Below, piece after piece: positions 1 to 21,889 of a stretch of DNA of 21,889 bases. The DNA is taken from positions 1 to 21,889 of the IMG/VR virus record IMGVR_UViG_3300046321_000081; one strand, written 5' to 3'. Both the position numbers and the translations under genes were made by a program. How positions within the stretch are numbered: position 1 is the first letter of the stretch; each line of letters begins with the position of its first letter. Source of the DNA: a virus. The notes below the pieces were generated by a model. The model ran no database searches. It was not told the DNA's origin and saw only the letters and a list, made by a program, of their open reading frames with translations.

Positions 1-135
1 TCGCAGGTTGGCGGATTGCAGGTCAGCGTATCGCAGGTCAGCGTATCGCAGGTTGGCGGATTGCAGGTCAGCGTATCGCAGGTCAGCGTATCGCAGGTCA
101 GCGTATCGCAGGTTGGCGGATTGCAGGTCAGCGTT
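1..135. repeat. Nine tandem 15-bp units encoding pentapeptides
   Basis: The units are three variants: A = tcgcaggttggcgga, B = ttgcaggtcagcgta, C = tcgcaggtcagcgta. Their order is A B C A B C C A B, a 45-bp higher-order period (ABC) with one extra C; the last unit differs by one base. Near identity at the DNA level suggests recent expansion by slippage or unequal recombination. Confidence 0.95.
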
Positions 136-255
136 ATTCTTTAACCCCCACTTAACAGCAAGACCTACCTTCACGCCGTAGTCATCGCCGTCATAGTCAA
201 TTTCAGCGGTGAACTGAATTTTGCCTGTGAACCTATTTAAAATGTCGAATTTCAT
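1..255 (-). CDS. Pentapeptide-repeat protein, C-terminus cut by window edge
   Basis: Reading leftward from an ATG at 255, the first 41 residues form an N-terminal segment (FTGKIQFTAEID, then GLAVKWGLKNN) of a kind I recall from phage and prophage pentapeptide-repeat proteins. It runs straight into tandem pentapeptides of the A(D/N)LxX type (NADLQ, SANLR, YADLR), nine of them before the window ends. Such repeats fold into a right-handed beta-helix; some relatives mimic DNA and inhibit gyrase, but no such role can be assigned here. A GGAG ribosome-binding site lies about 9 nt upstream of the start, and a minus-strand promoter lies at 287-315. The gene is divergent from the head operon and looks like an independently expressed accessory gene. 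The function is unknown; the family call is secure. Confidence 0.88.
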   Translation of the reverse strand, partial: MKFDILNRFTGKIQFTAEIDYDGDDYGVKVGLAVKWGLKNNADLQSANLRYADLRYADLRYADLQSANLRYADLRYADLQSANLR

Positions 256-286
256 CTTACAAACTCCATCATGTTGCCTTTTCACA

Positions 287-315
287 TAACTACACCGCCC
301 CAAATTGCCTGTCAA
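287..315 (-). promoter_or_regulatory. Sigma-70-like promoter for the pentapeptide gene
   Basis: On the minus strand TTGACA (315-310) is followed by 17 nt and then a poor -10, TAGTTA (292-287). The segment CTGTTGACAG-N8-GGGCGGTGTA is repeated with identical spacing at 5924-5951 upstream of the other inverted gene, which is the main support for the call. Confidence 0.5.
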
Positions 316-333
316 CAGGTTTTTAGGTATCAT
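305..333 (+). promoter_or_regulatory. Candidate plus-strand promoter for the head operon
   Basis: TTGCCT, a 17-nt spacer and TATCAT end 24 nt before the ATG at 358. It overlaps the opposing minus-strand promoter, so the two could interfere with each other. Support is sequence match only. Confidence 0.4.
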
Positions 334-357
334 TCAAACAAATATCAGGGGCGGCGC

Positions 358-888
358 ATGGCACTTATCATTGAGGACGGCACAGGCGTTGCAGGGGCGG
401 ATGCTTACTCGGATGTGGCCGCGTGTAGTGCCTATGCTGTCGCATACTACGGGGCATCACTGAACGGCTCGCCTGCTGACAAGGAAGCGGCTATTCGTCG
501 CGCTACGGCATATCTGAATGGGCTGGCATGGAAAGGCACTCGCACCCTTGGGCGCGCGCAGTCTCTCGCATGGCCGCGCACTGGTGTTACCGATTGCGAA
601 GGCTTATCCATCGGATCAAACGAAATCCCTGCCGACCTAATCGCGGCGCAACACGAACTTGCCCGTGCTGAATTTCAATCGGCTGGCGTTCTCACCCCGT
701 CACTATCCAAGGCGACTGCAACGGTTGCTAGCGAAAAAGTGGACGTGATCCAAATCACATACGATACAGACAATCTAACGGGATCAATCGAGGACGCGCG
801 AGTAATCGTTACCGCCGCGATGGATAAGCTGAAATGCTATCTAACGTCACCTGTTGGCGCTATCCGTATCGTTGCGGTAACTGTCTAA
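358..888 (+). CDS. Head-tail connector, DnaT-like ssDNA-binding domain family
   Basis: The 176-residue product begins MALIIEDGTG followed by a DAYSDV segment. It has a conserved middle with AAIRRATAYLNG, RTLGRAQSLAWPR and AQHELARAEF. This is the pattern of the phage family annotated as DnaT-like, which sits at the head-to-tail connector position (HK97 gp6-like) in siphovirus late operons. It probably forms part of the ring joining portal and tail. I chose the ATG at 358 over an earlier in-frame ATG at 271: 358 has an AGGGG site upstream, gives the family's usual N-terminus, and keeps the promoter outside the gene. The stop at 886-888 abuts the next ATG, so the two genes are probably translationally coupled. 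Confidence 0.8.
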   Translation: MALIIEDGTGVAGADAYSDVAACSAYAVAYYGASLNGSPADKEAAIRRATAYLNGLAWKGTRTLGRAQSLAWPRTGVTDCEGLSIGSNEIPADLIAAQHELARAEFQSAGVLTPSLSKATATVASEKVDVIQITYDTDNLTGSIEDARVIVTAAMDKLKCYLTSPVGAIRIVAVTV

Positions 889-1248
889 ATGGCTATTAAC
901 TACCAGCGCATGGCCGCTACGGCTAAACGTCTATTAACTGATAATGCGCAGGGCACTGTCAGTATAGGTCGCATTGTCGTAACGCCCGGTATTGAGCCTT
1001 GGGATGAGCCTACTGCATCAATCGCGTGGACTGATATTAAAGCCGTAGTGCGTGGCGTGTCGGCTCAATTCGTGGACGGTATAACAGTCCTGGCAACCGA
1101 CTTACAGGTTGTTGCGTATATCGGTGATTATACACCGCTACCCGGTGACATTATGATGATCGATAATCTAAATGTCACAGTAATCAATCAACAGAAAATC
1201 CCCGCCGCTGGCATTATTGCAGCTTGGCGGTTTATAGTGAGGGCTTAA
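889..1248 (+). CDS. Putative head-closure protein
   Basis: This 119-residue protein starts immediately after the stop of the connector gene. It has no ribosome-binding site of its own, which suggests coupled translation. It is beta-rich, with PLPGDIMMIDN near the C-terminus, a feature seen in small head-closure or head-tail adaptor proteins. The size and the position directly after the DnaT-like connector match the head-closure (Hc1-like) gene of many siphoviruses. No catalytic motif is visible. The assignment rests mainly on gene order and size, so the exact role is inference. Confidence 0.6.
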   Translation: MAINYQRMAATAKRLLTDNAQGTVSIGRIVVTPGIEPWDEPTASIAWTDIKAVVRGVSAQFVDGITVLATDLQVVAYIGDYTPLPGDIMMIDNLNVTVINQQKIPAAGIIAAWRFIVRA

Positions 1249-1252
1249 TCTA

Positions 1253-3433
1253 ATGGCAGTTCATATTACAGGCACGATGGGATTGCCTAGTGGCGCAGTT
1301 TACCCTAATTGCAGTATGTATTTTGAGCGTAAAGTCGGGGTTGTATCGCAGTCAGGTTATGCAGTTGTTCCTGAAAAAACAATCGTTAAATCTAACGCAT
1401 CGGCATTGGTTGATTTCTACTTGCTTTACGGCGAATATATTGGCACTATTCAAACCACTCTAGGCGTGGTAAAGTTTGCGTTTTCAGTTTTGGACGTGGC
1501 GGCGGCTACGTTCATTAGCTGCATTGGGTCAGTAAGTGTTCCTATCCCGGAGTATAGCGTTCAATTAGCATTGGATGCTGCTGCGGATGCGGCGGCAAGT
1601 GCAGTTATCGCCCAAACATACGGTGGCCTACCGTTCGACACCCGCGCCGCAGCTATCGCCGCAACAATCGCCGCCCCGATCAACGCAATCAGCGTCCTAC
1701 ATGGTGGCGTGTGGTGCAACTACGTCTCTGACGCGGCAGGCACCGCGCTGACAACTGCGGGCGGGCGGAATTGGTCGCCTGTAGCGCCTGTGTATCTGGA
1801 ACACTGGGGGACGGCTGGCGACGGGACTACCGACGACACTGCCAAAGTTATCGCTGCTGTTACGGCGGGATTCAGGGACGTGTTTGCATCATCCAAGCGT
1901 TACCGACTGACTAACCAAGTGGTGCTGGAAAATGTCACTCTTGCGGGTCAGGGCTATCGCTTTTCAAACATGAATGTCAGTTCAGCATCCGATCTTTTCG
2001 GAACGGTTTTTATTTGTGATTTTCTGCCCGCAACGGCGGAAAGCATGTTTCACCTTGGCGTTGGTGGTGCAATCAAAAAGTGCCTAGGTTACAGCAACCG
2101 CCAACCTGCTACGCGCCCCGCTGCGTGGGTACCTGTCGTTACCCCGTGGTTTATTACCAGCGGCCAGTTTGCCGATACCGCGCGCCCATCTCGTGATGAA
2201 AAATCAGGAGCAACGGACGTAATGTTTCTCGACTTTACGCACGGCTTACGCCTGCGCACAGGTGGAGAGCAGGGCGTTTTCGAGCGAGTTTATGGCAATC
2301 CGCTCACTGTTGGCCTTGAAGCCGATGCGAACTACGATGTTACAAGGTTCGTTGATTTTCACTTTTGGCCGTTTGGTGGCAATGGTGGAATTTGGCAGTT
2401 GAATGAACGGACTTGGACGCTGAATAATCTAACAGCTTTCCGATTTGGTCGCGTTGACGGATTGTTGATGCGTGGGTGCTTTACGATCGGTGCGGCTGTT
2501 TCTCTTGAATTTTACCCATCTGCGGCTCCGACACTAATCAACACTGCGACGACGAACTTCCATATTTCTGATTGCTATCTGGACGCAGCAAATACGTCAC
2601 TAAAAGTTTCGGGCACTTATGCCGCAGGTTGGCGTGTATCAGGTCATATTGTTGGCGGCACGATGGCCCACTATGACAACGCCGCAGATGAAACTCTGGT
2701 CGAGGCTGAAAATATCGTAATCCAAAGCGATTTTAAGGAAATACAACTTGTTGGGGTGCGGTTAGTTGCATCTGGCGGGAACCGTCGCGGCGGTTATGTG
2801 AATATGAACGCAGCCAATGGTCTGCTTAATATGAACGGGTGTTCAGTGAATGAGTGGGACGCTGGGGCAACAAGTGCGCCTGCTTTCGTGCAAGCCGGGG
2901 CTTCATCCAAAATCGCGCTGAATGACATGGCGTTCTTTTCCGCAGCTAACGCGCGACTAACCCCCGCAAATGGTGCGGTTGCTGGGCGGGTTGTTTCATC
3001 CGGCAACGTAACTTGGCCGGGGACGACCATGGCCGGGAATATTACTGCGGCGTTCGCAACCCCCGGCACGTCTTCATTTGTCTACGGTGTTCGAGCTGCG
3101 GAGTGGAAGGTAACAGAGGCTGCGGGGGCGAACAAGTTTGGCTACATCCAATTCAGGCTTGACTTCACCCCCACTATAGGAACAGGCACTGGAACCTTGA
3201 GCCTTTCAACTGCGGGCTTCCCCGCAACGATCCGGCAAATCACCGAACTTCCAGTATTTTCGCAGGGGATCACGTTTACGGGCGGGCGGACGCAACTTAT
3301 GCTTCGGATGGGTGTTGATGGGAAAATGACACTCGTTGAGTATGGGGCTGGATTGACGTTTAGGAACGTAGATCACGCCAACTTTACGGCGGCGAATGTG
3401 CTTCTCTTCACATCCGGCCCGATAGCATTCTAA
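1253..3433 (+). CDS. Tail spike/fibre with pectate-lyase-like beta-helix
   Basis: The protein has 726 residues. Residues 1-100 form a beta-rich segment (VHITGTMGLPSGAV) that probably anchors the spike to the virion. Residues 100-150 are Ala-rich and helical. At 185-197 lies WGTAGDGTTDDTA, the signature at the start of the pectate-lyase superfamily beta-helix used by phage depolymerases. Residues 200-580 have the irregular Gly/Asn-rich pattern of a parallel beta-helix, followed by a beta-sandwich-like C-terminal domain. It is likely a receptor-binding or polysaccharide-degrading spike, but the substrate cannot be read from the sequence. A GTGAGGG site precedes the ATG. It lies among head genes rather than after the tail tip, which is unusual. 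Confidence 0.85.
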   Translation: MAVHITGTMGLPSGAVYPNCSMYFERKVGVVSQSGYAVVPEKTIVKSNASALVDFYLLYGEYIGTIQTTLGVVKFAFSVLDVAAATFISCIGSVSVPIPEYSVQLALDAAADAAASAVIAQTYGGLPFDTRAAAIAATIAAPINAISVLHGGVWCNYVSDAAGTALTTAGGRNWSPVAPVYLEHWGTAGDGTTDDTAKVIAAVTAGFRDVFASSKRYRLTNQVVLENVTLAGQGYRFSNMNVSSASDLFGTVFICDFLPATAESMFHLGVGGAIKKCLGYSNRQPATRPAAWVPVVTPWFITSGQFADTARPSRDEKSGATDVMFLDFTHGLRLRTGGEQGVFERVYGNPLTVGLEADANYDVTRFVDFHFWPFGGNGGIWQLNERTWTLNNLTAFRFGRVDGLLMRGCFTIGAAVSLEFYPSAAPTLINTATTNFHISDCYLDAANTSLKVSGTYAAGWRVSGHIVGGTMAHYDNAADETLVEAENIVIQSDFKEIQLVGVRLVASGGNRRGGYVNMNAANGLLNMNGCSVNEWDAGATSAPAFVQAGASSKIALNDMAFFSAANARLTPANGAVAGRVVSSGNVTWPGTTMAGNITAAFATPGTSSFVYGVRAAEWKVTEAAGANKFGYIQFRLDFTPTIGTGTGTLSLSTAGFPATIRQITELPVFSQGITFTGGRTQLMLRMGVDGKMTLVEYGAGLTFRNVDHANFTAANVLLFTSGPIAF

Positions 3434-3495
3434 TGATCGGCTTGATCTGGCAAGATCTATCCACAAAAAAACAGGTTGGCCCGTTAGATAAATGA
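3433..3495 (+). CDS. Possible 20-residue coupling peptide
   Basis: An ATG overlapping the spike stop (TAATG at 3431-3435) opens a 20-codon frame. Its TGA overlaps the ATG of the next gene (ATGA at 3492-3495). The next gene has only a weak ribosome-binding site, so this mini-frame could carry ribosomes across the 58-nt gap. It contains an A-run of seven (3466-3472). No homology is recognised, and it may simply be spacer. Confidence 0.35.
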   Translation: MIGLIWQDLSTKKQVGPLDK

Positions 3496-4472
3496 CAACG
3501 CTATCCGCAGCATTTCTAAAAGGCGTGTCGAATATAACAAACTCGGCGCGTCTTGCTGAAATAACAAGGGCCTTATCAATAGGCCCTGATGCGGTTATTA
3601 GTGTCCTGAATATTGAGGATGCGGCTTTTAACGATTATCGCGCGGAATTGCTAAGGATTTATGGGCAATCTGGTATTGATACTGCGGATGGGCTGCGGTT
3701 TAAATATCAAAACGGACAACGTGTAGTTGTTCGGTTTAATACTCTATCGCCGCGTGTTGAAACATATGCGCGCAATGTTATCGGCACTAAAATAACGAAT
3801 ATCACGAATGAGGCTATTTCAAACGTTCGGAATACGATTGCGGATGGTTACGCTTTGGGGCGTAGTCGTGATCGTATTGCGACCGATTTAATCGGGCGTT
3901 TGCAAGACGGTAAGCGTGTTGGCGGTGTTATCGGTATTTCAGATCAACAGCGAGTTTGGGTTAATAACATGCGCGCGGCACTGGCAACCGATCCTAAACG
4001 GGCGTTGGATTATACCAAACGAGATCGGCGGTTTGATAAGTTAATCAAGGCGTCAGTGCGCGACGGTAAGCCACTAACTATGGCGCAGATTGATCGTATC
4101 GCGTCGCAGTATTCTGACAAGCTGTTGAAGTCTAGGGGCTTGACAATTGCACGGACTGAGGCTAGTCGTGCGATTGAAGAAGGCAAGTATGAGGCTTGGA
4201 AACAGGCACTAGAAAAAACAGGTATACCTGAACAATTTGTTATTCGCACGTGGAACCATACGGGGCGCGGCGTTAAGGATAGACCGTCACATATTGCAAT
4301 GAACGGTCGGCAAGTGCGTGGGTTAACGTTGCCGTTTGTGTTAAATGACGGCACGGATATGATCACGCCTCACGATACTACTTATGGCGCGGGTGCTGAG
4401 CATATCATAAACTGCCAATGTGTTGCTGATTATTCGATTGACCGCGCGGGGGTGTTATCATGGCGCGCGTGA
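3492..4472 (+). CDS. Minor head protein, MuF/SPP1 gp7 head-morphogenesis family
   Basis: The product has 326 residues with a mainly helical N-terminal half. The middle part carries LTIARTEASRAIEEGKYEAWKQA, shown here only as a landmark around residues 218-240. The C-terminal region has the conserved family pattern: RPSHIAMNG, then D and P residues, and GAEHIINCQC just before the end. This matches the Mu gpF / SPP1 gp7 family, a minor capsid protein associated with the portal and head assembly. In most phages the gene lies beside portal; here it follows the head-closure protein and spike. It overlaps the next gene by 13 nt. The family call is good; the exact virion role is inference. Confidence 0.85.
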   Translation: MTTLSAAFLKGVSNITNSARLAEITRALSIGPDAVISVLNIEDAAFNDYRAELLRIYGQSGIDTADGLRFKYQNGQRVVVRFNTLSPRVETYARNVIGTKITNITNEAISNVRNTIADGYALGRSRDRIATDLIGRLQDGKRVGGVIGISDQQRVWVNNMRAALATDPKRALDYTKRDRRFDKLIKASVRDGKPLTMAQIDRIASQYSDKLLKSRGLTIARTEASRAIEEGKYEAWKQALEKTGIPEQFVIRTWNHTGRGVKDRPSHIAMNGRQVRGLTLPFVLNDGTDMITPHDTTYGAGAEHIINCQCVADYSIDRAGVLSWRA

Positions 4473-4921
4473 ATGGCACAGTCGGGTCAACTCGCGGGTT
4501 TAGTAATTCAGTCAATGCGTTTGTGAAGAAATCACAGGTCAAGCGTCAAGAGGCGTATCACGAGGGGCTAAAGGACTTTGCGGCGGCACTACAGGCTAAT
4601 GCGCCTATCTTGTCGGGAAACCTGCGGGCGTCGCAGCAGACTAGCCTTGCGGGGGCTGTTATGGCGGGGCCGTATAAAGAATATGGAAGCGCGTATAATC
4701 TAGCCGCTAGTAACGCCGTGATTGATAGCGCGGGCGAAGGTGATAGGGTTGTTATTAGTTATCGTGCGCCATACGCTAGGCGGCAAGAATACGGGTTCAC
4801 TGGCGTTGATAGCTTGGGGCGTTATTACAGTCATGCCGGAAAATATTGGATTGCGCGCACGTCAAAACAATTCGTTTCGATCATGCGGGCGGCTGCAACT
4901 AGAGTTAGGAATAAATCATGA
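4460..4921 (+). CDS. HK97 gp10-like tail-completion (neck) protein
   Basis: The 153-residue protein has a helical N-terminus, APILSGNLRAS around residues 50-60, and APYARRQEYGF near residue 105. The latter two are the usual landmarks of the HK97 gp10 / tail-component family (helix, then '..P..tG.L..s' and 'Y....EyG'). It is expected to sit at the neck between head-closure protein and tail terminator. The frame starts inside the end of the MuF-like gene and ends four bases into the next gene (ATGA-type junction), consistent with one tightly coupled operon. Confidence 0.78.
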   Translation: MARVNGTVGSTRGFSNSVNAFVKKSQVKRQEAYHEGLKDFAAALQANAPILSGNLRASQQTSLAGAVMAGPYKEYGSAYNLAASNAVIDSAGEGDRVVISYRAPYARRQEYGFTGVDSLGRYYSHAGKYWIARTSKQFVSIMRAAATRVRNKS

Positions 4922-5322
4922 TTGATCAAATTGACGCTAAAATCTATGAGGCGTTGCGGGCTAGGATTGCAGCTATGCCGGGTGGTATTGCAGTTGTGTA
5001 TCCGGGGCAGGTTTATCCGCCCGATGTAACTGTGCCGTTTATTCTAGTAACGGACGTTAAATTCGGCAATGATCGGGTTTATATTGGGTCGGATGCGGAT
5101 GATGTTTACACGGGCGATTTTATGCTTGACATTATGACGCCGCTTAGTTGGACACATTCGCAGGTGCTTGGCGTTGCTGGTAATATCCGCGCATGGTTTA
5201 CCAAGGATTTATTGCTTGGCGGTTTGGTTAGGATTACGAAAACACCCGCTGTCACTGTATCGTATCGTGACGTCGGGTTTATGCGATTACCAGTTTCAGT
5301 TAGTTGGCGGGCCGTGGGTTAA
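4918..5322 (+). CDS. Tail terminator-like protein (DUF4128 type)
   Basis: This 134-residue protein starts within the last codons of the gp10-like gene. It shows the pattern of phage tail-terminator/tail-completion proteins: an N-terminal helix (QIDAKIYEALRARIAAMP), PFILVTDVKFGNDRVYIG, a central strand with FMLDIMTPLSW, and a final strand pair ending VSVSWRAVG. Terminators cap the tail tube and bind the neck. Its position directly before the tail-tube gene, apart from the inserted minus-strand gene, fits. Its stop codon overlaps the stop of the opposing gene. Confidence 0.7.
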   Translation: MIDQIDAKIYEALRARIAAMPGGIAVVYPGQVYPPDVTVPFILVTDVKFGNDRVYIGSDADDVYTGDFMLDIMTPLSWTHSQVLGVAGNIRAWFTKDLLLGGLVRITKTPAVTVSYRDVGFMRLPVSVSWRAVG

Positions 5323-5885
5323 TCGACAGAGTATTGATGAAATGGCAAACAAGTGTCATTGAAAGTACATCCACGAAACTCAATTTTACTCACCCCAAAC
5401 CCATTATCCCGCGCAAAATCATTCACCGCGCTTACAAAATCATCGGGGTGCATTTTGCGCGGTGGGGATGGTTCGGCGATGGTGGCGCGGGAAATGATCT
5501 TCCACAGTCCATTCTCTGGGCCGAAAAGCCCTTTAGGATAAACTTTTGAATTCATATACCTGTAGCCTAGATAGTCGCCAATTTCTACAATACCAGTGCA
5601 AGTGAAATTTCCATGTCGTGAAAAAACCGCGTCAGTCGCACTAACCACATCCCCCGCTTGCACGTTTAATTCTTGTAGGGTTTTGCCGACTGGGGTAGGT
5701 TCGTGGTTTTCGATGAGTTCAAACTCACTTTCATTAATATACCAAGTAGCATTTTCAGGCTGAACAGACCTAGCTACCCAATGAATTTTGAACTCTTTAA
5801 CTAACGTAACTTCCTGCCCTGTGGTAAATTTATGGCTGCTATGATTGGCCGTAATCCGCACCTTATCGCCTACTTTAAATCCCAT
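5319..5885 (-). CDS. Inverted accessory gene with two SH3-like segments, function unknown
   Basis: The 188-residue protein lies opposite to the tail operon. It begins MGFKVGDKVRI and has a first SH3/KOW-like segment at about residues 1-60, ending in WYINESEFELIE. A second comparable segment at about 70-135 contains VQAGDVVSATD. The C-terminal part has HPDDFVSAVNDFARDNG. Similar KVGDKVRI-type domains occur in many small phage proteins of unknown role. I prefer the ATG at 5885 over 5900 because GGGAG lies about 9 nt upstream of it. It has its own promoter and faces the terminator-like gene tail to tail, sharing TTAA at 5319-5322. It looks like a moron, a separately expressed accessory gene inside the late operon. 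Confidence 0.7.
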   Translation of the reverse strand: MGFKVGDKVRITANHSSHKFTTGQEVTLVKEFKIHWVARSVQPENATWYINESEFELIENHEPTPVGKTLQELNVQAGDVVSATDAVFSRHGNFTCTGIVEIGDYLGYRYMNSKVYPKGLFGPENGLWKIISRATIAEPSPPRKMHPDDFVSAVNDFARDNGFGVSKIEFRGCTFNDTCLPFHQYSVD

Positions 5886-5914
5886 AATCCGCACTCCCAT
5901 GTTTCATGCCTATT

Positions 5915-5943
5915 TTGCATCAATACACCGCCCGCGCTATACT
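5915..5943 (+). promoter_or_regulatory. Plus-strand promoter for the tail operon
   Basis: TTGCAT, exactly 17 nt, then TATACT, a good sigma-70-type match ending about 51 nt before the tail-tube ATG. A small GC hairpin (GCCC-CATTGC-GGGC) follows in the leader. It restarts plus-strand transcription after the inverted gene and is completely overlapped by the opposing minus promoter. Confidence 0.6.
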
Positions 5944-5948
5944 GTCAA
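5920..5948 (-). promoter_or_regulatory. Minus-strand promoter for the inverted gene
   Basis: TTGACA (5948-5943), 17-nt spacer and TATTGA (5925-5920) on the minus strand. It lies about 35 nt before the chosen start and carries the same CTGTTGACAG-N8-GGGCGGTGTA block as the promoter at 287-315. Confidence 0.6.
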
Positions 5949-5994
5949 CAGTTATTTTCACGCCCCATTGCGGGCCATATACAAAGGCTAACAC

Positions 5995-6465
5995 ATGGCA
6001 CATGACGCATATGCGGGCGGTCAGGCTTTCGTTTCCAGCACTATCCAAGGCGGCGATCTGCTGCTTGCCGCGTTTGAGGCACTGACTTGGACTGAAATTA
6101 AACCAATCGTTTCGCAACCGGGGCTAGGCGTTACGTTCGCTGCGGTTGAACAGACCTACATTTCGCCAGCAACTACGCAAACCAAGTCGGGTTCCGCTAA
6201 GGTGAACGGTGGCGATCTGGTATGCGGTAACATTACCGATGATCCGGGGCAGGTTATTCTTGAGGGCATGGCTAATGCCCGTGCATCCCGTGCGTTCAAG
6301 TTTGTGCGAAATACGACTTTGACGACTGGCACTGAAACCGATGAAATCATCTATACTCGCGGCGTTGTGCTGTCGTATGGCGATGAAGGCGGCGGCGCAG
6401 ATGATGTGATTAATGCTAAGTATGTCATGGCGTTCAACCAGATTCCAGTGCGCGACGTAGTTTAA
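5995..6465 (+). CDS. Major tail tube protein
   Basis: The 156-residue protein has the composition and length of a siphovirus tail-tube protein: no membrane segment and many beta strands. Its middle reads as alternating strands and ends with RGVVLSYGDEGGGADDVINAKYVMAFNQIP, quoted only in part as a landmark. Position supports the call: it lies directly before the frameshifting chaperone pair and tape measure, the invariant order in long-tailed phages. A second ATG three codons downstream is possible, but the first has AAAGG at suitable distance. The protein would polymerise into the tail tube around the tape measure. Confidence 0.75.
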   Translation: MAHDAYAGGQAFVSSTIQGGDLLLAAFEALTWTEIKPIVSQPGLGVTFAAVEQTYISPATTQTKSGSAKVNGGDLVCGNITDDPGQVILEGMANARASRAFKFVRNTTLTTGTETDEIIYTRGVVLSYGDEGGGADDVINAKYVMAFNQIPVRDVV

Positions 6466-6472
6466 GCTAAAC

Positions 6473-6489
6473 GGGGGCTAATAACCCCC
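6473..6489 (+). other. Small GC hairpin after the tail-tube gene
   Basis: GGGGG, a 7-nt loop and CCCCC lie between the tail-tube stop and the chaperone gene. No U-run follows, so it is more likely an RNA-stability or partial attenuation element than a full terminator. Confidence 0.45.
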
Positions 6490-6492
6490 AAC

Positions 6493-6510
6493 TAATCCTT
6501 GGAGGGATTA
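6493..6510 (+). promoter_or_regulatory. Ribosome-binding site in a hairpin loop (chaperone gene)
   Basis: TAATCC-TTGGAG-GGATTA is a perfect 6-bp inverted repeat whose loop and 3' arm hold the GGAGG site for the ATG at 6513. The same arrangement occurs before the genes at 15053 and 16680. Confidence 0.6.
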
Positions 6511-6512
6511 AT

Positions 6513-6923
6513 ATGTCTGATTTGTCTAATCGCGTTGTTTACGACGCTGAATTTCCTGTTACTATCGTTGCACCTAGTGGTGGTGATAAGGGTGTAGTGT
6601 TTTACGTTAAATCATTGCAGTCCAAGAGTATTCAAAAGATTGAACGTGTTGGCCGTAATGAATTGATGGCTGCAAAACTGAATAGCGGCGCTGATAAAGT
6701 CAGTGGTGATATGCTTGACGCTGCGGAAACTATCGAGCGTTCAAAGATTATCGCGTCAATTACGCGATGGGAATGGAACGGCAATTCTTTTGGCGATCTA
6801 GGTAAAGACCCTGAGTTTACTCCTGAAAATATCGCCGCCGTTGTTGACCATGAGAACAGCCAATGGATCGTTGATCTGCTTTATGGTGGGGCGGCGAACA
6901 TTGCAAATTTTACGCGGAAATAA
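6513..6923 (+). CDS. Tail assembly chaperone, short form (lambda gpG analogue)
   Basis: The 136-residue product is soluble and mixed alpha/beta, and sits between the tail-tube and tape-measure genes. In long-tailed phages that place holds the chaperone that coats the tape measure during tail assembly. Sequence similarity to a named family is not obvious to me; the call comes from gene order and from the frameshift signal at its end. A perfect slippery heptamer lies four codons before its stop. The ribosome-binding site is unusually strong (GGAGG) and lies in a small hairpin, as expected for an abundant product. Confidence 0.8.
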   Translation: MSDLSNRVVYDAEFPVTIVAPSGGDKGVVFYVKSLQSKSIQKIERVGRNELMAAKLNSGADKVSGDMLDAAETIERSKIIASITRWEWNGNSFGDLGKDPEFTPENIAAVVDHENSQWIVDLLYGGAANIANFTRK

Positions 6924-7288
6924 CGCGGCAATGCGTTAATCACGTAACCGTTCACGCTAAATTCGATATACTTGATGGCATTCCAATGGGTAACGCGCCT
7001 AATGGGATGTCATTGCGTGAGCGCTACACCTTAGCAGGCGCTGCACATAGAATACCTAGCAACCATGTTGACGATACGTATTGGTATTTAGTCAATTGGT
7101 TTTGGATTTTGCGTTCATATGTTGGTGAATATGACAAGCCATTAACACCTGATAAGATATTCGATTGGTTGCCCGATAAATACCCAAGCCGCGATGAATG
7201 TGATACACTATTAGCAATGGATCGGGCTTACCGGGTTGAAATGGGTAAGACTGTTGAGGCTATCGAGAAAAAGAGGCGTGGTGAATGA
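6513..7288 (+). CDS. Tail assembly chaperone, -1 frameshift fusion (lambda gpGT analogue)
   Basis: The reading frame -1 to the short chaperone is open from inside the end of that gene through to 7288, with no stop. Slippage at A AAT TTT (6905-6911) would join 6513-6911 to 6911-7288, giving about 258 residues. The extension begins YAEITRQCVNHV and contains MSLRERYTLAG and DDTYWYLVNWFWILR. An ATG at 6986 exists in the extension but has no convincing ribosome-binding site, so frameshifting is the better reading. In lambda the low-abundance fusion recruits tail-tube protein to the chaperone-coated tape measure. The stop overlaps the tape-measure start by ATGA. Confidence 0.82.
6905..6911 (+). other. 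Slippery heptamer for programmed -1 frameshift
   Basis: AAATTTT fits X XXY YYZ in the zero frame (A AAT TTT). A perfect 6-bp hairpin, TAACGC-GGCAAT-GCGTTA at 6921-6938, starts 9 nt downstream and includes the zero-frame stop in its stem, as expected for a stimulatory structure. Confidence 0.85.
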
Positions 7289-9345
7289 CTGATGTAGCGG
7301 CTCTTAACGTATCTGCAACAGAAACGGGCGTTGCTAAGGTTGATAAGGCTCTGATCGGTCTTGCTGGTAGCGCGCTTAAAGCTGAGACTGCTACGGGGCG
7401 GTTTACGAGGTCTGCGGCTGGTATTGATGCTATGTTCAAGTCAAGCACTGGTGCGCGTGATCGCGCGAAAGATGTTGAACATTATGCGCAAGAAATGGAC
7501 AATCTGCGCGCAAAGTATAACCCTTTGTTTGCGGCGTCAAAGAAGTATGAGGCTGCATTAGAAGGTATTGCGGTTGCGGAGCGCAAGGGCGCTATTACCG
7601 CTAATGAAGCTGCTGCGGCAAGGACACGACTTGCAATGTCGCTCGCACCAGATCGGGTAGATGCGGCTGGCAATTCCATGAAAAACTACGGGATGCACAC
7701 TGCTAACGTGTTCGCGCAGTTGAACGATATTGGCGTTATGATGGCAAGCGGTCAAAACCCGCTCACGTTGGCATTGCAGCAAGGCACCCAGCTAAACCAA
7801 GTATGGGGGCAAATGGGCGGTAAGGTCGGGGCAATTGGTTCCGTCCTTAAAGGCGCGTTTATGTCACTGTTGAACCCGATTAACCTTGTGACTATTGGGG
7901 TTATTGCGGGTGGTGCTGCTTTGGTTAATTATTTTACGACGGGGGAAGAAAAGGCTAGGTCGTTTGAAGATGCGATGAGTGATGTTTGGGCTAGCGTTGA
8001 TAAAGTCCAGCAACAGCAAAACACCTATAGCATGGAAGGCGTCCAAAGCCTAATTGAAAAATACGGCGAACTGAACGCCGAAGTATTGCGGTTGATTGAT
8101 AATCAAACCATAGTGGCGCAACGTCAAGCGTTTGAAGATGTGCGCACATCTATGCAGACAATGAAAGATGAGACTGCCGGGTGGATTAATGAGTTCTCTG
8201 GATTGCAGGATATTTTTCCGAATATTGCGGGCCAAGTAAACCACCTGCAATGGGCCATGGAAGGCGCAGTTAACGCAACTAATTTTGACGATCAGCTTGT
8301 GTCTGTAACTGCGCTTAGGTCTAAAATTGAGGAAGTCACTGGCGGTGTCGGTAATATGACGACGGCGCAGTTTGAATTCTATAAGAAGGTTTTAGATAGT
8401 GAGGACGCGCTACGGCAGTTAGCTGCGTCCGCCCCTAAAGCAAGCTGGATGAATGCCGCAATTGATGGCGTTAACTCTTTGATTGGTAGGATTGGCGCAG
8501 CTATTAATGCCAATGCGAAACTTGCAGGATCTAGCGCGTCATTTAGAGACTCGCGCGAGGGTCTAAAGGATATGCTAAATGTTGGTGGTAAGGGTAGGGG
8601 TTTGCCGTCAACTAACACGACTGACGGGTATTCTATGCCTACCGATTGGGCGTCCGTGGGTGGATCTGGTGGCGGCAGTTCTGGCGGTGGCGGCGGCGCT
8701 AAAGACCCATACCAAGCAAACTTAGACCGCCTTGTCACGTCGCTAATGACTGAGCGTGAAACCGTTGAAAAATGGCACGCCGATAATGAGGTTTTGCTAA
8801 ACGATAAGCGCGCTAAGGAAATTCTGGGTGCATCGGCTCACAAAGAAGCCATGCTTGATCTTGAGCGTCAGTATCAAGAGAAAATATCCAAGATCAAAGA
8901 CGATAGCGACAGGTATAACCTGCAATCGACTTCACAATTCTTTGGCGATCTAAACTCACTTGCGGGCGGTGGATATGATGGGCTTATGCGCGCGCAAAAA
9001 TCGTTTGCGGCGGCTAGTGCATTGGTTAACACATACCTTGCCGCGTCGCAAGCCCTAGCCGATCCTAAACTTAGCACGTTTGCTAAATTTATTGCTGTTG
9101 CCAAGGTCGTTGCGGCTGGCATGGGCCTAGTAAACGCGATTAAGGGGGGTAGTAAGTCAAGTGGCGGTGGCAGTAGCGGCGGGTCTAGTAGTGCCCCTAC
9201 AACGGCAGGGACGGCGGCGGTAGAGCCTACTCGGACTATGGCTGTTAGTTTCCAAGGGTCTGACTTTATGAAAAAACTAGCGGCGGAACTTACTGACCCA
9301 TTATTTGAACTAAGTAGCAATGGTGTTAGGTTAATCAAAGCATGA
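7285..9345 (+). CDS. Tail length tape measure protein
   Basis: The product has 686 residues. The N-terminal 150 residues are helical. A conserved block around 150-185 (LNDIGVMMASGQNPLTLALQQG) is typical of prophage tape-measure proteins of the TMP_2 type. It is followed by a hydrophobic stretch (MSLLNPINLVTIGVIAGGAAL) near residues 190-215. Gly/Ser-rich linkers occur around 455-475 and 625-640 and separate helical segments. By the usual rule of about 0.15 nm per residue the tail would be near 100 nm; this is an estimate. It starts by ATGA overlap with the chaperone fusion and ends by ATGA overlap with the distal tail gene. Confidence 0.9.
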   Translation: MTDVAALNVSATETGVAKVDKALIGLAGSALKAETATGRFTRSAAGIDAMFKSSTGARDRAKDVEHYAQEMDNLRAKYNPLFAASKKYEAALEGIAVAERKGAITANEAAAARTRLAMSLAPDRVDAAGNSMKNYGMHTANVFAQLNDIGVMMASGQNPLTLALQQGTQLNQVWGQMGGKVGAIGSVLKGAFMSLLNPINLVTIGVIAGGAALVNYFTTGEEKARSFEDAMSDVWASVDKVQQQQNTYSMEGVQSLIEKYGELNAEVLRLIDNQTIVAQRQAFEDVRTSMQTMKDETAGWINEFSGLQDIFPNIAGQVNHLQWAMEGAVNATNFDDQLVSVTALRSKIEEVTGGVGNMTTAQFEFYKKVLDSEDALRQLAASAPKASWMNAAIDGVNSLIGRIGAAINANAKLAGSSASFRDSREGLKDMLNVGGKGRGLPSTNTTDGYSMPTDWASVGGSGGGSSGGGGGAKDPYQANLDRLVTSLMTERETVEKWHADNEVLLNDKRAKEILGASAHKEAMLDLERQYQEKISKIKDDSDRYNLQSTSQFFGDLNSLAGGGYDGLMRAQKSFAAASALVNTYLAASQALADPKLSTFAKFIAVAKVVAAGMGLVNAIKGGSKSSGGGSSGGSSSAPTTAGTAAVEPTRTMAVSFQGSDFMKKLAAELTDPLFELSSNGVRLIKA

Positions 9346-10136
9346 CAGTCGTAATCACAACAGGCGCGCAAGGTATTCACGGGGCTAACCTACTATACCG
9401 CAACCTATTCCTTGAAGGCGCGTTAACCGCGTCTAGTGAGGATGTCGATGGTTTTGTTGAAAACGCTGTAAGCGGCGAGACGTGGGATTATTGGCGCGCA
9501 ACAGCGGCACCTGCATGGATTGCTGTTGATCTAGGCGCGGCTATGGATTGCGACGGCTTAGGTATTTCTGCCCATACTATCGGGTCAAGTGGCGCGACTG
9601 TTAACGCTCAATATTCATTTGACAACTCAACATGGGTTACTATTGCGACGTGCACCCCTACCGATGATGCTGTAATTTTCATGGCGTTTCCGTCTATTAC
9701 GGCTAGGTATTGGCGGTTGCAGTTAACCGGGGCTGTTGCATATATCGGTGAAACCATTCTAGGCAATCGGTTGCAATTCGCGGCGGGTGTATTGTCTGGG
9801 CATATTTCCATGCACAACGCCAAGCGGTCCGTATTGCTGAACACGACTACAGTTTCAGGGCATCATAGAAAAAACCGCCGTATTCGCAGTGGTATTGAAG
9901 GCCGCGTTGATTTTGGGCTAGTCGAAACTGAATTCGGTGACGGTGTATTTCAGGACTTCAAGGATCACTACAATTCCGGGGAGGTGTTTTTCTATGCAGG
10001 GTCGCCACTGCATTGGCCTAATGATACGGCGCTTTGCTGGCGTCCAGAGTCGGCGGCTGATATGACCCCTTCATATGTTGAAGGGGGTGCGTTGATGGAT
10101 TTGGCAATGGAGGTTAGCGCATTTGTCGATAGCTGA
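9342..10136 (+). CDS. Distal tail protein with a discoidin (F5/8C)-like domain
   Basis: The protein has 264 residues. About residues 45-130 look like a discoidin/F5-8 type C domain: APAWIAVDLGAAMDCDGLGIS, then YSFDNSTWVTI, and ITARYWRLQLTG. These are the usual strand motifs (W..VDLG, ..S.DG..W, aRYvRl). The remaining C-terminal part has RIRSGIEGRVDFGLVE and RPESAADMTPSY and probably forms the tail-ring contact. Location after the tape measure suggests a Dit-like ring at the tail tip. Discoidin domains bind carbohydrate or lipid, so host-surface binding is plausible but inferred. Confidence 0.7.
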   Translation: MTVVITTGAQGIHGANLLYRNLFLEGALTASSEDVDGFVENAVSGETWDYWRATAAPAWIAVDLGAAMDCDGLGISAHTIGSSGATVNAQYSFDNSTWVTIATCTPTDDAVIFMAFPSITARYWRLQLTGAVAYIGETILGNRLQFAAGVLSGHISMHNAKRSVLLNTTTVSGHHRKNRRIRSGIEGRVDFGLVETEFGDGVFQDFKDHYNSGEVFFYAGSPLHWPNDTALCWRPESAADMTPSYVEGGALMDLAMEVSAFVDS

Positions 10137-11883
10137 ACCGTTTGATCAAATCGAATTGGATATGGATTACTGCGCCAATACATTTGGCACGTCGCCATGT
10201 GTTGCTGCATTAACTGGGCTTGTAACTAAGAAATGCTTTAACACGTTTTTAACGTGCAAGAATATTCCGAATTACAATAAGTCAGTTATCACGTATAAAT
10301 TTGTAACTCCAACGCCGTCGTATCCAAAAGGCGCGACTGTATTCCCGTATCTTGTTTCGGTATCAGGTGCAAGCGCGACGGTTAATATCGCAGGTAGTGA
10401 CGAACGGTTAGACGCTTTGGGCGTCCGTGGGGAAGTGTCTGCAACGTTTAGCGATCACCCATACCATGATCGGTTTATTGATAAATACGCGCGTGAACGG
10501 GTTACAGGAGCGGCTCAATTAGATGCCGTTGGATATTTGCCGCAAGATCGGGGCACGTTCTGGACTAAGTTTAAGGCCCGCAATCCTAACTATGCGGGCC
10601 GTCCTATGCGCCGGGTTAGTGGTTACATTATTGACGGCGTGGTTACGATTGTGTCAACACGGCATTTTGTGATTAGCGAGATTGTCGGGCCGTCCGATAG
10701 TGGCGCTGTTGAAATCAAAGGCAAGGATATTCTATATCTTGCCGATAATGACAAGGCCGTCGCGCCTAAGACTAGCCGGGGAACGATGCTAACTGCTGTT
10801 ACCATTGATCCGGGGCAGTCGTTTACGCTAAACCCCGCAACGATTGGCACTGAATACGCGACTTCGGGCTATGGCACTATCGGTTCTGAATTGGTAGGGT
10901 TTACGCGGGTAGGCGATGTGGTAACGCTAACGGCGCGTGCTGTTAACGGCACTGTAGCGGCTGCACACGCGATCAATGATGCGTTTCAGCAATCATATTC
11001 GCCACGGCAGGTTAGAGTTGATTTAGCTATAGCAGATTTGTTGATTAATTATGCGGGCATTAACCCGGCATTTATCCCAACGGCGGATTGGGCCGATGAA
11101 ATTGAACGGTGGGCACCAACTCTAACGGTTACGACTGACATTCTAAAACCAGAGGGCGTTAACAAGCTAATCGGGGAAATGGCCGTATTGGGTATTTCTA
11201 TCTGGTGGGATGATGTATTGCAAGAGATTGGTTTGAAGATCAATCGCCCGCCTGATACTGATTTGGTTAAGGACTTGTCAGACCGGAACAATATCGTTTC
11301 TATTTCGCAGGAAGATAGAAATGAAGATCGACTGACTGAGGTTGTTTTCTATACGCGCGTTATTAATCCAACGCAATCGACTACCGATGAAAAGAATTTC
11401 TATGCGGGCGCAAAGTTAATTGATGCGGATGCTAAATCACCGAATTCGTTTGGTGATACTAAGATCAAGACTATTCATTGCCGTTGGTTAAATCATGGTG
11501 ACGATGCGTTGGTTAAAATCCTGTCAAAGCGGTTGTTAAATCGTTTCAACAAACAACCTGTTAGATATTCAATGGTCGTTGATATTAACGATGATACTGG
11601 GTTGACTGATGTAGTAAATGCGACTTCATTTGTTATTACGGACGATGATGGTGGCGGTAAATCGCAGCTTATGCAGGTTATTAAGCGCGAGGAAATAATC
11701 AATGGGCACCATGTTAGATTAACAGCGCTGGCATTTGCGTTTGATCAGCGTTATGGGTATATTACTGAAAACACGAGGCCAGTTTACGGATTAAGCAGCA
11801 CGGCACAAAAAAACCGTGGCGCGTATATGGTGGATGGTAGCTTGATATTTTCGGATGGATTAGGGGCGTATAGGTTCATATGA
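10123..11883 (+). CDS. Tail hub / tip protein with N-terminal four-cysteine motif
   Basis: The protein has 586 residues. It starts with TTG at 10123, supported by GGAGG at 10109-10113 with 9-nt spacing. Residues 12-48 carry four cysteines, C17-x8-C26-x11-C38-x6-C45, in a context (FGTSPC, KKCFNTFLTC) that recurs in tail-tip proteins of related phages. This resembles the metal-binding cysteine set of lambda gpL, which holds an iron-sulfur cluster. Residues 100-330 are beta-rich, and a helical segment around 325-375 (IADLLINYAGI, LIGEMAVLGISIWWDD) precedes a long beta domain. Position and size suggest the central hub below the tail tube. The hub role is inference; the cysteine pattern is seen directly. 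Confidence 0.65.
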   Translation: MSIAEPFDQIELDMDYCANTFGTSPCVAALTGLVTKKCFNTFLTCKNIPNYNKSVITYKFVTPTPSYPKGATVFPYLVSVSGASATVNIAGSDERLDALGVRGEVSATFSDHPYHDRFIDKYARERVTGAAQLDAVGYLPQDRGTFWTKFKARNPNYAGRPMRRVSGYIIDGVVTIVSTRHFVISEIVGPSDSGAVEIKGKDILYLADNDKAVAPKTSRGTMLTAVTIDPGQSFTLNPATIGTEYATSGYGTIGSELVGFTRVGDVVTLTARAVNGTVAAAHAINDAFQQSYSPRQVRVDLAIADLLINYAGINPAFIPTADWADEIERWAPTLTVTTDILKPEGVNKLIGEMAVLGISIWWDDVLQEIGLKINRPPDTDLVKDLSDRNNIVSISQEDRNEDRLTEVVFYTRVINPTQSTTDEKNFYAGAKLIDADAKSPNSFGDTKIKTIHCRWLNHGDDALVKILSKRLLNRFNKQPVRYSMVVDINDDTGLTDVVNATSFVITDDDGGGKSQLMQVIKREEIINGHHVRLTALAFAFDQRYGYITENTRPVYGLSSTAQKNRGAYMVDGSLIFSDGLGAYRFI

Positions 11884-12419
11884 GCTATGTAGCAATTTTA
11901 GACACGCAATTAGAACCTGATGCGCCGTTAACGTCGCAGTTAGCATTTCAGTTGCGGGATAATCCGATTGCGATTGCGCAGGGGTTAGTAGGCGCGCCTA
12001 GGATTGCAGGCGATGCACACCCACAGTTTGCAGCGGGCGCCGTGGTTATCGATAGCCTATCGATAGATGGCGCGGATGAAATTGTATCAACAGGGGTAGT
12101 TGGAAGTGGCCCCGGGACAAAATACACCAACTATTCCTATTTTACCGCAATTCGCAGCGGCACCTTGCGGTTGACTTGTGATCTTAGGCTTACCGGAACT
12201 GCTACCTTGGCTGGCATTGCTGTTTTGGTTAACGGTGTTTTTGCATCTGGGCAAATAACTACCAGCGGGACGTATTCAAGTAAAACCATTGATTTCTCCT
12301 ACGCGGCTGGCGCGCAGGTACTTATCCGGGGGCAAGTTGATTTTACAAACGATGGCGGTAATGCAGAGGCTAGGAATATTAAAATCTGCGGCGATCAGCG
12401 CGGAACGTATCGTACATGA
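11880..12419 (+). CDS. Small tail-fibre-like protein
   Basis: The 179-residue protein begins MSYVAILDTQLEPDAPLTSQLAFQLRDNP (only partly quoted as a landmark). It then has IAIAQGLVGAPRI, a motif that recurs at the start of small tail-tip or fibre proteins in phages. The C-terminal two thirds are Gly/Thr/Ser-rich beta structure (SGTLRLTCDLRLTGTATL), consistent with a jelly-roll-like surface domain. It begins by ATGA overlap with the hub gene and ends by ATGA overlap with the first membrane gene. Receptor binding is likely but not proven. Confidence 0.6.
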   Translation: MSYVAILDTQLEPDAPLTSQLAFQLRDNPIAIAQGLVGAPRIAGDAHPQFAAGAVVIDSLSIDGADEIVSTGVVGSGPGTKYTNYSYFTAIRSGTLRLTCDLRLTGTATLAGIAVLVNGVFASGQITTSGTYSSKTIDFSYAAGAQVLIRGQVDFTNDGGNAEARNIKICGDQRGTYRT

Positions 12420-12712
12420 TAGACCTATTCACCCCCGACGACTTAAAATCAGACCCATATACGGCAGGTCTTAACCAAATGGGCCATGCGGTTCTAGGGG
12501 GCGCTGTGGCGCTGTTTCTAGGCTTGTGGGGTGGATTACTGATTATCGCATGGGAAGGCTGGCAGTTACATCGCCGTGGTGCTGTTAAGTCTGATTATTG
12601 GGCTGACTTGTGTTTTTGGGGTATTGGATTATTCTTGTTTCAATGGGTGTATTTCTTGCCACTAATCGCAGTTCTAGGGTTCGCATGGATGGTTTATCTT
12701 GACCGTAATTGA
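12416..12712 (+). CDS. Small membrane protein, unknown
   Basis: This 98-residue protein has a polar N-terminus, then NQMGHAVLGG. At least two long hydrophobic stretches follow (about residues 25-45 and 65-93), separated by the charged segment LHRRGAVKSDYWADL. The H/G and YWADL positions resemble small phage membrane proteins that I cannot name. It begins the membrane/lysis cassette and overlaps the next frame by 14 nt. A holin-type role is possible but unproven. Confidence 0.65.
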   Translation: MIDLFTPDDLKSDPYTAGLNQMGHAVLGGAVALFLGLWGGLLIIAWEGWQLHRRGAVKSDYWADLCFWGIGLFLFQWVYFLPLIAVLGFAWMVYLDRN

Positions 12713-13118
12713 TATCGACTGGGCATTGTGTGGCAAGCGTCATTCTATCGCTCGGTATCGCCCGTTGTTGATGGGCTTTCAAATCCTGCTATTTATTGCA
12801 GGTGCATTGTTTTGGTGGGAAGCTAAGACTTCTAGTGAAGCGTTCAATGTAACTCTATATGGTAGTTTTGCACTACAATATCCGGCTGAATTGTGGGCCG
12901 GGGCTATGATGGGTTTTAGCACGTTAACATGGATTGGACTAATTAAGCCTATCCGTAAAGCAATGGTTTCAGTTGGCGCAATTGGTAACGCCGTTCAATT
13001 CATGCTATTGAGTTATTCAGCGGTGTTTACAGGTGGCGAGTTTGTTATCGGTATTTTTGCCAGTTTATTATTTTTAACTCCGCATGTTTGGCTATCAATT
13101 GAGGCAGTAATTGAGTGA
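12699..13118 (+). CDS. Four-helix membrane protein, holin-like candidate
   Basis: The frame opens at TTG (12699), preceded by GGATGG; no ATG is available near the start, so the true start is uncertain. The 139-residue product has four hydrophobic segments at about residues 22-42, 55-82, 88-110 and 114-137. It has almost no soluble part. Lying between another membrane protein and a small TM/coiled-coil protein directly before the endolysin, it may take part in lysis. I recognise no family. Confidence 0.6.
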   Translation: MTVIDIDWALCGKRHSIARYRPLLMGFQILLFIAGALFWWEAKTSSEAFNVTLYGSFALQYPAELWAGAMMGFSTLTWIGLIKPIRKAMVSVGAIGNAVQFMLLSYSAVFTGGEFVIGIFASLLFLTPHVWLSIEAVIE

Positions 13119-13318
13119 CGCCAGAAGATTTCATGAAATTAGTATCCACCTACGGACTGCCCACAGCGTTGGCGGTTTTTATGGTTTGGCAGAATGTTAC
13201 TGCGAAAAAAGAGCCTACAGGTAGCGGGCAAGTCATGAGCAAGCTAGATGCGATTGATGGGCAGGTTAGGCTGTTGAGTGATCGTGTATCGCGCATGGAG
13301 GGGAAATTAGATGCTTAA
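13115..13318 (+). CDS. Short TM plus coiled-coil protein, holin/antiholin-like
   Basis: The 67-residue protein starts with GTG at 13115 (GTGA overlap with the preceding stop). It has one hydrophobic helix at about residues 11-28 (YGLPTALAVFMVW) and a heptad-like C-terminal helix (KLDAIDGQVRLLSDRVSRMEGKL). One membrane helix plus a coiled coil is common in XhlA-like or antiholin-type proteins next to endolysins. It overlaps the endolysin start. An in-frame ATG at 13133 is an alternative start. The role is inferred from topology and context. Confidence 0.6.
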   Translation: MTPEDFMKLVSTYGLPTALAVFMVWQNVTAKKEPTGSGQVMSKLDAIDGQVRLLSDRVSRMEGKLDA

Positions 13319-14009
13319 TCGAGATAAGTTTTTTGCAGATATTCGGCCTATGTTTGATGGCGGTAAAATGCGCCCAGTTCAAGTTGATGTAATTAACAAA
13401 ATTCTTGACGCTGCGGAAAGCATTAAACTGTCGTCACAAGAATTAGCATATGTTCTGGCAACTGGATTTGGTGAAAGTAAATTCACGCCAGTTCGTGAGG
13501 TTATGAATTACAGCGCCGCGCGTATTCGTGAGGTATGGCCTACACGTCCAGAGGCAGTTAGGTTTGCCCGTAAGCCGCGCGAATTGGCTAATTCTGTATA
13601 CGGCGGGCGCATGGGAAACCACGGCGGGAATGATGGGTGGGATTTCAGGGGCGGCGGTGTTTGTCAGATTACGGGGCGCGGCATGTTTGCTAAGTTCGGT
13701 CTGGAAAATGCGCCCGATAAAATTCTTGACAATGCAACGTCGGTTAAGGTCATGATTGATGGCATGGTTGGCGGTATTTTCACCGGGCATCGGTTGTCTG
13801 ATTACGCCACAAAGGGCGGTTATGATTTTATCAACGCCCGTGAAATCATTAACGGTGACGTTAAGTTGAATGGCAAGAAATACGCTGGTTATGCGATGGC
13901 GTTTTTGATTGCGATTAATTCGGCGCGGGGGATTGTTACTGAGCCGCGCGTAACAGTATTTGCGGCGATTGTCGCGGCTATTCTCCGCATTTTTAGAAAG
14001 GTTAAGTGA
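13311..14009 (+). CDS. Endolysin, GH19 chitinase/lysozyme-like
   Basis: The 232-residue protein has a GH19-like catalytic domain: LATGFGESKF with E55 as the likely acid, REVMNYSA with E63 as the likely second acid, and YGGRMGN then DGWDFRGGGVCQITGR at about 97-122. These are the standard landmarks of phage GH19 peptidoglycan hydrolases. The C-terminus (VTVFAAIVAAILRIFRKVK) is a hydrophobic/basic amphipathic helix that could help contact the membrane. No signal peptide is seen, so release depends on a holin. A strong GGAGGGG site precedes the ATG. The stop overlaps the Tad2 start. Confidence 0.88.
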   Translation: MLNRDKFFADIRPMFDGGKMRPVQVDVINKILDAAESIKLSSQELAYVLATGFGESKFTPVREVMNYSAARIREVWPTRPEAVRFARKPRELANSVYGGRMGNHGGNDGWDFRGGGVCQITGRGMFAKFGLENAPDKILDNATSVKVMIDGMVGGIFTGHRLSDYATKGGYDFINAREIINGDVKLNGKKYAGYAMAFLIAINSARGIVTEPRVTVFAAIVAAILRIFRKVK

Positions 14010-14272
14010 TGGACTTTGGCGATGCTATCCGTGCAATGAAAGACGGAAAAAGAGTTGCCCGTGAAGGGTGGAATGGAAGGGGAATGTTTTTGTTCCTAGT
14101 TAATGGATCGACATTCACTGTCAATAGAGAGCCGTTGCTTTCGATCATGGGTGAAGGCACTCAAATTCAGTATCATGCTCATATTGATATGAAAACGGCG
14201 CAAGGATATGTTGTTCCTTGGCTGGCTTCTCAATCTGATATGCTGTCAGATGATTGGCTAGAGGTGAAGTGA
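14009..14272 (+). CDS. tad2: Tad2 (DUF2829) anti-Thoeris protein homologue
   Basis: The 87-residue protein matches the DUF2829 family closely: MDFGDAIRAMKDGKRVAREGWNG at the start (a landmark, not needed in full), MFLFLV, then YHAHIDMKTAQGYVVPWLASQSD and a DW ending. This family includes Tad2, which sequesters the cyclic ADP-ribose-type signal made by the bacterial Thoeris defence and blocks ThsA activation; some members bind cyclic dinucleotides as well. I start at the ATG at 14009, with AAAGG upstream, rather than the GTG one codon earlier. It is embedded between the endolysin and small membrane genes and overlaps the endolysin stop (TGATG). The family call is strong; activity against Thoeris is predicted, not shown. 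Confidence 0.85.
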   Translation: MDFGDAIRAMKDGKRVAREGWNGRGMFLFLVNGSTFTVNREPLLSIMGEGTQIQYHAHIDMKTAQGYVVPWLASQSDMLSDDWLEVK

Positions 14273-14273
14273 T

Positions 14274-14453
14274 ATGAAGGGCTGGAAAACACTAACGGTT
14301 AATGGGCTATCGGTCGTAATCACGATTGCGGAATTGCAAGAGTGGACTACGATTATTCCCGATCAGTATTTGCCGTATTTCACGCTTGGCCTAGCACTGG
14401 CGAATATGGCGTTGCGGTTTGTTACCAATACGGCGGTCGGTTCTCGTGCGTAG
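14274..14453 (+). CDS. 59-residue membrane protein of the lysis region
   Basis: The frame starts two bases after the Tad2 stop. It encodes MKGWKTLTVNGLSVVITIAE, then EWTTIIPDQYLPYFTLGLALANMALRF (partly quoted as landmarks). The Lys/Trp start, the WTTIIP motif and two hydrophobic segments match a small membrane protein found beside holin and endolysin genes in many phages. A role in lysis is likely only by location. Its end overlaps the start of the next gene by 8 nt. Confidence 0.75.
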   Translation: MKGWKTLTVNGLSVVITIAELQEWTTIIPDQYLPYFTLGLALANMALRFVTNTAVGSRA

Positions 14454-14679
14454 ACTAACCCCCGTCCTATGGCCCATCGACTACCCTAACGGCACATATG
14501 CTGAAGGGCTGTGGATGGGGCGTGACGGGGATGCACATATGGTGTGGGCAGAAGTGCCGGATGGTTGCGGTTGGCGTCTACAGGCGGCTTGTGAAGTCAC
14601 GCGGATGCCTCATGAAAATATGTCAGAGGCTTTGCGGCGTCAACACGTGCGCATGAGTGGCGTTGATAATGTGGTTTAG
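14446..14679 (+). CDS. 77-residue protein, unknown
   Basis: The likely start is the GTG at 14446 (MRRLTPVLWPIDYPNG); an upstream TTG at 14419 in the same frame lies inside the previous gene. The product is soluble, with a beta-rich middle (GLWMGRDGDAHMVWAEV) and a charged helical end (NMSEALRRQHVRM). No family is recognised. It is tightly packed between two membrane genes and overlaps the following holin start. Confidence 0.55.
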   Translation: MRRLTPVLWPIDYPNGTYAEGLWMGRDGDAHMVWAEVPDGCGWRLQAACEVTRMPHENMSEALRRQHVRMSGVDNVV

Positions 14680-15007
14680 TTTGTTAGGCAGTATTGCTGG
14701 TAAATTGGCGGATGCTTACACGGCGCGCGAAACAGCCAAGACTGATTCGGACCGAATTGCGGCAGATGTTGCAATTAAGCAACTAGAAGCAAGGCAAGCG
14801 GTAGTGATTGCGGGCGGGCGATGGATTGCGCCAATTCAGGCCGCGTTTGCTGTTATGTTTTTGATTTATTACGGAAAACTTCTGATTTGGGATAAGGTTC
14901 TAGGGCTAGGTGTTACCGATGGATTATCGCCAAGTCTGGAAAATCTAGGCATGATTGTGATTTCTTTTATTTTCTTGCAGGCCGGGATTGACCGAGTGCG
15001 GCGGTAG
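14669..15007 (+). CDS. Holin of the GTA 3TM type
   Basis: The 112-residue protein starts MWFSLLGSIAGKLADAY. It has a charged helix around residues 18-42 (AKTDSDRIAADVAIKQLEARQ) and then hydrophobic segments at about 45-70 and 85-107 separated by IWDKVLGLGVTDGLSPS. This pattern, including the WDKVLG..VTD motif, is that of the 'holin of 3TMs, for gene-transfer release' family of alphaproteobacterial gene transfer agents and phages. I prefer the ATG at 14669 over the GTG at 14657. It would permeabilise the inner membrane for the endolysin. Confidence 0.8.
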   Translation: MWFSLLGSIAGKLADAYTARETAKTDSDRIAADVAIKQLEARQAVVIAGGRWIAPIQAAFAVMFLIYYGKLLIWDKVLGLGVTDGLSPSLENLGMIVISFIFLQAGIDRVRR

Positions 15008-15016
15008 TTCTATATG
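14987..15016 (+). promoter_or_regulatory. Possible promoter before the 35-residue gene and tRNA region
   Basis: TTGACC, an 18-nt G-rich spacer and TATATG lie at the end of the holin gene, 37 nt before the ATG at 15053. This would allow separate expression of the small peptide and the tRNAs. Match only. Confidence 0.35.
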
Positions 15017-15031
15017 TTGCATATCGAAACA

Positions 15032-15047
15032 AAACCTTGGAGGGTTT
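15032..15047 (+). promoter_or_regulatory. Ribosome-binding site in a hairpin loop (35-residue gene)
   Basis: AAACC-TTGGAG-GGTTT places GGAG in the loop, 10 nt before the ATG at 15053. It has the same loop sequence as the element at 6493-6510. Confidence 0.6.
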
Positions 15048-15052
15048 AAGAA

Positions 15053-15160
15053 ATGCCTATCGCTCTGATTATCATCTTGCTTGCTACCGCTGGGGCTGCT
15101 GTTGAAAGTGGTTATCCAAATGAAGCGGGTCGATCTGTTGCTGTAACTGCGACTGAGTGA
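15053..15160 (+). CDS. 35-residue hydrophobic peptide
   Basis: A short frame with a very strong GGAGGG site encodes MPIALIIILLATAGAAVESG, then a polar tail ending VAVTATE. The hydrophobic start could be a signal peptide or a single membrane anchor, with AGAA/V as a possible cleavage point. It is the last protein gene before the tRNA region. The unusual strength of its translation signal suggests real, high expression. No homologue is recognised. Confidence 0.6.
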   Translation: MPIALIIILLATAGAAVESGYPNEAGRSVAVTATE

Positions 15161-15197
15161 ATAAACAGGGGCGCGACTGTAACGCGCAACCAACTAT

Positions 15198-15325
15198 GAC
15201 TGCGGTGGCTGATAGGTTAGGCTAGTGGAAAGATTTCGGTCAGAACTATAGATATGGCCACGATTGAGCGCACCACGATGGGTAACGCCCCTTGTAAGCA
15301 GGTTCGATTCCTGCCCGCAGTCAAC
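15198..15325 (+). tRNA. Oversized tRNA-like element, isotype unresolved
   Basis: A perfect 8-bp acceptor-type stem (GACTGCGG at 15198-15205 with CCGCAGTC at 15315-15322) closes the element. A fully canonical T-arm, GCAGG-TTCGATT-CCTGC, ends just before the 3' strand. The interior is about 50 nt too long for a tRNA. It contains GTGG/CCAC pairing and a loop-like CTTGTAA (a Thr UGU anticodon loop) directly abutting the T-arm without a 3' anticodon stem. The 3' end reads CAACT after the stem, so CCA is not encoded. It may be a rearranged or intron-like tRNA or a decoy. Confidence 0.5.
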
Positions 15326-15337
15326 TAAATATCCGCC

Positions 15338-15404
15338 TTTGTGGCGGGTTGCTGAATATAGGGCCTAGCCCGCGACATCGCCTAAGCGGTGCGGCGATCC
15401 ACCA
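15338..15404 (+). ncRNA. Cluster of small hairpins ending in CCACCA
   Basis: Three short hairpins follow each other: ATCCGCC/GGCGGGT, GGGC/GCCC and CATCGC/GCGGTG. The segment ends GATCCACCA, like a tRNA 3' end, but no matching 5' acceptor strand is found. It is probably structured RNA within the tRNA transcript; nothing more can be said. Confidence 0.3.
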
Positions 15405-15484
15405 GAAACGCGGCCAGACAAAGCGCCATTTATCATGAATGGGTAATCGTGAAAACTTTTTGACCTGCGGGCAACCGCGTTTCT
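15404..15484 (+). ncRNA. tRNA-sized element with 10-bp terminal stem
   Basis: AGAAACGCGG at 15404-15413 pairs perfectly with CCGCGTTTCT at 15475-15484, enclosing 61 nt. At the position of an anticodon arm lies CCATT-TATCATG-AATGG, a 5-bp stem with a 7-nt loop whose centre reads TCA; the usual U33 is replaced by A. No canonical T-arm is present. It is either a degenerate tRNA or another structured RNA. Confidence 0.4.
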
Positions 15485-15518
15485 ACACTGCCCGATGACC
15501 GGGCGACAAAAAAGAATT

Positions 15519-15611
15519 GGAAGCCTTTCCCCACGGCGGACTGTAAATCCGTTGCTTTACCAAATAAGTGGGGGTAGTCAGCGTAAGGTGCATATCCTTG
15601 GGCTTCCACCA
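15519..15611 (+). tRNA. tRNA-Tyr(GTA)-like element lacking a D-arm
   Basis: The acceptor stem is perfect (GGAAGCC/GGCTTCC), with discriminator A and encoded CCA. The anticodon arm is GCGGA-CTGTAAA-TCCGT, anticodon GTA at 15543-15545. The T-stem TAAGG/CCTTG is kept, but the T-loop reads TGCATAT instead of TTCNANT. Only 10 nt lie between acceptor and anticodon stem, so there is no D-arm. Instead CCCCAC (15529-15534) can pair with GTGGGG (15568-15573) in the long variable region, enclosing the anticodon hairpin. Confidence 0.5.
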
Positions 15612-15616
15612 TTAAC

Positions 15617-15693
15617 GGGCCGCTAGTCCAACTGGTAGAGACATTTGCCTTAGAAGCATTGTGTTGTTGGTTCGAATCCAACGCGGCCTACCA
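15617..15693 (+). tRNA. tRNA-Leu(TAG), short variable region
   Basis: Acceptor GGGCCGC/GCGGCCT (one G-U), discriminator A and CCA encoded. The D-arm carries the GG pair, and the T-arm GTTGG-TTCGAAT-CCAAC is canonical. The anticodon loop is CTTAGAA with anticodon TAG at 15651-15653, reading CUA. The outer two pairs of the anticodon stem are mismatched. The variable region is about 5 nt, unlike normal bacterial tRNA-Leu. Confidence 0.75.
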
Positions 15694-15698
15694 AATTA

Positions 15699-15776
15699 CC
15701 CCGCCTAGCCCAAGTAGGTAGAGGCGTCGGACTTAAAATCCGAATGTTGCAGGTTCGAGTCCTGCGGTGGGGACCA
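15699..15776 (+). tRNA. tRNA-Leu(TAA), short variable region
   Basis: The cloverleaf is complete: acceptor CCCCGCC/GGTGGGG, D-stem GCC/GGC, anticodon arm TCGGA-CTTAAAA-TCCGA (anticodon TAA at 15734-15736, reading UUA), T-arm GCAGG-TTCGAGT-CCTGC, discriminator A and encoded CCA. The variable region is only 5 nt, though tRNA-Leu is normally class II. Confidence 0.88.
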
Positions 15777-15781
15777 ATATT

Positions 15782-15855
15782 GTCGGTGTAGTGTAGTGGT
15801 AACACGGCAGTCTCCAAAACTGCAATTATAGGTTCAATTCCTATCACCCTCGCCA
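15782..15855 (+). tRNA. tRNA-Trp(CCA)
   Basis: Anticodon arm GCAGT-CTCCAAA-ACTGC is perfect, with anticodon CCA at 15814-15816. The D-arm reads GTGTAGTGGTAACAC, the T-arm ATAGG-TTCAATT-CCTAT. The discriminator is G, as in bacterial tRNA-Trp, and CCA is encoded. The acceptor stem has two mismatches (positions 2-71 and 3-70). Confidence 0.82.
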
Positions 15856-15899
15856 AAGTCTCGCCGGATTAAAACCCGTCGCCTGAATGTTTACAGGAT

Positions 15900-15976
15900 A
15901 GCTAGGATACGCGGCCTAGTGAGCGGATTAGGAAGTATGCGCCTTATGGCGGCATAGCGGTAAAGCCCGCCTAGCT
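15900..15976 (+). ncRNA. tRNA-sized cloverleaf-like element
   Basis: AGCTAGG at 15900-15906 pairs with CCTAGCT at 15970-15976, 77 nt overall. Inside are CGC-GGCCTAGTGA-GCG (D-arm-like), the hairpin TATGC..GCATA at 15937-15956, and GCGG-TAAAGC-CCGC next to the 3' strand where a T-arm would be. No TTCNANT loop and no CCA are present. Confidence 0.4.
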
Positions 15977-15986
15977 TCTGCCATAG

Positions 15987-16033
15987 CCACGGCAAACAAA
16001 GTAACCGCTTGCGTGAAATAATAAAAGCCGTGG
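15987..16033 (+). ncRNA. Long stem-loop before the terminator
   Basis: CCACGGC and GCCGTGG form a perfect 7-bp stem around a 33-nt A-rich loop, immediately followed by the terminator hairpin. It may be the 3' trailer of the tRNA transcript. Confidence 0.35.
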
Positions 16034-16036
16034 TTT

Positions 16037-16068
16037 AGGCGTCCGCTTTTGGCGGGCGTCTTTTGTTT
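16037..16068 (+). terminator. Rho-independent terminator of the tRNA region
   Basis: GGCGTCCGC, loop TTTTG and GCGGGCGTC (two wobble pairs) are followed by TTTTGTTT. On the minus strand no U-run follows, so it works for the plus strand only. Confidence 0.75.
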
Positions 16069-16453
16069 ATGACGAATACCGCAATGACAACCGATCAACT
16101 GCTGCGGTTACATCTTCCCGAAAACCGCCAACGTATTCTAATTGGTATGTTTCTAAATGCTTTTCATTTTTGAAAATCCTTATACATTCATCCCAAAACA
16201 TAACTTTTCCTTTGTGAGTTTTTGGCATCTTATACATGACTTCAGAACAAATAGACCCTAGGTAAAATTCCAACCCATTAGAAGAACCAATCGAAATCCA
16301 GTCTTTCTTTGTTTTTTCATATTTGCTAAGTCCTTTAGATGACGAATTACTTTGGTGCATAATCCGTCTAAGCGCTGATGAAAGTTGCGCATCTTTTTTT
16401 GACTGATCTTCATCGTCAAGACTTTCGTCTTCAATTTCATCATCATTACTCAT
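16067..16453 (-). CDS. Acidic orphan protein, unknown
   Basis: The 128-residue product begins MSNDDEIEDESLDDEDQSKK, a strongly acidic and probably disordered tail. A basic helical segment (SALRRIMHQ, KYEKTKKDW) and a compact C-terminal part with EFYLGSICSEVMYKMPK and FWDECIRIF follow. I use the second of two adjacent ATGs because AGGGA then lies at a better distance. The gene is AT-rich compared with its neighbours, opposite in strand, and ends at the tRNA terminator, all consistent with a recently gained accessory gene. No family is recognised. An acidic tail plus small globular part is common in phage inhibitors, but that is speculation. Confidence 0.65.
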   Translation of the reverse strand: MSNDDEIEDESLDDEDQSKKDAQLSSALRRIMHQSNSSSKGLSKYEKTKKDWISIGSSNGLEFYLGSICSEVMYKMPKTHKGKVMFWDECIRIFKNEKHLETYQLEYVGGFREDVTAAVDRLSLRYSS

Positions 16454-16456
16454 CAT

Positions 16457-16679
16457 GTGTCCCTAGTTGTGGATATTCATATACAGTATCGCAGGTTTGT
16501 TTATAGGCGCAACAACAATCACCTGTCTTTTTATATGTTGGGTTACATGTTACAATTATGACGCGGTTTTCCCGATTGTATCCCGCGCGGCTTATCCCTC
16601 CTACAGCCAAGACAATCGGGGATTTACATCATTATGAAAATGTGCTTAGGTGGCGTAATAGCAACCTATGGAGGGTTTT
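16457..16679. promoter_or_regulatory. Divergent intergenic leader region
   Basis: This 223-bp gap separates the acidic gene (minus) from the secreted protein (plus). It holds a possible plus-strand -10 (TACAAT at 16551-16556) with no clear -35. It also holds a 9-bp inverted repeat CCCGATTGT/ACAATCGGG (16571-16579 and 16612-16620). Within the repeat's loop CCCTCC (16596-16601) is complementary to the downstream GGAGGG site. Confidence 0.4.
16663..16677 (+). promoter_or_regulatory. Ribosome-binding site in a hairpin loop (secreted protein)
   Basis: AACC-TATGGAG-GGTT presents GGAG in the loop, 6 nt before the ATG at 16680. This is the third occurrence of the arrangement in the window. Confidence 0.5.
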
Positions 16680-16949
16680 ATGCTACGGGTTTTAACACTG
16701 GCACTATTGACCTCATGCGCCGCGTCGCCTGTTGCCGCAATGGATTGTCAATCAACTGCGGAAATCACGCAAAAGCTGATTGATAAAGGCTATCAGCTTG
16801 TATTTCTAGGCATTGCGGAAAACGCCGATCTTACGACGTGGGTTAGTAATGTAGGGTGGGTGGCGATTGTGAATATGCGGGATGGTAAGTCATGTTTGGT
16901 TGGCGCTGGCAATGAATGGCAGTTAAAGCAAACCGGGACGCCGTCATGA
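16680..16949 (+). CDS. Small secreted protein with signal peptide
   Basis: The 89-residue protein starts at the ATG after GGAGGG (16680), not at the in-frame ATG at 16668 that overlaps that site. Residues 1-20 (MLRVLTLALLTSCAASPVAA) form a clear signal peptide with AxA cleavage; LLTSC could alternatively be a weak lipobox. The mature part, about 69 residues, has two cysteines, DCQST and KSCLVG, which may form a disulfide, and WVAIVNM strands. A periplasmic or envelope role (superinfection exclusion or lysis aid) is possible but not shown. Confidence 0.75.
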   Translation: MLRVLTLALLTSCAASPVAAMDCQSTAEITQKLIDKGYQLVFLGIAENADLTTWVSNVGWVAIVNMRDGKSCLVGAGNEWQLKQTGTPS

Positions 16950-17035
16950 GCCTGCCTTTACAGCGAGACAATCGCCTGATAATGCTAGAGAAATTAATGG
17001 CGCGATTGAAGGATGCTATGAATGAATGCCGATGA
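16946..17035 (+). CDS. 29-residue frame, possibly expressed
   Basis: The ATG overlaps the previous stop (ATGA). The frame reads MSLPLQRDNRLIMLEKLMARLKDAMNEC, an amphipathic helix, and overlaps the next gene by 14 nt. Such coupled mini-genes are common here, but nothing else supports it. Confidence 0.5.
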   Translation: MSLPLQRDNRLIMLEKLMARLKDAMNECR

Positions 17036-17243
17036 TGTAGTGGTTAAACCACCGATTGACTATGCAACTGATCCTATTTTTCAGCAGGTTCAATATTACG
17101 TGCGTCTTGCGTTTGAGGAAGGTTATCGCGCTGCTAAACCTGCAACCGTCAAAAATGAATGGAAACCCGATTGGATTAAATCAACCGGGCGCAAGTTTTT
17201 GCTAGATAATGGGCTGATTACTGGCAATGAGGGTTACAAATGA
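17022..17243 (+). CDS. 73-residue protein, unknown
   Basis: A soluble protein starting MNADDVVVKPPIDY, with a helical centre (YYVRLAFEEGYRAAKP) and a C-terminal KSTGRKFLLDNGLITG. An AAGGA site lies 9 nt upstream. It overlaps the phosphoesterase start by ATGA. It could be a small partner of the phosphoesterase, given the coupling, but no family is recognised. Confidence 0.6.
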   Translation: MNADDVVVKPPIDYATDPIFQQVQYYVRLAFEEGYRAAKPATVKNEWKPDWIKSTGRKFLLDNGLITGNEGYK

Positions 17244-18334
17244 CGCAAGCCTATGACCTTGCATATCTAGCAAGCAATGATTTTTCATTGCAGGACTATA
17301 TCGCATCTACAGGATGCACGGAACAAGCGGCATGGTCTAGGCGTAAACGTGCCAAGGCTAAACTAAACGTTGATCCTGCCATTACCCGCGCTATGGCGGC
17401 AATCGGAACTGGTATGGTTCCTAGCGTCGTTTGGGATAAAACGCAGCCGGGGTATTCGGTGCTGTTGCGTCCACCAGCGGCGGATATTGCGGCAGTCGAT
17501 TGGGCGGAAGTGTTTGCCAATATCCCCACGTTCCGGCCTAATCCAGTGTCACCACTAGGCAATGATCTATTTGCCGTTTATCCGCTTTATGATGCGCATA
17601 TCGGCATGTTGGCGTGTGGTAAAGAAACGCGCGGGCAAAACTACGACCTCAAACTTGCCGCGCAAGATATGTTGCAATCATTTATTGACGTGTCTGCCCT
17701 AGTGCCACGCGCTGATAGGGCTATGGTTATTCTTGGCGGCGATACCCTGCATATCAATGACGGTAGCAACGAAACGCCAGCAAGTCACCATAAGCAGGAC
17801 ACGGACGGGCGATATGAGAAAGTAATCGACAGCGCAATCGAAATGGTTTGCCATTCTATCGAATACCTTTGCGAACGTCACGCTAAAGTAGAAATTGTCA
17901 CTATTAGAGGCAACCACGATGAAAACTCACACGTCGCGTTGAAGGTGGCGCTAAAACAGCGTTATCGCCTCAGTGATCAAATCAGCTTCCCGACTGTATC
18001 TGGCATGGAACAATCGGAGGTATTCTGGACACGTCACGGCAAGTCATTAGTGGCTATTCACCATGGCGATAAGGCCCCGCCACAGCGGCTTTGCATGATT
18101 ATTGCAGACAAGTGCGCAGAATGGTCTAACACGACTGATAGGCACGTCCTGACTGGTCACAAGCACACTTTGCACGTCCAAGACTTCCCCGGCGTAACTC
18201 ACCACACATTGCGCGCGTTTGCACCTCCAGATGCTTACGGTTCCATGTTTGGCGGCCGGCGCGCTTTGACTGCAATGGTTTTCGACGCTAACAAAGGGTT
18301 AATTTTAACAGCACAGGAACCTATCCTAAGATGA
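17240..18334 (+). CDS. Calcineurin-like metallophosphoesterase with N-terminal HTH-like segment
   Basis: The 364-residue protein carries all metal-binding motifs of the calcineurin-like superfamily in order: YDAH (D118, H120), GGD (D168), GNHDE (224-228), HHGD (H275) and GHKH (306-309). Residues 14-44 (LQDYIASTGCTEQAAWSRRKR) look like a helix-turn-helix or DNA-binding helical element. The insert at 170-195 (SNETPASHHKQDTDGRY) is conserved in phage relatives I recall. Members of this superfamily hydrolyse phosphodiesters; SbcD/Mre11 act on DNA, others on cyclic nucleotides. The fused HTH-like segment points to nucleic acid, but the substrate is unknown. Confidence 0.85.
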   Translation: MTQAYDLAYLASNDFSLQDYIASTGCTEQAAWSRRKRAKAKLNVDPAITRAMAAIGTGMVPSVVWDKTQPGYSVLLRPPAADIAAVDWAEVFANIPTFRPNPVSPLGNDLFAVYPLYDAHIGMLACGKETRGQNYDLKLAAQDMLQSFIDVSALVPRADRAMVILGGDTLHINDGSNETPASHHKQDTDGRYEKVIDSAIEMVCHSIEYLCERHAKVEIVTIRGNHDENSHVALKVALKQRYRLSDQISFPTVSGMEQSEVFWTRHGKSLVAIHHGDKAPPQRLCMIIADKCAEWSNTTDRHVLTGHKHTLHVQDFPGVTHHTLRAFAPPDAYGSMFGGRRALTAMVFDANKGLILTAQEPILR

Positions 18335-18456
18335 CATGGCACGCAATCAACAATGAAATTCACGTCATGCGGGGATATGAACGTGTGGCAATTTTCACGC
18401 GCGACGACTTCCCGGATATGATTTTGGCAATGTGTAAGGTATTGAAGGAAACGTAA
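18331..18456 (+). CDS. 41-residue protein, unknown
   Basis: The frame starts in ATGA overlap with the phosphoesterase stop and ends in TAATG overlap with the next start. The product MTWHAINNEIHVMRGYERVA then FTRDDFPDMILAMCKVL is compact and mixed. The double overlap makes it likely to be real. Confidence 0.65.
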   Translation: MTWHAINNEIHVMRGYERVAIFTRDDFPDMILAMCKVLKET

Positions 18457-18791
18457 TGGGATTAGCTGACGGCATGGCTTGGGAATCTGAATATGGCGCA
18501 CCAGTCGCTAGTGACGGTGGGCCATCATCCTACTATGACTTCCAACCGGGATGGGTGACGTTCAACGACTTCATGGAGTACAAGGCTAAGACGCAATGGC
18601 ATGGCTATGCGCTGCACCTGAAAGACATTGGCAAGGCTATCTGTAGGTTTGGCGTCAAGGCTGGAACAACAAGCGCATATGACGCGCGCAAGATCATCTA
18701 TAGCGGGTTGCGCGTGCTAGGCATGATCTGCGGTAAGGATGCCATACGCGCGGAGTTATTGAAGCTGTTGGACGATCCGCAGTTTAAGTGA
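18456..18791 (+). CDS. 111-residue protein, possibly DUF3310-like
   Basis: The protein has YYDFQPGWVTFNDFMEYK near the N-terminus and a helical C-terminal half (HLKDIGKAICRFGVKAG, ARKIIYSGLRVLGMI). The arrangement recalls the DUF3310 group of small phage proteins (aromatic start, then K-I-R-G-K helix and a long helix), but the match is loose. It is the last plus-strand gene before the two-way terminator. Confidence 0.6.
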   Translation: MGLADGMAWESEYGAPVASDGGPSSYYDFQPGWVTFNDFMEYKAKTQWHGYALHLKDIGKAICRFGVKAGTTSAYDARKIIYSGLRVLGMICGKDAIRAELLKLLDDPQFK

Positions 18792-18798
18792 ATGTTAT

Positions 18799-18835
18799 AA
18801 AACCCCGGACAGTCTTGCGAGTTGTCCGGGGTTTT
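18799..18835. terminator. Bidirectional rho-independent terminator
   Basis: AAAACCCCGGACA and TGTCCGGGGTTTT form a perfect 13-bp stem around an 11-nt loop, with U-runs on both strands. It ends the plus-strand accessory operon and the minus-strand replication operon. Confidence 0.93.
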
Positions 18836-18838
18836 GTA

Positions 18839-19096
18839 TCATTGTGAAACACAATAGGCGTTCATGTATCCATCGAAGTTATACCGAACGCAGCCCTGAA
18901 ATTCAAAATTCCAGTTGTCTGCTTCTGTTTCGTTTTCAAAAACAGCATATACCAAACCATCAACGCTACTTAATTTCAAGATGTTACCATCAAAAACACG
19001 AATGGTAACAAAAGGCATTTGAAAGCTATGAACTTTGCCGCCGTAAACACCATGAGGGATGGCTTTAGTTTTACTTACAGTCAAGAAGTCAATCAT
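18839..19096 (-). CDS. 85-residue protein, unknown
   Basis: The start is set at 19096 because AGGAG (minus strand) is 8 nt upstream of it but only 2 nt from the ATG at 19102. The product MIDFLTVSKTKAIPHGVYGG then FVTIRVFDGNILKLSS is beta-rich with two cysteines near the end. It follows a terminator hairpin, so it is expressed by read-through or by a weak promoter in 19103-19138. No family is recognised. Confidence 0.65.
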   Translation of the reverse strand: MIDFLTVSKTKAIPHGVYGGKVHSFQMPFVTIRVFDGNILKLSSVDGLVYAVFENETEADNWNFEFQGCVRYNFDGYMNAYCVSQ

Positions 19097-19139
19097 GGTC
19101 ATATCTCCTATATCTCACACCCAACACTACCCCAAGCGA

Positions 19140-19177
19140 AAACCGCCCGCAACACATTTATGCACTGCGGGCGGTTT
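19140..19177. terminator. Terminator hairpin between the small minus-strand genes
   Basis: AAACCGCCCGCA pairs with TGCGGGCGGTTT (12 bp, 14-nt loop). T-runs flank it on both strands (ATTTTT on plus, TTTTCG on minus). It may attenuate the minus-strand operon after DnaN and the 63-residue gene. Confidence 0.8.
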
Positions 19178-19182
19178 ATTTT

Positions 19183-19374
19183 TCAGGCGGTCTTAAAACC
19201 ACTTACCAACATACTGCACAAATCCTCAAATCCATCAGATCCGCGCAAGCACACTAGTCCCTTTTCGTTTTTGTATGCCTCATACGACTGGCATTGTTTG
19301 TATCCCGGCGACTTAGAAACTGTGCAGGTGTATAAAACACCTGCAACAAATTCAAACTTCGGTTTATCTGCCAT
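19183..19374 (-). CDS. 63-residue cysteine-containing protein, unknown
   Basis: The ATG at 19374 overlaps the DnaN stop (TGATG). The product MADKPKFEFVAGVLYTCTVS then SPGYKQCQSYEAY has four cysteines (VLYTC, KQC, GLVC, DLC) spread along a short protein, which could bind a metal. It is translated by coupling with the clamp gene and ends at the terminator hairpin. The function is unknown; a clamp partner is conceivable from context only. Confidence 0.65.
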   Translation of the reverse strand: MADKPKFEFVAGVLYTCTVSKSPGYKQCQSYEAYKNEKGLVCLRGSDGFEDLCSMLVSGFKTA

Positions 19375-20462
19375 CACGTCACACGAAGTGGCATAACGAC
19401 GAATAACACCCCAGTATCATCGCTAGGCAAAATCACAATAGGATCACCCACGCCGCCTAGCTTGACTGTAACATCATCGCCGTTACATAGCGTCAAGCAT
19501 TCTGCCAAGTATTTAGCGTTAACACCAATAGCCATGTGGTCGCCGTTGTATTCGTAGTCAACGTTATCTTCGGCTTCGTTACCGTGTTCACCGCCAACGG
19601 TTAGCACTAGCTGCGCGCCGCCTACAGCGATCTTTACCGCGCGAACTCGATCAGTAGCTACCAAAGACACGCGATTAGCCGCAATCTTCATAGCCGACGC
19701 ACTGGCAGTGAATACGTTGCGGTTATTCTGCGGAATAACACGGGTATAATCTGGAAACGTGCCATCGATAACCTTTGACACAACAGTAGTGCTGCCGTGC
19801 TGAAAGCGGATCTTAGTAGCGCTAACCGATACAGATACATCGCCAATATCAGATAGCCCGCCGATCAACAAAACGGTTTTTGACGGCACAATAACCCCAT
19901 CAAACTCGCCCGCATGTCCAGAGTATTCCGCCAATGCAAGACGATGCCCATCAGTGGACACGGTTTTCAGAGCGCCATCCGCATGGTGCATATATACGCC
20001 TTGCAGGTAATAGCGGGTTTCTTCGGTAGACATTGCGCCTTTTGTTTTATCGAATAGCCGTTTAAATTCGACAGACGGCAAGTCAAACTCATTGGCGTAT
20101 TCGTTTGATGCCATAACGGGGTAATCAGCCGCCGATAGTGTTGCAAGCGTGGTTTTAAACCGTCCTGCCTTAATCGTTAGTTTATGATCGGCCAGTGACA
20201 TATCAACCAACGACCCGGCTGGCAAAGACTTCACAATGTCAAAAAACATTGCGGCGTTAACAGTTGTTTCGCCCGATTGATTTACGTTAGCCGCGCAACT
20301 ACCTGTGATTTCAATATCAAGATCGGTTGCGCGCGCCTGTAGCGTATCCGTTGCTGATAGAACAATATTAGCAAGGATTGGAATGGTGTTTTTACGATTA
20401 ACTACCGGGATAAGTTTTGCCAGTAGGTTAATTAGGTCTTGGCGTTCTGTGGTTAGTTGCAT
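19374..20462 (-). CDS. dnaN: DNA polymerase III sliding clamp (beta subunit)
   Basis: The 362-residue product matches the bacterial beta clamp over its length: the start (QLTTERQDLINLLAKLIPVV), NTIPILANIVL and ATDLDIEI in domain I, YYLQGVYMHH and STDGHRLALAEY in domain II, VIDGTFPDYTRVIP in the middle, ATDRVRAVKIAV, and a C-terminus VVMPLRVT (cf. the usual 'MPMRL'). The clamp encircles DNA and tethers polymerase. A phage copy suggests its own replisome or takeover of the host one. AGGAG lies 7 nt upstream. Confidence 0.95.
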   Translation of the reverse strand: MQLTTERQDLINLLAKLIPVVNRKNTIPILANIVLSATDTLQARATDLDIEITGSCAANVNQSGETTVNAAMFFDIVKSLPAGSLVDMSLADHKLTIKAGRFKTTLATLSAADYPVMASNEYANEFDLPSVEFKRLFDKTKGAMSTEETRYYLQGVYMHHADGALKTVSTDGHRLALAEYSGHAGEFDGVIVPSKTVLLIGGLSDIGDVSVSVSATKIRFQHGSTTVVSKVIDGTFPDYTRVIPQNNRNVFTASASAMKIAANRVSLVATDRVRAVKIAVGGAQLVLTVGGEHGNEAEDNVDYEYNGDHMAIGVNAKYLAECLTLCNGDDVTVKLGGVGDPIVILPSDDTGVLFVVMPLRVT

Positions 20463-20608
20463 TCGTCTACTCCTAAAAAATCATATTCATCGTAGTCTCG
20501 CATAGCGATTTTATCGGCTTGCTCGGCTTCTTCCTTACATCTTGCATCAACTCTAATTAATGAGGTCTCCTTATATTCAACTTCTACTACCCACTTCTTC
20601 ATAGGCAT
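20453..20608 (-). CDS. 51-residue charged protein, unknown
   Basis: The frame overlaps the clamp start. It encodes KKWVVEVEYKETSLIRVDA then KEEAEQADKIAMRDYDEYDFLGV, a strand-strand-helix pattern common in short phage proteins with EEA-type helices. ATGs at 20608 and 20602 are both possible. Coupling with neighbours supports expression. Confidence 0.6.
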   Translation of the reverse strand: MPMKKWVVEVEYKETSLIRVDARCKEEAEQADKIAMRDYDEYDFLGVDECN

Positions 20609-20707
20609 TCATTCCCATTCATCCCATAGGCCAGCGTTTACCAGTTGCGTAATATGTTTACCTGCGCCCGGTTGATTGATTAGGTCGTGTAGGTTTACTG
20701 CGGTCAT
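20609..20707 (-). CDS. 32-residue protein, unknown
   Basis: ATGA overlap with the membrane gene upstream. It reads MTAVNLHDLINQPGAGKHIT then QLVNAGLWDEWE, a helical mini-protein with an acidic/Trp C-terminus. The junctions and a good upstream GGGGA/GGAGG site make it plausible. Confidence 0.55.
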   Translation of the reverse strand: MTAVNLHDLINQPGAGKHITQLVNAGLWDEWE

Positions 20708-20865
20708 CCCCAAAAACCTCCCCAATACAAGATTGCCACATTAATTGCCACTCCAATCAATTGTTCCCAAATACTGTATACTCCACGCGGTTGCCCATTT
20801 TTAGACGCAACAACGCCAAATCCGATTGCCCATAGAACAATCAACGTAATCTGCGGGTAGTCCAT
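20704..20865 (-). CDS. 53-residue two-helix membrane protein
   Basis: The product starts MDYPQITLIVLWAIGFGVVA, has a short polar loop (SKNGQPRGVYS), and ends in a second hydrophobic helix, LIGVAINVAILYWGGFWG. This start (PQIT.IVL), loop and YxGGF ending match a small membrane protein found in many phage replication operons; its role is unknown. It starts in TGATG overlap with ThyX. Confidence 0.75.
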   Translation of the reverse strand: MDYPQITLIVLWAIGFGVVASKNGQPRGVYSIWEQLIGVAINVAILYWGGFWG

Positions 20866-21638
20866 CACAAAATATCCCCTTCTACATATGCCGCGTAACT
20901 CACTGGAAACGCCTGCTTTACCTTATCAGCAATCAGTCCAGCAAGCAAGCGCGTTTGTGATTGAGTATGCGGATCGAGCCGCATCTTTAGCATATTCATA
21001 AACGCATCCAAGCTACCCGACCAACGCCACCGCGTCATGTGGCACAATGGCAACACCATTCGCGCCTCCTCTGGGGCAACTGATTTCAGCAAATATTGAT
21101 AGGCATCGTCTGCCATATTGACAGCATCGAGCCATGCGTCATTGGCTAATTCTTGACCTTGATCATCTAGCCAATCACCCGCGCCTTGCTTCACATTATC
21201 AGCAATGCCGCTCCAGTTATCTGGCTTGAAGTAAACAGGTTCGCCTTTGATATAGCGACGGCTAACTTCACTCATGCGAAGGTATTCGTGTTTTACCATT
21301 TGGCGAGCAACAAAAACAGGGGCTTCAACTGTGAATTTCAGGAATCCGTGTCCAAACGGCGCGGCATGTGGTGCAGCGGATTTAAATTTCCACAAATTTG
21401 CAGGCGTAGGATTTGCAAGGATTTCAAGATATTCAGACTTAGGCATACCGCGAACTAGGTATTTAATCAGATCAGCTTGTGCATCGGTTAGAATAGGTTG
21501 TTTCCGCGATACGCATTCAAGATCAATGTCATACCATCCTTTCGGTTCGACACTTACGTCATTGTTATATGATACCTTGGCGTCCTTGACCACTTCTAGG
21601 TCATTGCCCATTACGTCGTTTAGTGTTACAGTGATCAT
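20865..21638 (-). CDS. thyX: FAD-dependent thymidylate synthase ThyX
   Basis: The 257-residue protein converts dUMP to dTMP. The start is the ATG at 21638 with AGGGAG upstream; a 24-residue upstream extension to 21710 is probably not translated. The signature region is residues 113-129 (QMVKHEYLRMSEVSRRY). It matches the ThyX motif RHRx7S except that RHR is replaced by K116-H117-E118; S126 and the following RRY are present. The C-terminal part keeps VLPLCHMTRWRWSGSL and MRLDPHTQSQTR. Phage enzymes often vary at RHR (KHQ-like forms), so activity is still likely. It probably supports phage DNA synthesis together with DnaN. Confidence 0.88.
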   Translation of the reverse strand: MITVTLNDVMGNDLEVVKDAKVSYNNDVSVEPKGWYDIDLECVSRKQPILTDAQADLIKYLVRGMPKSEYLEILANPTPANLWKFKSAAPHAAPFGHGFLKFTVEAPVFVARQMVKHEYLRMSEVSRRYIKGEPVYFKPDNWSGIADNVKQGAGDWLDDQGQELANDAWLDAVNMADDAYQYLLKSVAPEEARMVLPLCHMTRWRWSGSLDAFMNMLKMRLDPHTQSQTRLLAGLIADKVKQAFPVSYAAYVEGDIL

Positions 21639-21889
21639 TTCGTCAACTCCCTTTTCAATAGCTTTTCTATACCATGGTCGATAATAATGCGCAATAGCAT
21701 ATCCATGCAATCGGCTAATTCATTGCATTCTTGACATAAGCCGCGCGTTATGTCAGGTTTTCGCGGTTTTGTTGACATGGCGAGCGCGTGGTGGTATAGT
21801 TTGCGGGCGCGATGAACTTGCGGGGATAGCTGGATGAAGCCCCGGACAGGCCCGTTGATATTGCATGGTATAGGCGTGCCATATGGATT
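21635..21889 (-). CDS. Partial protein with CQEC..C motif at the right edge
   Basis: A minus-strand frame is open from the window edge to a TGA that overlaps the ThyX start (ATGA at 21635-21638), 84 codons. It has a basic middle (VHRARKLYHHALAM, STKPRKPD), GLCQECNELADC (possible metal site) and an amphipathic helix, LLRIIIDHGIEKLLKREL. If the start lies outside the window it is the first visible gene of the operon; a start at 21778 lacks a ribosome-binding site. A near-consensus plus-strand promoter inside it (21772-21800) weakens the case. Confidence 0.5.
   Translation of the reverse strand, partial: NPYGTPIPCNINGPVRGFIQLSPQVHRARKLYHHALAMSTKPRKPDITRGLCQECNELADCMDMLLRIIIDHGIEKLLKRELTK
21666..21694 (-). 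promoter_or_regulatory. Possible minus-strand promoter before thyX
   Basis: TTGCGC (21694-21689), 17 nt and TATAGA (21671-21666) on the minus strand, 27 nt before the ThyX ATG. It would give ThyX and the clamp operon their own promoter. Confidence 0.4.
21772..21800 (+). promoter_or_regulatory. Near-consensus plus-strand promoter
   Basis: TTGACA, exactly 17 nt, TATAGT. It reads toward the right edge, where a short frame from 21834 runs out of the window. Either a rightward operon starts here or the match is an antisense promoter within the minus-strand gene. Confidence 0.5.

What the first reader, a model, noticed from the sequence alone, without database searches (positions are those of the whole stretch)
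14009..14272. Tad2-family anti-Thoeris gene inside the lysis cassette
Directly visible: an 87-residue protein with the DUF2829 pattern (AREGWNG, MFLFLV, YHAHIDMKTA, VPWLASQSD). Established: Tad2 of this family binds the Thoeris signalling nucleotide, and some members bind cyclic dinucleotides. Inference: this phage meets Thoeris or CBASS-like defence. The placement, coupled to endolysin and holin-type genes expressed late, is odd for an anti-defence protein that should act early.
Basis: partly seen in the sequence, partly recalled or inferred. Interest (0 to 1): 0.75.

Follow-up and report, generated by a model that had tools for sequence, protein, structure and literature searches.

The report
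Tad2-family sponge in phage lysis operon
A phage carries a small protein of a known family that soaks up bacterial alarm molecules, and the gene sits among the genes that burst the cell, which fits an alarm that is triggered late by the phage's own shell protein.

Summary
Window 14009-14272 (+) encodes an 87-aa protein that matches Pfam PF11195 (Tad2-like) at 92.9 bits against a cut-off of 25. The predicted monomer (pLDDT 95.6) matches only solved Tad2 structures at high score. The parts described as the ligand pocket hold most of its invariant residues.

The placement is also real: endolysin stop and Tad2 start share a base, inside a run of overlapping small genes. But it is not odd in the way proposed. 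Published work shows Thoeris triggered by the phage major capsid protein (PMC12578639), so a late sponge is timely. Some relatives sit by terminase, portal and head genes.

What is new is modest. In this phage group 6 of 8 cassettes found through a neighbouring gene hold a Tad2 gene, at two junctions and from two Tad2 lineages that a tree test does not let form one clade. One relative shows the empty site.

CBASS is less likely: the cyclic-dinucleotide insertion is missing. Ligand and timing are untested. New member of a known family.

The parts
14009..14272 (+). Tad2-family (PF11195, formerly DUF2829) protein, 87 aa
13311..14009 (+). endolysin (phrog_181; GH19-like by its relative in L122, PF00182 E 0.00036, below Pfam's cut-off); stop TGA shares its A with the ATG of Tad2
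13960..14009 (+). endolysin C-terminal tail DNA, shared with relatives whose catalytic domain is unrelated (PF00959 lysozyme)
13115..13318 (+). 67-aa cassette gene, overlaps the endolysin start; no family match
12699..13118 (+). 139-aa (or 115 aa from ATG 12771) hydrophobic protein; holin-type by position only
12416..12712 (+). 98-aa hydrophobic protein, conserved in the cassette of relatives
14274..14453 (+). 59-aa small protein; sub-threshold DUF7940 match; replaced by an unrelated 59-aa protein in L002/L003/L004
14446..14679 (+). 77-aa protein of unknown function, GTG start (in place of the TTG start of the ORF list)
14657..15007 (+). 112-116-aa protein (start 14669 ATG or 14657 GTG) with hydrophobic stretch; holin-like by position; used as the anchor for the cassette search

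Best explanation
It is a working Tad2-family nucleotide sponge, made late from the lysis operon. Likely working: the protein forms the Tad2 tetramer and holds a TIR-made ADP-ribose signal (cyclic ADPR type somewhat more likely than His-ADPR) in two pockets. That stops the Thoeris effector from emptying the cell of NAD+ in the time between capsid build-up, which triggers Thoeris, and planned lysis. Shown: family, monomer fold (predicted), kept pocket residues, strong purifying selection, overlapping start and stop with the endolysin, and recurrent residence of Tad2 genes in this cassette. Inferred: tetramer, ligand, late transcription, and that the host has Thoeris.
For: PF11195 92.9 bits. All 24 Foldseek hits with E<0.001 are Tad2 chains. 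VIA-align Z 10.3-11.9 for Tad2, next row Z 5.1. Invariant in 49 of 49 aligned relatives: R18 (end of b1), W21, N22, G23 (loop b1-b2), W71, S74 (before a3), Q75, D77, L79 (a3), the elements PMC12043709 names as pocket. Purifying selection: window against L002 pS 0.63, pN 0.039, pN/pS 0.06, the lowest of the four cassette genes compared for that pair (others 0.19-0.36). Overlapping start/stop. Late trigger: capsid protein activates Thoeris. Tad2 present in 6 of 8 cassettes, window included, that share the downstream gene at 71% or more.
Against: No expression data; no known host. Thoeris in bacteria that carry close Tad2 relatives is not shown: ThsB_TIR matches in 7 of 14 genomes, several in long reading frames, and ThsA_Macro in 0 of 14 with a silent control. 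The best structural match is ModTad2, a His-ADPR binder, which differs at Q75 (V there). The gene is absent from 2 of 8 close cassettes and from all 28 distant ones, so it is not needed for lysis.
Confidence: 0.7

Rival explanations
1. Passenger ('moron') reading: a functional Tad2 that landed in the cassette because this is a permissive recombination spot; its place has no bearing on timing, and it could also be expressed at other times.
For: The cassette is very mosaic: two endolysin types, two 59-aa proteins, Tad2 at either of two junctions. Relatives sit in many places, including by replication genes in MW202475, MW202665 and ON602745.
Against: Scarless, overlapping junctions tie it to endolysin translation in the window, L002 and L003. 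Two Tad2 lineages ended up at the same junction. Promoter scan shows no + strand site from 13100 to 14009; the scan as a whole (9 sites against a shuffle mean of 4.7) is weak evidence either way.
Confidence: 0.4
2. It sponges His-ADPR and blocks type II Thoeris, like ModTad2.
For: ModTad2 is the best PDB match by sequence and fold and has the same short middle (42 against 44 residues). PMC13299392 states that MoTad2 binds His-ADPR (passages).
Against: The second pocket motif is WLASQSD, like HgmTad2 (WLASQTD) and SPO1 (WVPSQTD), not ModTad2 (WTPSVSD). In the tree ModTad2 is a long branch in no supported place.
Confidence: 0.3
3. It sponges cyclic dinucleotides and blocks CBASS-like defence.
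For: Other Tad2 proteins bind them (PMC12043709; PDB titles 8wjd, 8kbk). The long Tad2 of L124 in the same slot has a middle of SptTad2 length (53 and 54).
Against: The window protein lacks that insertion (44 residues); SPO1 Tad2 of the short kind does not bind 3'3'-cGAMP.
Confidence: 0.1
4. The gene is a decayed or accidental ORF.
For: None found.
Against: pN/pS 0.06-0.19 at high synonymous divergence; 92.9-bit family match.
Confidence: 0.01

Closest known systems
ModTad2 (Myroides odoratus prophage; PDB 8v3e, 9eib)
   Same: Fold, length of the middle (42 against 44), first pocket loop REGWNGKGM against REGWNGRGM
   Different: Second pocket motif WTPSVSDIL against WLASQSDML; gene context not examined here
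SPO1 Tad2 (gp34.65; PDB 8sme, 8smf, 8smg)
   Same: Fold, short middle (42), SQ(T/S)D motif
   Different: Gene lies in a run of small genes without an annotated lysis gene next door
HgmTad2/AcrIIA7 and SptTad2 (8kbi-8kbm, 8wjd)
   Same: Fold and second pocket motif WLASQTDM
   Different: Carry a longer middle (60 and 54) linked to cyclic-dinucleotide binding; the window protein does not
Tad2-like P015 of Sinorhizobium phage AP-20-A (PMC13299392, passages)
   Same: PF11195 protein in a phage
   Different: 97 aa with a longer domain; context not compared here

Membership tests
Tad2 (PF11195) | Profile match over the curated cut-off across the domain | tested here: met
   92.9 bits, cut-off 25, profile 1-72 of 73
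Tad2 (PF11195) | Tad2 fold of the protomer | tested here: met
   Model pLDDT 95.6; Foldseek and VIA-align match only Tad2 chains at high score
Tad2 (PF11195) | Residues in the pocket loops kept | tested here: met
   R18, W21, N22, G23, W71, S74, Q75, D77 invariant in 49 of 49 rows; loops assigned from the text of PMC12043709, not from coordinates of a complex
Tad2 (PF11195) | Homotetramer with two ligand pockets | not testable with these tools
   Only single chains can be predicted
Tad2 (PF11195) | Binds a TIR-derived signal and blocks Thoeris | not testable with these tools
   Needs binding and plaque assays
CDN-binding Tad2 subgroup | Long insertion between b2 and b5 | tested here: not met
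   44 residues between pocket motifs against 60 (HgmTad2) and 54 (SptTad2)
Phage lysis cassette | Endolysin gene in the same overlapping gene run | tested here: met
   phrog_181 E 5.6e-34, shared base at 14009
Phage lysis cassette | Holin or spanin gene in the run | tested here: inconclusive
   Small hydrophobic proteins without a family match

The most novel reading that the evidence does not exclude
In this phage group the lysis cassette is a dedicated slot for swapping signal sponges. Tad2 genes of different lineages, one with the short middle and one with a longer middle of SptTad2 length, were placed separately next to the endolysin, so that the phage meets a late, capsid-triggered alarm with a sponge made together with the lysis genes and changes ligand range by exchanging the gene at one site.
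Probability: 0.3. Interest if true: 0.55.

Novelty: new member of a known kind. Interest (0 to 1): 0.36.

Why it matters
It suggests that a nucleotide sponge need not be an early gene. If the trigger of Thoeris is the capsid protein, a sponge made with the lysis genes is in time, so searches for anti-defence genes should include late operons. The cassette, with filled and empty relatives and two Tad2 lineages in one slot, is a compact system for testing timing and ligand range.

Tried and rejected
Recent transfer of the Tad2 block: the DNA block 13960-14266 is 85% identical to L002/L003 while the long flanking blocks are about 73-75%, which suggested a recent exchange. Four-fold sites and Nei-Gojobori counts speak against it: Tad2 differs at 0.57-0.74 of four-fold sites, as much as or more than the neighbours (0.43-0.67). 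The higher identity is amino-acid conservation.

A general link of Tad2 with lysis: not found. In the Tad2-anchored set (79 loci with a called Tad2 gene, window included; L031 and L033 dropped because the gene caller missed the gene, L001 dropped as a copy of the window) a gene of the two endolysin clusters lies within three genes in 7 of 79 (window, L002-L005, L038, L066), five of them the window's own group. In the second set, 1 of 77 (L209) within four genes by the same seeds (L172, L174, L211 dropped). Other endolysin types would be missed. In 14 annotated phage records that I picked by hand from 40 listed (357 matching), none has an annotated endolysin or holin in the stretch; MT270409 has an rIIB lysis inhibitor two genes upstream.

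Thoeris in carriers: inconclusive (14 of the 15 loci were given, L096 left out). 'Tandem Tad2 copies' in 22 of 80 loci: not trustworthy, because single-linkage clustering merged Tad2 with other small proteins; the six second genes that I printed (L159, L160, L162, L167, L169, L177) do not read as Tad2. N-terminal extensions of long Tad2 proteins: no Pfam domain over its cut-off besides Tad2. Host: no near phage; tail protein relatives under 60% identity.

Literature: the three primary papers I asked for by DOI are not held, so pocket residues rest on a review. I saw passages of PMC12043709, PMC11722364, PMC13299392 and PMC12578639, and otherwise search listings. Those listings showed no title on Tad2 in lysis cassettes; this is not a proof of absence.

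Full report
Observation. The ORF at 14009-14272 (+) translates as stated. It matches PF11195 Tad2-like at 92.9 bits, PHROGs of unknown function and the solved Tad2 proteins. AlphaFold2 on an alignment of 49 rows gives pLDDT 95.6, pTM 0.80. Foldseek finds 24 chains with E below 0.001, all Tad2, led by ModTad2 with His-ADPR. VIA-align gives Z 11.9 for 8v3e and Z 5.1 for the first non-Tad2 entry. Membership in the family is settled as far as sequence and predicted monomer fold can settle it.

Pocket. A review (PMC12043709, passages) places the gcADPR pocket at loop b1-b2, loop b3-b4 and strand b4 of one protomer, and loop b1-b2, loop b4-a3 and helix a3 of another. I assign residues 19-26 of the model to loop b1-b2, 71-74 to the loop before a3 and 75-79 to a3 (secondary structure). 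Invariant columns in 49 of 49 relatives are F3, R18, W21, N22, G23, W71, S74, Q75, D77, L79, D82 and W83, so most lie there or next to it. The second pocket motif is WLASQSDML, nearest to HgmTad2 (WLASQTDML) and unlike ModTad2 (WTPSVSDIL); the stretch between the motifs is 44 residues, like SPO1 (42) and ModTad2 (42), not like HgmTad2 (60) and SptTad2 (54), which were solved with cGG. My reading is an ADP-ribose-type ligand, gcADPR somewhat more likely than His-ADPR. This is inference.

Gene context. From 12416 to 15007 the cassette genes are on the + strand with overlaps or a one-base gap. The endolysin TGA and the Tad2 ATG share the A at 14009. A purine-rich AGAAAGG lies upstream of the start. 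No promoter-like site lies on the + strand between 13100 and 14009, and the scan as a whole says little. The endolysin matches phrog_181. The other small genes match no lysis family; four have hydrophobic stretches.

Is the placement conserved? I anchored a second search on the downstream 116-aa gene, so that the result does not depend on Tad2 (35 contigs). Counting the window, 8 cassettes share that gene at 71% identity or more; 6 hold Tad2 (window, L119 = contig of L002, L121 = contig of L003, L120 = contig of L005, L123, L124) and 2 do not (L118, L122). None of the other 28 contigs, at 51% identity or less, has a Tad2 match in the stretch held; some of these stretches are short. A search anchored on the 98-aa gene gave 6 contigs, of which only the L005 contig has Tad2. 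A search with the 77-aa gene gave 5, all known contigs, 4 of them with Tad2. L004, found by Tad2 itself, has the cassette too.

The slot. In the window, L002 and L003 Tad2 follows the endolysin. In L004 and L005 it follows the 59-aa gene. In L123 and L124 it again follows the endolysin but is 49% identical to the window protein, and the L124 protein has a longer middle (53 residues). In the tree of 85 rows the window protein falls in a group of 15 rows with support 99/98, while L123 and L124 group with L159 and L160 (93/76). Forcing the seven cassette-borne Tad2 proteins into one clade is rejected (AU p 3.1e-6; lnL lower by 107); the five short ones as a clade are not rejected (p 0.355). The tree has only 91 columns and several long branches, and I named the group after seeing the alignment, so this is good but not final evidence for at least two placements. 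L118 shows the empty site: the endolysin tail runs straight into the 59-aa gene, with bases like those that flank Tad2 in the window.

Endolysin exchange. The window endolysin and the L002 endolysin have unrelated catalytic domains (phrog_181 against PF00959), yet share the last 50 bases before Tad2. The simplest reading is that the catalytic part was swapped while the tail and Tad2 stayed together.

Selection. Between window and L002 Tad2 has pS 0.63 and pN 0.039; pN/pS is 0.06, compared with 0.19 (downstream gene), 0.36 (77-aa gene) and 0.23 (98-aa gene). Against L005 the contrast is smaller: Tad2 0.19, against 0.18, 0.22, 0.20 and 0.13 for the others. Synonymous sites are as diverged as in the neighbours, so it looks like an old resident kept by purifying selection.

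Timing. In PMC12578639 (passages) the major head protein is necessary for activation of the staphylococcal Thoeris system, and deletion of rinA, needed for transcription of the structural genes, abolishes activation; streptococcal Thoeris also recognises capsid proteins. A sponge made with late genes therefore meets the signal when it appears. Relatives fit this: at least 19 of 79 loci of the first set have a terminase, portal, head-tail adaptor or internal virion gene within three genes (my union of clusters 1, 2, 7, 15, 16, 26 and 60, named; clusters that I did not name are not counted), and 5 of the 14 annotated phage stretches show terminase, portal or capsid genes. Others lie by replication genes, so there is no rule, and I have no background rate for comparison. 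Whether other Thoeris systems are triggered by capsids is not known to me.

Verdict. A real, conserved Tad2-family gene, most likely a Thoeris sponge made late. Known family; the repeated use of one lysis cassette is a modest new observation for this phage group.

Noticed in passing
window 13960-14009; L002, L003, L004, L005, L118: Endolysins with unrelated catalytic domains share a C-terminal tail of about 16 residues (AAILRxFxxK type) and its DNA; a similar amphipathic-looking tail ends the L122, L123 and L124 endolysins. It looks like a fixed tail on exchangeable enzymes.
   Followed up: partly
window 15617-15855: Three tRNA genes in a row after the lysis cassette: Leu(TAG), Leu(TAA), Trp(CCA).
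   Followed up: no
window 19374-20462 and 20865-21710, - strand: Beta-clamp-like processivity factor (phrog_947) and ThyX (PF02511) on the opposite strand.
   Followed up: partly
window 8-181: Left end of the contig reads as a short repeat (peptide CRSAYRRSAYRR...), perhaps an assembly artefact.
   Followed up: no
L159, L160, L162, L169: A small protein with FRKKPVVIEA or YRKKPVTIEA near its start lies next to or near Tad2 in several loci; a possible recurrent partner.
   Followed up: no
L010, L019, L029, L032, L050, L058, L066, L233: Tad2 domains at the C-terminus of 160-290-aa predicted proteins with an N-terminal part that matches no Pfam family above its cut-off; start codons may be over-extended, but phrog_1048 also has the domain at 110-195 of 211.
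   Followed up: partly
L105 (Pectobacterium phage Momine, MH807816) 3501-3776: Tad2 lies directly upstream of a very large gene annotated 'diguanylate cyclase/phosphodiesterase'; the label may be wrong, but some Tad2 proteins bind cyclic di-GMP.
   Followed up: no
window 14274-14453; L002 6267-6446: The 59-aa gene beside Tad2 exists as two unrelated types of equal length that replace each other in the cassette.
   Followed up: partly

Follow-up and report, generated by a model that had tools for sequence, protein, structure and literature searches.

A tRNA-Tyr(GUA) with a variable-arm pseudoknot in place of the D-arm recurs in phages and Planctomycetota

The window analyzed in this work is a 21.9-kb virus record (IMGVR_UViG_3300046321_000081, positions 1 to 21,889), and it carries, within an array of structured RNAs, a gene for a tRNA-Tyr(GUA) that has no D-arm and whose 5' region is paired to the loop of its own variable arm. 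The same architecture, hereafter the H-type, is present in 26 viral loci, among them loci of SCYZ1, Rembedalsseter and Lyrsu03, which are cultivated phages of Pseudomonas. It also occurs in Planctomycetota, on 17 chromosomes or contigs, some of the contigs being longer than 1.9 Mb. A long variable arm with a stem is a normal feature of bacterial tRNA-Tyr, and outside mitochondria the D-arm is regarded as an invariable component of the elbow of a tRNA. A tRNA-Tyr found time and again with a variable-arm pseudoknot in that place would, as a working molecule, have a tRNA topology that is new; a search of the open-access literature turned up no account of a pseudoknotted tRNA of this kind.

The Tyr element occupies positions 15519..15611 (all the window features given here lie on the plus strand) and includes an encoded CCA. 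Its 5' part consists of the acceptor strand GGAAGCC, the dinucleotide TT, the sequence UCCCCAC (H5, 15528..15534), a single G, the anticodon arm GCGGA-CUGUAAA-UCCGU (15536..15552, read from the sequence and the alignment) and UGCU (V5, 15553..15556); its 3' part consists of UUACCAAAUAA, GUGGGGG (H3, 15568..15574), UAGUC, AGCG (V3, 15580..15583), the T-arm UAAGG-UGCAUAU-CCUUG, the acceptor strand GGCUUCC, A and CCA. H5 pairs with H3 to form helix H, which replaces the D-arm, and V5 pairs with V3 to form the variable-arm stem V; given that H3 sits in the variable-arm loop, H and V cross and form a pseudoknot. There is no D-stem in the window element, and in the H-type matches listed a D-stem of 3 bp or more is absent from the 5' segment (D score 0), which holds helix H instead. 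In the window V has just 4 bp, one of them G-U, and the T-loop, which departs from TTC, is aberrant, as it also is in the copy of a related phage (L010); with these two features the window copy could be less active.

The loci were first gathered through the Tyr anticodon stem and the motifs 'CAC' or 'TRGTC'. A scan of viral contigs with a 23-nt anticodon segment gave 14 loci, four of them without any ARAGORN tRNA-Tyr: L010 is genuinely related to the window phage, the Tyr elements of L008 and L013 have a different helix H (CCACAC/GUGUGG), and that of L016 is unusual in yet another way, lacking H. The set grew to 20 sequences through wider scans. BLAST with the window Tyr gene gave no match in named phages; the copy of a jumbo phage (L018) led to SCYZ1, and SCYZ1 as a query led to Rembedalsseter and Lyrsu01-03, E-values throughout being rough. 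Matches in Mammaliicoccus phi6255 and Aeromonas CC2 were discarded as ordinary tRNA-Tyr genes. The covariance-model run that the first-pass annotation had proposed proved discriminating: in all sets model R1 gives the H-type 62-97 bits (84 for the window; 72-84 for SCYZ1, Rembedalsseter and Lyrsu03), whereas no other tRNA scores above about 43; L154, the one weak outlier, has a shorter H and reaches 44 bits. ARAGORN reported none of the 27 H-type sequences of the main set; no feature is annotated at the site of the Tyr element in SCYZ1 or Rembedalsseter, and the annotation of Lyrsu03 gives only the tRNA-Pro that follows it. Since ARAGORN and Rfam do not report the H-type, phage and some bacterial genomes may seem to be without a tRNA-Tyr that they have.

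Unusual in another way is a second tRNA-Tyr type seen in the scans, whose D-stem has 5 bp (GTGCG/CGCAC) and whose D-loop has 6 nt (L020, L024, L026, L031, L035, L043 and similar loci); it is mostly missed by ARAGORN and usually adjoined by a tRNA-Ser(UGA). Likewise, the T4-like Citrobacter phage Merlin (L203, 580-661) has an unannotated tRNA-Tyr-like gene unreported by ARAGORN, which by R1 is not of the pseudoknot type.

Helix H is supported by covariation. In an alignment made from sequence only, six core pairs are standard in 20 of 20 sequences and three pairs have changed in a compensatory way; the score for covariation reaches 0.415, compared with 0.119 for shuffled and 0.05-0.15 for slid controls. 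With 27 sequences no gap-free cell of the six core pairs departs from standard pairing, and double changes occur at four pairs. The Pseudomonas phages, which were found by BLAST and not by structure, have the H helices CCUCAC/GUGAGG, CCCCAC/GUGGGG and CCUGUC/GACAGG. Stem V, which was left out of R1, is present in nearly every H-type sequence and covaries, its loop being engaged in H; its mean pairing score of 4.19 fell to 2.96 after permuting the V3 strands among sequences (0 of 10000 permutations reached it, p < 1e-4), and a thinned set of 21 sequences gave the same result. Across the 27 sequences the 7-bp acceptor is paired in 98% of cells and the T-arm (5 bp, 7 nt) in 84%, and such pairing figures, those of H included, are partly given by construction because the loci were chosen by Tyr motifs and H is inside the model. 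All 27 have the GUA anticodon and U33 in a loop of 7 nt (CUGUAAA in the window), partly by selection.

The architecture appears to be tied to tyrosine. An anticodon-blind scan of 1.81 Mb gave 33 matches, compared with none in reversed DNA; every CCA-bearing match without a D-arm was a tRNA-Tyr, and the Leu or Ser matches retain the D-stem and are ordinary, an absence from other isotypes that covers the 1271 ARAGORN-detected tRNAs of loci chosen by the Tyr motif. The identity elements of bacterial TyrRS, A73 and G1-C72 (PMC9976931), are kept: every one of the 27 sequences has A73 and C72, 26 have G1-C72, and CCA is often intact. In 25 of the 27 loci ARAGORN found no other tRNA-Tyr, though some of them hold 10-22 tRNAs. 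Isolated copies in L008, L013 and SCYZ1 have, 19-44 nt upstream, a TTGACA-17-TATAAT promoter that fits the sigma-70 consensus perfectly, a 12/12 match that is reached by 1.5% of random 120-nt stretches from the same loci; L206 and L205 have upstream matches of 10-11/12, and the window copy lies inside the array.

H-type genes are not confined to phages. A narrow-motif scan of GTDB genomes led to one Phycisphaerae MAG whose contig is cellular; a reading of the L200 contig as viral was rejected, its genes being cellular (BioY, kinase-TPR, carbohydrate phosphorylase). R1 matches were obtained in at least 8 of 298 genomes of the class of this MAG and at least 10 of 392 of its phylum, with one genome in both, these counts being lower bounds with 11-14 candidates scored per genome. 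In the Planctomycetota set the H covariation score is 0.565 versus 0.165 and the V permutation again gave 0 of 10000. The idea that the H-type is the sole tRNA-Tyr of these bacteria failed, as 16 of the 17 genomes have a canonical tRNA-Tyr as well.

Short-variable-loop tRNA-Leu genes (74-79 nt) are enriched beside the pseudoknotted tRNA-Tyr in both phages and Planctomycetota. Near the cellular H-type genes 30 of 34 tRNA-Leu are of 80 nt or less, and in the viral H-type loci 14 of 18, versus 19 of 73 in viral canonical-Tyr loci (Fisher p 8e-5 for this viral comparison, in which the loci are not independent); the two tRNA-Leu genes of the window are likewise short, 77 and 78 nt including CCA. 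We raise as a tentative possibility that phages and Planctomycetota have in common an overlooked tRNA class, in which the pseudoknotted tRNA-Tyr is linked to tRNA-Leu without a long variable arm, as a 'variable-arm-hidden' class II set that would be kept because nucleases directed at long variable arms do not see it.

The explanation that we favour, and to which we attach about even confidence, is that the gene encodes a tRNA-Tyr(GUA) that has a rearranged core and works, and that probably escapes nucleases attacking the variable arm, thereby sustaining the decoding of tyrosine codons during infection. In this molecule, positions about 10-16, which follow the acceptor, form helix H of 6-7 bp with the 3' side of the variable-arm loop; the H/V pseudoknot would probably stack beneath the anticodon stem in the place of the D-stem, and the linker after H (UGG; UAG in the window) may replace G18-G19 of the D-loop at the elbow. 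Charging by TyrRS is expected through A73, G1-C72 and the GUA anticodon. It has been reported that the PtuAB nucleases of Septu and retron-Eco7 deplete tRNA-Tyr through cuts in the variable arm, that Septu cuts E. coli tRNA-Tyr at C48/A49, and that the tRNA-Tyr of phage T5 is resistant owing to its distinctive variable loop (PMC13096335, PMC11555353). The tRNA-Tyr of T6 is itself cut by Septu (PMC13096335), hence not every phage tRNA-Tyr is resistant. With its variable arm tied up, the H-type would probably escape PtuAB, and a fold that locks the variable-arm loop in a helix is what such escape could look like. The canonical tRNA-Tyr that accompanies the variant in nearly all the Planctomycetota genomes speaks against this explanation. 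Given that both a predicted target, PtuAB, and cultivated phages are available, the shaping of phage tRNAs by defence nucleases becomes testable.

A less probable alternative, to which we nevertheless give real weight, is that the pseudoknotted tRNA-Tyr works in translation but owes its fold to something other than nucleases, the fold being a neutral solution that spread horizontally, or the RNA serving codon supply or a special partner, e.g. a tRNA-dependent enzyme. The second tRNA-Tyr on Planctomycetota chromosomes, placed beside short-arm tRNA-Leu, agrees with this alternative because an anti-defence role is not obvious there; however, the restriction to Tyr in the blind scan, Tyr being the one isoacceptor with a known variable-arm nuclease, and the strong dedicated promoters of isolated copies argue against it. 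It is unlikely that the RNA mimics tRNA-Tyr so as to act outside translation, binding a nuclease, TyrRS or a modification enzyme as a decoy or inhibitor. The noncanonical core, the aberrant T-loop of the window and L010, and the neighbouring tRNA-like elements without an anticodon arm would fit such a role, but the TyrRS identity elements, the T-arm and the anticodon loop are all conserved, and the Tyr slot of large arrays is filled by the H-type gene. The first-pass annotation had suggested either tRNA mimics, for instance decoys, or decay of an old array. From the first suggestion, a link with defences that attack tRNAs stays as the best lead, since the arm that is rearranged is the one cut by PtuAB, whereas a non-working mimic is hard to reconcile with an intact acceptor and with a gene that is the sole tRNA-Tyr in most arrays. 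Decay is very improbable for the Tyr element: the failure of ARAGORN and Rfam to recognize it would be expected from a decaying gene, but between the window and L010 it is 91% identical, compared with 65-74% for the neighbouring canonical tRNA-Leu genes and 53% for the clamp gene, and the compensatory changes in four helices plus V among the 27 sequences already contradict this reading. Neither lost pairing nor faster divergence was seen in it, and we conclude that it is a gene under selection.

Several known RNAs resemble the H-type in part. With canonical bacterial class II tRNA-Tyr(GUA) it shares the 7-bp acceptor, A73, G1-C72, the GUA in a 7-nt loop, the T-arm and the stem of the long variable arm, and it differs in having no D-arm and a variable-arm loop pseudoknotted to the 5' region. 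The T5 tRNA-Tyr is also phage-borne, with an altered variable loop and a strong phage promoter, as in some H-type copies; however, it is described as an ordinary tRNA-Tyr (PMC11555353, PMC13096335), whereas the H-type is pseudoknotted and its resistance to PtuAB is predicted. For phage tRNAs with changes against anticodon nucleases a structural change has also been proposed to serve defence evasion, in that case in the anticodon loop (PMC10264068) and not in the D and variable regions. Mitochondrial tRNAs without a D-arm and allo-tRNAs also depart from the cloverleaf, but the former have a flexible connector where the H-type has helix H, and the latter have altered acceptor/T lengths of 8/4 or 9/3 (PMC7609411), a layout not found in the H-type, which is 7/5; the review in question mentions neither pseudoknots nor phages. 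The tyrosylated tRNA-like structure of bromoviruses is likewise viral, carries identity elements for tyrosine and does not fold into a cloverleaf (PMC9976931); in contrast to the H-type, whose acceptor is an ordinary continuous helix, it is the 3' end of an RNA genome and not a tRNA for translation.

The array that surrounds the Tyr element contains exactly three canonical tRNAs according to ARAGORN and Rfam, in agreement with the first-pass annotation: tRNA-Leu(UAG) (15617..15693) and tRNA-Leu(UAA) (15699..15776), both with a short variable loop, and tRNA-Trp(CCA) (15782..15855), 85% identical to the gene of L185. Further structured elements, at 15198-15483, 15519-15611 and 15862-15982, were recognized by neither program, and for the odd elements of the window Rfam with relaxed thresholds returned only tRNA and matches at the level of chance. 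The single-sequence folding energies of the noncanonical elements are borderline at best (z about -1.4 to -1.9) and similar to those of real tRNAs, so they would not have proved these elements real; conservation and covariation in related phages do, bearing out the earlier claim that noncanonical tRNA-sized elements exist, with compensatory changes in H and V of the Tyr element and in the hairpins P1 and P2 described below. The relatives were found by alignment of the downstream metallophosphatase (a lysozyme-based search for them found none), and they carry the RNA array in the same slot, from the holin-like gene to the phosphatase, with different combinations of elements.

Element A (15198..15322) is tRNA-like, with an 8-bp acceptor (GACUGCGG/CCGCAGUC), a perfect canonical T-arm (GCAGG-UUCGAUU-CCUGC), an enlarged, unalignable core and no recognizable anticodon arm. 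Its acceptor and T-arm are nearly unchanged in L181, L194 and L185, and the core is replaced in the window; by eye, a hairpin resembling a D-arm (UGGC/GCCA against UGGU/ACCA) can be made out in the core of these three relatives, and a 7-nt anticodon arm cannot. Element B1 (hairpin P1, 15333..15413) has 17 of 20 positions paired around a 41-nt variable loop; across the window and seven related phages there are nine copies, which show 16-19 pairs at 19-20 positions, with compensatory changes in L185, L188 and L010. Element B2 (hairpin P2, 15405..15483), GAAACGCGG/CCGCGTTTC, has 8-11 bp in eight phages. Among the relatives examined, both hairpins are always paired and show compensatory changes, and because the strand GAAACGCGG belongs to P2 and to the outer part of P1 the outer pairings are mutually exclusive. 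The loops of P1 (40-94 nt) and of P2 differ between related phages; P1/P2 with exchanged loops could act as a switch, or as a frame in which interchangeable payloads are processed. An initial interpretation of B1 (15349-15403) as a tRNA-like RNA with a CCA end was withdrawn, given that L185 and L010 show the longer hairpin P1 running through the CCA. In L010 (1027-1125) and L188 (2778-2879) the B2 slot holds tRNA-Ser-like RNAs with acceptor-type stems of 10-11 bp and with D-loop-like and T-arm-like parts. Element E (15862..15982) is a conserved structured block with a minihelix-like fold at its end and 91% column identity with L181 and L183; no double compensatory change was found against these two, its strong sequence conservation being such that covariation cannot test its structure. 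Elements A, B1/B2 and E belong to a modular array common to related phages, with conserved ends or stems and exchanged cores, for which a mimicry or decoy role is possible.

A promoter-like TTGACC-17-TATATG with a weak -10 (14988..15016), read from the sequence, lies directly after the holin-like gene, and an intrinsic-terminator-like hairpin (16037..16061) marks the array end; TTGACA-like boxes occur at the site matching this promoter in L010, L182/L194, L188 and L186. The first gene before the array, and the first on its transcript, is a 35-aa membrane-peptide ORF with GGAGGG upstream (15053..15160), conserved and seen in L181, L182 and L183. It is followed by a leader hairpin, GCGCG-ACUGUAA-CGCGC (15163-15190), conserved in L182, L183, L185 and L194, whose loop resembles the Tyr anticodon loop displaced by one base. 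At the start of the record (8-181) there is an ORF of repeated SAYRR/LADCRS units, a short direct repeat.

What the first reader, a model, noticed from the sequence alone, without database searches (positions are those of the whole stretch)
15519..15611. D-armless Tyr(GTA)-like tRNA with an alternative stem
Acceptor stem, anticodon arm, T-stem, discriminator and CCA are intact, but the D-arm is replaced by 10 nt whose CCCCAC can pair with GTGGGG in the variable region, and the T-loop is TGCATAT. D-armless tRNAs are known mainly from mitochondria. Compensated pairing argues against plain decay.
Basis: partly seen in the sequence, partly recalled or inferred. Interest (0 to 1): 0.7.

Follow-up and report, generated by a model that had tools for sequence, protein, structure and literature searches.

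The report
Phage tyrosine tRNA without D-arm
A phage gene and its relatives in other phages and in bacterial tRNA arrays encode a tyrosine tRNA that lacks one of the standard cloverleaf arms and appears to rebuild that part by knotting its variable arm onto the leftover strand; bacterial tRNAs were stated in 2024 to be all cloverleaves, so this would be a new tRNA shape, perhaps one that evades defences which cut tyrosine tRNA.

Summary
Window 15519-15611 is a Tyr(GUA) tRNA-like gene with no D-arm, missed by ARAGORN and Rfam. Scans found more than 30 distinct relatives: in phages (including Pseudomonas phage SCYZ1, unannotated there), in tRNA arrays of Planctomycetes, and in one proteobacterium. 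The alternative stem covaries at all six pairs, 98% of cells paired (CCCCAC/GTGGGG, CCTTAC/GTAAGG, CCGCAC/GTGCGG, CTCTAC/GTAGAG, TTCTGA/TCAGAA and others). The variable arm has its own covarying stem that crosses it, so the fold is a pseudoknot. A [U/C]GG motif just after the alternative stem covaries with T-loop position 55: GG with UUC, AG with UGC (CGC once), 32 of 32, with five matched changes on a tree. This suggests that the variable arm supplies the missing D-loop contact at the tRNA elbow. Tyr identity elements (G1-C72, A73, GUA) are kept. I found no earlier description of this fold. Use as a tyrosine adaptor is likely but untested. Evasion of nucleases that cut the tRNA-Tyr variable loop (retron-Eco7, Septu) is the best guess for why it exists, by inference only.

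The parts
15519..15525 (+). acceptor stem, 5' strand GGAAGCC (G1 = Tyr identity)
   Evidence: 7/7 pairs with 15601-15607; six of seven pairs covary in the family
15526..15528 (+). UUU joining acceptor stem to alternative stem
   Evidence: invariant in the 20-sequence alignment A2, though named in the search patterns; GUU, GCU, GUC or others in model-found members
15529..15534 (+). alternative stem P1, 5' strand CCCCAC, in place of the D-stem
   Evidence: covaries with 15568-15573, all six pairs
15536..15552 (+). anticodon arm GCGGA CTGTAAA TCCGT; anticodon GUA at 15543-15545
   Evidence: stem covaries
15553..15556 (+). variable-arm stem, 5' strand UGCU
   Evidence: 92.5% paired with 15580-15583 across the family, two pairs with two-sided changes
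15557..15567 (+). A/U-rich loop of variable arm, length varies among relatives
   Evidence: alignment A2
15568..15573 (+). alternative stem P1, 3' strand GUGGGG, inside the variable-arm loop (pseudoknot)
15575..15577 (+). UAG motif of the variable-arm loop, proposed substitute for D-loop G18-G19
   Evidence: its second base covaries with T-loop position 55, 30/30 sequences, two more
15580..15583 (+). variable-arm stem, 3' strand AGCG
15584..15600 (+). T-arm UAAGG UGCAUAU CCUUG; G at position 55 of the loop
   Evidence: G55 goes with A in the variable-arm motif
15601..15611 (+). acceptor 3' strand GGCUUCC, discriminator A73, encoded CCA
15617..15855 (+). neighbouring tRNA genes Leu(UAG) 15617-15693, Leu(UAA) 15699-15776, Trp(CCA) 15782-15855
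   Evidence: ARAGORN, Rfam RF00005

Best explanation
This is a working tyrosine tRNA with a non-cloverleaf fold. SHOWN by covariation: (1) acceptor, anticodon and T stems; (2) a six-pair helix P1 between the strand that replaces the D-arm (CCNNAC) and GUNNGG in the variable region; (3) a four-pair variable-arm stem that crosses P1, making an H-type pseudoknot; (4) coupling between the GG or AG that follows P1 and T-loop position 55 (U or G). INFERRED: P1 stacks on the anticodon stem in place of the D-stem, and the GG/AG motif docks into the T-loop in place of D-loop G18-G19, so an L-shape with an elbow is rebuilt without a D-arm. INFERRED from kept identity elements (G1-C72, A73, GUA, long variable region): the host TyrRS charges it and it reads UAU/UAC. 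INFERRED, weaker (about 0.4): phages and mobile tRNA arrays keep it as a tyrosine supply that host nucleases acting on the variable loop of normal tRNA-Tyr cannot recognise or cut.
For: Twenty distinct relatives, all with a 6/6 P1 complement, including those found by a pattern with no P1 letters. P1: 6 of 6 pairs with two-sided changes, 98.3% paired; variable stem 92.5% paired; 0/500 shuffles; sliding the partners by one column collapses the score from 0.682 to about 0.17. Mutual information on 30 sequences ranks cloverleaf, P1 and variable-stem pairs high, and the variable-loop/T-loop pair as the strongest non-helix pair (21 GG/UUC, 9 AG/GC, 0 exceptions; Fisher 7e-8, not corrected for kinship). 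Five changes of each trait on the tree, all three supported independent pairs concordant. Structure-only scan finds only this family. G1-C72 in 30 of 32; A73 in all GUA members listed; these are bacterial Tyr identity elements (PMC9976931). Sits in tRNA clusters in phages and Planctomycetes. The tRNA-Tyr variable loop is a known target of retron-Eco7 and Septu, and phage tRNA-Tyr rescues (PMC11555353, PMC13096335).
Against: No RNA has been observed; expression, charging and ribosome use are untested. The A-G contact that would replace G18-U55 is inferred from covariation only and rests on about five evolutionary events (three on supported branches; sign test p 0.25). In the window itself T15558 could pair with A15576, which would compete with docking. 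Most relatives were found with patterns that include the GUA anticodon, so exclusivity to Tyr is only partly tested. Planctomycete genomes that carry it also carry a normal tRNA-Tyr, so it is not the only one there; decayed copies exist (L262, L270). Nothing ties it to a particular defence system.
Confidence: 0.82

Rival explanations
1. A decaying tRNA-Tyr pseudogene: the D-arm was deleted and the GC-rich complement is accidental.
For: No D-arm; unusual T-loop; not recognised by ARAGORN or Rfam. Decayed copies of the family exist elsewhere.
Against: Perfect acceptor stem, CCA, no pair broken among 8 differences to L009, strong covariation of all stems across more than 30 sequences, long-term spread over phages and two bacterial phyla.
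Confidence: 0.02
2. A tRNA mimic that is not used in translation, for instance a decoy that binds or inhibits a tRNA-Tyr-cutting nuclease, or a substrate for another enzyme.
For: Shape differs from normal tRNA; phage tRNA-Tyr may act as decoy or supplement in Septu defence, as discussed in PMC13096335; plant-virus tRNA-like structures are tyrosylated and not used in protein synthesis (PMC9976931).
Against: Anticodon loop, A73, G1-C72 and often CCA are kept; anticodon GUA is almost invariant, which a mere decoy would not need; one copy has moved to GCA together with U73, the Cys identity elements as far as I know, which suggests decoding.
Confidence: 0.13
3. It is a working tRNA-Tyr kept only to match codon demand or raise tRNA supply; the unusual fold is a drifted but stable alternative without defensive value.
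For: Phages carry tRNAs for supply; the window genes use UAU 122 and UAC 62 times, 3.4% Tyr.
Against: Other tRNAs in the same clusters keep cloverleaves; as far as tested only Tyr, a documented nuclease target, has this fold; in Planctomycetes a normal tRNA-Tyr is already present.
Confidence: 0.35
4. The alternative stem forms but the variable-arm stem does not, so the RNA is a nested junction without pseudoknot.
For: P1 alone gives a good nested structure; minimum-energy folding shows near-equal alternatives.
Against: Variable stem is 92.5% paired with two-sided changes at two of four pairs and one of its pairs is in the top mutual-information list.
Confidence: 0.07

Closest known systems
Canonical bacterial tRNA-Tyr (class II, long variable arm)
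   Same: 7-bp acceptor with G1-C72, A73, GUA anticodon arm, long variable region, T-arm
   Different: Canonical form has about 20 nt between acceptor and anticodon stem and a 13-nt variable region (L146-L150 in Planctomycete genomes that also carry the odd form); here 10 nt replace the D-arm and the variable region is 22-38 nt and pseudoknotted
D-armless mitochondrial tRNAs (e.g. animal mt-tRNA-Ser GCU)
   Same: No D-arm
   Different: Those are shortened and flexible, with a connector in place of the arm (PMC7609411); here a covarying helix and a docking motif replace the arm. Different isotype and genome
Phage T5 tRNA-Tyr and other phage tRNA-Tyr that counter retron-Eco7/Septu
   Same: Phage-encoded tRNA-Tyr; variable region differs from host
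   Different: T5 tRNA-Tyr has a normal D-arm (21-nt linker, 15-nt variable region)
Mobile tRNA array units (mycobacterial plasmids and phages, Planctomycete arrays)
   Same: Same kind of genetic setting; in M. [quoted passage not shown]
   Different: The mycobacterial array tRNA-Tyr that I could read (pCBMA213_1, L273:3975-4059) has a D-arm and a short variable loop. The M. avium sequence itself was not available
Plant-virus tRNA-like structure of BMV (tyrosylated)
   Same: Non-cloverleaf viral RNA with Tyr identity
   Different: Lies at the 3' end of a viral genomic RNA, not used in translation, uses C1-G72 (PMC9976931); no relation by sequence
Allo-tRNAs and tRNA-Sec
   Same: Natural tRNAs with altered arms
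   Different: They alter acceptor/T-stem lengths or enlarge the D-arm but keep it (own knowledge; PMC7609411)

Membership tests
tRNA (Rfam RF00005, cloverleaf) | Reaches the family gathering score | tested here: not met
   No match at E <= 1 for 15519-15611
tRNA (Rfam RF00005, cloverleaf) | D-arm with stem and loop | tested here: not met
   10-nt linker without hairpin in all members
tRNA (broad sense) | 7-bp acceptor, 5-bp anticodon stem with 7-nt loop, 5-bp T-stem with 7-nt loop | tested here: met
tRNA (broad sense) | Aminoacylated and used by the ribosome | not testable with these tools
   Needs experiment
bacterial tRNA-Tyr | G1-C72, A73, G34-U35 identity elements | tested here: met
   Present in the window; G1-C72 in 30 of 32 members; list of elements from PMC9976931
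bacterial tRNA-Tyr | Long variable arm with its own stem | tested here: met
   Variable stem covaries, but its loop is part of a pseudoknot
D-armless mitochondrial tRNA | Mitochondrial origin and replacement loop without compensating helix | tested here: not met
   Phage and bacterial records; compensating helix P1
anti-defence phage tRNA | Rescues phage from a tRNA-targeting defence | not testable with these tools
   Literature shows the principle for other tRNA-Tyr genes

The most novel reading that the evidence does not exclude
A separate natural tRNA fold exists in bacteria and phages: a tRNA-Tyr without D-arm in which the variable arm forms a pseudoknot with the remaining strand and supplies both the missing core helix and the elbow contact to the T-loop. 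It is carried by phages and mobile tRNA arrays specifically for tyrosine because its reshaped variable arm escapes host nucleases that cut tRNA-Tyr there.
Probability: 0.4. Interest if true: 0.95.

Novelty: new variant of a known kind. Interest (0 to 1): 0.85.

Why it matters
A 2024 study opens with the statement that all known bacterial tRNAs are canonical cloverleaves and L-shapes (PMC11551756). A natural exception spread over phages and two bacterial phyla, with a covariation-supported substitute for the D-arm, bears directly on how much of the D-arm and elbow the bacterial ribosome, EF-Tu, RNase P and TyrRS need. It also offers a new tRNA scaffold, shows why standard tRNA finders miss a tRNA-Tyr in some tRNA-rich phages and arrays, and gives a testable case of tRNA shape as counter-defence.

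Tried and rejected
Pseudogene reading: rejected by covariation. T5 tRNA-Tyr as member: rejected, it has a D-arm. Mycobacterial array tRNA-Tyr as member: rejected for pCBMA213_1; M. avium plasmid CP076860 is not in the collections. Sinorhizobium phage Phosso, which has no annotated tRNA-Tyr in the region read: the model gave only scores typical of ordinary tRNAs. E. coli genomes: no match. Plasmids: only anticodon-arm matches or none. Cyanobacteria: 0 of 292 genomes. Other isotypes: an anticodon-free pattern added only GUA members (L276, L284) among real candidates; the rest were chance matches without stems. Several pattern hits (e.g. L091-L094, L098, L105) are chance matches without acceptor or P1 pairing. 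Planctomycete model hits around 30-37 bits are mostly normal tRNA-Tyr and other tRNAs, so only hits above 55 bits were counted there. The first variable-stem columns tried on A2 were off by one, corrected.

Full report
WHAT IS THERE. The window is a 21.9-kb virus record with tail, lysis, exonuclease, sliding-clamp and thymidylate-synthase genes. A tRNA cluster lies at about 15.5-15.9 kb. ARAGORN finds Leu(UAG), Leu(UAA) and Trp(CCA) and Rfam agrees; neither sees 15519-15611. Read by hand that stretch is: GGAAGCC | UUU | CCCCAC | G | GCGGA CUGUAAA UCCGU | UGCU | UUACCAAAUAA | GUGGGG | G | UAG UC | AGCG | UAAGG UGCAUAU CCUUG | GGCUUCC | A CCA.

RELATIVES. Blast of fetched loci gave a 91% full-length copy in L009, beside two Leu tRNAs, and a diverged one in L008. 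L009 differs at 8 positions: C-G to U-A in the variable arm, A-U to G-C in the T-stem, C to U giving G-U in the acceptor, and three T-loop changes; no pair is broken. A weak blast hit in Pseudomonas phage SCYZ1 proved to be an unannotated member beside tRNA-Pro, with P1 changed to CCUCAC/GUGAGG. Pattern scans of viral contigs and genome contigs gave many more. The pattern names no letter of P1. Requiring only acceptor, anticodon and T stems, it and the earlier scans gave 20 distinct sequences, every one with a 6/6 P1 complement in the variable region, among them CUCUAC/GUAGAG, UUCUGA/UCAGAA and CCCGCC/GGUGGG. A covariance model found further members: 8 of 294 Planctomycetota genomes above 55 bits (one of them was already known), 0 of 292 Cyanobacteria, and 1 of 398 Pseudomonadota with two copies.

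STRUCTURE. On the 20-sequence alignment, P1 has two-sided changes at all six pairs and 98.3% of cells paired; the variable-arm stem is 92.5% paired with two-sided changes at two of four pairs; the whole structure beats all 500 shuffles, and sliding partners by one column drops the covariation score from 0.682 to about 0.17. P1 and the variable stem cross, so together they are an H-type pseudoknot. On 30 hand-aligned sequences, mutual information without any assumed structure puts acceptor, anticodon, T, P1 and variable-stem pairs among the best. The strongest pair outside helices joins the second base of the triplet after P1 with T-loop position 55: 21 sequences have YGG with UUC, 9 have UAG with UGC (CGC in L009), none mixes. 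Two later members agree (L276 GG/UUC, L284 AG/UGC). On a tree built without these two columns each trait changes five times and every independent pair on supported branches agrees (three of three); that is too few for formal significance. Neorhodopirellula (L127) and Rhodopirellula maiorica (L136) differ only at these two sites and the base before the first. In normal tRNA, D-loop G18 contacts T-loop position 55 and G19 contacts C56. The simplest reading is that the variable arm now supplies that contact. This is inference from covariation; no model of the fold in three dimensions was made.

SPECIFICITY. A scan for the architecture with any anticodon over 276 loci (2.2 Mb, both strands) returned 23 distinct sequences, all family members: 22 GUA and one GCA. 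The loci were mostly gathered with GUA patterns, so an anticodon-free pattern was also run over viral contigs; it added only GUA members. The GCA copy (L271, second copy) has discriminator U73 and a complete P1.

SETTING. The Pirellulaceae copies lie in arrays of up to about 25 tRNA genes. At least four of five such genomes tested also carry a normal tRNA-Tyr elsewhere, so the D-armless gene is an extra. Phage copies sit in tRNA clusters too. A broken copy with a T-run for an anticodon loop (L262) and a decayed one (L270) exist.

FUNCTION. Kept G1-C72, A73 and GUA match the bacterial tyrosine identity set in the review PMC9976931; CCA is often encoded. I therefore think it is charged with tyrosine and used in translation (not shown). 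Why this shape? Retron-Eco7 and Septu cut tRNA-Tyr in the variable loop, and phages escape by making their own tRNA-Tyr; PMC13096335 states that T5 tRNA-Tyr resists cutting because of its distinctive variable loop. T5 tRNA-Tyr itself has a normal D-arm. A tRNA-Tyr whose variable arm is tied into a pseudoknot would be a logical further step. That link is inference, and I rate it at about 0.4.

NOVELTY. PMC11551756 (2024) states that all known bacterial tRNAs are cloverleaves. The main text of the review of non-canonical tRNAs PMC7609411 has no occurrence of phage or pseudoknot. Ten text searches of the held open-access library found no description of this fold. The nearest is a 2026 remark that M. 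[quoted passage not shown] the mycobacterial array tRNA-Tyr that I could read has a D-arm. Subscription papers and preprints were not searchable, so priority is not proven.

LIMITS. No expression data. The model used for genome scans contains P1, so model-found members lean towards it; those found with the pattern do not. Most loci were selected by the GUA anticodon. The docking pair rests on about five events.

Noticed in passing
window 15197-15323: A second tRNA-like element not seen by ARAGORN or Rfam: UGACUGCGG ... GCAGG UUCGAUU CCUGC CCGCAGUCA, an 8-9 bp acceptor and canonical T-arm with about 90 nt between. The T-arm half is 90% or more identical in L001, L005 and L007 while the middle differs.
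   Followed up: partly
window 15858-15980 and 15479-15509: Intergenic stretches conserved at 92-100% in related phages (L001, L003, L007), with inverted repeats, shuffled like modules between tRNA genes; possibly processing RNAs or ribozymes. No Rfam match.
   Followed up: no
window 15617-15693 and 15699-15776: Both Leu tRNAs lack the long variable arm normal for bacterial tRNA-Leu; short Leu tRNAs also occur in L009 and in Planctomycete arrays. The Leu(UAG) anticodon stem in the window has mismatches that the L009 copy does not have.
   Followed up: no
L271 984-1074 (minus strand): A D-armless pseudoknotted copy with anticodon GCA and discriminator U73, about 400 nt from a GUA copy: apparent change of identity from Tyr to Cys within this fold.
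   Followed up: partly
L262 1556-1649 (minus strand): Second copy in a Rhodopirellula genome whose anticodon loop is replaced by a run of T: a pseudogene of the family.
   Followed up: partly
L009 1029-1125: ARAGORN reports a tRNA with a four-base anticodon CGAG; another tRNA-like piece lies at about L009 605-665.
   Followed up: no
L274 (Sinorhizobium phage Phosso 410384-434411): Cluster of over 30 annotated tRNAs with no Tyr or Ser in the stretch read; the genes may be elsewhere, missing or of another odd shape.
   Followed up: partly
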